Shown here piece after piece: positions 1-64,000 of a DNA stretch of 64,000 nt (the first letter of the stretch is position 1; the number at the start of each line of letters is the position of its first letter). Below the pieces are notes generated by a model. That model was not told the DNA's origin. It saw only the letters and a list, made by a program, of their open reading frames with translations, and did not search any database. Position numbers and translations under genes: made by a program. Location of the stretch: contig NZ_FOCX01000005.1 in assembly GCF_900110215.1 (NCBI RefSeq), positions 62,001 through 126,000 of the forward strand. The letters are read 5' to 3'. This DNA comes from Halorientalis persicus. Its GTDB lineage: Archaea > Halobacteriota > Halobacteria > Halobacteriales > Haloarculaceae.

Positions 1-1
1 A

Positions 2-21
2 ACCCACCACCTCCGGTGGGT
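2..21. repeat. Hairpin upstream of tfb
   Basis: A perfect 7-base inverted repeat (ACCCACC / GGTGGGT) with a 6-base loop lies just before the tfb promoter. It could be the terminator of a gene left of the window or a site controlling tfb. Only the symmetry is seen; the role is inferred. Confidence 0.5.
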
Positions 22-51
22 GGTTTGGTGCCGACTGACGTACCGAAGGGT

Positions 52-59
52 TTTTATAT
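52..59 (+). promoter_or_regulatory. TATA box of the tfb gene
   Basis: TTTTATAT is centred about 30 bases before the ATG at 86. This spacing fits an archaeal TATA box driving a leaderless or nearly leaderless transcript, and it supports the start at 86 over the upstream in-frame ATG at 20. Confidence 0.65.
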
Positions 60-85
60 GCTCCTGCTTGTTCTATATAAGAACG

Positions 86-1054
86 ATGGTTCGTCCGAGT
101 CGCCAGCGGGAGCGCGAGCAGGACCGAGAGACCGAGAAAGAGACTGGGGACGACGAGGAGATGCAGAGTTGTCCCGAGTGCGAGTCAGCAAACCTGGTAT
201 CGAGCGCTGACGGGGGTGAAATCGTCTGTGAGGACTGCGGGCTGGTGATCGAAGAGGAGAACATCGACCGGGGTCCCGAGTGGCGCGCGTTCAACCACAG
301 CGAGCGACAGAGCAAGTCCCGCGTGGGCGCGCCGACGACCCAGACGATGCACGACAAGGGGCTGACCACACAGATCGACTGGAAGGACAAAGACGCCTAC
401 GGGCAGTCGCTGTCCTCGGAGAAGCGGAGCCAGATGCACCGGCTCCGGAAGTGGCAGGAGCGCATCCGGACCAAAGACGCCGGCGAGCGCAACCTCCAGT
501 TCGCGCTCAGCGAGATCGACCGGATGGCGTCCGCGCTTGGCGTCCCGCGTTCGGTCCGGGAGGTCGCCTCCGTCATCTATCGGCGGGCGCTCAACGAGGA
601 CCTGATCCGTGGCCGTTCCATCGAGGGCGTCGCCACGTCCTGTCTGTACGCCGCCTGTCGCCAGGAGGGCATCCCGCGCTCGCTGGAAGAAGTCTCGGAC
701 GTGTCACGGGTCGACCAGAAAGAGATCGGCCGGACCTACCGCTACGTCGCTCAGGAACTGTCCCTGAAGATGGAGCCGGTCGACCCCAAACAGTACGTCC
801 CCCGCTTCGCCTCGGACCTGAACCTCAGCGAGGAGGTTCAGTCCAAGGCCAACGACATCATCGACGAGACAGCCGAGAAGGGCCTGCTCTCGGGCAAGTC
901 CCCGACCGGCTACGCCGCCGCGGCCATCTACGCCGCCTCCCTGCTCTGTAACGAAAAAAAGACCCAGCGTGAAGTCGCCGACGTGGCCCAGGTGACCGAG
1001 GTCACCATCCGGAACCGCTACCAGGAACAGATCGAAGCCATCGGCGTCCGGTAA
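86..1054 (+). CDS. tfb: Transcription initiation factor IIB (TFB)
   Basis: 322-residue TFB, which bridges TBP-bound promoter DNA and RNA polymerase. The N-terminal zinc ribbon has C29-x2-C32 and C48-x2-C51 (CPEC, CEDC). It is followed by the B-finger region ([18 protein letters not shown]) and two cyclin-like repeats, about residues 125-215 and 220-315, with the usual basic face and helix-turn-helix ([18 protein letters not shown]). Length is normal for haloarchaeal TFBs. The ATG at 86 is chosen because the TATA box sits at 52-59, inside any longer reading frame. Haloarchaea carry several TFB paralogues, and I cannot tell which one this is. The gene runs tail-to-tail with sop2, 15 bases away. 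Confidence 0.96.
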
Positions 1055-1069
1055 GACGCCGACTCTTTC

Positions 1070-1789
1070 TCAGTCCGCCGTCGAAACGTCTTCAGCGGCG
1101 GGTGCGGCGTCGTCGGACCCGACCAGCGACGAGACCGCGCGACCGTTGAGCGCGATCAGGCCGAATCCGATCTTCGCTACCACGTCGATGTACGTGACGA
1201 CGAGCGCCTGCGTCTCCAGGTCCAGCAGGCCGAGACCGCTCTGGGCCAGCACCCAGATGACCGGATAGATCAGCCACAGCACCGCGATGAAGTTCAACAG
1301 GGTCCGGTGCGTGCCGGCCACGTCCTCGTTGCCCGTGCGAGCGGCGTCGGTGATCGGCCCGTACAGCAGGTAGAGTACGCGGACGAACGCCAGGCCACCG
1401 GCGGCGAACAGGATCCACTTCAGCGGTCCCTCGACGTACGCCCCGGCCAGGCCCAGCACGATGGTCAGGGCCTGCACGCCGGCGACCTCCCAGAGGTACC
1501 GGCCGGTGACGCCGACGAGCAGGGCCAGATACGCCACGTGCATCGGCGTGGTCAACAGCCAGTCGATGTACCGAACCACGTATACAGTGTGGCCGTCCAT
1601 GGCCTGGAGCGTCCCGATCTCGGCGCTCAGAAGGGCGTAAGCCACTGCGGCCGTCACCCCGACGCCGATCAGCAGCCAGTCCTCGCGAGCGCGCTCGCCG
1701 GGCGCGCGCCACAGCGCGTATCCCATCGCGAGCGTCCCGCCGATCATTCCGAGCGTCCCGAGCGTGAACCAGGTTGTGATGTCCGTCAT
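1070..1789 (-). CDS. sop2: Sensory rhodopsin II-like phototaxis receptor
   Basis: 239-residue seven-helix retinal protein. Helix C reads RYIDWLLTTPMHVAY: D76 is the Schiff-base counterion and Y87 replaces the proton donor D96 of bacteriorhodopsin, which marks a sensor rather than a pump. The retinal lysine is K206 (YIDVVAKIGF). SRII-like features are LYGPITDAA at the end of helix E, Y175 in IYPVIW, and a full-length HtrII-type transducer gene 2 bases upstream. SRI-type helix features are absent. Oddities are A205 just before the lysine, where SRII proteins normally have Thr, and H84 at the position of BR Leu93, a known colour-tuning site. In the membrane it should bind HtrII and signal to CheA. 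Start is the ATG directly after the htr2 stop. Confidence 0.9.
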   Translation of the reverse strand: MTDITTWFTLGTLGMIGGTLAMGYALWRAPGERAREDWLLIGVGVTAAVAYALLSAEIGTLQAMDGHTVYVVRYIDWLLTTPMHVAYLALLVGVTGRYLWEVAGVQALTIVLGLAGAYVEGPLKWILFAAGGLAFVRVLYLLYGPITDAARTGNEDVAGTHRTLLNFIAVLWLIYPVIWVLAQSGLGLLDLETQALVVTYIDVVAKIGFGLIALNGRAVSSLVGSDDAAPAAEDVSTAD

Positions 1790-1791
1790 AG

Positions 1792-4095
1792 TCAGTCGTC
1801 AGTAGTCGCGGTCGTGTTCGACGACCCCGCGGCCGCATTGAGCGCTTCCGCCTCGAACCGGTCGAGGAGATTCGATAGCTCCTGTGCCCGCGCCTGCAGC
1901 GCTTCGGCGTTGTTCGCCACCTCGTCGATGGAGTCGGTCTGTTCGTCGGCCGCCTCGGCCACCGTGTTGGCCTCCGAGGAGGTCTGCTGGCTGATCGCCG
2001 TCAGGTGGTCGATGGTGCCCATCACCTCCTGGGCGGTCCGGGCCTGTTCGGCCGTCGCGTCGTCGATCTCCTGGATGCCCGTGTCGAGTTCCTCCGTGTA
2101 CTCCACGATGGTCTCCAGGGCGTCGACGGCGTCCTCGACCGTCGCGACGCCGTCGGTGATCCGGTCCTGGGTCTGCTCCATCGTCTCGACGGTGTCGCCG
2201 GCCTGGCTCTGGACGCGGTCGATCCGCTGTTCGATGTCGTTGGCGGCGTCTTTGGTCTCCTCCGCCAGCTGTTTGACCTCGTCGGCGACGACGGCGAAGC
2301 CTTCGCCGGCCTCGCCCGCCCGCGCGGCCTCGATGGAGGCGTTCAACGCGAGCATATTCGTCTGCTCGACGATGTTCGTGATGACGCTCACGATGTCGCC
2401 GATCTCGGACAGTTCCTCGTCGAGGGCGTTCATCTCTTCGACCGTGCGGTCGGTCTCCTCCTCGATGGCGCTCATGCCCTGGATAGCCTCCTGGGCGGCC
2501 TCCCGGCCGGTCTCGCCGACTTCGGCGGCTTTCTGGGACGTGTCGGCGACCTCCTGGGCCGAGGAGGCGACTTCTTCGGCCGTCGCCGAGAGGTTCTCCA
2601 TCTCGCCGGCGGCGTCCTGGAGCGAGTCGGACTGTTCGCTCGCGCCGTCGTAGATCTCCCGGATGGACTCCCGGACCTGCTGGCTGGCTTCCTCGACCGT
2701 CGTCGCGCTCTGGTCGACCTCCCGACTGGACTGGAGGACGTTCTCCGCGAACGCCTGCGTGTTGGCGACGGTCGCTTCGAGGTCCGTGATCGCCTCGTTG
2801 ATCGCCGTGCCGATTTCGGCCATCGCCTCGTTCTCGGCGTCGGTGTCGGCCCGCGCCGTGAGGTCCCCGTCCGCGACGGCCCCGAGGACCGCTCCGTAGT
2901 CCTCGGCTTTCCGCTGGAGCTGATCGTTCAGTGCCTGTGCCTCCTCGCGCTCGCGTTCCGCCTCCTCGCGTGCCTGTTCGGCCTCCTTTTTGGCCGTCTC
3001 GGCCGCTTCTTTGGCGTCTTCGGTCTCCCGAATCTTCGAGCGCAGCGACCCGCGCATCCGGTCGAACGAGTCGTACAGCGTCCCGATCTCGTCGTCACGG
3101 ACGGTGTTCAGGTCCACGTCGAGGTTCCCGTCCGCCATCGACTCGGCCCGGCCGGCCAGCCGGCGCAAAGAGATCGCCGTCCCGCTCCCGATGGTCACGC
3201 CGACGAGGCCGAGGTTGATGACGGCGAGCAGGATGAGCCCGATCAGGTCGGCGCTGATCTGATCGCCGAGCGCGTAGGCCTGCTGGGCGGGACTGTGGAC
3301 CATCACGGTCCAGTCCTGGGCGGACATCCCGGCCATGCCCATCACGATAGTCTCACCGTGCAGGTCCCGCTCCATGAACTGCGTCTCGCCACTCCCGCCC
3401 TCGTGTTCGGTCATGATCATCGAGGTGTTCGGGTGAGCGACGTACCGGCCCTGGTCGTCGACGACGACGGTCGAGGTGTTGCCACGCGCCGCCGAGAGTG
3501 CCTCCGTCCGACTCGCCAAATCGGTCATATACACGAGCGCCTTGTCCTCGGCCCCCGGGACCGGCGTCACGACGGCCAGGATCGGATGGTCGGCGATGGG
3601 GACGCGGAAGGGTTCGGAGATGTACACGTCGGAGGGCCCGTCGAAGTTCGGTGGGTCGGTCGCGAACGGTGCGCCCTGATCGGCCGGGCTGACCCCGACG
3701 AACTGCTCGTTCGAGCTCGCCTCGAAGGTCATGCTCGACGTGTTCAGGTAGTGGACCGCCACCACGTCCTTGGGGACGCGGTCGTTCGCGACCCGCGACC
3801 GGAGCGCGTCGTTGATCGCCGCCCGATCGCCGGACGCGAAGACCGACAGTTCGGCCGTCGTCCGTACGTCACCTTTCACCGCACCCATCCACGTGTCCAG
3901 TTGCTGTGCGCGAGTTTCGGCGCTGGTCACGAGCTGGTCTTGTACGTCCTCCTGGAGCGTCGCCTGCGCCTGGGCGTTGATCACGGCACCCGAAACGACC
4001 ACGACGAGAATGGCTAGCGCCAGTGCGAACCCGAGCCGTCTCGTGTATCGCTTGCTGACGAACGCCGGGAGGAGTGAATCCCGATCCGCTGTCAT
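1792..4095 (-). CDS. htr2: Sensory rhodopsin transducer HtrII (chemotaxis transducer)
   Basis: 767-residue methyl-accepting transducer, close in length to Halobacterium HtrII. TM1 is about residues 20-42. A large extracellular domain of about 240 residues follows, with a Cache-like motif (RYVAHPNTS), so it may also sense a small molecule as HsHtrII senses serine. TM2 is about 283-305, then HAMP, and a long cytoplasmic coiled coil whose hairpin tip is conserved ([20 protein letters not shown], about residues 560-585). It couples the rhodopsin encoded by the next gene to the CheA/CheW flagellar (archaellum) control system. It is the first gene of a two-gene operon; the spacing to sop2 is 2 bases. 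No che gene is in the window. Confidence 0.95.
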
Positions 4096-4235
4096 TGACT
4101 AAACACTCGACTGTCCTCTAGTAAGGCTTCCTCCGCGGTTCTCAGACCTGATAACTCCTGTGGCCGTCCGGCCGCGATTCGGTTTCGATAGCTGACCCGA
4201 TAGGCGCCTCGTCGGCGGGAATCAGCAAAACAGTC

Positions 4236-5804
4236 ATGACGGATGGTGCCAAAGCCACGACAGGTCAGGACGATTCCATGGCAGAGCCAGGTGAGAACGC
4301 GTCGGCGGAGATCGGCGCCGCTGTCCGGGCGGTGCTGGCGGATCCAGCCGGAGAGCGGGCCCAGATTCCGACGCTGTTGGCCGCGCTGGACGCGGGCGAC
4401 CAGGAGTCGCGGCTCTCGGCTGCGTGGGCGCTGACACTGGTGGCGACCGCGAACCCGGATCTCGTCGAGGCCATCGCCAGGCGGCTCGCGGATCGGCTGG
4501 TCGCCGACACCCGCCAGCTGGAGACCCGGCACACCCTGGGCTATCTCCGGGGGCGCTACCCCGACCGGGTCGACGGTGTCCTCGAAGACCTGGCCGAGGA
4601 AGCCGACGAACGCGACCGCCGTCGTCGCTATCTGGAGCTCTCACAGGGGTTCGCCCGGAGCGACTACGTCGGGCAGCCCGAACGGAACCGGGACGTGGGC
4701 CGGACGCAGACGCCTGCCGAAGCTGGATCGCCCGGCCCCCAGCGCGTCTACCGCGAGGAAGGGGAGGCCGTCGCCGGCCCGCCCGAGGACACCCGGGGCG
4801 ACGACGCACGAGACCGGCTAGCCGACGAACCGGACGGGACGGCAACCGACGCCGAGGACGGTGAGACAGCTGACGAGGCTGTCGAAGCGGATGTCGAAGA
4901 CACGGACGCGCCCCGGTCACCGGCCGCCCAGCGCCGGGAACAGGCGGCCGAGCTGGCGGCGGTGGCAGACACCGTCGGCCTCGATCGGATCGCCGCGAAC
5001 AGCCGGTTCGACGAGCTACAGGTCGTTTCACGCGGGATCGATGGCCGTTTCGCGACCGTCTACCGGACGCGGGCGACCGTCGACGGGTCCGAAGACGGCG
5101 TCGCACTGGGCCTGTTCGACCCGCCCGAAGACGGGGCCGGGTTCGAGGCCAGCGTAGCGAACCAACTCGAAAACTGGGCGGCCGTCTCCGACCACGACGG
5201 GGTTGCGACTCTCTACGACTGGGGTACCGATCCCTCGCTGTGGATGGCGGCGGCGTTCACCGCGGAGTCGCTATACGACCGGCTCGATCTCTCCCTCGAC
5301 GAAGCGATCTGGAGCGGACGCAGGGTCGCCGAGGCGGTCGCTGCCATCCACCAGCGCGGCGTCGTCCACGCCGGCATCGATCCTTACAGTGTGGTCTATA
5401 CAGGCACGACCATCGCGAACCGACAGCGGCCACTGGTTTCGAACGTCGGTCTGCTGACTGCGATGCGGATGTACGTCGACCCCGCGTCGCTGCTCGACCC
5501 TCGCTTCGCCGCTCCCGAATATTTCGACCGCGCGTACGGCGCCGTGGACCACGCCACCGACATCTACCAGCTCGGGGCTGTGATCTACTACCTCGTCACC
5601 GGCCGGCCGCCGTTCCAGGGCACCTACGGCGAGGTACGAACCGGCGTCCTCGAGTCGACACCGCCGCTGCCCTCGGAGATCAACCCCGAGATCCCGGCGT
5701 GGCTCGACGACGTGTTGGGGACGGCGATGGCCAAACAGAAGCTCACGCGCTACGAGACGGCGACCCAGATCGCCCGGGAACTCGAACGGAGGGCGGTGGA
5801 GTGA
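4236..5804 (+). CDS. HEAT-repeat / protein pseudokinase fusion
   Basis: 522 residues. Residues 20-135 form helical HEAT-like repeats (IPTLLAALDAGDQESRLSAA). Residues 150-250 are an acidic low-complexity linker, and residues 260-520 have a Ser/Thr kinase fold. The kinase fold is clear (FAAPEYFD activation-loop end; HATDIYQLGAVIYYLVTGRPPF), but catalytic residues are missing. HRDLKPxN reads H378-A-G-I-D-P-Y-S385, DFG reads N403-V-G, and the VAIK lysine position reads VALGL. It is therefore probably a pseudokinase that binds or scaffolds rather than phosphorylates. The stop overlaps the start of the next membrane-protein gene by 4 bases (GTGA), so the two are likely co-translated partners. An alternative start is the ATG at 4278. 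Confidence 0.85.
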   Translation: MTDGAKATTGQDDSMAEPGENASAEIGAAVRAVLADPAGERAQIPTLLAALDAGDQESRLSAAWALTLVATANPDLVEAIARRLADRLVADTRQLETRHTLGYLRGRYPDRVDGVLEDLAEEADERDRRRRYLELSQGFARSDYVGQPERNRDVGRTQTPAEAGSPGPQRVYREEGEAVAGPPEDTRGDDARDRLADEPDGTATDAEDGETADEAVEADVEDTDAPRSPAAQRREQAAELAAVADTVGLDRIAANSRFDELQVVSRGIDGRFATVYRTRATVDGSEDGVALGLFDPPEDGAGFEASVANQLENWAAVSDHDGVATLYDWGTDPSLWMAAAFTAESLYDRLDLSLDEAIWSGRRVAEAVAAIHQRGVVHAGIDPYSVVYTGTTIANRQRPLVSNVGLLTAMRMYVDPASLLDPRFAAPEYFDRAYGAVDHATDIYQLGAVIYYLVTGRPPFQGTYGEVRTGVLESTPPLPSEINPEIPAWLDDVLGTAMAKQKLTRYETATQIARELERRAVE

Positions 5805-6556
5805 CCGTCCCGCTCCAGACCTCGGTGTTCGGCCAGGACGCCGGCCTCGCGTTCGTCTTTTTCATCGCCTTCTCCCTGATGTTCGTGCTCGGCGTCCGGT
5901 TCGGACTCTACGCGTACCTCAACGGCGAACGTACCGAGATCGAGGCCCAATCGACGCTGTGGAACTACCTGTTGCTGGTCGGATTGACCGCCGCGCTGTA
6001 CGGCGCGCTCGGCGTCGTCGAAGCTGCGACGGCCGTCACCACCGCCGACGCGGTCCTGACTACCCCGTACCGCGACGGCGTGTTGCTCGCCTTCCTGCTC
6101 ACGCTCGCGCTGACGATGCGGGAGATCAACACCAACGAGGCGCTGGCCGACGCCGGCCGGACCGCCGAGGACCAACCGGCCACCCGCCGGTCCGTCGAGG
6201 TCGGCTTCGGGGTGTTGGTAACGACGAGTCTGTTCCTGTCCGGGATCTTCGGCCCGACGGACGTGCTGACCGCCGTCGAGGGCGTTGCCGCACTCGTCGT
6301 CGCCGGCTACGGCCTGACCTACGGCCGGCGACAGTTGACCCGGTCCGCGGTCCGGGGCACCCTGCTCGATTCACTCCTGCGCCACCTGCTCCCCGTCGTC
6401 GCGTTCGCGTTGCTCGTGCTAGTGGTCGACCTCACCCTGCTGGTCGGACTCACCGTCGGCGTCGTCCGGCACATTCAGGTCGTGTTCGTCATCATGACCG
6501 CGACGACGCTGATGACCGCGACAATCAAACTCCGGCAGAACGTGGCGGGCCTCTGA
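5801..6556 (+). CDS. Multi-pass membrane protein, unknown function
   Basis: 251 residues with about seven hydrophobic helices (for example VFFIAFSLMFVLGV, LLLVGLTAALYGAL, VVAFALLVLVVDLTLLVGLTVGVV). Most connecting loops are short, and one polar loop lies near residues 105-130. I recognise no family motif. The GTG start overlaps the stop of the pseudokinase gene (GTGA), which suggests translational coupling and a shared role, perhaps a membrane partner of the pseudokinase. The gene faces the glpQ-like gene tail-to-tail across a 175-base gap that holds a strong palindrome. Confidence 0.8.
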   Translation: MTVPLQTSVFGQDAGLAFVFFIAFSLMFVLGVRFGLYAYLNGERTEIEAQSTLWNYLLLVGLTAALYGALGVVEAATAVTTADAVLTTPYRDGVLLAFLLTLALTMREINTNEALADAGRTAEDQPATRRSVEVGFGVLVTTSLFLSGIFGPTDVLTAVEGVAALVVAGYGLTYGRRQLTRSAVRGTLLDSLLRHLLPVVAFALLVLVVDLTLLVGLTVGVVRHIQVVFVIMTATTLMTATIKLRQNVAGL

Positions 6557-6617
6557 GAGTTCGTTCGACCACGACCGGCGATAGATTTATGTCTGTGTCA
6601 CACTGAAAGCGAACTAC

Positions 6618-6637
6618 TGGCACAGATTTCTGTGCCA
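6618..6637. terminator. 20-base perfect palindrome between convergent genes
   Basis: TGGCACAGA, two T, TCTGTGCCA: 9-base arms with a 2-base loop, followed by a C-rich stretch. It lies between two genes that converge, so a shared transcript end or RNA-processing hairpin is the simplest reading. An operator is possible but less likely because no promoter faces it. Confidence 0.45.
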
Positions 6638-6731
6638 CCCCCACCATCCCCCCACCCTTCTTTCCGTTCGACGCCGGTAGCGGCCGCTTTCTGGTCGCTT
6701 CGTGTCCCGCTTCGCACCGAGCAGTCGCGGC

Positions 6732-7415
6732 TCAGTCGTCACAGACGGCGGGCCGGTCGACGATGACGCCGTCGACGCCGACCTCGGCGAGTGCCGCGGT
6801 GTCGTGGCGCGACGGGACAGTCCAGGCGTTGACATCGAGTCCTGCCTCGTGGGCGCGGTCGACGAACTCGTCGACACAGAGTTGCCAGTGTGGATGGATC
6901 GCTTCACAGCCCAGGTCGCGGGCCACGTTGAGCATCCCCTGCTCGTCGCCCTCGGCGGCGAGGAAGGCCAGTCGATCCGCACCCGCCTCGCTCGCGGCCT
7001 CGAGAACGTCGGCGGAGAACGCCGAGACGAGAACGTCGATCCCGGCGTCGTCGGCCGCGTCCAGCGCGTCTGCCGCGACACCGTCCTCCTTGAGGTCGAA
7101 GACGAGTTCGACACCCCCGGGTATGGACTCGAGGAGCGACGGGAGCGTCGGGACGCCTTCGCCTGATTCGAGGACGTCGAGAGCGGTCAGTTCGTCGGCG
7201 GACAACTCCGCGACCCGGCCGGTCCCGTCGGTCACCCGCTCGACGGTCTCGTCGTGGATCACGACGAGTTCGCCCGACCCACACCGGCGCACGTCGATCT
7301 CGATAACGTCCGTGTGTTCGGCTGCCGACCGGACAGCTGTGACTGTGTTCTCCGGGTTGACCTCGGCGAATCCCCTGTGGGCAATACAGCGCACGCCCCC
7401 CGCTGGGAGGGGCAC
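6732..7415 (-). CDS. Glycerophosphodiester phosphodiesterase (GlpQ/UgpQ family)
   Basis: 227 residues, a compact TIM-barrel GDPD. Catalytic and metal motifs are visible: IAHRGFAEVNPENT (HRG and the ENT motif), EIDVRRCG, VVIHDETVERVTDG, and FDLKEDG near residue 108. It should hydrolyse glycerophosphodiesters to glycerol-3-phosphate plus an alcohol, probably in the cytoplasm because no signal peptide is seen. The start is a GTG at 7415; a second GTG at 7394, just before the HRG motif, is also possible. It is divergent from the SDR gene. Confidence 0.9.
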   Translation of the reverse strand: MPLPAGGVRCIAHRGFAEVNPENTVTAVRSAAEHTDVIEIDVRRCGSGELVVIHDETVERVTDGTGRVAELSADELTALDVLESGEGVPTLPSLLESIPGGVELVFDLKEDGVAADALDAADDAGIDVLVSAFSADVLEAASEAGADRLAFLAAEGDEQGMLNVARDLGCEAIHPHWQLCVDEFVDRAHEAGLDVNAWTVPSRHDTAALAEVGVDGVIVDRPAVCDD

Positions 7416-7520
7416 GGAGAAAGAGTTTTCCCCCTATCAGAAACCGCGCTGTCGCGCCCTGCACCGGCATCCCCGTCGGTCACTCGTGGTTTTTTGCCGC
7501 TCGGGACGGTACGGCGTATC

Positions 7521-8228
7521 ATGCCAGTCGAGTTCGACTTCAGCGGCGAGACCGCACTGGTGTCGGGTGCAGGGGGTGCGCTCGGCAGCGCGGTGATCGA
7601 GGCGTTTCACGAGGCCGGCGCGGACGTCTGCGGTGCCGACATCGTCGGTCCGGACAGTGAGGACTTCCTCGCCGACCCTGACCCCGTCTGTCACCATCAG
7701 GCCGACTTCAGCGCCGAGGCCGAGGTCGCAGAAACCATCGAGACCGTCGCCGCGGAGAACGGCGGGCTCGATTACCTCTGTAACGTCGCGGGTACGTGGC
7801 GCGGCGGCACGCCCATCGAAGAGACCGAGGCCGAGGACTTCGACTTCCTGTTCGACGTGAACCTGAAGACGATGTTCCTGGCCTCGAAACACGCACTCCC
7901 CCACCTCCAGGACAGCGAGGGGGCCATCGTCTCGGTCTCCTCGCGGTCCTCGCTGGAAGGCGGCGAGGGCGACGGAATCTACCGCGCCAGCAAGGCCGGT
8001 GTGCGCCTGCTGACCGAGACCATCGCCGAGGAGAATCGCGGGGCCGTCCGGGCCAACGCGGTGATGCCCAGCGTCATCGACACGCCGATGAACCGGGAGA
8101 TGATGCCCGACGCCGACCACGACGAGTGGGTCGACCCGGCCGACATTGCCCAGACCGTGCTGGCGCTGTGTTCGGAGGCCACGAGCGTCACGAGCGGCGC
8201 GGCGGTTCCGGTGTACGGGGAGGCGTGA
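7521..8228 (+). CDS. Short-chain dehydrogenase/reductase (SDR)
   Basis: 235-residue classical SDR. The Rossmann nucleotide site is near the start (LVSGAGGALGSAV), the structural motif is NVAG, and the catalytic set is Ser in IVSVSSRSS plus Y-x3-K in YRASKAG. The acidic residue after beta-2 (GADIVG) favours NAD over NADP. The substrate cannot be read from sequence. The ATG at 7521 starts exactly at the Rossmann domain; longer frames add unrelated residues. It is tail-to-tail with the ArsR-type regulator gene, 8 bases away. Confidence 0.9.
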   Translation: MPVEFDFSGETALVSGAGGALGSAVIEAFHEAGADVCGADIVGPDSEDFLADPDPVCHHQADFSAEAEVAETIETVAAENGGLDYLCNVAGTWRGGTPIEETEAEDFDFLFDVNLKTMFLASKHALPHLQDSEGAIVSVSSRSSLEGGEGDGIYRASKAGVRLLTETIAEENRGAVRANAVMPSVIDTPMNREMMPDADHDEWVDPADIAQTVLALCSEATSVTSGAAVPVYGEA

Positions 8229-8236
8229 ATCCGGCC

Positions 8237-8611
8237 CTATCGCTCGTCAGCGCGTTCCCGCAGCGTCTCGAACAGCGGTTCGACCAGCCGGTCGCCGAGT
8301 GCCGAGAGTTCGTAGAACCGGGAGCCGTCCCGGGTCCGTTTCCGAACGAGCGCGGTCTCTTCGAGGGTGTCGAGGTGGTGGTAGAGGTCACGCTGTTTCC
8401 GGCCCGTCAACTCGGCCAGTTCGCCGGAGCTGAGCCCGTCTTCCTCGGCCAGCAGGTACAGGATGGGGAACCGGACCTCGCTGGCGACAGCCGCCAGCCG
8501 ACCGAGTTCGCGGTCGAAGTCCAGCACGTCCCCCAGAAGCTCCGTCTCGACGCGCTCACGGGCCTGCGACCGCTGGCCGTCCGCCTGTGTCTCTTTGGTC
8601 CGTTCGCTCAT
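8237..8611 (-). CDS. ArsR-type winged-helix transcription regulator
   Basis: 124 residues. A winged helix-turn-helix spans about residues 40-105 (VRFPILYLLAEEDGLSSGELAELTG, then RKQRDLYHHLDTLEE as recognition helix, and a wing at RKRTRDGSRFYELSA). No cysteine metal-binding pair is present, so it is not an obvious metal sensor. It is divergent from the DUF7509-like gene. The 60-base gap holds a dyad that overlaps the TATA-like elements of both genes, which suggests repression of itself and its neighbour. An ATG at 8611 is preferred over the GTG at 8620 because of its spacing to the TATA element. Confidence 0.85.
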   Translation of the reverse strand: MSERTKETQADGQRSQARERVETELLGDVLDFDRELGRLAAVASEVRFPILYLLAEEDGLSSGELAELTGRKQRDLYHHLDTLEETALVRKRTRDGSRFYELSALGDRLVEPLFETLRERADER

Positions 8612-8636
8612 ATCCGTCACTTGCCGGGCGACCGAG

Positions 8637-8660
8637 TTAAGTCTTAACCCGAATTAAGAC
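8637..8660. promoter_or_regulatory. Dyad operator over divergent promoters
   Basis: Two overlapping symmetries share the half-site CTTAA/TTAAG. TTAAG-T-CTTAA is at 8637-8647, and GTCTTAA-N6-TTAAGAC is at 8641-8660 (perfect 7-base arms). The block sits about 27-30 bases before both ATGs (8611 minus, 8672 plus), where the TATA boxes should be. This fits a repressor site for the adjacent winged-helix protein. Binding is inferred. Confidence 0.6.
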
Positions 8661-8671
8661 AATAGAATTAA

Positions 8672-9430
8672 ATGAGTGCGCGGCGGCCGGGACCACCGGG
8701 CTTCATTTCCGTGGCCGTTCCGGGTGAGAACGTGACCGGACTCACGGAACACGACGGACGGTCGGTGGAGTCGATCATCCGTGAGTCCGTCCCGGGTGCG
8801 GCCGACGGGACGAAACTCGTGTTCGTGATGGGTCCCTATCGGTTGCTCGACCCCGGCTATCTCTACGAGGACCGGACGTTCTCGGACCTGCCGCCGGACC
8901 CGCTGGCACCCCACGATCACGGGCACGCCGACGTGGACCCGGACGACATCGAAGCCACGCTCCGGGGTCTCTGTTCCGAACTCTCGGAGGTGCCGGGTGT
9001 GACGGCGTTTCTCGCTACCGACGTGACGATCCCGACGGTGCGAGAAGTCGAGGAAGAGGGAGCCCAGGGTCCGGCAATGCCGGTGATCGACCAGTCGGTC
9101 GCCTTCGCGGCCGCCAGCGATGCCAGCGCCTTCGTCTTCACGAAGGCCGGATTGACGACCGGCGCGGGGGCCGAGGCCGGGGCCATCCCGGAGTCCTTCG
9201 GCCTCCGTGACGACGATCCGTCGCGGCCGCCCGAACTCTGTCGGATCTTCGCCGAGGCGAAACGAGAGGAGCGCGACGGACAAACCTACCTCGAACCGCA
9301 GTTCGCCTCCGCCTCCATCGACGAGATGGACGAAGCCTACGACGTACCCATCGCACACTTCGCCGACCGCGACGAACTTCTCGACAAACTGATTGGATTC
9401 GTCGAGGGCGACGTGTTCGAGATAGTCTGA
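8672..9430 (+). CDS. DUF7509-like haloarchaeal protein, unknown function
   Basis: 252 residues. It has a Rossmann-like pattern: KLVFVMGPYRLL near residue 50, AFLATDV near 112, then AFVFTKAGLTTGAGAEAGAIPE near 152-173. The GPYR and G-x-GAEAGA features recall the nucleoside deoxyribosyltransferase/TIR-like fold, but I do not see a complete catalytic set. It resembles what I recall of family DUF7509. The ATG is preceded by the dyad operator, so it is probably controlled by the divergent ArsR-type regulator. The function is not known. Confidence 0.7.
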   Translation: MSARRPGPPGFISVAVPGENVTGLTEHDGRSVESIIRESVPGAADGTKLVFVMGPYRLLDPGYLYEDRTFSDLPPDPLAPHDHGHADVDPDDIEATLRGLCSELSEVPGVTAFLATDVTIPTVREVEEEGAQGPAMPVIDQSVAFAAASDASAFVFTKAGLTTGAGAEAGAIPESFGLRDDDPSRPPELCRIFAEAKREERDGQTYLEPQFASASIDEMDEAYDVPIAHFADRDELLDKLIGFVEGDVFEIV

Positions 9431-9494
9431 GGAACTGTCGGTATCTGGAATCTCTCCCGCAATTTTTTTGCGGCCGCCTCGCAACGCCCGGGTT

Positions 9495-10874
9495 ATGGTA
9501 GAACGAGCCACCTGGAAGACGAGACTCGGGTTCATCTTCGCAGCCATCGGGAGCGCGGTCGGTCTGGGCAACATCTGGCGATTCCCCTTCCAGACCGCGG
9601 AGTTCGGTGGCGCGGCCTTTCTGTTCGTGTATCTCGTCGCGGTCGTCCTCATCGGCATCCCGGCCATTCTGGCCGAATTCGTGATCGGGCGGCGGGCACA
9701 GCTCAACGCCATCGACGCGTTCGAGAAGCTAGGACATCCCTCCTGGAAAGTCGTCGGCGCACTCGGCGTGTTCACCGGGTTCTGGGTGCTGTCCTATTAC
9801 AGCGTCATCGGCGGCTGGGTAATGCGCTACATCGTCGGCAGCCTCTCTGGTGCGTACTTCGGTGATCCGGCGACCTACTTCGGGACGGTCTCGACCGGCC
9901 TGCCGGCGCTGGCGGCCCACGGCCTGTTCATGCTCGTCGCGGTCAGCATCGTCGCCTTCGGCGTCGAGGAGGGCATCGAACGCGCGACGACGGTAATGGT
10001 GCCGGCCATCCTCGTCTTGCTCGTCGGCATCGCCGTCTACGCCGTGACGCTCCCGGGTGCCAGCGAGGGGTACGCCTACTTCCTCTCGCCGGATCTGGGC
10101 GCTATCACGGACAACCTCGCGTCCGTCATCCCGGCCGCGGTCGGACAGGCGCTGTTCTCCCTGTCGCTCGGGTTCAGCGTCATGATCACCTACGCCTCCT
10201 ACGTCGGCGAGGACGAGAACCTCGGCGTCGACGGGCTCTCCATCGCGGGCTTCAACACCGGCATCGGTGTCCTCGCTGGCCTGGTCGCCTTCCCACTGCT
10301 GTTCGCACAGGGCGTCAGTCCCGATACGGCGGGTCCAGGCGCGGTGTTCGTCTCGATCCCGACGGCGCTCGCGAAGCTGCCCGTCGGTGGTATCCTCGGC
10401 CTCGTGTTCTTCCTCATCGTGCTGATCGCCGCGCTGTCGAGTGCGATCAGTCTGCTGGAAGTGCTGGTCTCGTACATGGTGGACAACTACGGCTACGCGC
10501 GCAAGCGCCTGGCGACCATCGCCGGGTCCGTCATCTTCCTGCTCGGTGTTCCCTCGGCACTGGACACGGCGTGGCTGGGCTGGTTCGACGGCGTCGCGGT
10601 CAACCTGTTCCTGCCGCTGGTCGTCTTCCTCGTCGTCGTGTTCGTCGGCTGGATACTCGCCGACGAGGCTGTCGCGGAGATCCGTGAGGGGACCCGCGGC
10701 GGCGAGTCCCTCGCGGTCGCCTGGCTCTGGTCGGTCCGCACCATCGTGTTGCTCGGCGTCGGCCTGTCGCTGGCACTCGGCGTGTACGAACTCTACACGC
10801 CCGAGAGCGCGTACATTCTGCCGCCGGGATTGCGACCCTGGTTGCTGGAACGAGTTCCCTGGCCCCTGCTCTGA
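9495..10874 (+). CDS. Neurotransmitter:sodium symporter (NSS/SNF) family transporter
   Basis: 459 residues with 11-12 membrane helices. The NSS signature of helix 1 is intact (GSAVGLGNIWRFPF), supplying Na1, Na2 and substrate contacts, and the helix 2 motif is FVIGRR. Helix 6 has SLSLGFSVMITYASY and helix 8 has ALSSAISLLEVL (Na2 site). Prokaryotic members (LeuT, MhsT, Tyt1) import amino acids with Na+, so amino-acid uptake is likely, but the substrate is unknown. The ATG at 9495 begins MVERATWKTRLGF, typical for the family. A paralogue follows 114 bases downstream. Confidence 0.92.
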   Translation: MVERATWKTRLGFIFAAIGSAVGLGNIWRFPFQTAEFGGAAFLFVYLVAVVLIGIPAILAEFVIGRRAQLNAIDAFEKLGHPSWKVVGALGVFTGFWVLSYYSVIGGWVMRYIVGSLSGAYFGDPATYFGTVSTGLPALAAHGLFMLVAVSIVAFGVEEGIERATTVMVPAILVLLVGIAVYAVTLPGASEGYAYFLSPDLGAITDNLASVIPAAVGQALFSLSLGFSVMITYASYVGEDENLGVDGLSIAGFNTGIGVLAGLVAFPLLFAQGVSPDTAGPGAVFVSIPTALAKLPVGGILGLVFFLIVLIAALSSAISLLEVLVSYMVDNYGYARKRLATIAGSVIFLLGVPSALDTAWLGWFDGVAVNLFLPLVVFLVVVFVGWILADEAVAEIREGTRGGESLAVAWLWSVRTIVLLGVGLSLALGVYELYTPESAYILPPGLRPWLLERVPWPLL

Positions 10875-10988
10875 CCGGACGCATTCGCCGGTCGCTACGA
10901 CTCCCATTCCTGTCAAACGAGACGGCCTTCGTCGCCCCGTTCTGATCGTCTCGACACGTTTTTCGCTGTCCGGTCACAGGCGCGAGTG

Positions 10989-12386
10989 ATGACGAGAGCA
11001 TCGTGGCGGACACGTATCGGTTTCATCCTGGCCGCCGTCGGAAGCGCCGTGGGTATCGGGAACGTCTGGCGGTTCCCGTGGTTCACTGCCGACAACGGCG
11101 GCGCGGCCTTCCTGCTGTTGTATCTCCTGTTCGTCCTGCTGATTGGGGTCCCCGGCCTGCTCGGCGAATTCGTGATCGGGCGCCGCGGCGGGAGCGACCC
11201 CATCGGGGCGTTCTCGGCTCTCGGCGGGCGAAACTGGCGGCCGATGGGCGGCGTCGCCCTGCTCGCTTCCGTCGTCGTCCTCTCGTTTTACTCCGTGGTC
11301 GGCGGCTGGATCCTGCGGTACCTGCTCGGGAGCGTCACGGGCGCGTACTTCGACGCGCCACAGCAGTTCTTCGGGGCTATCGACTACGGCCTCGGCGCGG
11401 TCGCGGCCCACGTCGTCTTCCTGCTCGTGACGGCCGGCGTCGTCTACGCCGGCGTCGACCGCGGAATCGAGGTGGCGACGAAGATCATGGTCCCCGGCAT
11501 CGTCGTCCTGCTCGTCGGCCTGGCCGTCTGGGCGAGCACGCTCCCGGACGTGGCCGGCGGCTACGAGTTCTACCTCTCGCTGGACTGGGGGTACCTGCAG
11601 ACCAACTTCGTCGACGTGGCCGCGGCGGCCGCGGGACAGGCACTCTTTACGCTCTCTGTCGGTGCGGGCGTCATGCTGACCTACGCCTCCTACCTCGGTG
11701 AAGACCGCTCGCTGGCCGCCGACGGGACGATCATCGCCGTCCTCAACACCGTCGTCGGCCTGCTGGCCGGGCTGGTCATCTTCCCCGTCCTCTTCTCGCT
11801 GGGCGTCCCGCCCGGCGATGGTGGCCCCGGGGCGCTGTTCATCAGCCTCGCGGGCGCGTTCGAGTCGTTGCCCTACAGCCGGCTGATCGGATTCGCCTTC
11901 TTCGGCGTGGTGGCACTGGCGGCGCTGTCCTCGTCCATCTCGCTGTTCGAGGTGCCCGTCGCGTATCTCGTCGACGAACACGACGTCGCCCGATCGTGGG
12001 CTACCGCGGGTGTTGGCGCGCTCTTCCTCGTCACCGGCAGCGGGGCCGCCCTGTCGTCGGATCTGTTCACCCTGCTCGCCGACAACGTGGCGAATCTGGC
12101 CTTGACGGTCGGTCTGCTGGGCTTTCTCCTGTTCGACGGCTGGGTGCTCGGGAAAGCGGCACTCGAGGAGTACGAATCCGGAGCCGGGCCGCTGGCACGC
12201 GCGCTCGGTCGCCCGTGGCTGGTCGCCATCGCCGTCGTGCTCCCGATATTCCTGACGTTCACGCTGCTGTCGAGCCTGACCGGACTCGCCGGCATCGCGG
12301 TCCCTGCCACGGGGTTGCTCGCGGCGGCCGTCGCCGGCGTCGCCGCCGCCATCGCCGTCCTCCGGCGGCCCGGATCGGCCTTCTGA
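10989..12386 (+). CDS. Neurotransmitter:sodium symporter (NSS/SNF) family transporter, second copy
   Basis: 465 residues with 11-12 helices and the same NSS signatures (GSAVGIGNVWRFPWF; FVIGRR; TLSVGAGVMLTYASYLG; ALSSSISLFEV). It is clearly paralogous to the preceding gene, so this is a tandem duplication that has diverged, perhaps for different amino acids. Helix 1 has GIGNVWRFPW against GLGNIWRFPF. The start is ATG 10989 (a GTG directly precedes it). Its stop abuts the stop of the UDG-like gene on the other strand with no gap. Confidence 0.92.
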   Translation: MTRASWRTRIGFILAAVGSAVGIGNVWRFPWFTADNGGAAFLLLYLLFVLLIGVPGLLGEFVIGRRGGSDPIGAFSALGGRNWRPMGGVALLASVVVLSFYSVVGGWILRYLLGSVTGAYFDAPQQFFGAIDYGLGAVAAHVVFLLVTAGVVYAGVDRGIEVATKIMVPGIVVLLVGLAVWASTLPDVAGGYEFYLSLDWGYLQTNFVDVAAAAAGQALFTLSVGAGVMLTYASYLGEDRSLAADGTIIAVLNTVVGLLAGLVIFPVLFSLGVPPGDGGPGALFISLAGAFESLPYSRLIGFAFFGVVALAALSSSISLFEVPVAYLVDEHDVARSWATAGVGALFLVTGSGAALSSDLFTLLADNVANLALTVGLLGFLLFDGWVLGKAALEEYESGAGPLARALGRPWLVAIAVVLPIFLTFTLLSSLTGLAGIAVPATGLLAAAVAGVAAAIAVLRRPGSAF

Positions 12387-13028
12387 TCAGCGCACGAAGT
12401 AGGGCGACTCGTCCGCGCTGAACCGGCCGAGGTCGGCCGCCCGTCGGTAGTCCGTCCGCTGGAGTTCTCGCAGTGACTCCACCAGTTGCCGCTCTTGCCC
12501 GTCGGTCCACTCCGCAGGATCGGCCACAGGAACGACGAGAAAGCCGCCGCCGCGGGACTCTGTCGCGTGGAGTGATTCGGGGTCGTCGGGCACCGAATGG
12601 GGGGTGTAGGTTTCGAGGACGTGTGCGGTCGCGCGCTCGCCGACCGGGAGGAGGACGTGGGCGGTGATCGCCCGAAGTTCCGCGTCGAATTGCGGTTCCA
12701 CGGCGGCGTAGTCCCCGTCCGTCGGCGCGTCGTCCGCGCAGGGGTACAGATACGAGAGGAAGGTGCCAGCGACTTCGGGGGGTGTTCCGGTCCCTACGAG
12801 CAGGCCGCCGGCCGCGAGGGCACGCTGGAGGCGGGCGGCGGCCGGGCAGTCGGTGAACGGGACGCCCGACGCCGCGCCGCCGTGGACGCCGGGGTGGTCC
12901 CCGACGACGTGGAAGTGCGCGTTGGCGTCGCCGAACCCGGGGACCGGCCGCTCGCAGGGGTAGGTCATCCCGAACGGATTCGACAGGCGGTCCGTGACGT
13001 TTTCCACACGGGCTCTCAGGACGGCCAC
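12387..13028 (-). CDS. Uracil-DNA glycosylase superfamily protein (divergent)
   Basis: 213 residues. Motif A of the UDG fold is recognisable but altered: VVGDHPGVHGGAASGVPFT (residues 41-59) against the family-4 pattern GEAPGxxExxxGxPF. The later ITAHVLLPVGERATAHVL region matches the core strand before motif B. Three cysteines (C25, C61, C97) are present, fewer than the four used for the Fe-S cluster of family 4. It may excise a damaged base or may have lost activity. It is convergent with the NSS gene and divergent from acs. Confidence 0.7.
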   Translation of the reverse strand: MAVLRARVENVTDRLSNPFGMTYPCERPVPGFGDANAHFHVVGDHPGVHGGAASGVPFTDCPAAARLQRALAAGGLLVGTGTPPEVAGTFLSYLYPCADDAPTDGDYAAVEPQFDAELRAITAHVLLPVGERATAHVLETYTPHSVPDDPESLHATESRGGGFLVVPVADPAEWTDGQERQLVESLRELQRTDYRRAADLGRFSADESPYFVR

Positions 13029-13080
13029 GGAGTTAAGGAATCGCCTGGCGGCGGCTCACCGACGGCCACGAGTGCCAACG

Positions 13081-13088
13081 TTTATTCG
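13081..13088 (+). promoter_or_regulatory. TATA box of the first acs gene
   Basis: TTTATTCG lies about 30 bases before the ATG at 13115. This is the standard distance for a haloarchaeal TATA box and supports that start. Confidence 0.55.
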
Positions 13089-13114
13089 CGCTAAACCGTA
13101 GTTTCGACCGACAG

Positions 13115-15079
<1,965 letters not shown>

Positions 15080-15203
15080 GTTTCGCATTTCTCTATATAT
15101 CCGAAACTCGTTCGCGGGCATTCGGCGGTAGCTCCGGTCGAATCGAGAAACGGGGACTGTCGCCGCAAGGTTGATGTTTCGGTTTTCCAAAGATAGACGA
15201 AAG

Positions 15204-17027
15204 ATGTGTGCCGCGGAGACCGACACCGGGACGGAACTGACGCCGTCGGCGTACCGTCGGCTCCGGCGGGCCACAGAGACGTTCCGCGCGGAACTGGTCG
15301 TCAGGCTGGCCGGCGAGGTCGGGTTGCGGCCCGCCGAGATCGCCCGTGTACGGCCCGACGACGTGGTGACGTACGACCGCGACGGCACCGACCACTACTT
15401 CCTGGCGGTCCCCGACGGGGACGGCGGGACGGACCGGCGGGCGTACCTCCCGCCGGACGTGGAACACGATCTCCGGCAGTTCGCCCGCGCGAACGATATC
15501 GACGACGAGGAACGACTGGTGGCGGTCTCGCCGCGGCGGGTGCAGATGCTCGTCGCGGAGACGGGTGAGCGTGCGGCCGACCGGACCGGCGACGAGCGGT
15601 TCCGATCCGTCTCCTCGCGGACGCTCCGCCAGTTTTTCGCCCGGCGACTGCTCGCCGAGGAGGGCGTCGATCCACACGTCGTCGCGACGGTCGGCGGGTG
15701 GGGGAGTGTCGAACGCCTCGAGCGCCTCCTCCCGGAACTGGACCGGGAGGACGTCGCGGCGGCGTTCGAGCGGACCTCACTGGTCGAGGGCGTCGGCGAG
15801 GCGGGTGTCGCCGACGGAGCGACCGTCGGCACGCGGTTCGACGCCGCCTTCGAGCGGATCCGGGCCGCCGCCGACGCGCTGTCGACGGCGTCGACGCGGG
15901 ACGGGATCGAGCGCCAGGCTTGCGACCGCCTGGTGGACGGCGACCCCTACGCCGTGGCGTGGATCGGCCGACGGCGCGGGGATTCGATGGGTGTCACGAC
16001 GGAAGCGGGGACCGACGCGGCCGAACTCGACAGCATTTCGCCCGAGGACGGGGCCGTGGGGGAAGTTCTTTCGACGGACGGCGTCCGGACGACCGACGAC
16101 GTGCAGTCGGATTCGGACTTCGCCGCGTGGCGCGACCACGCCGATGCGGCCGGGTATCGGGGGGCAGCGGTCGTGCCGGTCGGCAACGGCGAGTCCGTCG
16201 ATACCGTCCTCGGTGTCGGGACCACAGCGCCAGTGACCGACCGCGAGCGTACGTTACTGTCGTATCTGGGTCGGCGACTCGGACAGGCGATCACCGTCGT
16301 CGAACAGCGCCGACTCCTGCTGGCCGACACCGTCGTCGAACTCACCTTCGAGAGCGGCGACCCGGACTCGTTTTTCGCCCGGCTGTCGAGCGAACACGAT
16401 TGCACCGTGACGCTGGACGGCGTCGTGCCCGGCGAGGAGGGGGCACTGGTGTACTTCGTCACACTCTCGGATGCCGGTGCCGAGCAAGTCCTCTCGTGGG
16501 CGACCGACCGCGCCGCCGTCGACGACGCGCGACTGGTTCGTGACTACGGTGACGAGTCCCTGCTGGAACTGGTCGTGTCTGGGGGCGACGTGGCGACGAC
16601 ACTGGTCGACCACGGCGCGACGGTCGGCGAGCTGGACGCCACGAGCGGGACCGAGCGCGTCGTCGGGCAGGTGTCGGCCGAGACCGACGTGCGCCGACTG
16701 GTCACGGCGGTGACCGACGCCTTCCCCGACACGAAGTTGGTGACCAAACGCGAGCGCGACCGGCCGGCCGAGACGCCGACGGCCTTCCGCGCGTCGTTGC
16801 GCGATTCCCTCACGGAAAAGCAGTCGGCGGTCCTGCAGGCCGCCTTCCACGCCGGGTACTTCGAGTGGCCCCGTGGTAGTACCGCCGAAGAACTGGCAGA
16901 CGCCATCGGGATCACCTCACCGACCCTCCACAACCACCTCCGGCGCGCCCAGCAGAAACTCCTCACCGCCTTCTTCACCGACGATCAGCGACCGGGTGAC
17001 CACGAGTCGCCCTGGGCCGAGGACTGA
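15204..17027 (+). CDS. Bat-type HTH-10 regulator with integrase-like N-terminal domain
   Basis: About 607 residues in three parts. Residues 1-200 look like a tyrosine-recombinase catalytic domain (GLRPAEIARVRPDDV, then SSRTLRQFFARRLLAEEGVD, then VGGWGSVERLERLL). The catalytic HxxR box keeps Arg but has Ser for His, the later His is Trp, and no tyrosine nucleophile is seen, so it should bind rather than cut DNA. Residues 210-380 are GAF-like, then a Bat-associated region, and residues 545-600 are the HTH-10 domain (LTEKQSAVLQAAFHAGYFEW; SPTLHNHLRRAQQ). It lies between two acs genes on the same strand, so control of acetate metabolism is likely. The start is uncertain: ATG 15174 also fits. Confidence 0.85.
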   Translation: MCAAETDTGTELTPSAYRRLRRATETFRAELVVRLAGEVGLRPAEIARVRPDDVVTYDRDGTDHYFLAVPDGDGGTDRRAYLPPDVEHDLRQFARANDIDDEERLVAVSPRRVQMLVAETGERAADRTGDERFRSVSSRTLRQFFARRLLAEEGVDPHVVATVGGWGSVERLERLLPELDREDVAAAFERTSLVEGVGEAGVADGATVGTRFDAAFERIRAAADALSTASTRDGIERQACDRLVDGDPYAVAWIGRRRGDSMGVTTEAGTDAAELDSISPEDGAVGEVLSTDGVRTTDDVQSDSDFAAWRDHADAAGYRGAAVVPVGNGESVDTVLGVGTTAPVTDRERTLLSYLGRRLGQAITVVEQRRLLLADTVVELTFESGDPDSFFARLSSEHDCTVTLDGVVPGEEGALVYFVTLSDAGAEQVLSWATDRAAVDDARLVRDYGDESLLELVVSGGDVATTLVDHGATVGELDATSGTERVVGQVSAETDVRRLVTAVTDAFPDTKLVTKRERDRPAETPTAFRASLRDSLTEKQSAVLQAAFHAGYFEWPRGSTAEELADAIGITSPTLHNHLRRAQQKLLTAFFTDDQRPGDHESPWAED

Positions 17028-17094
17028 CTCCCGGCGTGTGTCCCCATCGCTAACTGTTTAGTGTCCAGTTTCTACTGCCGAAATCAGTCGACTC

Positions 17095-17141
17095 AGAGTT
17101 TGAAACTCTCGAAACACGAAAACTGTGTGGTGGTTCACCAC
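17095..17141. promoter_or_regulatory. Two palindromes between the Bat-type gene and acs2
   Basis: AGAGTTT-G-AAACTCT spans 17095-17109 and GTGGTG-GTT-CACCAC spans 17127-17141. They fall in the 241-base gap, about 90-140 bases before the acs2 promoter. The first could terminate the upstream gene; either could be an activator site for acs2. A TATA-like TTTCTTTAG lies at 17231-17239. Confidence 0.4.
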
Positions 17142-17268
17142 GCTCGATGAACGCGAATTCCGTTCGTTCGTGTTCTCGACCGACAGGTCGGCCGCTGGAC
17201 GCCCGTCAGGGATTAGCATAATTAGAACCGTTTCTTTAGGGCGATGTCGTGAATGATGATGATGGACC

Positions 17269-19248
<1,980 letters not shown>

Positions 19249-19338
19249 GGTCCGCCTCATCCACGCGATCTCACGACACCACCCCACCTGACTTCGATTC
19301 GACACGAACCACCCACGACACCATCACACGACCGAAAT

Positions 19339-19809
19339 ATGAGAGACAAAGACACGCACGATTCGCCGGACGGTGCGGCGACCGGAGACGACGAATCCCC
19401 GGTAGCCGAACCCGACGGCGGTACGGTATCACAGGCTGCACAGGACCACCAGCAAACCGACTACCTCGACAGCGAGGTCAACCTGCTCAGACCCAGCACG
19501 CGGTTCATGCGGGACCACCTGAAGCTGGTCTGGGGGAGTTTCATCGCCTGGATCCTCGCCACGTGGGGGCCGGTCACCGCGACCTTCCTCGCTCCGGAGA
19601 CGATGACGTCGCTGTCGATCCTGGGCTTCCCGGCCCACTACTTCCTGGTCGGCTTCTTCGCGCCGACCAGTTCGCTGATTCTGGCGGCGATCTACGCCCA
19701 CCGACGTGACAAACTCGACGAGAAATACGGCATCAACTCCACGCAAACGACGGGGTCACCCACGGGAGCCGAGGAAGCGGCGGCGACCGACGGAGGTGTG
19801 AACGAATGA
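19339..19809 (+). CDS. DUF4212 small subunit of a sodium/solute symporter
   Basis: 156 residues. The disordered acidic N-terminus of about 50 residues is followed by two membrane helices (FIAWILATWGPVTATFL; FLVGFFAPTSSLILAAIYAHRRD) typical of DUF4212 proteins. These partner SSS-family permeases of the ActP/VC2705 type. Its stop overlaps the start of the large subunit by 4 bases (ATGA), which indicates a stable complex made by coupled translation. Given the acs genes upstream, the pair is probably an acetate or small-monocarboxylate importer. Confidence 0.9.
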   Translation: MRDKDTHDSPDGAATGDDESPVAEPDGGTVSQAAQDHQQTDYLDSEVNLLRPSTRFMRDHLKLVWGSFIAWILATWGPVTATFLAPETMTSLSILGFPAHYFLVGFFAPTSSLILAAIYAHRRDKLDEKYGINSTQTTGSPTGAEEAAATDGGVNE

Positions 19810-21446
19810 TGCTGCCGTTGCAGGCGGCCGGCGAACTGAACATCTCGTTCAAGCCACTCGGGGCGGCCATCGTCTTCCTGATGATGGCCTCCTTCCTCGC
19901 CATCGGCTACCTGTTCAAGGTCGCCGACACCGAAGGGATGTGGGTCGCCGGACGCGGGATCGGCTACGTCGAGAACGGCATGGCGATCGCCGCCAACTGG
20001 ATGTCGGCCGCGTCGTACCTCGGCCTGGCGGGGCTGATCGCGCTGTCCGGGTTCTACGGACTGGCCTTCGTCGTCGGCTGGACGACGGGCTATTTCGTCC
20101 TGCTGATCTTCCTGGCCGCGCAGATGCGCCGGTTCGGGAAGTACACGGCACCGGACTTCGTCGGGGACCGGTTCAACTCCTCGACGGCCCGCGCCATCGC
20201 GGCGTTCACCACGCTGCTCATCGCGTACGTCTACTCCGTCGGGCAGGCCAGCGGCATGGGGCTGGTCGGCCAGTACGTGTTCGGGCTGGATTTCGTCCCG
20301 ATGGTCATCGTGATGATGGCGATCACAGTCGGCTACCTCGCACTCTCCGGTATGCTCGGCGCGACCAAAGGGATGGCCGTCCAGTACGTCATCCTCATCG
20401 TGGCGTTCCTCGTCGGCGTCTTCGCGGTTGGCTGGTTCCACCAGGGGATGTTCCTGCCCCAGATCCAGTACGGTGCCCTGATCAGCGACCTCTCGACCCA
20501 GTTCTCCGAACCGTTCGTCAACGCCCCGTTCTACGTCTGGGTGGCGACCGCGTTCTCGCTCGTGTTCGGGACCTGTGGACTCCCCCACGTCCTGGTGCGG
20601 TTCTACACGGTCCAGAACGAGCGGACCGCCCGCTGGTCGACCGTCTCGGGCCTGTTCTTCATCATGCTCCTGTACTGGTCGGCCCCCGCGATGGCCGCAC
20701 TCGGCGTCGACCTGTTCGCCGCCGTCAACAACATCTCGCCCGACACCGTCTTCGCCGCCGCCGATGCCGGCGGGATGTCCGGTGCGGAAGGTGACGTGAT
20801 CGTCGTGCTGGCCGCCCAGCTCGCGGAGCTTCCCCAGTGGCTGGTCGGCTTCGTCGCGGCCGGTGCGATGGCCGCCGCGATCGCGACCACGGCAGGCCTC
20901 TTCATCACGGCCTCTTCCGCGGTCGCACACGACATCTACACCGAACTCATCAACCCGGACGCGACCCAGCGCCAGCAGATTCTGCTCGGCCGTGCGACGA
21001 TCGTCGCGATGGGTGCGATCGTGACGCTCACCGCGCTCGACCCGCCGGCGCTGATCGGCGAACTCGTCGCGCTCGCGTTCTCGCTCGCCGCGCTCGTGCT
21101 CTTCCCCATGTTCTTCCTCGGCCTCTGGTGGGAGAACACGAACCGGCAGGGCGCACTCGCCGGGATGACGACCGGGCTGACGATCTGGATCCTCGCCGTC
21201 GTCAACGACCTCATCATGCCATTCAGCGAGGTCTACGGCGAGTTCGTGCCCGCCATCGGCGCGGCCCTGCCCGGGACACCGCTGGTCTTTGCGGTCACGA
21301 TCATCGTCTCGCTGGCGACCACGGAACCCCCGGAGAAGACCAAGAAGATGGTCAGGCAGTGTCACAGCCCCAAGCCGATGGGCCAGCAACAGACCGCGGA
21401 AGACGTCGTGAGTACCGACGGGGGCCAGACCCCCGCGGACGACTAG
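19806..21446 (+). CDS. SSS-family sodium/solute symporter, acetate permease-like large subunit
   Basis: 546 residues with about 13 membrane helices. ActP/VC2705-type features include YVENGMAIAANWMSAASYLG near residues 54-75, the cation-site region SVGQASGMGLVGQYVFG, and GTCGLPHVLVRFYTV. The polar C-terminus of about 45 residues is cytoplasmic. It should import a short carboxylate with Na+; acetate is inferred from the neighbouring acs genes and the DUF4212 partner. It is followed 4 bases downstream by a UspA gene. Confidence 0.92.
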   Translation: MMLPLQAAGELNISFKPLGAAIVFLMMASFLAIGYLFKVADTEGMWVAGRGIGYVENGMAIAANWMSAASYLGLAGLIALSGFYGLAFVVGWTTGYFVLLIFLAAQMRRFGKYTAPDFVGDRFNSSTARAIAAFTTLLIAYVYSVGQASGMGLVGQYVFGLDFVPMVIVMMAITVGYLALSGMLGATKGMAVQYVILIVAFLVGVFAVGWFHQGMFLPQIQYGALISDLSTQFSEPFVNAPFYVWVATAFSLVFGTCGLPHVLVRFYTVQNERTARWSTVSGLFFIMLLYWSAPAMAALGVDLFAAVNNISPDTVFAAADAGGMSGAEGDVIVVLAAQLAELPQWLVGFVAAGAMAAAIATTAGLFITASSAVAHDIYTELINPDATQRQQILLGRATIVAMGAIVTLTALDPPALIGELVALAFSLAALVLFPMFFLGLWWENTNRQGALAGMTTGLTIWILAVVNDLIMPFSEVYGEFVPAIGAALPGTPLVFAVTIIVSLATTEPPEKTKKMVRQCHSPKPMGQQQTAEDVVSTDGGQTPADD

Positions 21447-21450
21447 AGCC

Positions 21451-21930
21451 ATGTACGACAACATCCTCGTTCCCACCGACGGGAGCAAGACGGCAGAGTA
21501 CGCGGTCGACCAGGCGATCGATCTCGCCTCGAAGTACGACGCGACGGTCCACGTCCTCTACGTCGTGGACGTGGACGCCACCAGCTACTCGCTGGGGACC
21601 GAGCAGGTCGACCGCATCCGGCAGGGCAACCTCGACGATATGCCCGAAGTGAAGGAGGCGGCCGACGAGGCGACGAGCTACGTCGCCGACAGGGCGGCCG
21701 AACACGGGCTGACCGTCGAGGAACATATGCGCGTCGGCGAACCCGCCCGCGCCGTCCGGAAGTTCGTCGAGGACAGCGATATCGACCTGATCGTCATGGG
21801 GAGTCACGGCCGGTCGGGCCTCTCCCGGGTCATCCTCGGGAGCGTCACGGAGAAGGTCCTACGGCGGACCCGGCTCCCGGTCCTGGTGGTCGACGCCCAC
21901 GGCGAGGACGACGAAGCACAAGCGGAATAG
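21451..21930 (+). CDS. UspA-family universal stress protein
   Basis: 159-residue alpha/beta nucleotide-binding protein. Strand 1 gives NILVPTDGS and the ATP loop is VMGSHGRSGLSRVILGSVTEKV, matching G-x2-G-x9-G-[S/T], so ATP binding is expected. The gene starts 4 bases after the symporter stop, so it is in the acetate-uptake operon. UspA domains often accompany haloarchaeal transporters and may modulate them. Confidence 0.92.
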   Translation: MYDNILVPTDGSKTAEYAVDQAIDLASKYDATVHVLYVVDVDATSYSLGTEQVDRIRQGNLDDMPEVKEAADEATSYVADRAAEHGLTVEEHMRVGEPARAVRKFVEDSDIDLIVMGSHGRSGLSRVILGSVTEKVLRRTRLPVLVVDAHGEDDEAQAE

Positions 21931-21995
21931 CCACCAACTCCCTTACACACGAGCATGACCCGCCCACACACGCGGCCGATCCGAGGTGACCGGCG

Positions 21996-22211
21996 ATGAG
22001 TCTCGTCGATAGCATCCGCGATCACGTCCGGGAACACCGTTCCGGGATGGTTTCGGATCTGCTGTTCGCCCTGGTGTGGGTGACGATCGTCGAACTGTTC
22101 TTCCGGTTCGTCGACGGCCCGCAGTGGGCCTACTATCTGTTCATGCTCGCTGGCATCCTCGCCTACTTCGGCTTCTTCTGGTCGCTGGAACTGGCGCGCG
22201 AACGGCAGTAA
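21996..22211 (+). CDS. Small two-helix membrane protein
   Basis: 71 residues with two predicted helices (LLFALVWVTIVELFFRFVDG; YYLFMLAGILAYFGFFWSLEL) and charged ends. No family is recognised. It follows the symporter/UspA genes on the same strand 65 bases downstream and may be the last gene of that operon. The codon use and clean helices support a real gene. Confidence 0.7.
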   Translation: MSLVDSIRDHVREHRSGMVSDLLFALVWVTIVELFFRFVDGPQWAYYLFMLAGILAYFGFFWSLELARERQ

Positions 22212-22241
22212 CGCGGTTCGCCGCCCGTTCCCGCCCTCGGA

Positions 22242-22670
22242 TCAGGTCCGCGGCACCGCCAGTACCGGGACGGTCGCCTTCCTGACGAGCGCGTCGGTGA
22301 CGCTTCCGACGCGCTCGCGCTCGACGATCCGTTTGCCCGTCGTGCCCATCGTCACGAGATCGACACCGACATCGTCCATGTACTTGAGGATCTCCTCGTC
22401 GGGTGTCCCGACCCGGATCGCGGCCTCCGTGTCGAGGCCCGCCTCACTGATCGTCTCTTCCAGGTCCGCGATGGCGCGCTCGCCCTCGTCTTCGAGTTTC
22501 TCGTTGATTTCGCCCATCGCCAGCCCGGGTGCGGCGTTGGCGACGCTCTCGTCGACCACGTAGAGGACGTGGACCGTCGCGTCGTGACGGCTCGCGGCGT
22601 CGATGGCGTGCTCGACCGCGCCGGCGGCGACCTCGCTTCCGTCCGTCGGGAGGAGTACAGTCTCGTACAT
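22242..22670 (-). CDS. UspA-family universal stress protein
   Basis: 142 residues, starting MYETVLLPTDGSEVAAGAVE. The loop MGTTGKRIVERERVGSVTDALVRKA fits the UspA nucleotide site in a weaker form: GTTGKRIVERERVGS keeps G-x2-G-x9-G-S. The ATG at 22670 is preferred to the upstream TTG; an AT-rich TATA-like stretch lies near 22690-22700. It is convergent with the small membrane protein gene. Confidence 0.9.
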   Translation of the reverse strand: MYETVLLPTDGSEVAAGAVEHAIDAASRHDATVHVLYVVDESVANAAPGLAMGEINEKLEDEGERAIADLEETISEAGLDTEAAIRVGTPDEEILKYMDDVGVDLVTMGTTGKRIVERERVGSVTDALVRKATVPVLAVPRT

Positions 22671-22766
22671 ACACGACAAGATTCGACCGATATCAACTTA
22701 ATCCAACGTCAAGATTCCCGGATCCTGGGAACGTGTTCGGCCACCGACTCCCGGCAGTCCGGCCAG

Positions 22767-23645
22767 TTACTCTTCTGGCGCGTACTGCCGCTCGACTGCT
22801 CGATACCCGTCGGCGTCGACCACGTCCTCGAAGGCCTCGAAGGAGATCCCGCCCACGGATTCGGTCGTGCCCGTCTCGGCCAACGTCTCGTAGGCGTCCT
22901 GCATCGCCTCCGTGGCCGCGAACAGCGCAGACAGCGGGTAGACGGCGATTTCGAACCCGATCTCGTCGAGTTCGGCGGCCGACAGCTCCGGCGTCTTTCC
23001 GTCGTCGACCACGTTGGCGACCGTCGGCGCGTCGATCTCCGCGGCGACGCGCTCCAGTTCGGTCCGCGATTCGGGGGCTTCGACGAAGACCACGTCCGCG
23101 CCGGCGTCGGCGTAGGCGCGCCCGCGCTCGATGGCCTCGTCCAGGCCGTGAACCGCGCGGGCGTCCGTCCGGCCGACGATCACCAGGTCCTCGTCACGCT
23201 CCTCACGGAGGTCCGCCGCGGCGCGGATCCGCTGGACGCCCTCCGCGGCCGGCACGACGCGTTTCTCGTCCATGTGGCCACAGCGTTTGGGCCACTCCTG
23301 ATCTTCGAGGATGACGCCCGCGACACCGGCATCGAGACACTCCCCGACCGTCCGCCGGACGTTCACGGCCGACCCGTACCCCGTGTCGGCGTCGGCTACG
23401 AGTGGTACGTCGACACTGCCGGCGATCCGATCGATCCGTTCGACGTTCTCGGCCATCGACATCATCCCGAAGTCGGGGAGTCCCAGCGTCGACGCCGCGA
23501 TCCCGAATCCGGACGTGAAGACGGCCTCGAACCCGGCTCGCTCGGCCAGCCGGGCCGAGAGCGCGTCGTGGACGCCCGGCAACGCGACGATTCCCTCCCC
23601 GTCGAGTACTTCCCGGAACCGCTCGGCCTGCGCGTTCGCTGTCAT
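22767..23645 (-). CDS. Isocitrate lyase/PEP mutase superfamily, methylisocitrate-lyase-like
   Basis: 292-residue TIM barrel. The lyase signature is intact: DADTGYG at residues 85-91 (metal site) and PKRCGH with catalytic C122, which phosphonopyruvate mutases lack. This suggests a 2-methylisocitrate- or isocitrate-type C-C lyase; oxaloacetate decarboxylase is another family member. It is divergent from pccB, the gene for the other main propionyl-CoA route, so a role in propionate metabolism is likely. Length fits PrpB (about 295) rather than isocitrate lyase proper. Confidence 0.8.
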   Translation of the reverse strand: MTANAQAERFREVLDGEGIVALPGVHDALSARLAERAGFEAVFTSGFGIAASTLGLPDFGMMSMAENVERIDRIAGSVDVPLVADADTGYGSAVNVRRTVGECLDAGVAGVILEDQEWPKRCGHMDEKRVVPAAEGVQRIRAAADLREERDEDLVIVGRTDARAVHGLDEAIERGRAYADAGADVVFVEAPESRTELERVAAEIDAPTVANVVDDGKTPELSAAELDEIGFEIAVYPLSALFAATEAMQDAYETLAETGTTESVGGISFEAFEDVVDADGYRAVERQYAPEE

Positions 23646-23927
23646 GGCTCGGTCGAGGGCGTCCGCCCGCCTAATCGTTGCCGATCCGTCCCACTCGTTG
23701 CTCGAAGGACCGACAGTTTCGACAACGAAATATTATCGACCCTGCTGTCGCCGTTCGCATCGTCGGGGGCGCTCACTGCGTTCGCGCCTCCCTGCTCGCG
23801 GGTCGTTTCACGCCCCGCTCGCTATCACGGCGGCGCTCCCGTTGGTCGCGCCTCACTACTCCGGAAAACATTTTTCACCCGGCTTCGTGTTCACTGCCAA
23901 GATGGACGTACGGGGACGTGATACGCG
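23646..23927. other. Gap between divergent lyase-like and pccB genes
   Basis: 282 bases without a convincing gene. The middle, about 23755-23865, is GC-rich, codon-like filler of the kind common between haloarchaeal genes. Near pccB the sequence gives ACATTTTTCACC at about 23867-23879, too far from the ATG for a leaderless promoter, so the pccB transcript may have a leader of about 30 bases. Confidence 0.4.
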
Positions 23928-25478
23928 ATGACGATCGAGGACCGCGTCGAAGAACTCCGCGAACGCAAGCGCGAGGCCGAACTCGGTGGTGGTGAAGACC
24001 GCATCGAGGCCCAGCACGACCGCGGGAAGATGACCGCCCGCGAGCGCATCGAGTATTTCCTCGATGACGGCACGTTCAACGAGGTCGACACCCTCCGCGA
24101 GCACCGCTCGACGAACTTCGACATGGACGAGCGGGAGATGCCCGGCGACGGCGTCGTCACCGGCTACGGCGAGGTCGACGGCCGGAAGCTCTTCGTCTTC
24201 GCCCACGACTTCACCGTGATGGGCGGCTCGCTGGGCGAAGCCTTCGCCCAGAAGGTCTGTAAGATCATGGACAAGGCCATCGAGACCGGCTGTCCGATCA
24301 TCGGCCTCAACGACTCCGCCGGCGCGCGCATTCAGGAGGGGATCGACTCGCTGGCGGGCTACGCCGACATCTTCCACCGCAACCAGCTCGCTTCGGGCGT
24401 CGTCCCCCAGATCTCGGCGATCATGGGGCCGTGTGCAGGCGGTGCGGTCTACTCCCCAGCCATCACGGACTTCATCATGATGGTCCAGGACACCAGCCAT
24501 ATGTTCATCACTGGCCCGGACGTGATCGAGACCGTCACGGGCGAGGAAGTCGGCTTCGAGGAACTCGGTGGCGCACAGACCCACGCCACCGAATCCGGGG
24601 TCTCACACTTCACCGCCCAGGCCGAGGAGGCGGCCCTGGACGATATCGCCTATCTCCTCTCGTTCCTCCCGCAGAACAACGTCGAGGACCCGCCCCGCGT
24701 CGAGCCGTGGGACGACCCCGAACGGGAACCCGACGACCTGATGGACATCGTTCCCGATCAGCCCCAGAAGCCCTACGATATGCGAAACGTCGTCGATAGC
24801 ATCGTCGACGAGGGTTCCTTCTTCGAGGTGGCCGAGATGTTCGCGCGCAACCTCACCATCGGCTTCGCCCGGATGGACGGTCACTCGGTGGGCATCGTCG
24901 GCAACAATCCCCACGTGAACGCGGGGACGCTGGACATCGACGCCTCGGTCAAGGGGGCGCGATTCGTCCGATTCTGTGATGCCTTCAACATCCCCATCCT
25001 GACGTTCGTGGACGTGCCCGGGTTCATGCCCGGCACCGACCAGGAACACGACGGGATCATCAAACACGGCGCGAAGCTGCTGTACGCCTACTCCGAGGCG
25101 ACCGTGCCGCTGCTGACCGTCATCACCCGGAAGGCCTACGGCGGGGCCTACGACGTGATGGCCTCGAAGCACGTCGAGGCGGACATGAACTACGCCTGGC
25201 CGACGGCCGAAATCGCCGTGATGGGACCGAAGGGGGCGGTGAACGTCCTCTACGACGACGAACTTGCGAGTGCGGAGGACGTGGAGGCCCGCCGGCAGGA
25301 ACTCATCGACGAGTACCGCGACGCCTTCGCCAATCCCTACACGGCGGCCGAGCGCGGCTTCGTCGACGACGTGCTGGAACCGCAGGAGACGCGCGCCCGA
25401 CTCATCACCGACCTGGAGATGATCCGGGGGAAACGCAAGGACACGCCCGACCGCAAACATGGCAACATCCCGCTCTGA
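23928..25478 (+). CDS. pccB: Propionyl-CoA carboxylase, carboxyltransferase subunit
   Basis: 516 residues, the normal length for PccB/AccD-type subunits. Two crotonase-fold halves are seen: the N half has GQSL-equivalent [18 protein letters not shown] and [12 protein letters not shown], and the C half has [23 protein letters not shown] and [16 protein letters not shown]. It transfers CO2 from carboxybiotin (on PccA) to propionyl-CoA, giving methylmalonyl-CoA. It is followed directly by pccX, while pccA lies 0.9 kb on. The same subunits are known in Haloferax mediterranei. It serves propionate use and the methylaspartate cycle. Confidence 0.95.
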
Positions 25479-25479
25479 G

Positions 25480-25785
25480 ATGGGGGACGAGAACGCTCCC
25501 GCAGGGACCGGCGAGGAGGCCTTGCTCACCGCCGTCGAGGCGGCGCTGGCCGACGACGCCGAGGCCGACGAAGCGGCTGCCGTCGCCGCCGCCATCGGCG
25601 CACATATGCGCGATCAGGAACTCGCCGCAGCGGCCGCGGCCGACGGAGATAGCGGCCCCAACTGGGACGAGGGCAAGTGGGAGTTCGCCAGCAAGGTGGC
25701 GCGCAAGCGTCGCCGCTCGGTGCGCGTGCCGACCGACGCGCCGAAAGATCCGTGGACGGCCGCGGGCCGGACCGACCGGATGTGA
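25480..25785 (+). CDS. pccX: PccX-like small subunit of propionyl-CoA carboxylase
   Basis: 101 residues. An Ala/Glu-rich helical N half ([28 protein letters not shown]) is followed by a basic segment ([13 protein letters not shown]) and a C-terminal [12 protein letters not shown]. The Trp-containing tail recalls epsilon subunits of acyl-CoA carboxylases. It starts 1 base after the pccB stop (an in-frame ATG at 25459 would overlap pccB). In H. mediterranei the small PccX is needed for activity; assignment here rests on position and composition. Confidence 0.75.
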
Positions 25786-25786
25786 G

Positions 25787-26035
25787 TCAGGCCTGCCAGT
25801 GCCAGTAATCGACCGTGCGGAACAGGACGTACACCACGGCGTTGAGGACGCCGGTGAGCGCGAAGACGCCGCCCAGTACCCAGAAGACGCGGCCGAAGAC
25901 GCCGATCTCGGTCAGGCCGAACGCGAAAGAGAGGGAGATGATCCCCCAGACCAGCAAGATCGCGGCGATGCGAGCCCCTTCTTCGACGTAGGTCGATACC
26001 GACTGTGCCGGCGGAACGGGTGAGCTGTCCGTCAC
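25787..26035 (-). CDS. Small two-helix membrane protein
   Basis: 82 residues from a GTG at 26035, with two helices (IAAILLVWGIISLSFAFGL; VFWVLGGVFALTGVLNAVVYVLF). Family unknown. A TATA-like TTTTGATAA (read on the minus strand) near 26055 favours this start over ATG 26062. It lies inside the pcc cluster but on the opposite strand, with its stop 1 base from the pccX stop, so it is probably not functionally tied. Confidence 0.65.
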   Translation of the reverse strand: MTDSSPVPPAQSVSTYVEEGARIAAILLVWGIISLSFAFGLTEIGVFGRVFWVLGGVFALTGVLNAVVYVLFRTVDYWHWQA

Positions 26036-26095
26036 GTCACCACAGTTCCACGGAGTTATCAAAAGTCGCTCGGAGACTCAAACAGTCACTGACGT

Positions 26096-26572
26096 TTAGA
26101 CGCTCATCGTCTCGTCGCACTCGGGACAGCGCAGGCCGCCCTGGTCGCCGGCCGCGATGTCGACGCCCATCGCGTCCACGTCCTCGCAGTTCGGGCAGGG
26201 AACGGGCACGCGGAGCTGGTCCCAGTCGTGGCGCTTCCCGGGCGCGCCGATAGCCAGGACGGTCGCCTGCTCGTCGCTCTTGTTCTCGCCGTGGTGGTAG
26301 TCGCCGGGTGCGAAGCGGACGACCTCGCCTGCCTCGACTTCCTGTGACCCGTCTTCGGTGTCGAAGGTCACCGTGCCCTCTAGCACGTAGAAGATTTCCT
26401 CCTGGTCGAGGTGGGTGTGGTAGCCGCCGTCCGGGGCCTCGCCGGGGGCCAGCGTGTAGTGGTTCATCGCCACGTCGGTGGTGCCCAGCGCGTCGGCCAG
26501 TGCCCGCGCGCCCTCGGTCGCGTCCAGCGGGTGTGGGAACGTGTCTAACTCCTCGACGGTAACGTGTTCCAT
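26096..26572 (-). CDS. Cupin-domain protein with C-terminal zinc ribbon
   Basis: 158 residues. The cupin metal site is visible (GGYHTHLDQEEIFYVLEG: H-x-H-x4-E; second motif APGDYHHGEN). A C-terminal treble-clef or ribbon pair follows (CPNC near 125, CPEC near 150). Such small cupins bind a metal or a ligand and may act as enzymes or sensors; the ribbon adds possible nucleic-acid or protein contact. ATG 26572 is preferred because it gives MEHVTVEEL directly before the fold. Confidence 0.82.
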   Translation of the reverse strand: MEHVTVEELDTFPHPLDATEGARALADALGTTDVAMNHYTLAPGEAPDGGYHTHLDQEEIFYVLEGTVTFDTEDGSQEVEAGEVVRFAPGDYHHGENKSDEQATVLAIGAPGKRHDWDQLRVPVPCPNCEDVDAMGVDIAAGDQGGLRCPECDETMSV

Positions 26573-26674
26573 ATCGGTACGGTCCGCACGCCCCGACAAA
26601 CGGTTTTCGGGTTCGCATATTGGGTAGTTTATCCGGTCGGACTGGAGCGGGTTTTCCCTTGCCGCGTGCGCATA

Positions 26675-26684
26675 CTTTTATAGG
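26675..26684 (+). promoter_or_regulatory. TATA box of pccA
   Basis: CTTTTATAGG is centred about 27 bases before the ATG at 26706. It indicates that pccA has its own promoter although it belongs to the pccB/pccX enzyme. Confidence 0.6.
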
Positions 26685-26705
26685 GCGACTCCCGGTACAG
26701 AGGGT

Positions 26706-28556
26706 ATGTTCGATACGGTGCTCGTCGCGAACCGGGGAGAAATCGCGGTCCGGGTGATGCGCGCCTGTGAGGAACTGGGTATAGACACGGTCGCCGTCTA
26801 CAGTGAAGCGGACAAGCACTCGGGACACGTCCGGTACGCCGACGAGGCGTACAACGTGGGCCCGGCCCGCGCGGCCGACTCCTACCTCGATCACGACGCG
26901 ATCATCGAGGCCGCACAGCAGGCCGACGCCGACGCGATCCACCCCGGCTACGGCTTCCTCGCGGAGAACGCCGAGTTCGCCCGCAAGGTCGAGGCCACCG
27001 AGGGGGTCACCTGGGTGGGTCCCGCCGGCGACGCGATGGAGCGACTGGGCGAGAAGACCAAGGCCCGCAACGTGATGAGCGAGGCCGACGTGCCCATCAT
27101 CCCCGGCACCGACCCCATCGAGGAACCCGCGGCCGTCCGGGAGTTCGCCGAGGAACACGGCTACCCCATCGCCATCAAGGCCGAAGGTGGCGGCGGTGGC
27201 CGCGGGATGAAGATCGTCCGCGAGGAAAGCGAGATCGAGGAGCAACTCGAGAGCGCAAAGCGCGAGGGCGAGGCCTACTTCGACAACGATTCGGTCTTTC
27301 TGGAGCGCTATCTGGAGGACCCGCGCCACATCGAGGTCCAGATCATCGCCGACCATCACGGGAACGTCCGCCACCTGGGCGAGCGGGACTGCTCGCTCCA
27401 GCGCCGCCACCAGAAGGTCATCGAGGAGGGCCCGAGTCCCGCCCTCGACGACGAACTGCGTGAGAAAATCGGCGAGGCCGCCCGCCGCGGCGTCGACGCC
27501 GCCGACTACTACAACGCCGGGACTGTCGAGTTCCTCGTCGAGGAGGACCCGGATCGGGACCCCGACGAGGTGCTGGGCGCGGACGCGGACTTCTACTTCC
27601 TCGAAGTGAACACGCGCATCCAGGTCGAACACACTGTCACCGAGGAGATTACGGGTATCGATATCGTGAAGTGGCAGCTCCGGGTCGCGGCCGACGAGGA
27701 GATCGGTTTCGCACAGGACGACGTCGAGATCGACGGCCACGCCATGGAGTTCCGGATCAACGCCGAGAACGCCGCGGAGGACTTCGCGCCGGCGACCGGC
27801 GGCGAACTGGCGACCTACGACCCGCCCGGCGGGATCGGCGTGCGGATGGACGACGCGCTCCGGCAGGGCGACGACCTCGTGACTGACTACGACTCGATGA
27901 TCGCGAAGCTGATCGTCTACGCCTCGGACCGCGAGGAGTGTATCACCCGGTCACAGCGAGCGCTCGGGGAGTACGATATCGAGGGGATCCCGACGATCAT
28001 CCCGTTCCACCGGCTGATGCTCGAAGACGAGGCGTTCGTGAACGGCAAACACCACACGAAGTACCTCGACGAGGAACTCGACCCCGAGCGCATCGACGAG
28101 GCCCAGGAGAAGTGGGGCACCGACGATGGCGGCAGCGCCGACGGGGACGAAGAGGTCGTCGAACGCGAGTTCACCGTCGAGGTCAACGGCAAGCGGTTCA
28201 GCGTCAACCTCGAAGAGCGCGGCGCGCCACCCATCCCGACAAGCGCCGGCAACGGCGGTGGCGGGGACCAGCCCCAGCGCCCCTCCGGCGGCTCGGGCGG
28301 CGGTGGCGGCGGAGGCGGCGGTGGCCAGGCCGCCGCGGCCGAGGGCCAGCAGGTCACCGCCGAGATGCAGGGGACCATCCTGGAGGTCAACGTCGCCGAG
28401 GGTGACGAGGTGGCCTCCGGCGACGTGATCTGCGTGCTGGAAGCGATGAAGATGGAGAACGACGTCGTCGCCCCCGCGGGCGGCACGGTCGAACAGGTCG
28501 CCATCGCCGAGGGCGAGAGCGTCGACATGGGCGACCTGCTGGTCGTGATCGACTGA
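26706..28556 (+). CDS. pccA: Propionyl-CoA/acyl-CoA carboxylase, biotin carboxylase-BCCP subunit
   Basis: 616 residues. Biotin carboxylase N domain is 1-115; the ATP-grasp domain is about 116-330 with [26 protein letters not shown] gives the catalytic site; the C domain runs to about 450. A linker with a long glycine run lies at about 514-545, then the biotinyl domain with EAMKMEN and biotin-accepting K582. It charges biotin with CO2 for PccB. The birA gene 550 bases downstream encodes the ligase that would attach biotin. The glycine run is a flexible arm. Confidence 0.95.
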
Positions 28557-28562
28557 TCGGGA

Positions 28563-29030
28563 TTAGCCGTCGGTGTCGGTATCTTCTGGACCGTCCCCGC
28601 GTCGCTGGACGACCAAATCGGTCACCATCGTCATCGCGGGATCGCCGTCGACCGCTGCCGTGAGTTCGTAGTCGAGATAGCCGTGGCTGTCGGTGTGGTC
28701 CGGGACCGTCGCGTCGAGGACCTCGCCCCGGACGGCGAGCGTGTCGCCGGGGTGGACCGGGTCGTGGAACTCGACGCGCTGGATGTAACGTGCACCCAGG
28801 TTCGCCACGTCGTCGAGCCACGCGTCGACCCAGTTGCGCATGGCGACGCCGATCGTGTGGAGCCCGCTGGCGATCACTTCGCCGTGGATGGACTCCGCGG
28901 CCGCGGCCTCGTCCACGTGGAACCGCTGTGGGTCCCACCGCTCGGCGAAGGCCACGATCTCCTCCGTCGTCAGTGTCTCCGCCCCGAACGTTCCGGTCTC
29001 GCCGACCGCGATGTCCTCGAAGTAGCGCAT
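28563..29030 (-). CDS. MaoC-like hotdog dehydratase
   Basis: 155-residue single hotdog domain. The hydratase-2 region is WDPQRFHVDEAAAAES (Asp/His pair) followed by IASGLHTIG. (R)-enoyl-CoA hydratases of this size serve fatty-acid or PHA precursor supply; the mesaconyl-CoA hydratase of the methylaspartate cycle is a larger relative. The location between pccA and birA suggests acyl-CoA metabolism. It converges on pccA with a 6-base gap. Confidence 0.85.
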   Translation of the reverse strand: MRYFEDIAVGETGTFGAETLTTEEIVAFAERWDPQRFHVDEAAAAESIHGEVIASGLHTIGVAMRNWVDAWLDDVANLGARYIQRVEFHDPVHPGDTLAVRGEVLDATVPDHTDSHGYLDYELTAAVDGDPAMTMVTDLVVQRRGDGPEDTDTDG

Positions 29031-29109
29031 ACGCGCCGTTGGCCCGACGGGGGCAAAAACACGACGCGTGAGCCGTCGGTTTTTCTACCTCGCCGGGCCA
29101 AGCCGATCC

Positions 29110-30045
29110 ATGCAGAAGACGCGCCACCGCGTTCTCGACGCCATCGCCGACGGGCCAGTACCGGGGCCGGCACTCGCCGACCGCCTCGACGTGTCACGTG
29201 CCGCAGTCTGGAAACACATCGAGGCGCTCCGGGACGCGGGCTTTTCCATCGACGGCGGTGACGACGGCTACGAACTCGTCTCCATACCGGAGTTCGGTGG
29301 CGAGGCGGTCGAATTCGGACTGGACGCCCCCTTCGAGGTGGAGTATCACGACACGATCCCGAGTACCAACGACCGGGCTCGGGAACTCGCCGACGAAGGC
29401 CGCGAGGACGTGGTCGTGCTGGCCGACGAGCAGACCGGGGGCCGGGGCCGCCTCGACAGGGCGTGGACGGCTCCCTCTGGCGGCATCTGGCTGTCGATTC
29501 TCCTGCGGCCGACGGTGCCGCCCGCCGACGCGCCCGCGTTCACGCTCGCGGCCGCGGTGGCGACGACCCGTGCGGCCCGCGAGGCCGGCGTCGACGCCGC
29601 GATCAAGTGGCCCAACGACGTGCTGGTGGCCGACGGTGATGGAGGCCAGCGGAAACTCACCGGCATCCTCACCGAGATGGAGGGCGAAGCGGATCGAGTC
29701 TCGTGGGTCGTCGTGGGCATCGGGATCAACGCGAACGTCGACGCCGCCGACCTCGTCGACGGGGCGACCAGCCTCCGTGCGGAGAACGGGGACGTGAATC
29801 GACGGGTGTTCACCCAGCGCGTGTTGGAGGAGTTCCACGAGCTACGATCGAATCTGGATTCGGTGGTGCCGGCCTGGCGGGACCTCGCGGACACCCTCGG
29901 GCGGCGGGTCAGGGTCGACACGCCAGGTGGCGAGGTCGTCGGCGAGGCCGTGGATATCGAGTTTCCCGGCACGCTCGTGGTCGAGACCGACGACGGGACC
30001 GTTCGCGTGAGCGCCGGCGACTGTGAACACCTCCGGCCGGTCTAG
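29110..30045 (+). CDS. birA: Biotin-protein ligase BirA (with HTH domain)
   Basis: 311 residues. An N-terminal winged helix (residues 5-55, LADRLDVSRAAVWKHIEALRDAG) may repress biotin or carboxylase genes. The catalytic domain has TGGRGRLDRAWTAPSGG (biotin/ATP loop), KWPNDVLV with the catalytic lysine, and GIGINAN. The C-terminal domain is SH3-like. It adenylates biotin and attaches it to PccA K582. The start at ATG 29110 places the HTH directly at the N-terminus. The final bases overlap the uspA gene on the other strand by 4. Confidence 0.94.
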   Translation: MQKTRHRVLDAIADGPVPGPALADRLDVSRAAVWKHIEALRDAGFSIDGGDDGYELVSIPEFGGEAVEFGLDAPFEVEYHDTIPSTNDRARELADEGREDVVVLADEQTGGRGRLDRAWTAPSGGIWLSILLRPTVPPADAPAFTLAAAVATTRAAREAGVDAAIKWPNDVLVADGDGGQRKLTGILTEMEGEADRVSWVVVGIGINANVDAADLVDGATSLRAENGDVNRRVFTQRVLEEFHELRSNLDSVVPAWRDLADTLGRRVRVDTPGGEVVGEAVDIEFPGTLVVETDDGTVRVSAGDCEHLRPV

Positions 30046-30509
30046 GCCTTCATCTCCGGCTCACGGTCGACGACGGCCGGTTCCTCCACGCGGACCGTCA
30101 TCACCGGGACCGGCGAGCGACGGACCACGCGCTCGGCGACGCTTCCGAGCAAGAGGCGGTCGATGCCCCCGCGCCCGTGTGTCCCCATCACGATCAGGTC
30201 ACAGCCGTCGTCGTCGGCGTGTTCCACGATCGTTTTGCTCGGTTTGCCCTCGGCGACGATCCGCTCGACCGGTGCGCGGCCGCCGACGATCCGCTCGACC
30301 TCGTTCAGCGCGGCCGTCCCCTCCTCGTACAGCAACTCCGAGATTCCCTCCCAGCTGGTCTCCATCGGCAGACTGGAGAAACTCGCCGCGTCGACGACGT
30401 ACAGCGCGTGGATCGAGGCGTCGTCTCTGTCCGCCAGCGCGGCCGCGTGGTCGACCACCGGTTCCATTTCCGCCGACCCGTCCGTCGGCAGGAGGACGCA
30501 ATTGTACAT
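30042..30509 (-). CDS. UspA-family universal stress protein
   Basis: 155 residues. NCVLLPTDGSAEM starts the fold and MGTHGRGGIDRLLLGSVAERVVR gives a complete ATP-binding loop. A TATA-like TTAAG (minus strand) near 30545 fits the ATG at 30509. It is the third UspA in the window and probably stands alone. Confidence 0.92.
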   Translation of the reverse strand: MYNCVLLPTDGSAEMEPVVDHAAALADRDDASIHALYVVDAASFSSLPMETSWEGISELLYEEGTAALNEVERIVGGRAPVERIVAEGKPSKTIVEHADDDGCDLIVMGTHGRGGIDRLLLGSVAERVVRRSPVPVMTVRVEEPAVVDREPEMKA

Positions 30510-30577
30510 TGTTATCTATTACCAACCTTCGACGGCGGCCGGCTTAACTGTAACTGGGAACCGGGCGGGGTCACTCG

Positions 30578-31615
30578 TCAGTCGGCGGTTTCGAGGACGA
30601 CCTCGCGCACGTCGCTTTCGCCCGCGCGACGGACCACGGCGCGGACGGGGTTCTGGTAGCCGCTGAGGTTGTCCGAGTCACCGTCGAGAACGAACAGGCG
30701 GGCGTCCCGGTCTTCCTCGATCACGCCGCAGTTCAGGCCCGCGACCTTGGCCCCGTGGTGGGTCGCCATCTTGAGGACGTAGCGGGCCGACACGTCCGAG
30801 AGTTTCGCGGCGAACTCCATCTCCCGGAACATCGAGGGGCTGTTGAGCATCACGTTGTCCGTCCCGAGCGCGACCGTCGTGTGCTCGGCCAGTTCGGCGA
30901 TATCGGGCGTGCCGACGCCGGTCACGAGGTTCGAGCGCGGGCAGACGACGATAGGCACCTCCCTGTCGGCGACTCGATCCAGGTGGATCGGCTCGGTGTG
31001 GACCATGTGGACGAGGAAGTCGGGATCGAGATCGAGCGCCCCGTTGATGTCGTCGGGGTCGCGCTCGCCCGCGTGGATGCCAAACAGTTTGTTAGCCTCG
31101 CGGGTGGCGGTCCGTTCGCGGCCGAATTCGCCGTCGCGGGCCCCGCTCGCGCCGAACCCGTCGGCGGCTTCCATGGCTTCGATCTCTTCGCGGCCGAGCG
31201 TGACCGACTCGATGTCCAGCCCCTCGGCGGCCTCGGCCATCGCGCGGACGCCTTCGACGCCGCCCTCGCGGAACTCGATACAGGCCGCCGTGCCGCCCGA
31301 CTGCATGAAGGAGAGGGACCGCTTCATCGCCGCGACGGTCTCCTCGTGGCTAGCCTCCCGGAGCAGTCGATGTTTCAGGCCGTCGGGCGGCGCGACGAGT
31401 TCGTCCAGGCTCAGCCCCTCGCCGGCTTCCTTGGCGATGGAGTCGCCGATGTGGGTATGGGCGTTGACGAACGCCGGGACGACGATGTCGTCGGTGTCGA
31501 CGGGTTCCTCCTCGATGCCCGCGACCTGTCCGTCGGCGACGATCACACGGCCCTCGATAACCTCGAACTCTTTCCCACGAAGGATTCGGCCTTCGATCAC
31601 GCGGCGCTCGCTCAT
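30578..31615 (-). CDS. Amidohydrolase-superfamily deaminase/hydrolase
   Basis: 345 residues. The metal site is complete: NAHTHIGD (HxH), GIHAGE near residue 195, HMVHTEP near 220, and ALGTDN (Asp). The family includes cytosine, guanine and chlorohydrolase enzymes; the substrate is not evident. Its ATG overlaps the stop of the HD-domain gene by 4 bases, so both are translated together, which hints at nucleotide or nucleobase salvage: an HD triphosphohydrolase followed by a deaminase. Confidence 0.85.
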   Translation of the reverse strand: MSERRVIEGRILRGKEFEVIEGRVIVADGQVAGIEEEPVDTDDIVVPAFVNAHTHIGDSIAKEAGEGLSLDELVAPPDGLKHRLLREASHEETVAAMKRSLSFMQSGGTAACIEFREGGVEGVRAMAEAAEGLDIESVTLGREEIEAMEAADGFGASGARDGEFGRERTATREANKLFGIHAGERDPDDINGALDLDPDFLVHMVHTEPIHLDRVADREVPIVVCPRSNLVTGVGTPDIAELAEHTTVALGTDNVMLNSPSMFREMEFAAKLSDVSARYVLKMATHHGAKVAGLNCGVIEEDRDARLFVLDGDSDNLSGYQNPVRAVVRRAGESDVREVVLETAD

Positions 31616-32844
31616 CCGCTACCCTCGTGAAAGTCGTCGAGCGTGGTGTGGACACCGGGCCGGGCGTCGCTGATCAGCGAGCCGTCGATGTCGAGCCCGA
31701 GGACGCGACTGGCGGCGTGCCCCACCCGTTCGGTCACGTCCTCGGGGGCGTACACGCCGAGTCGCCACTGGTCGCGCTGGACCGCACGGAGCGCGCCGAC
31801 CAGCGTCGACTGGTCACCCAGCGGTCGGATCTCCCCGTTGACGATCACCCGGCTCGTCGTCTCCTCGATCTCGGGGCGGCTGGGCACGTCGAGGATCACG
31901 TCGGCCGGGTCGACTTCCGCCTCGGCGGCGATGTCGCGTTCGGCCTGGGCGATTCCGTCGTGGTCCCGCTCCAGCAACGCTTCGGGCACGTCGCCCATCT
32001 CTGCCCAGACCGCGCGCTTCAGGAGGTCACGCTCGGTGAGCCGGCGGGCGGTCTCGGCGGTCGCCTCGCACTGCCGGAGCGCGACGAGCAGGTCGTGGTC
32101 GTCCATCCGGCGCATCGCTTCGGCGGTGGTGTCGGTCGCATCGAGCAGGCGTTCCGCGCCCCGTCGGAGCATCGACTTGGAGATGCGGGCGGTGTGGTGG
32201 CTGTACACTGTCGGGGTCATCAGCGCCCGGGCGACGAGCAGGCTCTCGGCGGTCTGGACGTTGCCCTCCGCGAGGACGAGTTCCCCGTCGACGAAGGAGA
32301 GTTCCCGGACCAGCCGCTCGTGGTCGATGGTGCCGTAGGGGACGCCGGTGTGGTGGGCGTCCCGGACGAGGTAGTCCATCCGGTCCACGTCGAGTTCGCC
32401 CGAGACGAGCTGGCCGAGCTTGCCGTCGCCGGCCACGAGGTCGGCCACCGCGTCGGGGTTCAGCCCGTGATCCGAGAGGACGCGGGCGACCGCCCCCGAC
32501 TCCAGCAGTTCGTGCACGTCGTCGTGCCACTTCCCGGTATGGCGGTGGACGACGGACTCGACGTTGTGGCTGAACGGCGCGTGGCCCACGTCGTGCAACA
32601 GGGCGGCCGCCCGCACCCGCTCGGCCTGCTGACCCTCGACGTTGAGGTGGCTCAGTGCCTCGTCGGCGAGGTGATAGACGCCCAGGCTGTGCTCGAAGCG
32701 GGTGTGGTTCGCGGAGGGATAGACCAGCGTGACGGTGCCGAGCTGGCGGACGTGTCGGAGTCGCTGGACCAGCGGTGTGTCCAGCAGGTCCGTCGCGACC
32801 CCGCGCACCTCGATGTGGTCGTGGACGCTGTCCTTGATATCCAT
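31612..32844 (-). CDS. HD-domain phosphohydrolase (dNTPase-like)
   Basis: 410 residues. The HD metal motifs are HTRFEHSLGVYHL, AALLHDVGHAPFSHNVE and a later VDRMDYLVRDAHH, as in SAMHD1/EF1143-like dNTP triphosphohydrolases. ATG 32844 precedes MDIKDSVHDHIEVRG, the usual family start; the longer open frame upstream is not part of the gene. It is in a two-gene operon with the amidohydrolase. dNTP hydrolysis is inferred from the family. Confidence 0.88.
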   Translation of the reverse strand: MDIKDSVHDHIEVRGVATDLLDTPLVQRLRHVRQLGTVTLVYPSANHTRFEHSLGVYHLADEALSHLNVEGQQAERVRAAALLHDVGHAPFSHNVESVVHRHTGKWHDDVHELLESGAVARVLSDHGLNPDAVADLVAGDGKLGQLVSGELDVDRMDYLVRDAHHTGVPYGTIDHERLVRELSFVDGELVLAEGNVQTAESLLVARALMTPTVYSHHTARISKSMLRRGAERLLDATDTTAEAMRRMDDHDLLVALRQCEATAETARRLTERDLLKRAVWAEMGDVPEALLERDHDGIAQAERDIAAEAEVDPADVILDVPSRPEIEETTSRVIVNGEIRPLGDQSTLVGALRAVQRDQWRLGVYAPEDVTERVGHAASRVLGLDIDGSLISDARPGVHTTLDDFHEGSG

Positions 32845-32949
32845 TACGCCGGACTTTACCCCGCCGCCACTAAACTTCACGCGTCGCCGACCGACGCCCC
32901 GCCGCCCGAAGTCGCCCCTTTCAAGATGGGTGCCGATGTGGGGACCGAC

Positions 32950-33759
32950 ATGAACCGATACCGCGTCGCCCTGATCGCCCTCGTCGCCGCCGTCGCCCTC
33001 GCAGGCTGTGGCGGCCTCGGCGGTGACTCCGGGACGCCAACGCAATCGCCGGCGAACGGGACGCAAGCGAATACGACCGCCGACACGTCGGCACCGTACG
33101 CCCTCCCGCTCAACGGAACGGGTATTCAAGAGCGCCACCGCGCCGCGCTGATGGACGCGAACACGTTCGTCTTCCGACAGAGCGCGGTCGTTCGGTCGGC
33201 CGATACTGGTGCACCGCTCCAGTTCACGAACGTCTCCGCACAGGTCGCCCTCTCGTCGGGGACCTACCGGCTGTTCGAGGCCGCGACGACGACGAATCCG
33301 ACCGATGCCTACGTCGACGAGAACGGGACGGTCTACCTCCGGGAGCAAAGTGACGGACAGATCGGCTACGACCGCCAGTCCGGGGCCGAGAACACCGCGA
33401 ACACGTACGTCTACCCGGACATCAACCGGTACCTCCGTGGACTCGACTACAGCTACGACGGCACCGAACAGGTGGACGGCGAGACGGTCTTCGTCTACGG
33501 GGCCAACGGGACGGACCGGCTCGATCCCGACACACACGGGCTGAATCTACTCGAACCGAGTAACCTCTCGGCCATCTCGGCCGAACTCCGCGTCGCCGAG
33601 GACGGCACGGTCCGTTCGTTCCGGTACGACGTGACCGGAACGGCCGCCGAGGGGGACCGTATCCGGTACGTGGTGAACGTCGACTACACTCAGATCGGTT
33701 CGACGTCGGTGCGGGAACCGTCGTGGCTCGATCAGGCCAAACGGGTCACCGGCGAGTGA
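32950..33759 (+). CDS. Haloarchaeal lipoprotein, unknown function
   Basis: 269 residues with a signal peptide and lipobox (LVAAVALAGCGG, Cys about residue 20), so it is anchored outside the membrane. A Ser/Thr/Asn-rich linker with NGT glycosylation sequons follows, then a beta-rich domain (residues 60-260) without recognised catalytic motifs. Similar proteins are common in Halobacteria. It is divergent from the HD gene across about 105 bases. ATG 32950 starts the signal peptide. Confidence 0.85.
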   Translation: MNRYRVALIALVAAVALAGCGGLGGDSGTPTQSPANGTQANTTADTSAPYALPLNGTGIQERHRAALMDANTFVFRQSAVVRSADTGAPLQFTNVSAQVALSSGTYRLFEAATTTNPTDAYVDENGTVYLREQSDGQIGYDRQSGAENTANTYVYPDINRYLRGLDYSYDGTEQVDGETVFVYGANGTDRLDPDTHGLNLLEPSNLSAISAELRVAEDGTVRSFRYDVTGTAAEGDRIRYVVNVDYTQIGSTSVREPSWLDQAKRVTGE

Positions 33760-33813
33760 CGGGCCGGTTGCCCCTGGCGAAAGGATTTACCGCGCCGATT
33801 CCCGACCACCGGT

Positions 33814-34806
33814 ATGGTCACGTTTCTCTCCGGAGGCACGGGCACGCCGAAACTCCTCCGGGGCGCGGACGACGTCTTCCCGCCGGCCGAGACCACCGTC
33901 GTCTGTAACACCGGCGACGACGTGGAACTCGGGGGTCACCTGGTCTGTCCCGACGTGGATACCGTCCTCTTTCTCGGCGGCGACGAACTCGACCTCGATA
34001 CGTGGTGGGGCATCGCCGACGACTCGACGGTGACGGACGACGAACTCCACCGACTGGCCGACGCCGCGGGGCTGGAGGACGGCCCCAGATATCTTCCCGA
34101 CGAGCGCCAGACGGCGGGCCGGGAGATCGCGCGCTGGCGGCGGTTCTCCGGCGTCGCGGAGTTCATGTTGATCGGCGACCGGGACCGCGCCGTCCACCTC
34201 ACCCGCACTGGCCTCCTCGACGAAGGCCACACCCTCACCGCGGTTACCCGAGCCCTCGCCGACGCCTTCGACGCGCCGTGGGACGTCCTGCCGATGAGCG
34301 ACGATCCTGTGGCGAGTATCGTCCACACGCCCGAGGGGCCCGTGCACTTCCAGGAGTTCTGGGTCGGTCGCGAGGGCGACCCGGCCGTCGCATCCGTCGA
34401 GTTCCGCGGCGGTGCCGAGGCGACCGCGACCGACGCCGTGCTGACCGCGCTCGACGATCCGGTCGTCGTCGGCCCCTCCAATCCGATCACGAGCATCGGG
34501 CCGATGGTTTCCGTCGAGGGTATCGAGGCGGCGCTCCGCCAGACTTCGGTCGTGGCCGTCTCGCCGTTCGTGGAGGATCGGGTGTTCTCGGGGCCGGCGG
34601 CGAAACTGATGGCCGCCGAGGGGTACGACCCCTCGACGGCCGGCGTCGCGGCGGCCTACGAGTTCGCTGACGCGTTCGTCCTCGACAGCGAGGACGGCAC
34701 TGACCTCGACCGGCCGGTCGTCCGGACCGACACGCGACTGGACACCGAAGCCGACGCCCGACGGGTGGCCGAGGCCTGTCGGGAGGCACTGGGGGTGGTG
34801 TCGTGA
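33814..34806 (+). CDS. cofD: 2-phospho-L-lactate transferase (F420 biosynthesis)
   Basis: 330 residues. CofD motifs are at the N-terminus ([27 protein letters not shown]) and [10 protein letters not shown] near residue 228. It joins the phospholactate or phosphoenolpyruvate moiety to FO to give F420-0. It is the first gene of a run in which each stop overlaps the next start. Haloarchaea make F420, so a working pathway is plausible, but no other cof gene is in the window. Confidence 0.95.
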
Positions 34807-35588
34807 GCCGTGACGCCGCGTCCGACCCGCCCGCCCCGCTGGAGTTCCGGCCGCGGGTCGTCCTGGCGAGCCTCAGCGGCGAGTCCGACGCCGACTGGGC
34901 TCGTGCCGGAAGCGAGTACGCCGGCGCGGCCGCCCTCGGTGGGATCGCGCTGGACGACCCCACCCGCGCGGCCGCCCGCGAACTCGTCGCCCGAGACCGA
35001 ACCGAGTTCCTGCCCGACGATCCCGTCGAATACGTCGACGAGCAACTGGCCGCGCTGGAAGACGTCCCGCTCCGGACGGGGTTCAACGTTCGGACGGCGA
35101 CTCTCGACCCGCTCCGCGAGGTCGCCGCCGTCTGTCGCGATCGCGATGCGTTCCTCGAGATCAACGCTCACTGCCGACAGGACGAGATGTGTGCGGCCGG
35201 GGCCGGCGAGACGCTGCTCCGGGACTCGGGCCGACTGTGTGAACAGGTCGAGACCGCGGCCGAGACTGGCGCGACGGTGAGCGTCAAGGTCCGGACCGAA
35301 GTCCCGGGCGTCGACCTCCCGTCGCTGGCCGAGCACCTCGAAACGGCAGGGGCCGACGCCGTCCACGTCGACGCGATGGATTCGGAGGCCGTCGTCGGCG
35401 ACGTGGCCGCGGCGACCGACCTGTTCGTGATCGCCAACAACGAGGTCCGGGACGAGGGGAGCGTCCGGGAGTATCTGGACCACGGCGCGGACGCGGTCAG
35501 TGTGGGCCGCCCGAGCGACGAGCCGGCGGTGCTCGAACGTGTCCGCGACGCAACGACGGCCTGGTTCGCGGAGGAGGTCGAGCCGTGA
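34803..35588 (+). CDS. Dihydrouridine synthase-like flavin TIM-barrel protein
   Basis: 261 residues, shorter than true Dus enzymes (about 310-350). The Dus-like active-site segment is [21 protein letters not shown] (compare N-x-GCP-x5-G-x-GA), the FMN region is VKVRTEV, and [12 protein letters not shown] binds phosphate. The missing C-terminal tRNA-binding helical domain makes tRNA modification doubtful. The GTG start overlaps the cofD stop (GTGA). An oxidoreductase acting with the co-transcribed CitG-like and DUF447 proteins is possible. Confidence 0.75.
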
Positions 35589-36451
35589 GCTCCGCCGATC
35601 CCGGCGTCGAACCGCCGCCGGAGCGCACCGTCGTCGACGACGCCCAGCTCGCGCTCCTGCTGGAGGTGACGGGGACGCCCAAACCCGGCAACGTCGACCG
35701 CGCCCACGACCACGACGACCTGCGGTTCGAGCACTTCATGGCGGGCGGCATCGGCGCACGGTGCGGTCTCGAACTGGCCGCCGACGGCGAGCGCCTGGGC
35801 CGTGCCTTCGAGCGCGCGATCGCGGGCATGAGCCAGCAACGGGCCGGCAACACACAGTTCGGGGCCCTGCTCGTGCTCGTGCCGCTGGTCCGGGCGGCCG
35901 CCGAAGGGGAGCTATCGGGCGAGCGGGCCGGCGACCTGGCGGCGGCGACGACGGTCGCCGACGCCGCGGACTTCTACCGGGCCTTCGAGCACGTCGACGT
36001 GGCCGTCGACGACCCGCCAGCGGGCATGGACGCCCTGGACGTGCGCCGCGGTGCCGAGGCCGTCCCCGCCGTCGAGGACCGAGGCGTGACGCTGTACGAC
36101 GTGATGGCCGATTCCGTCGAGGTCGACGGCATCGCCCGCGAGTGGACCGGCGAGTTCGCGCGCACGTTCGAGGCGGCCGAGCGACTGCTCGACCGCGATG
36201 GACCGGTCCCTGATCGAGCGGCGCGGGTCTTCCTGGAACTGCTGGCCGAGGAACCAGACACGTTCGTCGCGACACAGCACGACCGCGAGACGGCTCGCGA
36301 GGCGACGGAGCGAGCGGCCGCCGCGCTGGCCGACGGCGATCCGTGGGCGCTAGCCAACGAGTTCGTCGCCGAGGGGATCAACCCCGGGACAACAGCCGAT
36401 CTGACCGCGGCCGCACTGTTCGTCGCGCTCGAACGGGGGCTGGAGATATGA
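35585..36451 (+). CDS. Triphosphoribosyl-dephospho-CoA synthase-like (CitG/MdcB family)
   Basis: 288 residues. CitG-family motifs are present: TGTPKPGNVDRAHDHDD, QRAGNTQFGALLVL, and INPGTTADLTAAAL at the C-terminus. In bacteria CitG makes the prosthetic group of citrate lyase or malonate decarboxylase, but neither enzyme is visible here. Archaeal homologues are linked to cofactor pathways. It is coupled by 4-base overlaps at both ends (GTGA, ATGA) to the Dus-like and membrane genes. A nucleoside-triphosphate plus phosphoribosyl chemistry is inferred only from the family. Confidence 0.85.
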   Translation: MSSADPGVEPPPERTVVDDAQLALLLEVTGTPKPGNVDRAHDHDDLRFEHFMAGGIGARCGLELAADGERLGRAFERAIAGMSQQRAGNTQFGALLVLVPLVRAAAEGELSGERAGDLAAATTVADAADFYRAFEHVDVAVDDPPAGMDALDVRRGAEAVPAVEDRGVTLYDVMADSVEVDGIAREWTGEFARTFEAAERLLDRDGPVPDRAARVFLELLAEEPDTFVATQHDRETAREATERAAAALADGDPWALANEFVAEGINPGTTADLTAAALFVALERGLEI

Positions 36452-36933
36452 GTGACGACGACGAGGAGTGGCCCGACCCCCCTGGAGCACCGGGCGCGTC
36501 CTCGGACTCGGACGGCGATCGTCTCCCGATCCAAGCCGAGAGCGGAGTGCTGGCCATCGGCGCTGGCGTGACGGTGGCGGTTCTGGGCTACGCGGCCATC
36601 GCACTGCTGACGGGTATCGAACGGTCGGCGACCCTCTCGACCGTCCTGCGTCCCGGCGCGCTCGGACTGTATCCCGGTGCCGTGGTCGCCGGGTGGATCG
36701 ACGGCGGGTCGCTCCGCCGGAGTGCCGACACCGGCTTCCGGGCCGTCTTCGTCGGGACGACGCTGGCCCAGGGCGCGCTGTTCCTGCAGGCCGACGCGCC
36801 GCCAACCTTCCTCCTGCTCGGACTGATGGGCATCGCCGTCGCCTACGCCCTGCCCGCGACGCTGTTCGGGGCCCTCGGCGGCGCGCTCCGCCGCTGGTAC
36901 GAGCGCGACCCGGAGGTAGACCTCGATGTCTGA
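36448..36933 (+). CDS. Membrane protein in the cofD operon
   Basis: 161 residues. After an acidic proline-rich N-terminus of about 35 residues come four hydrophobic helices (VLAIGAGVTVAVLGYAAIAL; LGLYPGAVVAGWI; AVFVGTTLAQGALF; FLLLGLMGIAVAYALPATLFG). No family is recognised. The ATG overlaps the CitG-like stop, and its own 3' end overlaps the DUF447 gene by 8 bases. Confidence 0.8.
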   Translation: MSDDDEEWPDPPGAPGASSDSDGDRLPIQAESGVLAIGAGVTVAVLGYAAIALLTGIERSATLSTVLRPGALGLYPGAVVAGWIDGGSLRRSADTGFRAVFVGTTLAQGALFLQADAPPTFLLLGLMGIAVAYALPATLFGALGGALRRWYERDPEVDLDV

Positions 36934-37522
36934 GAGTTGGCCCGTCGCCCTCCGGGGCGTCACCGAGTCTCTCGTCACGACGCTCGGGCCGAACGACCGC
37001 TGGAACGTCGCCGCGCTGGGACTCCACGCGCCCGGGGGTGGCGACGACGCCAGCGACGACCCCGTCACTGCCCGCACCTGGGGTCGCACCCGGACCTGGC
37101 GGAACTTCCGGGAGCGCGGCGAGGGGTACGTCCAGTTCACGACCGACCCCCTCGATTTCGCCGAGGCCGCGATGACCGTCCGCGAGGAGACCGAGCCAGT
37201 CCTCCCGAGCGCCGACGCCTGGGCGCGGGTCACCGTCGAGCGGACCGACGCGGGCGAGGACGACGACACGCAGTGGGTCGAGTGGGCGCTCGGCCCCGAG
37301 GAAACTGCCGTCGAGCGCGAGACCGCCCCGACGACGAACCGGGGCTACTACGCCGTGGTCGAAGCCACCGTGGCGGCCTCCCGGCTGGACGTGCCGGCCT
37401 ACGACCGCGCGGAACTGGAATCGCGGCTCGACTACTTCGCCGATGTCGTGGCGCGCTGTGGCGGCGAACGCGAGCGAGCGGCGATGGCCGTGGTTCGGGA
37501 CAACTGCTCGTGGGACGGGTAG
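36926..37522 (+). CDS. DUF447-family protein (flavin-reductase-like split barrel)
   Basis: 198 residues. GVTESLVTTLGPNDRWNVAALG at the N-terminus matches the DUF447 pattern; structures of archaeal members have an FMN-binding split barrel. NRGYYAVVEATVAASRLDVPAY near residue 150 is the second conserved block. The function is unknown. It ends the operon that starts with cofD; ribosomal protein S17e begins 78 bases later with its own promoter region. Confidence 0.85.
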   Translation: MSESWPVALRGVTESLVTTLGPNDRWNVAALGLHAPGGGDDASDDPVTARTWGRTRTWRNFRERGEGYVQFTTDPLDFAEAAMTVREETEPVLPSADAWARVTVERTDAGEDDDTQWVEWALGPEETAVERETAPTTNRGYYAVVEATVAASRLDVPAYDRAELESRLDYFADVVARCGGERERAAMAVVRDNCSWDG

Positions 37523-37600
37523 GATACGGGGCCGCCGGCTCGCCGTTCCGGGTCGCCTTTCGAACCCTTTTTCAGAGTTGGGCCAGCACGTACGACCAAC

Positions 37601-37792
37601 ATGGCAATCAAACCGGCCTACGTCAAGAAGACGGGACGGACCCTGCTGGAGCGCTACCCCGATGCCTTCGGACACGACTTCGAGCACAACAAGGAACTGG
37701 TAACCGAACTCACAAACATCGAATCCAAGGGCGTCCGCAACCGCATCGCGGGCTACATCACCAGCAAAGAAGGCGCCGAAGTCCCCGCGTAA
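37601..37792 (+). CDS. rps17e: 30S ribosomal protein S17e
   Basis: 63 residues, full length for the archaeal protein. The sequence starts [20 protein letters not shown] and keeps the family block [20 protein letters not shown]. It is a component of the small ribosomal subunit found only in archaea and eukaryotes. It lies between the cofD operon and asd, on the same strand. Confidence 0.97.
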
Positions 37793-37913
37793 TCTTCGAC
37801 TTCTCCTTCGATTCTCCGCGCTGACGAGTCGCGACACTGGCCGTCCCGACCAGTCGACCGGCGACGGCTTTCCAAACCGTTTTGAGGCGGCCCGGCCGTA
37901 GCTGTGGGTACCA

Positions 37914-38951
37914 ATGACAGTACGCGTAGGCGTTCTCGGCGCGACGGGCGCAGTCGGACAGCGACTCATCCAGCAGATCGATCCCCACCCCGACTTCGAA
38001 CTCGCCGCGCTGACCGCATCCAGCGCGAGCACGGGCAAGTCCTACCGCGAGGCCGCCAAGTGGCGCGTCGACAGCCCCATCCCCGAAGACGTGGCCGACA
38101 TGACCGTCGTCGCGACCGACCCTGACGAGGTCCCCGACGACGTGGACTTGCTGTTCTCCTCGCTTCCCTCCAGTGTCGGTGAAGCCGTCGAACCCGAGTT
38201 CATAGAGGCGGGCTACGTCATGTCCTCGAACTCCTCGAACTTCCGCACCGACGAGGACATCCCGCTCACCATCCCGGAGGTCAACGCCGATCACCTCGGC
38301 TTGATCGAGGTCCAGCGCGACGAGCGCGGCTGGGACGGGGCCCTCGTCAAGAACCCCAACTGCTCGACGATCACGATGGTCCCGCCGCTTGCCGCCCTCG
38401 ACGAGGCCTTCGGCCTGACCGACGTGCGCGTCTCCACCCTCCAGGCCGTCTCCGGCGCGGGCTACTCCGGCGTCACCTCCATGGAGATCATCGACAACGC
38501 CATCCCGCACATCGGCGGCGAAGAGAAGAAGATGGAAACCGAGAGCCGGAAACTGCTCGGCGAGTTCGACGGTGCCGAGGTCCAGTGGAACGACGCCGAG
38601 GTCGCCGCGTCCTGTAACCGCATCCCGACGCTCGACGGCCACCTCGAGAACGTCTGGGCCGACACCGCCGAGGACGTGACCGTCGAAGAAGCCGCCGAGG
38701 CCCTGCGCGAGTACCCCAGCATCGACCTGCCGTCCTCGCCCGACCAGCTCATCAAAGTCTTCGAGGAACCCGACCGCCCCCAGCCCCGTCTGGACCGCAA
38801 CCAGAGCGACGGCATGGGCATCGCCGTCGGTGGCATTCAGGAGACCGAGAACGGCCTCCAGTTCAACTGTCTCGCCCACAACACCATCCGCGGCGCGGCC
38901 GGCGCGTCCGTGCTGAACGGCGAACTGCTGCTGGAAGAAGGCTACCTATAA
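37914..38951 (+). CDS. asd: Aspartate-semialdehyde dehydrogenase
   Basis: 345 residues. NADP loop at the N-terminus (VGVLGATGAVGQRLIQQI), catalytic Cys in LVKNPNCSTITMV (about residue 147), substrate residues in SGAGYSGVTSMEI, and a catalytic His region CNRIPTLDGHLENV. It reduces aspartyl phosphate to the semialdehyde for lysine, threonine and methionine synthesis. This is the archaeal/fungal type. A strong hairpin lies 20 bases after the stop. Confidence 0.95.
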   Translation: MTVRVGVLGATGAVGQRLIQQIDPHPDFELAALTASSASTGKSYREAAKWRVDSPIPEDVADMTVVATDPDEVPDDVDLLFSSLPSSVGEAVEPEFIEAGYVMSSNSSNFRTDEDIPLTIPEVNADHLGLIEVQRDERGWDGALVKNPNCSTITMVPPLAALDEAFGLTDVRVSTLQAVSGAGYSGVTSMEIIDNAIPHIGGEEKKMETESRKLLGEFDGAEVQWNDAEVAASCNRIPTLDGHLENVWADTAEDVTVEEAAEALREYPSIDLPSSPDQLIKVFEEPDRPQPRLDRNQSDGMGIAVGGIQETENGLQFNCLAHNTIRGAAGASVLNGELLLEEGYL

Positions 38952-38970
38952 CCCACTTTTTACTTCGTCG

Positions 38971-38993
38971 GGTGCCGCGCTGTGCGCGGCACC
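38971..38993. terminator. 10-base-pair hairpin after asd
   Basis: GGTGCCGCGC-TGT-GCGCGGCACC: a perfect 10-base stem with a 3-base loop, preceded by a CTTTTT run. A second stem (8 bases, one-base centre) is at 39028-39044. It lies between converging genes, so a shared transcript end is likely. Confidence 0.5.
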
Positions 38994-39101
38994 ACTCCTC
39001 GTGAAAACTTGGGGAAAAAGGCCGCTCGCGCGCCGACGGCGCGCTCGCGGATGCTGTGCTGCGTTCCTCCGCACCGCAAAACTGCGACCGCAACCCCGCA
39101 A

Positions 39102-39139
39102 CCGCAGACCCGCTCCAGCACCGCAGACCCGCTCCGCCA
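39102..39139. repeat. 19-base tandem direct repeat
   Basis: Two consecutive 19-base units, CCGCAGACCCGCTCCagca and CCGCAGACCCGCTCCgcca, are followed by a partial third (CCGCAAACCGCC). It is noncoding, 24 bases from the end of the R2lox gene. The role is unknown; replication slippage is the simple explanation. Confidence 0.6.
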
Positions 39140-39162
39140 CCGCAAACCGCCCAGCCCCGCGC

Positions 39163-40113
39163 TCAGTCCGCCGCGGCCTCGTCGTCGCCTTCGAGTTTCA
39201 CGAGTTCGTCGACCGGCGGAATCTCCGCGTCCTGCTCGGTGAGAATCTCGACCCGGCGAGTGAGCTTGTTCCGCGAGTACTCGATAATCGGGATCGGATT
39301 CGTCGCCTCACCCTGCGAGGAGTGCCGGACGATGCCCGCGACCAGCGGCATCAGGTCCTGCAGCGTGTTCTGGACGACTTCGGCGTCGACGCCCTCCTCG
39401 TGGATCAGCGTCCGGACCTCCTGCATCCCGAAGCCCACGTGCCGACCCTCGTCGCTCCGGATGCGCGTGATCCCCTCGACCAGCCCGTCCATCTGGGGGA
39501 ACGCCCGGACCGCCACCTCGTCGGAACCCTGATCGGAGAAGGCCGACTGGATGCCGTAGTAGCCGGTCTGTGCCAGCACGCTCTCGACGACGAGGTGGTA
39601 GTGACAGTACGCCTTCGCGCGGTTCTCCGGCGTGTCCTCTTCCAGCAACCGCTCCATCGCCGCCTCGTTCCGGTCGAACAGTTCTACGTAGTCGTCGTTG
39701 AAGAACCGCTGGTCGGTCGGTCTGGTCACGTCGAAGCCCAGTTCCTCCTCGACGGGATTGACCACCTCGCGCCAGTAGCGGTCGAAAAACTGCGTGTGTT
39801 TGGCCTCCTCGTAGATCTGGCTGGAGACGAACATCTGCTTGTTGATGTCCTCTAGCACCATCCCCAGCGGCATCAGGTCCTCCGTGACGGCCTCCTCGCC
39901 GGCACCGAACAGCGCCAGCGTCGTCCGGAGCCCCTCGAACTCCGCCTCGGTCGGTTCGTCCTCGATGAACTTCCGCCGGTCGGCCTCGATGTCTTCCTGC
40001 GGGATGTCGCCGTAGGGATCCCAGTGTCGGTAGACGGCGTTTTTGAAATAGCCCTGGGCGAACGAGTCCGGATCGAGTCGCATATCGCGGCTGGTATCTT
40101 CCACCTGTGTCAT
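39163..40113 (-). CDS. R2-like ligand-binding oxidase (R2lox; ribonucleotide-reductase beta-like)
   Basis: 316-residue ferritin-like protein. All six metal ligands of R2lox can be placed: E73 (GEEAVTED), E103 and H106 (EEAKHTQ), E177 (HYHLVVES), E222 and H225 (DEGRH). The pair that forms the Tyr-Val ether crosslink in R2lox is also present (V76, Y172). It would assemble a Mn/Fe centre and oxidise a lipid-like ligand rather than make a radical for nucleotide reduction. No nrdA is nearby. Automatic annotation usually calls such proteins NrdB. The ATG at 40113 gives the full family length. Confidence 0.85.
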   Translation of the reverse strand: MTQVEDTSRDMRLDPDSFAQGYFKNAVYRHWDPYGDIPQEDIEADRRKFIEDEPTEAEFEGLRTTLALFGAGEEAVTEDLMPLGMVLEDINKQMFVSSQIYEEAKHTQFFDRYWREVVNPVEEELGFDVTRPTDQRFFNDDYVELFDRNEAAMERLLEEDTPENRAKAYCHYHLVVESVLAQTGYYGIQSAFSDQGSDEVAVRAFPQMDGLVEGITRIRSDEGRHVGFGMQEVRTLIHEEGVDAEVVQNTLQDLMPLVAGIVRHSSQGEATNPIPIIEYSRNKLTRRVEILTEQDAEIPPVDELVKLEGDDEAAAD

Positions 40114-40173
40114 GGTGTCTCAACCCATACCCCGGACCCGGATAAGTGTCCTTCGCCCCAACGAGCAGGTGCT

Positions 40174-40881
40174 TTATGAGCTACCGAGCGGTCGGATCGA
40201 CTCCCGCGCCGTCGTGTCGTAGCCTGCGGGAACGATCTCGGTCACGAACTGGCTCTCGATGGCCTGCAGGTGTTCCGCGACGGTTCCGGCCGAACAGTCG
40301 AGTTCGGCGGCGATCTCCTCGCAGGTCACCTCGCGTGGAATCTCGTAGTATCCCTTTTCGACCGCCTTCCTGACGACCTCTCGCTTGCGTTCGGTGAGAC
40401 CCGAAAACAGCGTCTTGCTCTCGGGGTCGTAGCTCCCGATCCGGAGCAGATCCACCGACACGCCCTCGGGGATCACGTCGATCATCTCCCGGAGTGCCGC
40501 CTCTTCGGCGATCAGTGTGAGCTTGAGACTCGACTGTGCGGGTTCGACGAACTCCAGCGGATACTCCGGCAGGACGGCGAACTCCTCCAGAAGCGTCAGC
40601 AGTGAGTCCACCAGCTCCGTCGGATGGAAGTGACAGCGGAGCAACTTCCCGTCGTCCGTGTCGGTCAGCTGGTAGTCGATCATGTCGTCTTCGGTCTCGG
40701 CGAGCGCGTCGAGAATACTGCTCGTCGGCCCGTTCAACTCGTTGAGTAGCACGACTGTGCCGTCAGCGAGCAGCGTGATGTTTCGAATCGCGACCATCGT
40801 CACGTCGTGGTCGCGGAACGCGGCTTCCTTCGGATGGAACCACCCCCGGTTCGGCGTCAGCACGAACGTCCCGTACCTCAT
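40174..40881 (-). CDS. Bat-type HTH-10 transcription regulator
   Basis: 235 residues. The N-terminal 150 residues are a Bat-associated ligand/sensor-like region, and the HTH-10 domain is at residues 165-220 (LTERKREVVRKAVEKGYYEIP; CEEIAAELDCSAGTVAEHLQAIE). It lies 60 bases upstream of the R2lox gene on the same strand, so it may control it. The target is not evident from sequence. Confidence 0.88.
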   Translation of the reverse strand: MRYGTFVLTPNRGWFHPKEAAFRDHDVTMVAIRNITLLADGTVVLLNELNGPTSSILDALAETEDDMIDYQLTDTDDGKLLRCHFHPTELVDSLLTLLEEFAVLPEYPLEFVEPAQSSLKLTLIAEEAALREMIDVIPEGVSVDLLRIGSYDPESKTLFSGLTERKREVVRKAVEKGYYEIPREVTCEEIAAELDCSAGTVAEHLQAIESQFVTEIVPAGYDTTARESIRPLGSS

Positions 40882-40948
40882 GTTCTATTAGGCGAAATGC
40901 TACGTGATAATGGTTCGCATTGACAGCCACCCGCGGTCGGATTCACCT

Positions 40949-40958
40949 CTTTTAAGCC
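40949..40958 (+). promoter_or_regulatory. TATA box of the VOC gene
   Basis: CTTTTAAGCC lies about 30 bases before the ATG at 40984, the spacing expected for a leaderless haloarchaeal gene. Confidence 0.55.
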
Positions 40959-40983
40959 GCCATCACGGGAAGACTCGACTGCA

Positions 40984-41358
40984 ATGGATATCCTGCACAC
41001 CTGCATGAACGTCTCGGACGCGGACAAACTGGCGGACTGGTACGTCGAGAACCTCGATTTCGAGCGCTCCTGGGAGTTCACGAGCGAGGACGGCACGACG
41101 CGGAACGTCTACGTCGCCGACGGCAACGGCGTCGAACTCCAGCTGTCCGACACCGAGGGCGAGGACGACTTCGACTTCGGCGACGGCTGGGACCACTTCG
41201 CGGTCACGGTCGACGACGTGGACGCGGCCTTCGAGGAGATCGACCACCACGGCGTCGTCCAGGAACCGAGTGACCAGCCCGCAGCGGGTGCCCGGACGGC
41301 GTTCGTCGAGGATCCCGACGGCCACGTCGTGGAACTGATCGAACCGATGGACGACTGA
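40984..41358 (+). CDS. VOC-family protein (glyoxalase-like)
   Basis: 124 residues with two beta-alpha-beta-beta-beta modules. Possible metal ligands are H5 (ILHTCMNVSD), E56 in GVELQLSD, H73 in WDHFAV, and E120 in GHVVELIEP. The pattern resembles glyoxalase I (H/E, H/E), but family members also include dioxygenases and antibiotic-binding proteins. Methylglyoxal detoxification is possible. It is a single-gene unit convergent with the rhodanese/MBL gene. Confidence 0.88.
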   Translation: MDILHTCMNVSDADKLADWYVENLDFERSWEFTSEDGTTRNVYVADGNGVELQLSDTEGEDDFDFGDGWDHFAVTVDDVDAAFEEIDHHGVVQEPSDQPAAGARTAFVEDPDGHVVELIEPMDD

Positions 41359-41371
41359 TCTCGGGGCTTGT

Positions 41372-42529
41372 TCAGTCGGTCATCGCGTCGGCGGTCGCCG
41401 CACAGTTGTTCGGCCCGCGTTCCAGTCCCAGGGCGCGCTGTCGTGGGAGGTCCCGTCGACCGAGATTCGTGGCGATGAGCTGGGTATGATTCGCCGGTCG
41501 TGGCGGCATATCGGCGAGCACCGTCTCCACGAACTCGTCGCTGGACAGCGACAGGGCGTCCATCCCGTCGACGAGCGTGGCCAGCGTGGCGGTGTAGCTC
41601 CCGTCGGCCGCCGGGTCCGCCGCGTCGCTGTAGTGTCCGGGCGCGATCAGCGTCCCCGGGGGGAGTGAGAGCACCCGACTCTGGAGCGAGTCGTACAGTT
41701 GCGCGGCCGCCTCGGGCGCACCCTCGGCCCCGGCTTCCAGATCCGGCCTGGCGACACTCTCGACGAACAGCCCGTCGCCCGTCAGGAGGACTGCATCGTC
41801 GACGTAGTAGGCGGTCATCCCCGACGTGTGGCCGGGCGTGTGGATGGCTTCGATCGTGCTATCACCGACGGTGAGCGTCTCCCCGTCCGCGATGGTCTCG
41901 TAGGGCTGGTCGTACTCGATGCCCCGGTCGGTCGCCGCATCGGGAACGACGGCCGTCGCGCCCGTCCGTTCGGCGAGCGCTCTGACACCGCTCACGTGAT
42001 CGGCGTGGACGTGCGTGTCGACGGCGTGAGTCAACGCTGCCCCGCGCTCTCGAGCGGCGTCGACGTACTCCTCGACGAACGCCAGCAGGGGATCGACGAC
42101 AGCCGCCTCGTCCTCTGAGATTACGAGATAGGACAGACAGCCACTCGACGGCCGCCGGAACTGGAGTACCGTCGCGTCTGCGTCCGTGTCGAGTTCCGTG
42201 TGGACCGACAGATCGGCCCAGGCCTCCATCCCGCCGGCCAGATTCTCCGCGTCGACGTCACCGCGCCGGAGGTGGCGCGCCGAACTGCGGCTGATCTTGC
42301 CCGTCCCGCAGACCGTCACCACGTTCTCGGTCGGCAGGCCTTCGATCACGTCGGCTGGATCGGTGCGGGACAGTTTGCGATCCGGGACGTTGACCGTCTC
42401 GGCGGCCTGACCCTCGATGCGCCACTTCTCGTACTCGTGTGGCTGGCGCACGTCGACGATCGTTACCGGCTCGCCCGCCTCGATACGCCGATACAGTTCC
42501 GCCGGCGTGATCTCGGGAACACTCGACAT
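41372..42529 (-). CDS. Rhodanese-metallo-beta-lactamase fusion (persulfide dioxygenase-like)
   Basis: 385 residues. The rhodanese domain is N-terminal (residues 5-100, active-site Cys in TVCGTGKISRSS). The metallo-beta-lactamase domain is residues 105-330 with DTHVHADHVSG, IHTPGHTSG, LLTGDGLF and APGHYSD, the ETHE1-type set. It probably handles glutathione-like or low-molecular-weight persulfides, passing sulfane sulfur between domains. The domain order is the reverse of the common MBL-rhodanese fusion. ATG 42529 starts MSSVPEITPAEL, the usual rhodanese start. Confidence 0.87.
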   Translation of the reverse strand: MSSVPEITPAELYRRIEAGEPVTIVDVRQPHEYEKWRIEGQAAETVNVPDRKLSRTDPADVIEGLPTENVVTVCGTGKISRSSARHLRRGDVDAENLAGGMEAWADLSVHTELDTDADATVLQFRRPSSGCLSYLVISEDEAAVVDPLLAFVEEYVDAARERGAALTHAVDTHVHADHVSGVRALAERTGATAVVPDAATDRGIEYDQPYETIADGETLTVGDSTIEAIHTPGHTSGMTAYYVDDAVLLTGDGLFVESVARPDLEAGAEGAPEAAAQLYDSLQSRVLSLPPGTLIAPGHYSDAADPAADGSYTATLATLVDGMDALSLSSDEFVETVLADMPPRPANHTQLIATNLGRRDLPRQRALGLERGPNNCAATADAMTD

Positions 42530-42556
42530 TACGTACCAGTACAATCTCGCCGAGCG

Positions 42557-42598
42557 AACATAAACCTATCTACGATATTGTGAATTTTGTTCAATATC
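42557..42598 (-). promoter_or_regulatory. Promoter and upstream inverted repeat of the rhodanese/MBL gene
   Basis: On the minus strand a TATA-like GTTTATGTT lies about 30 bases before the ATG at 42529. Just upstream is GATATTG-N11-CAATATC at 42574-42598, extended inward by GAA/TTC with one bulge. A regulator site placed upstream of the TATA box suggests activation, perhaps by a sulfur- or redox-sensing protein. Only the symmetry is seen. Confidence 0.5.
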
Positions 42599-42741
42599 AC
42601 TGTATTAGAGTGGGTTAAAACACACTCGTAGCGAGTTTACCACGACGAGAGTGTGTGAGTGGTGCACTTCTGATCTGGCTGGCGGGTTGTGGATGGCGGG
42701 GCCGAGGACTGTTCTGTGGGTCGGAAGCCACAGCGGGCCAG

Positions 42742-43710
42742 TCAGCGCTGCACCCGGTTCCGGAGGTCGTCCTGGCCAGCGATCAGTTTCCGGGCGTTCT
42801 CGGCCACGATGTCGGCCAGTCGGTCGTGGTAGGCCGGCGTGCGCCCGGCGCTGTGGGGCGTGATCTGGACGTTCTCGAAGTTCCAGAGCGGGTGGTCCTC
42901 GGGGAGCGGTTCGGGGTCGGTCACGTCCAGCGCCGCACCGCGGATACCGCCGCTGCGCAGCATCGCGACCAGCGCATCGGTTTCGACGACGCCGCCGCGA
43001 GCGACGTTGACCAGCACCGCGTCCGTCGGGAGCGCGTGCAGTGCGGCCGCGTCGATCAGGCCCTCGGTCTCGTCGGTCAGCGGACAGGCGAGGACGACGT
43101 ACTCCGAGCGGGCGAGCGCGTCGTGCAGGTCGTCGTAGCCGACGACCTCGTCGCAGGGGCCGCCCTTCTCGGGTGAGTGACGGACGCCGACGGTCTCGAC
43201 GCCGAACGGGGCTAGTCGCTCGGCGATCCCGGTTCCGATAGCGCCGAGGCCGACGACAGTGACGGTACTGCCCGCCAGTTCGCCAGGATCCGTGACGCGC
43301 CACTCTCGGCGCTCCTGTCGCCGCCAGGCGTCGTGGAGCCCACGAGCGAACGTGAGGACGAACCCGACGGCCTGTTCGGCGACGTTGGGTACGTGGACGC
43401 CGCCGGCGGTCGTCACCGACACGTCGTGGGCGGCGAGATCGGCGAGCGGCAGGTGATCGTACCCGGCGTAGGCACAGGCGAACAGTTCCAGGGCGGGTGC
43501 GTCGGCCAACAGGTCGGGATCGACGGTCGGTCCCACCAGCACCGTCGCGGTCGCGACCTGTTCCTGGGGCGGATCGGGTGTCGTCGCTTCCCCGACCCGC
43601 CAGTCAGGGAGGCGGTCGCGGAGCGCGGTCGCGAGGTCGGCTGGAGACAGGCCGTTGAACTTCTCGCCGAGGACCAGCAGGTCCCGGTTCGGATCGTCCG
43701 GTCGCGTCAT
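42742..43710 (-). CDS. D-2-hydroxyacid dehydrogenase
   Basis: 322 residues. The NAD loop is VVGLGAIGTGIAERL. Catalytic residues are Arg in NVARGGVVETDAL, Glu in DVTDPEPLPEDHP, and His in ITPHSAG. An acidic residue after beta-2 is not seen (VGVRHSPEKGG), so NADP use is possible. It reduces a 2-keto acid or oxidises a D-2-hydroxyacid; the substrate is not evident. ATG 43710 is the only good start. Confidence 0.9.
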   Translation of the reverse strand: MTRPDDPNRDLLVLGEKFNGLSPADLATALRDRLPDWRVGEATTPDPPQEQVATATVLVGPTVDPDLLADAPALELFACAYAGYDHLPLADLAAHDVSVTTAGGVHVPNVAEQAVGFVLTFARGLHDAWRRQERREWRVTDPGELAGSTVTVVGLGAIGTGIAERLAPFGVETVGVRHSPEKGGPCDEVVGYDDLHDALARSEYVVLACPLTDETEGLIDAAALHALPTDAVLVNVARGGVVETDALVAMLRSGGIRGAALDVTDPEPLPEDHPLWNFENVQITPHSAGRTPAYHDRLADIVAENARKLIAGQDDLRNRVQR

Positions 43711-43917
43711 GGTCGAGGTGGCGGTACCGGCGGGCAAAAGTCTGGGGGCGACGGCACCGAGAGCCGCCGCCAGGGCCCCCACGAATCCGCTCGCATCATC
43801 GTCGGATCTTTCGAGAGAGAACTGGCTCGCTTCCAGTAGTATTCGGGGCCGGTAAACTGAACGAAACGGAACGAACGGTCGTCGTACTTGATTTGACTCC
43901 CCTGTGGTATCGGGAGT

Positions 43918-44505
43918 ATGGACACGTGGGGAAACCGCGTCGTACTCGTCGCTGTGGCCGACGAGTCGCGGCGGCAAACCTATCGGGAGTGGCTCGGTGC
44001 GGAGTACAACGTCTGGACTGCTGTGGACAGACTCGACGTCTACGAGAAGGTCGGGGCCGTCGTCGACGTGGTTCTGGCCGACGAGGGGATCCTGCAACGC
44101 GACGGTCTCGGTCCGGGCACGTTCCGGGACGCGACCGGCGGCTGTCGGGTCGTCCTCCTCGATAGCGATAGCCCGGGACTGGACCCTGACCTGGCGATGC
44201 CCGAGCCCGAACCCGAGCGGCTCGCCACCACGACCGAGCGGCTGTTGGTCGAGACCGCCTGTGAGCGGTTGCTCGCGGAATCGGCGACGCTCGCCGAGCG
44301 GAAAGCCCGGCTGGAACAGGAGCTCGACGCGACCTCCCGGAACGCCGTCGAGGAGTATCGCGTGGCCTGCGAGCGATTTCAGGAACTCAGCGAGCGGCTC
44401 GACGACCTCGTCCAGCGGACCGACCTCGACTGGTCGGCGCTGTTCGACAACCGCCTGGCCGGCGACGGGGCCGGCGAGATGACGGTGGGTCGCGCCGTCG
44501 AATGA
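43918..44505 (+). CDS. HalX-like protein with degenerate receiver domain
   Basis: 195 residues. Residues 8-95 align with a response-regulator receiver: VLVAVADES replaces the usual DDE, and VVLADEG carries a possible phospho-Asp (about residue 57). Residues 115-160 are a HalX-like helical region (CERLLAESATLAERKARLEQELD), a domain nearly confined to haloarchaea. With one acidic-pocket residue missing, phosphorylation is uncertain. It is a single gene, with no histidine kinase beside it; the kinase at 55.6 kb is too far to link. Confidence 0.78.
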   Translation: MDTWGNRVVLVAVADESRRQTYREWLGAEYNVWTAVDRLDVYEKVGAVVDVVLADEGILQRDGLGPGTFRDATGGCRVVLLDSDSPGLDPDLAMPEPEPERLATTTERLLVETACERLLAESATLAERKARLEQELDATSRNAVEEYRVACERFQELSERLDDLVQRTDLDWSALFDNRLAGDGAGEMTVGRAVE

Positions 44506-44541
44506 ACGGCATTTAACTCCCCTCGGCGCAGGCTACCGGGT

Positions 44542-45906
44542 ATGCAACAGGTGGACGTGGCGATCGTCGGCGGCGGCCCCGCGGGGTCGTCGGCTGCCTA
44601 CGAGGCCGCGGTGCAGGGTGCCGAGACGGTCGTCCTCGAGAAGGGGGTTCCGCGTGCGGACCGCGAGGGACTGGGGCCCGATTCGACTGACGCCGCCGGG
44701 ATGCTCGACTACTGGGTCGACATCATGGACTTCCGACCCGAGGAGATTCCCGACGAGGTCATCCTCAGCGACCTCGAGGGAGCCTCGTTCATCGGCCCCA
44801 ACGAGTCGGTCACGATCCGCGATACGGGGATCGACGCGACCTATCCCGAGTTCGGCTTCGCCTTCCATCGCGCCCGATTCGACGACTGGCTCCGCGAGCG
44901 GGCCGAGTCGGCCGGCGCGACCTACCGGATCGGCACCTCGGTCTCGGACGTGACGACCGACATGACCGGCGGGCACACCCACGAAATAGAACGTTCAGAC
45001 GGCGAGAACGTGCAGGCACGTTACCTGATCCTCGCCGACGGCCCCCAGCGGACCGTCACGACCGACGCCGTCGACCAGTTCCTCCCCCACGACCACAGCG
45101 TCCGTGACTACCTCGATTCGAACATCGCGAACCACATCGCCTATCAGGAACACCGCAAGGTCCCGGAGGAACTGTTCGACGAGGGCCTGCTGAAGTTCTG
45201 GTGGGGCGTCATGCCTGGCCACACGGCCTATCCGTGGATCTTCCCGAATGACAACAACGTCGCCCGTATCGGGCTGACGATGCCCATCGGGATGGACCTC
45301 GCGGACGTCGAGAATCCGCAGAACTACGCCCTGCTCGATCCCGACGACGAGCAGATCCCGCCGGGGCGGGTGTACATCCGCCGCCTGCTGGAACGCGAGT
45401 ACCCCGAGTACGATATCGAGGAGGACTTCCCGCTGGTCGAGGATCGAGGGAAGCGAAAGGGCACAGAGGCCTACCCCATCTCCTCGACTCGCCCCATCGA
45501 ATCCCCGACGGAGGCCGGCGTCGCCGTCGTCGGCGGTGCGATGGGTGCGACCTCCGCCTTCCACGAGGGTGGCGACCACGTGGCCGTTCGGACCGGCAAG
45601 ATCGCCGGCCAGCTCGCCGGCCAGGGTCGACTCGACCGATACAACCGCGAGTGGAAACGCGCCATCGGCGAGGAGGTCCGCCGCAACGTCTCGCTCGCGG
45701 ACATGGTTCGGGGCTGGAACCCCGACGACTGGGACGACACCTTCAGACTGGTGGACAATATGCTGAACCGTGGCGAGTACTCGCCGTCACAGGCACTCGG
45801 ATCGGGACTGAGCGGCATCCGCCTGGTCGCGGAGTACAAACTCCGGAAACTGAGCCTGGGCTCCGGACGCTACGTCCAGTTGCGACAGAACGACTACCTC
45901 TTCTAG
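44542..45906 (+). CDS. Geranylgeranyl-reductase-family FAD protein
   Basis: 454 residues. FAD-binding motif at the N-terminus (VAIVGGGPAGSSAAYEAA), a conserved GR2-family PxxxWIFP-like segment (AYPWIFPNDNNVARIGL, about residues 230-250), and VVGGAMGATSAFHEGGDHV near 330. The family reduces the isoprenoid chains of archaeal lipids, such as digeranylgeranylglycerophospholipid, or of quinones. Which substrate is used here is unknown; some haloarchaeal paralogues act on other polyprenyls. It starts 36 bases after the HalX-like gene. Confidence 0.88.
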   Translation: MQQVDVAIVGGGPAGSSAAYEAAVQGAETVVLEKGVPRADREGLGPDSTDAAGMLDYWVDIMDFRPEEIPDEVILSDLEGASFIGPNESVTIRDTGIDATYPEFGFAFHRARFDDWLRERAESAGATYRIGTSVSDVTTDMTGGHTHEIERSDGENVQARYLILADGPQRTVTTDAVDQFLPHDHSVRDYLDSNIANHIAYQEHRKVPEELFDEGLLKFWWGVMPGHTAYPWIFPNDNNVARIGLTMPIGMDLADVENPQNYALLDPDDEQIPPGRVYIRRLLEREYPEYDIEEDFPLVEDRGKRKGTEAYPISSTRPIESPTEAGVAVVGGAMGATSAFHEGGDHVAVRTGKIAGQLAGQGRLDRYNREWKRAIGEEVRRNVSLADMVRGWNPDDWDDTFRLVDNMLNRGEYSPSQALGSGLSGIRLVAEYKLRKLSLGSGRYVQLRQNDYLF

Positions 45907-46235
45907 CGCGACAACCTCTTACCGGGCGGCCGTCTATCCACGGTCGCGTGCCTCTAGTCCCCGCCCGAGCACACCCGTCAGGGCGCGATGACCGCGCGGA
46001 GAACCCGGGCACGCGACAGTCGACTGGCGGCCACAAGTCGCCGCGACGTTCGGGGACGCCATCGGCGTCCCCAATTCGACGGCTAGCGCCGTCTCGTAGT
46101 TCAGAGGCTTTGACGAGCCTCTCTGCGCTCGCGGCTGACGCCGCTCGCGTATCCGGCGGTTCCTCCCGGAACCGCCCACCCGGCACGAGGGTTTCCCGGC
46201 TGACAGGGCACACCGCCCCGGATGATGTCGGTCGT
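45907..46235. other. Noncoding region with a hairpin array
   Basis: No convincing gene. At 46052-46176 there are five stems in succession: GGGGACGCC-ATC-GGCGTCCCC (46052-46072), GACGGC-TAGC-GCCGTC (46078-46093), AGAGGCT-N6-AGCCTCT (46103-46122), GCGGC-TGAC-GCCGC (46131-46144), and GGCGGTTCC-TCCC-GGAACCGCC (46155-46176). A structured RNA or DNA-level secondary-structure element is possible. It sits at the left edge of the AT-rich accessory island. Confidence 0.65.
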
Positions 46236-46367
46236 TAGTGTTCCGGGTGTACATTTTTGTAAGTTATAGATATTATTCACAGATAATTCATGGCGACCGC
46301 GTTCCCTGGTGTGGTGTGTTCAAAGTTCATCACGTTTGGATTGCTGAATAGAGGGCGCAAATCTTGC
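46236..46367 (+). repeat. Long direct repeat, left copy
   Basis: 132 bases match 47680-47811 without gaps at roughly 88 percent identity. The run from TAGTGTTCCGGGTGTACATT is identical, as is the block CGCGTTCCCTGGTGTGGTGT. It precedes the gene at 46451. Together the two copies flank a cassette with a membrane protein and hicBA. Confidence 0.85.
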
Positions 46368-46450
46368 ATGGAGTTACCTTCCGATCACGGGTGGTTAGAT
46401 CGCTCAGTACAGAGAAACAACTTATCACCCAGCCAGCCGTTGTCTCCGGT

Positions 46451-46843
46451 ATGAAGTCTTGGTCCTCGGCGTTAGTCGGTCTCGGAATTGGTGCCGTACT
46501 TGGCTACCTATTCGGCATACGGCGTGGAGATTTATGGATTGGAGGTAGTATCGCAGTTACGGCGTCAATCGCAGTGTACGGGTTGCTCGCATATCCCCAG
46601 TATCGAACCAGATGGTCTGGTCCTCACTCGAAGTTCTGGTACTCGCTCGTTGGTGTGTTGGGACCCGCACTAATGTTATACACGCCGAACAGTACGTTCC
46701 TCGCGGATGACGTATCGGTAGTGGTTCTCTTGGGTTGTCTCTGGATTGGCGGTGTGTATGCTGGAGTCGCGCTTGCACACAAGTCTCCCAACAAAACCGA
46801 CAACGAAGCACCAACCACCCGCCAATCGTCTCCTAGCGACTGA
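46451..46843 (+). CDS. Four-helix membrane protein, unknown
   Basis: 130 residues with four hydrophobic segments (ALVGLGIGAVLGYLFG; IGGSIAVTASIAVYGLLA; FWYSLVGVLGPALMLY; VVVLLGCLWIGGVYAGVAL). The codon use is less GC-biased than neighbours, in line with acquired DNA. No family is recognised. It lies inside the pair of 132-base direct repeats. ATG 46451 starts MKSWSSALVG, a plausible membrane-protein start; upstream in-frame residues look unrelated. Confidence 0.65.
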   Translation: MKSWSSALVGLGIGAVLGYLFGIRRGDLWIGGSIAVTASIAVYGLLAYPQYRTRWSGPHSKFWYSLVGVLGPALMLYTPNSTFLADDVSVVVLLGCLWIGGVYAGVALAHKSPNKTDNEAPTTRQSSPSD

Positions 46844-47034
46844 TGCGCAATACGCACGCACACTGAGCAGTCGATTCGCCAATGTCAACGTGAAATCAAT
46901 ATTACCGAGTGCTGCATAGACGCTCTGTATCCATCACCGCAGAATACTCATATCGGATCTCCGAAAGTCCGTTTACACCTTCGATCAGCGGTGGCCCACT
47001 CACGGGTTGTCCGGATCAGCTACTGGACACGCCA

Positions 47035-47044
47035 GATTTATTCG
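47035..47044 (+). promoter_or_regulatory. TATA box of hicB
   Basis: GATTTATTCG is centred about 27 bases before the ATG at 47067. It fixes the hicB start and marks the promoter of the toxin-antitoxin pair. Confidence 0.55.
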
Positions 47045-47066
47045 ACCACCAGACCTCTTCCTATGT

Positions 47067-47348
47067 ATGAGCACCGACACCGACGACGCCGGCGACGACG
47101 AGCCGGGGCCGATCAACATCTCGCTATCGCTGGGCGAGAGCGGCGAGGTGTGGGTCGCCCGCGACGAGGACACGGGTGTTACCTCGCAGGGGCAGACTCG
47201 ACGGGCTGCACTCGAAAACCTCGACGATGCCGTCGCCGGCTATCACGGTGCCGGAGAGTCACCGAGTGACGACGACCTCCGAGAGATGGGGATCGACCCC
47301 GAGCAGAACACCGCTGGATCGCTGGACGAGTCGGATATCTTCGAGTAA
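47067..47348 (+). CDS. hicB: HicB-like antitoxin
   Basis: 93 residues. The small HicB fold is recognised from INISLSLGESGEVWVARDEDTGVTSQGQTRRAALENLDDAVAGY (residues 15-58), a partial RNase-H-like fold that binds and blocks HicA. No separate DNA-binding domain is obvious in the C-terminus. The toxin gene follows after 4 bases. Order hicB-hicA is the reverse of the common hicA-hicB arrangement. Confidence 0.87.
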   Translation: MSTDTDDAGDDEPGPINISLSLGESGEVWVARDEDTGVTSQGQTRRAALENLDDAVAGYHGAGESPSDDDLREMGIDPEQNTAGSLDESDIFE

Positions 47349-47352
47349 CCGA

Positions 47353-47607
47353 ATGGCTCGGGGACCGTTTTCCGGCAGGGAGGTCGTGAAGGTGATGGTC
47401 AACAGTGGAATCTACGAATGGGACCGGACGAACGGCGACCACGCGATTCTCCGCTGGGAACCGCCAGCGGATCACGATTCGGACGCGCGGACGGTTCCAG
47501 TGCCGATGCACGACGAGGTCGATACGGGGACGTTGCGGAGCATCGCCGAGCAGGCCGGCGCGAAAGATTTCGACGAATTCTGTGCGTGGATCGACCGAAA
47601 TAGCTAG
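47353..47607 (+). CDS. hicA: HicA-like mRNA interferase toxin
   Basis: 84 residues with a dsRBD-like fold. The family start FSGREVVKVMVNSGI leads to NGDHAILRWEPP, where the His is the expected catalytic residue, and RTVPVPMHDEVDTGTLRSI. HicA cleaves mRNA unless bound by HicB. Small HicA proteins are usually 60-90 residues, so it is full length. It lies at the right end of the repeat-flanked cassette. Confidence 0.87.
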   Translation: MARGPFSGREVVKVMVNSGIYEWDRTNGDHAILRWEPPADHDSDARTVPVPMHDEVDTGTLRSIAEQAGAKDFDEFCAWIDRNS

Positions 47608-47679
47608 TCTGTGGCAATCTTCCCGGAGGTTCGATCTACTATCGCACAGAGACAAAGCTACTAGTAGAAACTCGCTCGG

Positions 47680-47811
47680 TAGTGTTCCGGGTGTACATTT
47701 CTGGAAGTAATAAATATTACTCTCAGATAATTCATAGCGACCGCGTTCCCTGGTGTGGTGTGTTCGAAGCTCATCACGGTTCGATTGCTGCATACAGGGT
47801 GCGAGTCGGCC
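47680..47811 (+). repeat. Long direct repeat, right copy
   Basis: 132 bases matching 46236-46367 in the same orientation, offset 1444. It ends 7 bases before the stop codon of the NicO-like gene, so one endpoint touches that gene. The sequence does not encode a protein in either copy. Confidence 0.85.
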
Positions 47812-47818
47812 AGCCCGG

Positions 47819-48703
47819 TCAGAACACGCCGAGAATGAAGCCGACACCCATGGTGATGAGGACGGTTGCAGAGAATGCCGGGAGGTACAGTGTGTACTGT
47901 TCGACCGTCGCCTCGTAGTGTTCGTATCCCGCGATGAGCAACAACGTTAGCCCAACGATGCCGATAATGACGGTTAGCGCGTAGGCGCTCATCAGTTCGA
48001 GACAGTAGTTCGACCCAGCACACAACGCGATAATCTCGAACTCCTCTTCATGGGCGAACCCCAACAAGAAGGCGAACCAGGCGATGCCGAGCAGGCCTCG
48101 GTCGGGTGTCTCGTCAAGGCGTCCGTCCGAGTGCGAATGTCCACCGACGAACGGAACGAGGGCCTTCAGTCGCGCCCAAAAGCTATCGGCCGCATCGTGA
48201 TCGTGTGAATAGTTCTCGTTTGGGTGGTCTTGCCCGCTCTCTTGGCTGTGGTGTCCCGCGTCGGTCAACACGCTCCCGTGTAGCGCTGTGTCACCGTGCC
48301 GGTGGCCCCCCTCGTGGCTGTGGGTATGATCTTCCGCATGGTTGTGGCCCTCGTGTGAGCTGCCGTGGCGGTACTCTCGAATACCGAGGAGGATGAGCAG
48401 GACACCGGCGACGACACTGACCGGTCCACCGAGCAAGACGCCAGCCACCAGCTCGATGGGTTCGTTGACCTCCGTCAGGCTGAAGTAGCTCTTCGCGTAG
48501 AAGAACACCGCGACCATTGCGATGCTGCTGATGAGGTGGCCGACCCCGAGGATGAAACTCGCGGCGAACCCGTAGAGCCACTTGTTCGTCTGGTCGAGGG
48601 CGTACGAGGCAGCGACTGGCCACCCGTGACCCGGCTCGATGCCGTGAATCGCGCCGAGGGCGACCGCGCCGACGAACAGACCCAGCGTATCCGGTGGAAT
48701 CAT
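47819..48703 (-). CDS. NicO/RcnA-like nickel or cobalt permease
   Basis: 294 residues with about six helices. GAIHGIEPGHGWPVAASYAL in helix 1 and LGFAHEEEFEIIAL in the C half carry the conserved metal-transport His residues. A loop of about 85 residues (110-195) has many histidines (EGHNHAEDHTHSHEGGHRHGD), typical of metal-buffering segments in this family. Direction, import or export, cannot be told. A NikR-like regulator is divergent 105 bases away, which points to nickel. Confidence 0.87.
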   Translation of the reverse strand: MIPPDTLGLFVGAVALGAIHGIEPGHGWPVAASYALDQTNKWLYGFAASFILGVGHLISSIAMVAVFFYAKSYFSLTEVNEPIELVAGVLLGGPVSVVAGVLLILLGIREYRHGSSHEGHNHAEDHTHSHEGGHRHGDTALHGSVLTDAGHHSQESGQDHPNENYSHDHDAADSFWARLKALVPFVGGHSHSDGRLDETPDRGLLGIAWFAFLLGFAHEEEFEIIALCAGSNYCLELMSAYALTVIIGIVGLTLLLIAGYEHYEATVEQYTLYLPAFSATVLITMGVGFILGVF

Positions 48704-48744
48704 CCGTTGTCGAAGGTTCCGCTAACGGCGTGGAAAACGGTTGT

Positions 48745-48772
48745 TAATACCGAATCGAGGGGCACATCATAC
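48745..48772. promoter_or_regulatory. Possible NikR site in the divergent promoter gap
   Basis: TAATAC at 48745-48750 and TCATAC at 48767-48772 are direct near-repeats 22 bases apart, two helical turns. The site is in the gap between the permease and nikR genes. It does not match the bacterial GTATGA-N16-TCATAC dyad, so this is a weak call. Confidence 0.3.
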
Positions 48773-48808
48773 CGGGGACTCTTCAGCCGAGCGCGAGAAC
48801 CACCTCCC

Positions 48809-49198
48809 ATGCGAACGAGTTTCAATATCCCGGACGCGGTCGTCGAAGAGTTCGATCAGGTCTGGCAAGATGAAGGACTCGACAATCGGTCACGAGCGGT
48901 TCGTGAAGCCATGCAGGAGTACATCGAGTCCCATTCCCGGCTCGAGGACCTCAGCGAGGACGTTATTGCGCTCGTCGCCTTTGACTACCGCCATCACGAG
49001 GTGATCGAGGAACTGCACGGTGTCCAGCACGACTATCAGGACGTGATTCTCAACACGAGTCACACTCATCAGGGAGAGTGGTGTCTCGAGTCTTTGTTCT
49101 GTCAGGGGACAGGTGAACGCGTTCGGGAATTGACCTACCGACTTCGTGACTTCGACGGCGTAAACCGAGTGAAAATCATGGTGATTCGAGATAATTGA
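48809..49198 (+). CDS. nikR: NikR-like nickel-responsive regulator
   Basis: 129 residues. An N-terminal ribbon-helix-helix (TSFNIPDAVVEEFDQVWQ; NRSRAVREAMQEYI) is followed by an ACT-like domain with the nickel set: H in LHGVQHDYQD, then SHTHQGEWCLE giving the two His and the Cys (H87, H89, C95 of E. coli NikR). On nickel binding it should repress a transporter. It is divergent from the NicO-like permease, its probable target. ATG 48809 begins the RHH fold. Confidence 0.9.
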   Translation: MRTSFNIPDAVVEEFDQVWQDEGLDNRSRAVREAMQEYIESHSRLEDLSEDVIALVAFDYRHHEVIEELHGVQHDYQDVILNTSHTHQGEWCLESLFCQGTGERVRELTYRLRDFDGVNRVKIMVIRDN

Positions 49199-49227
49199 GC
49201 GGGGGATATGCCTGCGAATTCGCTGAT

Positions 49228-49611
49228 TCAGTTCGCTGGTGTTGCCGTGTTTCCGCTCGACTCCGACGGCGTGTTCAGATAGAGATAGAGCAATACGAGG
49301 ATCAAGACGACTTGGACCGCCTTGTCGACGTAGTCGATCATCCCGTATTCTGACTTGGCCACGATCCAGAGGGGGAATTGCACGGCAGTATACGGAACCC
49401 CGATCAGGTAGAGCAGCCGCCGCCGGTAGTCGAGGAGAAAGAGTACAAGTGCACCGGCGTAGCCGACACCAGCGAGTGCAACGGGAATCCGCCCCTCGAC
49501 GATACCAGCATAGACGTGGAGGACGCCAGTGACGACGACTAACGCAACTGCTAGCCACTGGACCTGAGTGAGCGAACCGATCCGACCTCCCGAGCTATTT
49601 TGTCCATTCAT
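49228..49611 (-). CDS. DUF7475-like four-helix membrane protein
   Basis: 127 residues. Helices at WLAVALVVVTGVLHVYAGI, PVALAGVGYAGALVLFLL, LLYLIGVPYTAVQFPLWIV and AVQVVLILVLLYLYL. The DYRRRLLYLIGVPYT block resembles what I recall of haloarchaeal DUF7475 proteins. Function unknown. It is convergent with nikR. ATG 49611 follows a GTG at 49614. Confidence 0.75.
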   Translation of the reverse strand: MNGQNSSGGRIGSLTQVQWLAVALVVVTGVLHVYAGIVEGRIPVALAGVGYAGALVLFLLDYRRRLLYLIGVPYTAVQFPLWIVAKSEYGMIDYVDKAVQVVLILVLLYLYLNTPSESSGNTATPAN

Positions 49612-49614
49612 CAC

Positions 49615-50027
49615 AATACTATTTCGTTAGCGCTTTTAGATAAGGACTGTTATTATCCAGCTCCAGATTCCATCATACGACGCAATTCAACTCGCGAGCG
49701 AGTAGTGGGCAGTTCGGTCAGAGTTTCGACGTGAAAAAATACAGCTCTAATGCTGACCACATCCTCTGTATGCAGCACCTGTTATCTGATAGCTATTGAT
49801 GGGATCGTTCTGAACTGCTGAATAGACAGCGCGTGTCTTGCACTCACCGCTCTCTGATTACAGTGAATCGAATCGGTCTGTACAGAAGTGCTACTTTTTT
49901 TGCTTCGAATCCATCAGGCGCTAATTGATAGCTCCACGATAGATTGGTTCGGTATGCGAGATAGAAGGCACGTATTTGAGACAAGGTCTCAGATGGGTGC
50001 TGTCCAAACAACCACTAAACAGCACCC
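49615..50027. other. AT-rich noncoding stretch with repeat-like motifs
   Basis: 413 bases with no gene. The motif CTGCTGAATAGACAGCGCGT at 49815-49834 resembles the end of the 132-base repeats. A 6-base dyad TGAGAC-N3-GTCTCA lies at 49977-49991. At 49995-50027 is GGGTGCTGT-N15-ACAGCACCC, a 9-base stem directly after the stop of the DUF5684-like gene, so probably its terminator. Confidence 0.55.
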
Positions 50028-50429
50028 CTAACTGTGCTGTGTGGTGTCTTGATACTGGTAGCTACCGAACCCGAGAACCGGGTAGAAAATGAACGAGAGA
50101 AACATAAGTCCGAGGCCGAACAGGACCCCCCTATTGAACTTCTCAGCGATGTTGATGCTGATTTTGGCCAAGGCGAAGAAGTTGATTACGGGAACGAAAA
50201 ACAGGAGAAACCACCACCATGCGTTTCCGCTTATTCTGTTCAGTACGTATAGGTTGTATATCGGGATGATTCCAGCCCATCCCGGTTCACCGGCCTTCTC
50301 AAACGTTTTCCAGAACCCGGCGAAAATCACGATAGTGACGGCCAACACAGCGAGCGGTTCGATGTTGGCGTTACCATTGGTCTGCAACGGAACAATCGCG
50401 TTCATCACTGATAGCATCGATTGGAACAT
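50028..50429 (-). CDS. DUF5684-like membrane protein
   Basis: 133 residues with about four helices. Family blocks: FWKTFEKAGEPGWAGIIPIYN, ISGNAWWWFLLFFVPVINFFALAKISINIAEKF (split here by helices) and FYPVLGFGSYQYQD. The same pattern is widespread in bacteria and archaea next to signal-peptidase-like genes, but none is here. Function unknown. ATG 50429 is taken; M5 and M9 are alternatives. Confidence 0.8.
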   Translation of the reverse strand: MFQSMLSVMNAIVPLQTNGNANIEPLAVLAVTIVIFAGFWKTFEKAGEPGWAGIIPIYNLYVLNRISGNAWWWFLLFFVPVINFFALAKISINIAEKFNRGVLFGLGLMFLSFIFYPVLGFGSYQYQDTTQHS

Positions 50430-50529
50430 TCAGCCCCGGTATTGAAGAGGTCAGGCCGCTGTTTCCGAGGGAGAAACCCTACGAGTGTGTCTATACCAGT
50501 GTAGAAAGAGAGACCGACTGTGTGTCCCA

Positions 50530-50805
50530 ATGGCCCTCCAACAGCATAGGTTAGTAGTGTTGACACTCCCGATGGTCGTTCTTGCAGGGTGTTCCGGCGC
50601 TCCAACTCAGTACTCACAAGATGCCTCGGGACCGACGCGGGGCAGTACCGTGTCCAGGCAACCATGGTAAATGGCACTGGTACGTTTAATCGCACGTTCC
50701 AGATCTCTCCCTCACAGAGCGATGAAGTGGGCGACGACCTCCAACTTGTGGCCTCCTCCGATGGGTTCGACTCCGCCGTTGACCCGGAAGGAGCAATTAG
50801 TGATG
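50530..50805 (+). pseudogene. Frameshifted lipoprotein remnant
   Basis: ATG 50530 opens a signal peptide with a lipobox (LVVLTLPMVVLAGCSGAP) but stops after 46 residues. In another frame the sequence continues as GQYRVQATMVNGTGTFNRTF and DDLQLVASSDGFDSAVDPEG, which reads like the mature part of a lipoprotein with an N-glycosylation sequon. One indel between about 50600 and 50645 would join them. The 3' end runs into the surface-protein gene on the other strand, so it is also truncated. Confidence 0.6.
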
Positions 50806-50862
50806 CGACACCTACCCGTGCTCCTGAAGATCACCCTGAGGGACCCATCTGGACGAGGGTGT

Positions 50863-52146
50863 TCACGACCCACGTCGCACCAGACAGACCGTACCAAAAA
50901 GCCCCAGAACTGTCAGTAGCACCCCGAATCCGGGACCAGAACCTGAACTCGTGACAGTCGCTCCGGTCCGGGGGTCACCTGTCGTCTGTGGGGTACCTTC
51001 GGTCTCTACAGCTACCGGTGGTCTGTCTCGATCAGTCGTCTCCGTACTCGACGGGGGTGACGCGGTGCGTGACTGGCTGTCGGCTCGTTCCGTCGTCGGA
51101 GCCACGGTGGCGATCGGTGACACCGTTTCACCGGTCTCTGGCGTCGCCGTGTCATCGGTGACCCCGGTCTCGGGAGCGTTCGTTTTCGAGTCTGTCTCGG
51201 TGACCGTGACGACCACGGTGTCGGTATCAGTGTTGAAGCTTCCGTCGGTCACCGACAGTTCGACTGTGTACTCGCCGGGGCCGTCGAAGGTCCACGAGAC
51301 GGTCTCACCAGTCCTGTAGCCGAATTCCCCGGCCAGAGACCACTGGTAGTGATCGATCTCCTCGTCGTCCGAGGAGCCACTGCCGTCGAGGGTAACGGGT
51401 TCACCGACGGTTACGGTTCTGTTCGGGCCGGCGTCGGCCGTCGGGGGTGTGGTGTCGGCGTCTCGGCCGCCCCCACTCGGGCGAGTCGCGGGGTCCTCGA
51501 GATCGACCGCGTGGCTCCCACTTGGCAGTCCGGTGACCGCGACGGCACCGCTCGCGTCGACGGTGGCGGTGGTCAGTGTGGCTCCCGAATCGGTGTCGAT
51601 GGCTTCGACAGTCGCTCCCTCGGGGAGCCCCGTTTCCTGTATCGTCAGGCCGACCGTGCTCCCGGCCTCGTACGTGAGGTCGACGCCCTCGTTCGTGGCG
51701 TCGAAGTCCACGCTCGCGAAATCGAGCGCGGTCGAGTCGCGCTGGAGCACGACCGGCTGTTTGTCGGCGGGATCGACGGTGATGTCGGTGCTGGCGTCGA
51801 TAGCCGTGAGGTTCGTGTAGTCACCAGTGCGCTGGTCGACGGTGACTCCGGTGTCACTCGCTGCCGACAGCGTCAGGTCCACGAGATCCAGCGTCTCGCC
51901 GTCGTCGAACGGATTGTCGGCGACGTCCGCACCCGTCGTGTCGGTCACCGTCAGCCCGGAATCCGTCTCGTATACCACATCGCCGGTGATCACCGCGTCG
52001 TTGCCCGCCGCGGCCGCACTTCCGGTTGCGGATGCAGGCAGGACCGCGACCACCAGCAACAGTGTAACTGCCAGTGCGGCGAGTTTCGGCACGACGGACT
52101 CTGTTGGTCGCTGCGCTCGCCCGGTCGCCGTGTCGTTTTCAGTCAT
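50863..52146 (-). CDS. PKD-domain surface protein with PGF-CTERM anchor
   Basis: 427 residues. A signal peptide is at about residues 20-46 (LAALAVTLLLVVAVLPASATGSA). Beta-rich repeats fill the N half, followed by a PKD domain at about 240-330 (ADAGPNRTVTVGEPVTLDGSGSSDD; GPGEYTVELSVTD). A Thr/Ser-rich stalk leads to a C-terminal SGSGPGFGVLLTVLGLFG and basic tail, the archaeosortase A sorting signal, so it should be lipid-anchored and glycosylated on the cell surface. Its start overlaps the coiled-coil gene by 8 bases, which places it in the S74 fibre operon. Confidence 0.9.
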   Translation of the reverse strand: MTENDTATGRAQRPTESVVPKLAALAVTLLLVVAVLPASATGSAAAAGNDAVITGDVVYETDSGLTVTDTTGADVADNPFDDGETLDLVDLTLSAASDTGVTVDQRTGDYTNLTAIDASTDITVDPADKQPVVLQRDSTALDFASVDFDATNEGVDLTYEAGSTVGLTIQETGLPEGATVEAIDTDSGATLTTATVDASGAVAVTGLPSGSHAVDLEDPATRPSGGGRDADTTPPTADAGPNRTVTVGEPVTLDGSGSSDDEEIDHYQWSLAGEFGYRTGETVSWTFDGPGEYTVELSVTDGSFNTDTDTVVVTVTETDSKTNAPETGVTDDTATPETGETVSPIATVAPTTERADSQSRTASPPSSTETTDRDRPPVAVETEGTPQTTGDPRTGATVTSSGSGPGFGVLLTVLGLFGTVCLVRRGS

Positions 52147-52372
52147 CGGCCACTCCTTGCTGGTCTGCCCCATCAACGCCGTGCTGAGCCTCGATACGGT
52201 CGAGTCGCGATTCTAGCTCGGCGCTGCGCTCGCGTAGTCGGCCGTTCTCCCCGCGGCGCGGCTCGGTTTCTGCTTCGAGTTCCACACGGCGTTCGCGCCG
52301 TTTCTCGATGGCCTCTCGCTGTCGTTCGACCAGCGATTCGAGTCGGTCGAGTCTGTCGTCGATGTCACTCAT
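52139..52372 (-). CDS. Small coiled-coil protein
   Basis: 77 residues, nearly all charged heptads (MSDIDDRLDRLESLVERQRE and on). No membrane segment. Its first 40 bases are identical to the (out-of-frame) start of the S74 fibre gene, so its N-terminus is a copy of that coiled coil. It lies between the fibre and the PKD surface protein genes. It may pair with the fibre's cytoplasmic coil before export. ATG 52372. Confidence 0.78.
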   Translation of the reverse strand: MSDIDDRLDRLESLVERQREAIEKRRERRVELEAETEPRRGENGRLRERSAELESRLDRIEAQHGVDGADQQGVADD

Positions 52373-52458
52373 CGTGACCTCCCCCATTCAGATCCGAACG
52401 GGTCGTCCCGACGACCCCCTGTCTTTCCACGGTCGCTGAGTACTCCGCAGCCATCGGT

Positions 52459-53556
52459 TCACTCCTCCCTCGTGTTCAGTCGGCTTTCGAGTTCCTCGAC
52501 CCGGTCTCGAAGCCGTTCCTGTTCCTCGGCGAGTTCCTGAATAGCATCGACGGTGACGGGTATCACGCCTGTGTAGTTGACCCCATAATACCCATCCGAG
52601 TCCGCAGGTTCGTTGACGGCCTCGGGGATGCCGTCTTCGAGTTCCTGCGCGATGAATCCGAGTTTCGTCTCTGGATCGTCCCGGTCTTTGAGCTCGTAAC
52701 TGACCGGTCGAATACTCTGTAACCGATCGAGCCCTCCGTCGATCGCTCGTACGTTCTCTTTCAACCGTCCGTCGGATTCTTCATTCAGGCCGCCACTCTG
52801 GTAATAAATATTCTCCCAAGCGTTCATACTATCCAGGTCCGACGGGGAACCCAGCGCAGAACTGGTTCCGGTCGGAACGATGTCGCCCCCGGAGAAAATT
52901 CCGGATCCGACCTCAAGGTTGGTGTTTTCCAGCACCCACTGTTCTGTATTACTACCGAAGTCCGAGGTGTTGATCTGTTCAATATCGACAGCGCCACTCG
53001 CGATTTTACCGGATCCGACGGCACCACTCGCTATCGTCGCGGTTCCGACAGCACCGCTCGCCAACTCATCAGTATCGACAGCACTGCTCGCCAACTCATC
53101 AGTATCGACAGCACCGCTCGCGATCTCGCCAGAACCAACGGCATCACTCGCGAGTTGTCCCGTATCGATTCCCCCGTCCTCGACGGCCAACGTTTCTGCA
53201 TCGATTCCGATACCCGTTCCTCGAAGGTCGGTCAGGGCCGCGCCCCCGGTGAGACCACCGTTCACCTCCTCGGTGAACAACGCCCGAATCGGTCGGTTCT
53301 GCGTTCCGACCTGCCCCGTGGGATTCGATGCCGAGGCCGTACTTGCTCCCAGTCCCAGCAGCGCCAGCAGTCCGCCGGCCGTCAGCGCTGACCGACGGCT
53401 GACCGGCAGGTCCTCACGAGCCCCAGTCTCGTCGCCGGTCGCCAGTGCATCGAGACGGTCACGCTGGGCCTCGATGAGCTCACGTTGCTCTTCGATCGTC
53501 CGCTGCTGTTTTTTCGAGTTGCGATTCGAGTCGGTCGAGTCTGTCGTCGATGTCAC
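52459..53556 (-). CDS. Tat-exported fibre-like protein with peptidase S74 chaperone domain (apparent frameshift at start)
   Basis: 365 residues in the frame from GTG 53556. An N-terminal coiled coil (residues 10-45) is followed by a Tat signal (SRRSALTAGGLLALLGLG, about 53-76). Ten-residue repeats (GAVDTDELAS, SAVDTDELAS, GAVGSGKIAS) fill about residues 140-200, as in phage tail fibres. An S74 intramolecular chaperone domain runs from S261 to the end: SDGRLKENV, IRPVSYELK, LGFIAQELE. It should trimerise and then cleave itself before S261. The more natural start is ATG 53560 (MSDIDDRLDRLES), which an A6 tract puts out of frame. Confidence 0.85.
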   Translation of the reverse strand: MTSTTDSTDSNRNSKKQQRTIEEQRELIEAQRDRLDALATGDETGAREDLPVSRRSALTAGGLLALLGLGASTASASNPTGQVGTQNRPIRALFTEEVNGGLTGGAALTDLRGTGIGIDAETLAVEDGGIDTGQLASDAVGSGEIASGAVDTDELASSAVDTDELASGAVGTATIASGAVGSGKIASGAVDIEQINTSDFGSNTEQWVLENTNLEVGSGIFSGGDIVPTGTSSALGSPSDLDSMNAWENIYYQSGGLNEESDGRLKENVRAIDGGLDRLQSIRPVSYELKDRDDPETKLGFIAQELEDGIPEAVNEPADSDGYYGVNYTGVIPVTVDAIQELAEEQERLRDRVEELESRLNTREE

Positions 53557-53560
53557 TCAT

Positions 53561-53952
53561 GCTGAGATCCTCCGTCTGGAGTGGAACCAGTTGCTTCCCG
53601 AGAACCTGCTGCCACGTTCTCCCACCGGCGCCGGGCGGTCGACCCCGTCAGACCGACTTTCTCCCCTCTCATATCCACACGACTGATTGGTCAGGGATCG
53701 AACGTCGGCCGTTCCAGCGGCGCCAGTTCAACAGAGTCGCGGAACCGACTAATTGCGACTCTGCCAGCGCGACTCCGAGTCCGTCTCGAAACGTCCCGGA
53801 CAGCCACCGCTGGATCCCCCTTTGCCAGGTTCCGGCAAACACTCGCGTTCACTCTCGCCTGCTACGTCCTTCTCGGAGGAGGGACAAGGACTCTATCCCT
53901 ACACTAGTAGGGACTCGACCGCCGCGTCCGTCCGGCCCGCAGTGGAACTTCG
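53561..53952. other. Noncoding region upstream of the fibre operon
   Basis: 392 bases with no supported gene. It contains a hairpin TCCCTAC-ACTA-GTAGGGA at 53896-53913 close to the 3' end of the PAS/Bat gene, likely a terminator for it. No clear TATA box at the standard distance from the fibre ATG at 53560 is seen. Confidence 0.5.
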
Positions 53953-55362
53953 CTACTCCCCGTCGAACAGTTCCGAAAGGAGATTGCGCTGGGCAGCCCT
54001 GAGTATCTCGTCGTAGGTCGGTCGGGCGATGTCGAGCGTCTCGGCGACCGCGGTCGCGTCGTTAGGTCGCGGTTTCTCGAAGTATCCCGAGCGAAAGGCG
54101 ACTTCGAGTACCTCCCGCTGGCGGTCCGTCAGCCTCCCGAGCGGCTCGCTGTCGTCGTCGGTGTCAGCCGCTGCTGTCGTGAAATCGGCGATCCCAACGT
54201 CGTCGAATCGCTGTGCGAGAGCATCGAGAACCGGATCGAAGGCCTCTCCGTCGGGAAATCGGACTACCACCGTCGAACTCGTCGACTCGATGTGTGCTTG
54301 CCTGATCGTCCCGCCGTGGCTCGTGACGACGTTGCAGGGTATCGGCTCCGTAACGACCGCCTGCACCCGCTCATCACCAGCGCGACGCACCTGTTCGATC
54401 CCGGTCGTTTCGCTGGCTGCCGACGCGAACGCCGACGGCTTCTCCGGCGACAGATAGCACAGCGCCTCGTCGTCCCCGTGTGGGACGAGGGCCGTCATCG
54501 TCACGGGGCCACCGACTTCGTCGACGGCACGCGATAGCGGCGACGCTGCCGAGTCGACCGTAACGGTGAACTGAACCCAGCGTTCGGCTGCCAGCGCTCG
54601 CCGACGCTCGTCGTCTCCGATCGCGTGCCCGAGGAGCTCTGCGCATTCCTCGACTAGCTCCCGAACCCGTTCACAGTTATCGACGGACGCGGTCGCCCGT
54701 GCGTAGAGTGTCCCACGAGTGATGCCGTCGTACGAGACCGGGACTGAAAGCACCTCGACTTCAGAACTGTCATCACACTGTGGCGACCCGCTCGAACGTG
54801 CGAACGTTTCTGCACTGTCTTCGGGTGGTCCCAGAGTGACTTTCGCGGACGCGACGGCGTCAATGGCGGCCAACTCCTCACAGACGGTGGTTGCAAACTC
54901 CGAAATCGAGGTCGGACTGGCCAGTGCGTCCTGCAACGCAGTACGGATGTCCCGCTCGTCTATCAGGTCACGTATCTTCCGTTTCCTGTCGGTGATGTCC
55001 CGGACAGCCAGCAAGATTCCCCCGATCGACGGATTATCGAGGTAGTTTCGACCCTGGGCTTCCACCCATCGATAACTCCCATCGCTCGCGCGAACGCGGT
55101 ACGTGACGTCGGTCTCGACGCCGGGGTTTTCGAGCTTCGTCTCGAAGTCGTCCCGGACCTGCTCCGTGTCGGCCTGATGAACGTACTCGAAAGCGTCCGT
55201 CCCGAGCAACTCGCCGGGAGTGTACCCCAGCACCCGCTCGACGACCGGTGAGACGTAGTCGATAGTCCCCGACGCAGTGACGACCACCACGTAATCCGGA
55301 GCACAGTCCAGAATCCGTCGACACCGCCTTTCTCTACTGGATCTATGTCGCGGCGAACGCAT
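53953..55362 (-). CDS. PAS-GAF Bat-type HTH-10 transcription regulator
   Basis: 469 residues. A PAS domain is at about 15-125 (ILDCAPDYVVVVTASGTIDYVS; GYTPGELLG; RWVEAQGRNYLDNP). A GAF-like region is about 140-250, the Bat-associated domain about 260-400, and the HTH-10 at 410-465 (LTDRQREVLEVAFRSGYFEKPR; ARPTYDEILRAAQRNLL). Proteins of this layout resemble the bacterio-opsin activator Bat and respond to redox or oxygen. It lies directly upstream of the fibre operon region on the same strand. The target is unknown. Confidence 0.92.
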   Translation of the reverse strand: MRSPRHRSSRERRCRRILDCAPDYVVVVTASGTIDYVSPVVERVLGYTPGELLGTDAFEYVHQADTEQVRDDFETKLENPGVETDVTYRVRASDGSYRWVEAQGRNYLDNPSIGGILLAVRDITDRKRKIRDLIDERDIRTALQDALASPTSISEFATTVCEELAAIDAVASAKVTLGPPEDSAETFARSSGSPQCDDSSEVEVLSVPVSYDGITRGTLYARATASVDNCERVRELVEECAELLGHAIGDDERRRALAAERWVQFTVTVDSAASPLSRAVDEVGGPVTMTALVPHGDDEALCYLSPEKPSAFASAASETTGIEQVRRAGDERVQAVVTEPIPCNVVTSHGGTIRQAHIESTSSTVVVRFPDGEAFDPVLDALAQRFDDVGIADFTTAAADTDDDSEPLGRLTDRQREVLEVAFRSGYFEKPRPNDATAVAETLDIARPTYDEILRAAQRNLLSELFDGE

Positions 55363-55484
55363 TGAAACAGATCAACAGATGGTGATTCATATTATTTCGT
55401 TCTGTCGGACAGTTCGAGTCGACGAATCCACGCTCGATGTCGACCGCACCGATACGCCGCCAGCCGACGGGTCTTAATCTATAG

Positions 55485-55610
55485 ATCGACGAACTCGAAG
55501 CCGAAGACAGCGATCACCACGCCCGCTACCGGGCCGTCAGCGACGACGCCGCAGTGTGTGACTTCTGTGCCAGTGCCTTCGGCGGCGAGCGACCGGAGCA
55601 AACAGTGTGT
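55485..55610 (+). pseudogene. Fragment of a DsrE-like protein
   Basis: In the frame from 55485 the DNA reads IDELEAEDSDHHARYRAV and then CDFCASAFGGERPE, directly after a stop codon and with no start. The pattern (EL, HH, Y-x-AV, C-x2-CA-x-AFG) resembles the inner part of small haloarchaeal DsrE-like proteins. The 5' half is missing, and the 3' end runs into the histidine kinase gene on the other strand. Confidence 0.45.
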
Positions 55611-55647
55611 CCGTGGGTACGTCGAGTCGCAGTTGGCCCAGTGCCGG

Positions 55648-57414
55648 TCAGGTGGCCAGTCGACCGTCGACGCCGGTGATCTCGAACTGCGCACCGCCCG
55701 AGGACGCACGCTGTTCGGCCTCCGAGCCACCGCTCTCGGTGATCGTCACGTCCCAGCCGTGGGCGTCGACGATCTCCCGGACGATGGCCAGGCCGAGCCC
55801 GGTGCCGTCCTCGGCGTCGCTGTATCCGGGCTCGAAGACCTTCTCGCGCTCCCCCGGCGGGATGCCGGGGCCGTCGTCCTCGACGTAGAAGCCGTCGATA
55901 GCCGTCGAATCGGTCCCGTCGCCGTCGCTTCTCGACGCCGCTTCGAGCGGACCGACCGTGACAGTGGCCGTCTCGCCGCCGTGTTCCACCGAATTCCTGA
56001 AGAGGTTCTCGAAGACGTGGCGGAGGCGTTCCTCGTCGGCTTCGACGACCGCGTCGGCCGTGACAGAGAGCGTCGCGTCGGCCGTGTCGACGGTGGCCCA
56101 GCACCGCTCGGCGAGCGACGCGAGGTGAATCGGCTCCGTCTCGGTGACTGCCTCTCCCTCCCGGGCCAGCGTGAGCGTGTCTTCGATGATCTCCTCCATC
56201 CGCTCGTGGGCGTCTTCGATCTTGGGGAGATGGCTGTCGTCGTCACAGGTGTCGGCCAGCATATCGGTGTGTAACTCGGCGACGTTCAGCGGGTTCCGGA
56301 GGTCGTGGGAGACGATGCTGGCGAACCGATCGAGGCGCTCGTTCTCCCGTTCGAGTTGCTCGTACTGCTCTCGCTGGCGACGTTCCACGTCGAGGCGGTA
56401 CAGCGCATGGGCCACAGCGTCGCTCAGGTCTTCGAGCACCCTCTCTTCACGATCCGTGAACGCCTCTGGTCGGTCCGAGTAGACGTTGAGGACGCCGTAT
56501 CGAGTGGCCGCGAGGTGAATCGGGATGGCCGCACTCGATCGGAAGCCGTATTCCAGCGCCGGTTTCCGCCAGGGTTCGTACTCCGGATCGGTCCGGATGT
56601 ACTGGACCACCTGAATCTCTCCCGTCTCGACCGCGGTCGCCGTCGGTCCCTGCGCGAGGTCGTCGTCCGCCAACGAGATCTCGATCTCGTCGAGGTACGA
56701 CTCGCTGACGCCGGCCGCGGCGACGGGCCGGATCTCTTCGCCGTGATCGGTGCCGACCCACGCGAAGACGTACGGGTCCGAGGCCGCGAACTCGGTGCAG
56801 ATCGCGTCGAACAGTTCGTCGCGGCTCTCGGCCTCGACGACGCGCTGGTTGACACGCCGGATCGTGTCTACCACCTGCTCGCTGGTCCGGTGCTGTTCGA
56901 GCCATCGCTTGCGCTGCCCGTCGTAGTACCCGATCAGTAACCCGGCGGCGGCCCCACCCGACATCGAGTTGACGACCACGTGTGTCGCGTGGACGACGAT
57001 CGCCCCGTGCGCCCGTTCGTAGCCGACGAACAGCGCCGCCATCCCTCCCGTCACGACGACGCCGAACACGAGCCAGATCACCATCCGCGGCGCGTACTCG
57101 GCCGGAAGCCGGTCGACGTAGAGTAACCACCCCACGACCAGGATCGAGACCGAGAGACCGAACGGGAGCGCAACACCTGTCAGAATCCCGATCACAGGTT
57201 CACCACGCAGGTGCCAGACGTTGATCGAACCGAACACCAGCCCGGAGAAAAGAATCGCGAGCGACCAGACCGATCGCGGCGATCCGTCACCCCGGGTGGT
57301 CGATGGTACCGAAATAGTTCTCGGTACAAATGACCGGAGCGTGGTCAAAAAAGCAACCGATCCCTCGTCGCCGGTCGCCGGACCAGCGTCGAGGACGCGA
57401 TCGCAGGGACTCAC
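55648..57414 (-). CDS. Membrane histidine kinase with GAF domain
   Basis: 588 residues. Four N-terminal helices lie between residues 49 and 165. A GAF domain is about 175-350, the dimerisation helix has the phospho-His in FASIVSHDLRNPLNVAEL, and the HATPase domain has FENLFRNSVEHGG (N box), VEDDGPGIPPGEREKVFEPGY (G1) and GTGLGLAIVREIV (G2). It is an orphan kinase in this window; no response regulator is adjacent. The start is uncertain: the GTG at 57414 adds about 45 residues before the first helix, and an internal TTG start is possible. Confidence 0.9.
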   Translation of the reverse strand: MSPCDRVLDAGPATGDEGSVAFLTTLRSFVPRTISVPSTTRGDGSPRSVWSLAILFSGLVFGSINVWHLRGEPVIGILTGVALPFGLSVSILVVGWLLYVDRLPAEYAPRMVIWLVFGVVVTGGMAALFVGYERAHGAIVVHATHVVVNSMSGGAAAGLLIGYYDGQRKRWLEQHRTSEQVVDTIRRVNQRVVEAESRDELFDAICTEFAASDPYVFAWVGTDHGEEIRPVAAAGVSESYLDEIEISLADDDLAQGPTATAVETGEIQVVQYIRTDPEYEPWRKPALEYGFRSSAAIPIHLAATRYGVLNVYSDRPEAFTDREERVLEDLSDAVAHALYRLDVERRQREQYEQLERENERLDRFASIVSHDLRNPLNVAELHTDMLADTCDDDSHLPKIEDAHERMEEIIEDTLTLAREGEAVTETEPIHLASLAERCWATVDTADATLSVTADAVVEADEERLRHVFENLFRNSVEHGGETATVTVGPLEAASRSDGDGTDSTAIDGFYVEDDGPGIPPGEREKVFEPGYSDAEDGTGLGLAIVREIVDAHGWDVTITESGGSEAEQRASSGGAQFEITGVDGRLAT

Positions 57415-57622
57415 AGCGCCTATCGAAAATGTTGCCGCATTCTGAGTCGCCGCCGAACCGGGGAGTTCACGTCTCGAAGAGGTCCAGCGCGGCCAGCGGT
57501 GCCGTTTCGGCCGCGACGGCGGCTCTCGGATCGGTACCCGTTCTTACTGGCAAGTGCAGGTCCAAGAGGGTGTGTCGATTAGGGCGGACAACCGACGAGT
57601 CGGTCTCGCTCGTCAGTCTTCC

Positions 57623-58546
57623 ATGGGTACGAGCAACACGAATCTCGACGTGGCACAGTTCCTCACGAATCTGCGGGACTTCCGGTATCGGGAGGTGATG
57701 ATGGTCTTCGCGACCGCGATGGTCGTCGCCGGGTCGATCGTCTTCTTCCCGGGGATGGACAACGTCACGAGAGGGATCCAGTCGGACGTGTCGGCTGGCC
57801 TGCTCGCCGCGTTCGTCCTCGTCGCGGTCGTCGCGGGCGCGGTCAAGGGGATGATCGGCTTCGGCTACGCACTCATTACGACGCCGATCTTCGCGACGGT
57901 CATCGACCCGACGCTGGCGGTCGTCGTCCTCGCGATCCCGCCCTGGATGCTCAATATGTTCCAGATCGGGGAGACGGACACCGGGCTGGAGTTTATCAAG
58001 ACGGAGTGGGCGCTACTGGCGCTGGCCGTGGTGGGATCGGTCGTCGGCGTGGTCTTTCTCGCCGAGTTCAGCGCTGGCCCCATCGTCCCGTTCCTGATCG
58101 GCCTGGTCATCTTCGGGTACGTCGTCTTCCAGGTCGTCCAGAACTTCGTGACCGTCCGGGAAGCCCACCATCCGCTCGCGCTCGGCACAGCCGGGTTTCT
58201 GGAAGGGTTCCTGCTGGCAGTGGCCAACCTCGGGCCGCTCCTGCCGGCGTACTTCCACACCTTCGAGCGCGACGTAGAGCGGTACATCGGCGGACTCTCG
58301 ATGGTACTGGCGACGATCTTCACCGTCCGGATCGTCCAGATGACCCTCTTTACGGACCTCATGACGACCTACCGGCTGTGGCTCGGGTCGGTCATCGCCG
58401 TCGTCACCGTCGTCGGCCTGCTCATCGGGACTTACCTCCGGCGACTGGAGATCGACGAGGCGAAGTTCAACTGGTTCGTCGTCGCCCTGCTGTTCGTGAT
58501 CTCGCTCAACATCTTCCGGAACACGATTCCGGCGCTGTTCCTCTGA
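57623..58546 (+). CDS. TauE/SafE-family sulfite or organic-anion exporter
   Basis: 307 residues with about eight helices. TauE/SafE features: AGAVKGMIGFGYALITTPIFATVIDPTLAVV (about residues 75-105) and GFLEGFLLAVANLGPLLPAYFHTFERD in the second half. The family moves sulfite, sulfonates or similar anions across the membrane. The substrate is unknown. ATG 57623 gives MGTSNTNLD just before the hydrophobic core; the upstream in-frame segment looks noncoding. It is divergent from the histidine kinase. Confidence 0.88.
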   Translation: MGTSNTNLDVAQFLTNLRDFRYREVMMVFATAMVVAGSIVFFPGMDNVTRGIQSDVSAGLLAAFVLVAVVAGAVKGMIGFGYALITTPIFATVIDPTLAVVVLAIPPWMLNMFQIGETDTGLEFIKTEWALLALAVVGSVVGVVFLAEFSAGPIVPFLIGLVIFGYVVFQVVQNFVTVREAHHPLALGTAGFLEGFLLAVANLGPLLPAYFHTFERDVERYIGGLSMVLATIFTVRIVQMTLFTDLMTTYRLWLGSVIAVVTVVGLLIGTYLRRLEIDEAKFNWFVVALLFVISLNIFRNTIPALFL

Positions 58547-58556
58547 GCCCGGCGAC

Positions 58557-59228
58557 TCACTCGTTGCGCGTCGCCAGCCACTCCTCGATGCGCTCGTCCA
58601 GCGCACCGACCACATCGTTGAGGTGAGCCGTCCCCCAGGTCGCGACGACCACCGCGCCCACCGAATCGAACACCAGATCCAGCATCGTGTCCTCCAGCCC
58701 GTACTGGGTGAGGAAAGTGCCGATTCCGAACACGGCGGTGATCTCGGTGAGCAAAAACTCCAGCACTTCCCACAGGACGCCGAAGGCCAGCACGAAAAGC
58801 AGGATGAACACGAACATGAACTTCGGCGGCAGGACGACGCCCTCGGCGTGTTCGTCGAACGAGCGCGCGGTGGCGTAGCCGACGGCGGCCACGACCGAGG
58901 CCGACAGACCGTGGGTGAGGTGGTCCCACCACCAGATCGACTGGTAAAAGGAGAGGTCGGACCAGGGCAGGCCGAGCGTCCCCAGCGCGTGCAGGAAGAC
59001 GGCCGTCGTGATCCACAGCGTCAGCGCCGGATCCATCGGAAGTTCGAAGTCCCGTTCGAGCAGGGGCGGCAACTGGGTGACCGCCAGGGCGATGAGGGTG
59101 TTGACGACCACGCCCGGGCCCCCGCGGTAGAGCCCGAGCAACAGGATGCCGACCAGCAGCACTTCCATCGCCCACGAGAGGCGGGCTTGTGTCCGCCTCG
59201 AGATGCCCGCGATATCACGCAGTCTCAC
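58557..59228 (-). CDS. Multi-pass membrane protein (pair, second gene)
   Basis: 223 residues with about six helices, including IWWWDHLTHGLSASVVAAVGYATAR and VLAFGVLWEVLEFLL; the W-DH-H and W-E-E residues could bind a metal or ligand. The layout resembles the DUF2238/YjdF-like membrane family. The GTG start overlaps the stop of the upstream membrane gene (GTGA), so the two proteins are likely made together and may interact. Confidence 0.78.
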   Translation of the reverse strand: MRLRDIAGISRRTQARLSWAMEVLLVGILLLGLYRGGPGVVVNTLIALAVTQLPPLLERDFELPMDPALTLWITTAVFLHALGTLGLPWSDLSFYQSIWWWDHLTHGLSASVVAAVGYATARSFDEHAEGVVLPPKFMFVFILLFVLAFGVLWEVLEFLLTEITAVFGIGTFLTQYGLEDTMLDLVFDSVGAVVVATWGTAHLNDVVGALDERIEEWLATRNE

Positions 59229-59833
59229 GACGAATGCACCTCGACGGGGACGCGCTTGTCGGGTCGAATCCGCCGCCGCAGATAGAAGACGTACACCAGA
59301 CCGGCGGCGACCCCGGCGGTCGTCGAGCCGACGAATTCGAGCATCAGCGCGTGTTCGGAGGCGAGAAAGCCGGTTCCCAGGAGGCCGTCGGCGGTCCAGC
59401 GGGCGACCGCCCAGACCCCGGCGGTCGCCAGCGTCGTGACGACGACGAACAGCGCGCCGAACCCCTCGGTCATCTCGACGGCGGTGAACCCGTCGAGGTC
59501 GACGGCGACGAGCAGGGAAAGCGCCGCGACCGAGACGTAGCGGGCGGTGTTCTGTGCCTGTCCGGTCAGCAACTCGACCGCGAACAGGTGGCCCAGAACC
59601 GGCGCGGTCGCCAGCAGGACGACCTCCCACGGTGGCATCACCCAGACCGAGCGTAACTGCAGGGCCGGCAGCAGCGCGATGACGGCCACTGTGCCCGAAA
59701 AGGCCGTCCAGAGCAGGTTCCCCGTCACCGCACTCGCAAGGCTCGCGACCAGTACCAGACCGACGAACGCCCACGCCAACACCGCGTTCCCCCGACGACT
59801 CCGGAGAAGTCGGCTCAGTCCCGCCTCGTCCAT
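59225..59833 (-). CDS. Multi-pass membrane protein (pair, first gene)
   Basis: 202 residues with about six helices (AVLAWAFVGLVLVASLASAV; VAVIALLPALQLRSVWVM; ALFVVVTTLATAGVWAVARW; TTAGVAAGLVYVFYLRRR). The pattern is like a shortened copy of the next gene, so the two may be distant paralogues. Function unknown. ATG 59833. Confidence 0.78.
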   Translation of the reverse strand: MDEAGLSRLLRSRRGNAVLAWAFVGLVLVASLASAVTGNLLWTAFSGTVAVIALLPALQLRSVWVMPPWEVVLLATAPVLGHLFAVELLTGQAQNTARYVSVAALSLLVAVDLDGFTAVEMTEGFGALFVVVTTLATAGVWAVARWTADGLLGTGFLASEHALMLEFVGSTTAGVAAGLVYVFYLRRRIRPDKRVPVEVHSS

Positions 59834-59873
59834 ACCACCGGTGTACGGCGTCCTGGTGTGAAACGTTATCGGC

Positions 59874-60854
59874 TCAAACCAGGAGGTAGGCGAGCGTGTA
59901 GCCCGCGGCAGCCAGTGTCACGGCGGCCAGCCCGGTCGCCAGCGCGGTCGGCCAGTCCGAGAGGGTGGGCCGGTATCGTCGGAACGGGGAACGCCCCATC
60001 CGTCCGCGCGCGGCCCCCACGACGCCGACGGAGGCCAGCGGCAGGATCGAGAACACGAACGGGTACGACGTAGAGAGGGTGGGGGCCGGGATCGCCAGTG
60101 CCGCCGCGGCGTACCCCGTCCCGAGACCGGCCCGGGGGCTGAGGTAGTCGCGGAACCGCCGATCAGTGAGAGCAAAGAGTGCGTACGCGGCGAGCCAGAT
60201 GGTCGCCAGCTCGATCGCGAACGCACCCAGCAGGTGCAGCGTCGGGTCGGGGTGGAGCGTCACGCGCTCGGCGAAGACGGTCACGTCGAGCGGGTAGAGC
60301 ATCGCCGGTGGCTCGCCGGTGAACAGGTCGCCGAACGGGTGGGTTCCGAGTCCGATCAGCGCCGTCGCGCCGACGAGGTGGGCGTCGACGCCGCGTCTGG
60401 CCGCGACGACCGCCACCGCGAGGCCGGCGAGACAGAACAGGGCGACGACGACGGCCGCGAGCCCGCCGCTGACGACGGCCGCAACCCCGACGAGCGCGAC
60501 GAGCAGCCCTCCGCCGGCGGTCACGGCGGCCAGGCGGTAGCGAGCCGGGACCGTCGAGCGGTACCGCACGGCGAGCAGGCCGTACGCGAGCGCCGCGGCC
60601 ACACCGAGGACGAGCGAGTGGGTCACCGTCCGGTGGACGACGGCGCTGGCGTTCCAGAACGCCTCGGAGGCGTCGAGGAGACCGTTCGCCCCGCCGAGTA
60701 AGCCGATGGGAGCGTACAGCATATCTACGTCGGGGACGGTCGCGAACGCGCCGGCGAGGACACCGAGCCACAGCGCACGCTCGCGAGACCACCCGACGGC
60801 GTGGCCGCCGAGGGCGACGAGGGCGAACGCGAACAGTCCGTGCCCCAGAAACAT
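59874..60854 (-). CDS. Membrane-bound metal-dependent hydrolase (YdjM/DUF457 family)
   Basis: 326 residues, about eight helices. Conserved metal residues: MFLGHGLFAF at the start, TVPDVDMLY, VVHRTVTHSLVLG and GLGTHPFGDLFTG, as in YdjM-type proteins. The enzymatic substrate is not known. A TATA box at 60876-60885 fits a leaderless start at ATG 60854. It is divergent from the aminotransferase gene. Confidence 0.88.
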   Translation of the reverse strand: MFLGHGLFAFALVALGGHAVGWSRERALWLGVLAGAFATVPDVDMLYAPIGLLGGANGLLDASEAFWNASAVVHRTVTHSLVLGVAAALAYGLLAVRYRSTVPARYRLAAVTAGGGLLVALVGVAAVVSGGLAAVVVALFCLAGLAVAVVAARRGVDAHLVGATALIGLGTHPFGDLFTGEPPAMLYPLDVTVFAERVTLHPDPTLHLLGAFAIELATIWLAAYALFALTDRRFRDYLSPRAGLGTGYAAAALAIPAPTLSTSYPFVFSILPLASVGVVGAARGRMGRSPFRRYRPTLSDWPTALATGLAAVTLAAAGYTLAYLLV

Positions 60855-60875
60855 CAACCGAGCTTCGTGACGAGC

Positions 60876-60885
60876 GTATTTAAGC
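60876..60885 (-). promoter_or_regulatory. TATA box of the YdjM-like gene
   Basis: GCTTAAATAC on the minus strand is centred about 26 bases before the ATG at 60854, as expected for a leaderless haloarchaeal transcript. Confidence 0.55.
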
Positions 60886-61015
60886 GACACGTGGGACACG
60901 CTCACTCGGCGCTCTCTCCCGATCGGTGGGCACCGCCTACTCGATGGTGGGGTACTGACCCATGCCAACAGTTCTCTCACACTACTTTTGGTGGTGTCTC
61001 TCACAACGAACAGGT

Positions 61016-62200
61016 ATGGACAGACCGAGGGTTGGGGAACTGTCGCCGCCCGATAGACTGTTGATGGGTCCCGGGCCCAGTGACGTGCATCCCCGCGTAT
61101 TGCGGTCGATGAGTACGCCGCTCGTGGGCCATCTCGACCCCTCGTTCGTCGAGATCATGGACGACGTGCAGGAGCTGTTGCGGTACGTCTTCCGGACGGA
61201 CAACCAGTGGACCATCCCGGTGAGCGGGACCGGCTCCGCGTCGATGGAGGCCGCGGTCGCCAACCTCACCGAACCCGGCGACACGGTTCTGGTCCCGGGC
61301 AACGGCTACTTCGGCGAGCGGATGGCCGCGATGGTCGAACGCGCCGGCGGCGAGGCCGTCTTCGTCGAGGCTCCGTGGGGCGACCCGCTCGACCCGGCCG
61401 CCGTCGAGGCCGCCTTCGACCGCCACCAGCCCGACATCTTCGGGTTCGTCCACGCCGAGACGAGTACCGGCACCCTCCAGCCGAACGTGCCCGAACTGAC
61501 GAGTATCGCTCACGAGCACGACGCGCTGGTGATCGCCGACACCGTCACCTCGCTGGGCGGCGTCGAGTTGCGCGTCGACGAGTGGGGGATCGACGTGGCC
61601 TACTCCGCCGACCAGAAGTGTCTCTCCTGTCCGCCGGGTGCCAGCCCGCTCACGCTCAACGACCGGGCCATGGACAAGGTACTGGCCCGCGAGACGCCGG
61701 TGCGGTCGTGGTATCTCGACCTCTCCTTGCTTCAGGAGTACTGGGGCGACGAGCGGGCCTACCACCACACCGCGCCCATCACGAACGTCTACGCGCTCCG
61801 GGAGGCGCTCAGACTGGTCGCCGAGGAGGGCATCGAGAACCGCTGGGCGCGCCACCGCCGTGTGGCCGGCGCACTCAAGGCCGGCGTGGATGCGATGGGG
61901 CTGGCACTCAACCCCGAGGAGGACTGGTGGCTCCCGAGCCTGAACGCCGTTCGCCTGCCCGCCGGCGTCGACGACGGGACGGTCATCGACGCCCTCCTCG
62001 AGGAGTACGGGATCGAGATCGCCGGCGGCCTCGGCGATCTCTCCGGGGAGATCCTCCGCATCGGCTGTATGGGACACAGCGCTCGTCCAGAGAACGTGCT
62101 GGCGCTCGTGAGCGCGCTCGGCAACACACTCGAAGCGCTGGACGCGGACGTCGACGCGGATGCGGGCGCGAGCGCCGCCCGCCGCGCGCTCAAGCGCTGA
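61016..62200 (+). CDS. Class-V aminotransferase (serine-pyruvate/alanine-glyoxylate type)
   Basis: 394 residues. PLP site: VSGTGSASMEAAVANL binds the phosphate, IADTVTSLGGVELRVDEWGIDV carries the Asp, and SADQKCLSCPPG holds the Schiff-base lysine. The start LLMGPGPSDVHPRVLRSM is typical of the family. It interconverts glyoxylate, serine, alanine or pyruvate, and may act in glycine/serine metabolism. ATG 61016 places this block at the N-terminus. The last 11 bases overlap the DUF7116-like gene on the other strand. Confidence 0.94.
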   Translation: MDRPRVGELSPPDRLLMGPGPSDVHPRVLRSMSTPLVGHLDPSFVEIMDDVQELLRYVFRTDNQWTIPVSGTGSASMEAAVANLTEPGDTVLVPGNGYFGERMAAMVERAGGEAVFVEAPWGDPLDPAAVEAAFDRHQPDIFGFVHAETSTGTLQPNVPELTSIAHEHDALVIADTVTSLGGVELRVDEWGIDVAYSADQKCLSCPPGASPLTLNDRAMDKVLARETPVRSWYLDLSLLQEYWGDERAYHHTAPITNVYALREALRLVAEEGIENRWARHRRVAGALKAGVDAMGLALNPEEDWWLPSLNAVRLPAGVDDGTVIDALLEEYGIEIAGGLGDLSGEILRIGCMGHSARPENVLALVSALGNTLEALDADVDADAGASAARRALKR

Positions 62201-62519
62201 CGTTCGCGTCCGGGGCGTGACAGACTTCGTACTCGCCGTTCTCTTCGATCCCGATAACCGCCCACTCGTAGTCGGGGTCACGCCGTTGTAATCGTTCGCG
62301 GACTTCCGTCGCTTGCTCCTGCCAGGTGACGAGACACTGGAACTCGCCGGATCCCCGCGGCGTCACCGGCTCGTCGGCCGGTGTCACGTTTACGATCCGC
62401 CACTTTCGCTGCGCGCGCAACTCCCGTCCATCGCGTTCGACGACGTATCCAAGGTCGGTGAAAATGGCCTCTGCCTTCTCGGCTAGTGGCGTGGTAACAG
62501 TCGCCATCCGACTTGACAT
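62190..62519 (-). CDS. DUF7116-like small haloarchaeal protein
   Basis: 109 residues, alpha/beta (LAEKAEAIFTDLGYVVERDG; LRAQRKWRIVNVTPAD; DYEWAVIGIEENGEYEVCH). It resembles what I recall of the haloarchaeal family DUF7116. No catalytic motif is visible. A TATA-like CTTAAG near 62538 supports the ATG at 62519; ATG 62507 is an alternative. Confidence 0.75.
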   Translation of the reverse strand: MSSRMATVTTPLAEKAEAIFTDLGYVVERDGRELRAQRKWRIVNVTPADEPVTPRGSGEFQCLVTWQEQATEVRERLQRRDPDYEWAVIGIEENGEYEVCHAPDANVSA

Positions 62520-62629
62520 ACGACTCGCGCTTGCTTAAGTGTATTCAATTGATAGAAAACCGATAGATACTCCCCCGGACCGGCGCCATCGGGGGGTTGC
62601 GTGACGCGGGTGTCGGTTCTGACGCGGGG

Positions 62630-62869
62630 TCACTCGTGGGCAGCGTCCCACTCGTCGGCTTTGCGGATGTTACTGCAGACGTTACACTGGATGCGCCCCA
62701 TCGCGTCCATCGCGTTGTCGAAGCTCTCGCAGTTCGAACAGAAGTAGCCCCAGCGGTTCTCGCGGTCGGGGTCGGCGTAGACGACGAAGAAGGGACCTTT
62801 CGAGCCGCGCTCGGCCTCGTCGCGGGCGACGTACAGCTGTTCTCCGTCCTCGGTCGTCCGGGCTTCCAT
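62630..62869 (-). CDS. DUF5816-like zinc-ribbon protein
   Basis: 79 residues. A zinc ribbon is formed by YFCSNCESFDN (CxxC) and IQCNVCSNIRK (CxxC). The N half, ERGSKGPFFVVYADPDRENRWG, is a conserved block in Halobacteria. Zinc binding is clear from the cysteines; the role is unknown. Confidence 0.8.
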   Translation of the reverse strand: MEARTTEDGEQLYVARDEAERGSKGPFFVVYADPDRENRWGYFCSNCESFDNAMDAMGRIQCNVCSNIRKADEWDAAHE

Positions 62870-62904
62870 GCGGTGTACTGGTGGCTCCGCCCCTAAATGC
62901 CTCT

Positions 62905-63072
62905 CTACTCCCGGAGGCCGAAGACGGTCAGGGACGTGCCGACGACGGCGATGAAGAAGGACAGGGGGCTGAGCGGCGAGGCCTGTCCGAAGTAGACGAC
63001 CAGAAAGACCGCGAAAACCGTCATCTGGATTCCGGCCAGCGCCATGCGGGGGTCGAACGACGACGTGTCCAT
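62905..63072 (-). CDS. 55-residue two-helix membrane protein
   Basis: Translation from ATG 63072 to TAG 62905 gives 55 residues starting MDTSSFDPRMALAG. Two helices follow (IQMTVFAVFLVVYFG; SFFIAVVGTSLTVFGL), ending LRE. The helix-turn-helix membrane pattern and the good codon use support a real small gene. It lies 35 bases upstream of the DUF5816-like gene on the same strand. Function unknown. Confidence 0.65.
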   Translation of the reverse strand: MDTSSFDPRMALAGIQMTVFAVFLVVYFGQASPLSPLSFFIAVVGTSLTVFGLRE

Positions 63073-63146
63073 ACGTTCGCTGTGGCAGGGACGGACATAG
63101 TGGTTCGGAGGAGATGACCCGAAGGGGATTTGCCGACCGACGGCGT

Positions 63147-64000
63147 ATGCGAGACCGAATGCCGCCCCGCTTGCTCCACTACTCGGACGTGGAGAACGCC
63201 TACGACGACCCCAGCCGGATCGGCCGCCTCGCCGGACTCGTCCGGTCGCTGCGGGCCGACGACACGCTGGTCCTCGGGACCGGTGACAACACCGCGCCGG
63301 GCGTCCTCTCGATGGTCTCCACGGGCCGCCAGGCGCTGGACTTCTTCGGGGCCGTCGCGCCCGACGCCGACACCTTCGGCAACCACGACTTCGACTACGG
63401 ACCCGACGCGATCACCGAGATCGTGCGCGAGTCGCCACAGACCTGGGTGAGCGCCAACGTAGAGTGGGCGGACGACGGGCCCGAGGGCGCGGAAAGCGCC
63501 GGCGAGCGCTTCGGCCACGAGGCCGGCGTCGTCCCCTCGACGGTCGTCGCGGTCGACGGATCGACCGTCGGCCTGACCGGCGTCACCGAACCGAAGACCG
63601 GGTCGATGTGTCCCGGCGCGACTGGACTGACTTTCACCGATCCGGTCGCCGCGGTCCGCCGGGAGACCGCCCGGCTCCGCGAGCGAGAGGTCGACGCCGT
63701 GGTCGTTCTCTCGCACCTGGGCAGTGGGGACGACGAACTCGCCCGCGAGACAGACGTGAACGTGATCCTCGGCGGGCACGTTCACTCGAGCCGGAGCGAC
63801 CGCGTTGCGGACACACTGCTCACTCGGCCCGGTGCAAACGCTCGCGGTCTGCTGGAGATCGACCTCGAACTTGCCCCCTCGACCGACGCCGTGACCGTCC
63901 ACGAAGTCGGGGACGGGCCGCTGGACGAGTCCGTCGCCGACGCGATGCGAACGCGTCGCTCGGCGGCCGGTCTGGACGCAGTGGTCGGTCACGTCGACGA
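63147..64000 (+). CDS. 5'-nucleotidase/UshA-like metallophosphoesterase (cut by window end)
   Basis: At least 284 residues, open to the edge. Metallophosphoesterase motifs: LLHYSDVENAYDDP (D-x-E at the usual DxH), VLGTGDNTAPG (GDxx), FGNHDFDYG (GNHD), VVVLSHLG and ILGGHVHSS (GHxH). The first motif has Glu where most family members have His, a known variant position. No signal peptide is seen, so it may work in the cytoplasm on nucleotides. The C-terminal 5'-nucleotidase domain lies outside the window. ATG 63147. Confidence 0.88.
   Translation, partial: MRDRMPPRLLHYSDVENAYDDPSRIGRLAGLVRSLRADDTLVLGTGDNTAPGVLSMVSTGRQALDFFGAVAPDADTFGNHDFDYGPDAITEIVRESPQTWVSANVEWADDGPEGAESAGERFGHEAGVVPSTVVAVDGSTVGLTGVTEPKTGSMCPGATGLTFTDPVAAVRRETARLREREVDAVVVLSHLGSGDDELARETDVNVILGGHVHSSRSDRVADTLLTRPGANARGLLEIDLELAPSTDAVTVHEVGDGPLDESVADAMRTRRSAAGLDAVVGHVD

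Follow-up and report, generated by a model that had tools for sequence, protein, structure and literature searches.

An S74-tipped fibre gene beside a gene for an anchored P3-domain protein in Halorientalis persicus: a candidate attachment module of haloarchaeal cells and proviruses

Fibres ending in an S74 domain, such as endoNF, the L-shaped tail fibre of T5, gp37 of phage S16 and the intramolecular chaperone (ICA) of MyRF, share with the fibre described here the S74 profile, a Ser-Lys dyad with a spacing of +5, the fold and a C-terminal coiled coil. The catalytic dyads are S911/K916 in endoNF and S587/K592 in MyRF, both MyRF residues being required for cutting (PMC8326128). The present fibre differs from all of them in that it is encoded on an archaeal contig, begins with an N-terminal coiled coil and a Tat signal, and has an anchored partner. 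Trimeric autotransporter adhesins (YadA, UspA1) resemble its relatives in the UspA1 head repeats, the coiled coils and the logic of a surface fibre; unlike them, the fibre from H. persicus has no Pfam match to a C-terminal outer-membrane barrel and ends in S74 plus coiled coil, and the haloarchaeal fibre would use Tat export and a separate anchor protein. In other members of its family the end is BclA_C or C1q in place of S74, neither of which was found in this copy. Two further systems resemble the partner. PGF-CTERM surface proteins have in common with it a PGF-CTERM signal above cut-off, a PKD domain and an archaeosortase encoded in the genome, but not P3, a domain absent from Pfam and NCBIfam. 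The 904-aa spike-like protein of the lemon-shaped Haloferax virus LSV-48N (PMC12714723) has the stalk and membrane region common to P3-bearing proviral spikes, whereas the partner has P3 and no such stalk, and LSV-48N itself lacks both P3 and the fibre module. A search of open-licence papers retrieved none that describes such trimeric fibres in haloarchaea or the P3 domain. The S74/trimeric surface fibre is of a known kind, and what is new is an undescribed partner domain common to cells and proviruses.

The locus lies on the minus strand of the window, the whole 64-kb stretch of H. persicus DNA analysed, and its features are collected in Table 1. The three genes named in a preliminary description were confirmed far beyond chance: gene 1 (fibre), gene 2 (77 aa) and gene 3 (427 aa), with 86 bp between the first two and an overlap of 8 bp (ATGACTGA) between the last two. 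Elsewhere in the window, at 47007-47607 of the plus strand, two small overlapping ORFs resemble by eye a HicB/HicA toxin-antitoxin pair.

Table 1. Features of the locus and its surroundings, and positions of S74 fibres of a second haloarchaeal class
Feature	Position	Strand	Remark
Gene 1, fibre gene, 365-aa ORF	52459..53556	-	conserved start ATG 53560 is in another frame
A6 run, meeting point of the MSDIDDRLDRLESQLEK frame and the frame of the rest of gene 1	53509..53514	-	
Twin-arginine codons of Tat signal, aa 54-55	53392..53397	-	invariant in 28 fibres
Mature N-terminal module SNPTGQVGTQNRPIRALFTEEVNGG..., aa 77-113	53218..53328	-	proposed docking end
Shaft repeats, six of 10 residues, aa 131-190 (DTGQLASDAV ... 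GSGKIASGAV)	52987..53166	-	
Peptidase_S74/ICA domain, aa 261-314, dyad Ser261-Lys266	52615..52776	-	Pfam E 1.3e-13
C-terminal coiled-coil helix of S74 domain, aa 328-364	52465..52575	-	from model
Gene 2, 77-aa coiled coil	52139..52372	-	probable internally deleted second fibre gene
Gene 3, P3/PKD/PGF-CTERM surface protein, 427 aa	50863..52146	-	
P3 domain, aa 55-225, undescribed, all-beta	51472..51984	-	mostly pLDDT >90
PKD domain, aa 233-315	51202..51450	-	PKD_4 E 1.6e-13 (Pfam)
PGF-CTERM archaeosortase signal, aa 400-425	50872..50949	-	TIGR04126 26.3 bits, cut-off 24.5
PAS-BAT-HTH_10 regulator, upstream of fibre gene	53953..55362	-	possible link only
4TM-GAF histidine kinase	55648..57414	-	possible link only
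Second-class S74 fibre, L058	9072-10442		
Second-class S74 fibre, L065	6180-7421		
Second-class S74 fibre, L064	8703-9902		
Second-class S74 fibre, L070	7707-9329		

The elements ascribed to gene 1 from its letters were borne out. The twin arginine of the Tat signal is followed by a hydrophobic stretch, SRRSALTAGGLLALLGLG, and signal cleavage would fall after ASA76. All six copies of the ten-residue repeat are in place, and the S74 domain, the single S74 match in the genome, scores 51.4 bits against a Pfam cut-off of 22. Its Ser261 and Lys266 have the same spacing as the endoNF and MyRF dyads, and the dyad is kept in 13 fibres of the set. The AlphaFold model of a single chain is poor overall, with a mean pLDDT of 53, which would not be surprising if the chain belongs to an intertwined trimer; the model does not resolve the shaft. 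Residues 270-362 of the model superimpose on the MyRF ICA (7dc3) with Z 8.5 and an rmsd of 2.0 over 93 aligned residues, and the S74 part gives Z 8.0 with endoNF (3gw6), unrelated entries reaching Z 4 at most. Haloarchaea also have a second class of S74 fibres (Table 1), marked by the N-terminal motif NHxYNVPxxGxxNWHxPLNxNF; these lack a Tat signal and have no P3 gene beside them.

The nearest solved chain by sequence is the distal subunit of a phage long tail fibre (6f45, E 3.4e-5), and many PHROG tail-fibre families match gene 1, phrog_892 doing so at aa 124-195 with E 9e-13. These PHROG matches, together with the occurrence of S74 and C1q tips on fibres of extracellular contractile injection systems too (PMC12923769), would suit a fibre belonging to a phage tail or such an injection system. 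That origin is very improbable here, because the genome has no gene for the sheath protein PF04984, controls being positive. Moreover, no tail genes adjoin the locus, and the invariant Tat signal is not what is expected of tail fibres assembled in the cytoplasm.

In gene 1 the conserved start and the remainder are in different frames. ATG 53560, preceded eight bases upstream by GGAGG, opens MSDIDDRLDRLESQLEK, which fits the N-terminal coiled-coil consensus of the fibre family, but its frame soon reaches a stop; everything further on is read in the frame of GTG 53556. One frame gives way to the other at a run of six A, and runs of at least six A or T are rare in the window (7 in 64 kb). A one-base indel (by sequencing error, mutation or slippage) is possible, as is a true start at GTG 53556; gene 1 may thus be out of frame over its first 16 codons or so, and the break may disable this copy of the fibre. 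A programmed -1 frameshift was considered and rejected, since a shift of +1 would be needed to join the frames and none of the canonical slippery heptamers fits; slippage by +1 is possible.

Gene 3 had been presented as a PKD-domain protein with an archaeosortase signal, and both elements were recovered; an archaeosortase is encoded in the genome. What its relatives have in common, however, is not PKD, which is optional; it is a domain of some 170 aa at the N-terminus, which the preliminary description had missed and which we call P3. By sequence P3 has no clear solved relative, and the gene 3 model compared with the PDB and with viral folds gave nothing at E 0.001 or below; the best-aligned folds listed were beta-sandwich modules of GH98, whose Z of 7.7 is within background. 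In the phage collection the gene 3 protein (P0003) had no match, and plasmids gave PKD matches only.

Gene 2 is indeed present as a coiled coil of 77 residues, but its standing as a conserved third component did not hold. It opens with the same 39 nt as gene 1, and from aa 21 to aa 77 its product matches the very C-terminal end of fibres encoded in genome G120 (phmmer domain i-E 1.4e-10; shared ending QQGVADD), where two fibre genes stand in tandem. From the 39-nt identity and the fibre-type C-terminus, gene 2 is probably a deletion relic, that is, a second fibre gene without its middle; coiled-coil similarity alone is weak evidence. The overlap of a fibre stop with the start of the next gene through ATGACTGA is also found in G120 and G070. 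Between fibre and P3 some loci carry a small gene (L054 14974-15246, L056 6872-7168, L154 12033-12332; genomes G120, G070 and G132) for a protein of 90-99 aa with the motif DPITLTxEIDPxxFDEPR and a PDQPGG end; two of these proteins tested against Pfam had no match, and the family is absent from the window. The tandem fibre genes of G120 (L054) have a HicB-like gene and an apparent HEPN/MNT pair between them. In G366 (L150 8260-9141) a fibre N-module is fused to a PGF-CTERM-like C-terminal anchor, close to a stop codon in frame; this fusion probably arose by deletion.

Relatives of the gene 1 protein (P0001) share an N-terminal module made of the coiled coil, the Tat signal and the motif P.GQ.GT..RPL..LYT..L.GG (alignment A1), and most of them adjoin a gene like gene 3. 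A profile of P3 built from alignment A2 was run over 392 genomes of the order and found matches in 33. Taking places with at least 90 bits as strong P3 and at least 75 bits as a fibre N-module, a fibre lies within 5 kb of 21 of the 23 strong P3 places, the exceptions being G360 and a contig end. Eight of the 23, previously seen beside fibres, had served to build A2; among the 15 others 13 are paired. By genome, the overlap of fibre N-module and P3 is 17/18 (p ~1e-26, kinship of genomes ignored). The window locus, where fibre N-module and P3 stand within 5 kb, is one such pair. Distance trees of the two modules show no clear agreement: r was 0.19 (p 0.02-0.04) while one pair was mis-assigned, and rho was 0.08 (p 0.21) once that pair had been corrected. 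Alignments A1 and A2 were too diverse for pattern scans. A scan of genome contigs with alignment A7 gave a sole match, Halorhabdus salina (100% identity to G070), and a scan of viral contigs with P0001 gave no relatives. The recurrent pair, the S74 match with its fold and the archaeosortase in the genome support the earlier proposal that a fibre on the cell surface is linked to an anchored protein there. S74 is the tip of the window copy; across the family it is one of several tips, found in 12 of 28 fibres, others having BclA_C or C1q and three carrying UspA1 adhesin repeats. Interchangeable tips of trimer type on a constant base point to a trimeric fibre whose N-terminus would meet a constant partner.

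P3 also occurs in a viral context. Weaker matches (44-95 bits) head proteins of 560-750 aa that lie in virus-like clusters and have membrane helices at their C-terminus; one of these proteins matches the 904-aa protein of LSV-48N (E 2e-38), in a similar surrounding gene order. The most abundant protein in LSV-48N supernatants, which may be the 904-aa ORF, is reported to contain a beta-sandwich (residues 365-549) and to resemble weakly, at its C-terminus, a tail protein of SSV19 (PMC12714723). When the conserved spike stalk (alignment A3) was searched in the same 392 genomes, a fibre module was found within 5 kb of 7 of the 13 LSV-48N-type spikes bearing P3, and of one more at 9 kb, vs 1 of the 19 lacking it, that one being weak (Fisher p=0.003); the loci are mutually related, so that the p-values are optimistic. 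P3 and fibre thus tend to travel together in the proviral setting too, with weak proviral fibre matches (24-42 bits) and with about five P3-bearing proviral loci, as well as G360, having no adjacent fibre. Viral contigs scanned with the L162 and LSV-48N spikes contained no relatives. Five equal-scoring copies of a P3-bearing proviral spike occur in G064 (contigs C4, L201, and C1, L146), four of them on a 76-kb contig and three of these four about 14.1 kb apart; they are either proviruses in tandem or an artefact of assembly.

The presence of P3 and fibre N-modules in LSV-48N-related proviruses, the apparent deletion in gene 2 and the frame break in gene 1 could also mean that a viral attachment module, a proviral fibre with its spike head, is in decay at this locus and no longer works in this strain. 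We regard this as rather unlikely. Gene 3 is intact and carries a cellular sorting signal, and about 20 similar chromosomal pairs have anchors of cellular type. As for a provirus remnant as a whole, it is made unlikely by the absence of the A3 stalk from the window genome (G000) and by ordinary neighbours, those examined including no viral genes. The recurrence of the pair across haloarchaea and in LSV-48N-related proviruses suggests a fibre-and-socket module for attachment that cells and viruses have in common.

The partner might, on the other hand, do more than anchor. In three genomes (G059, G060 and G062; Pfam on the G062 protein, the others by homology) P3 forms a single protein with a kinase of the 7TM-PAS-HisKA-HATPase type, kinases lie near several loci, and HTH_10 regulator genes stand just upstream of the fibre locus in the window and in two relatives (G070, G287). 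These fusions and upstream BAT/HTH_10 genes make contact sensing a live rival, in which the fibre would bind and P3 relay the event to the histidine kinase and the BAT/HTH_10 regulator. Still, haloarchaea have numerous kinases and HTH_10 genes, no regulator is found near most loci, and most P3 proteins possess a C-terminal anchor alone, with no signalling domain; we therefore judge a sensor unlikely.

The reading that we hold, with some reserve, to be the most probable is a two-part cell-surface attachment module, in which a Tat-exported trimeric fibre matured by S74 docks on a membrane-anchored P3 protein. In this model, the gene 1 fibre would trimerise through its coiled coils and the S74 domain, the latter acting as a folding clamp that the Ser261-Lys266 dyad would cut off once the trimer has formed, and the fibre would leave the cell through the Tat pathway, which takes folded cargo. 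Signal cleavage would expose the mature N-terminus (GQxGTxxRPLxxLYTxxLxGG), free to dock on the P3 domain of the gene 3 protein, itself presumably exported by Sec and held at the membrane through archaeosortase processing of its PGF-CTERM tail. Shaft and tip would then face away from the cell and attach to other cells or to a surface. More tentatively, P3 might serve Tat-exported trimeric fibres in general as their socket, present on lipid-anchored proteins of cells, on sensor kinases and on the spikes of lemon-shaped viruses, as part of one tip-swapping module exchanged between virus and host.

Should the two proteins act in this way, archaea would have their own counterpart of the trimeric adhesins that is exported by Tat and has exchangeable tips, among them a self-cutting phage chaperone. 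The P3 link would moreover offer a testable handle on host attachment by some lemon-shaped haloarchaeal viruses and on the traffic of attachment parts between cells and viruses.
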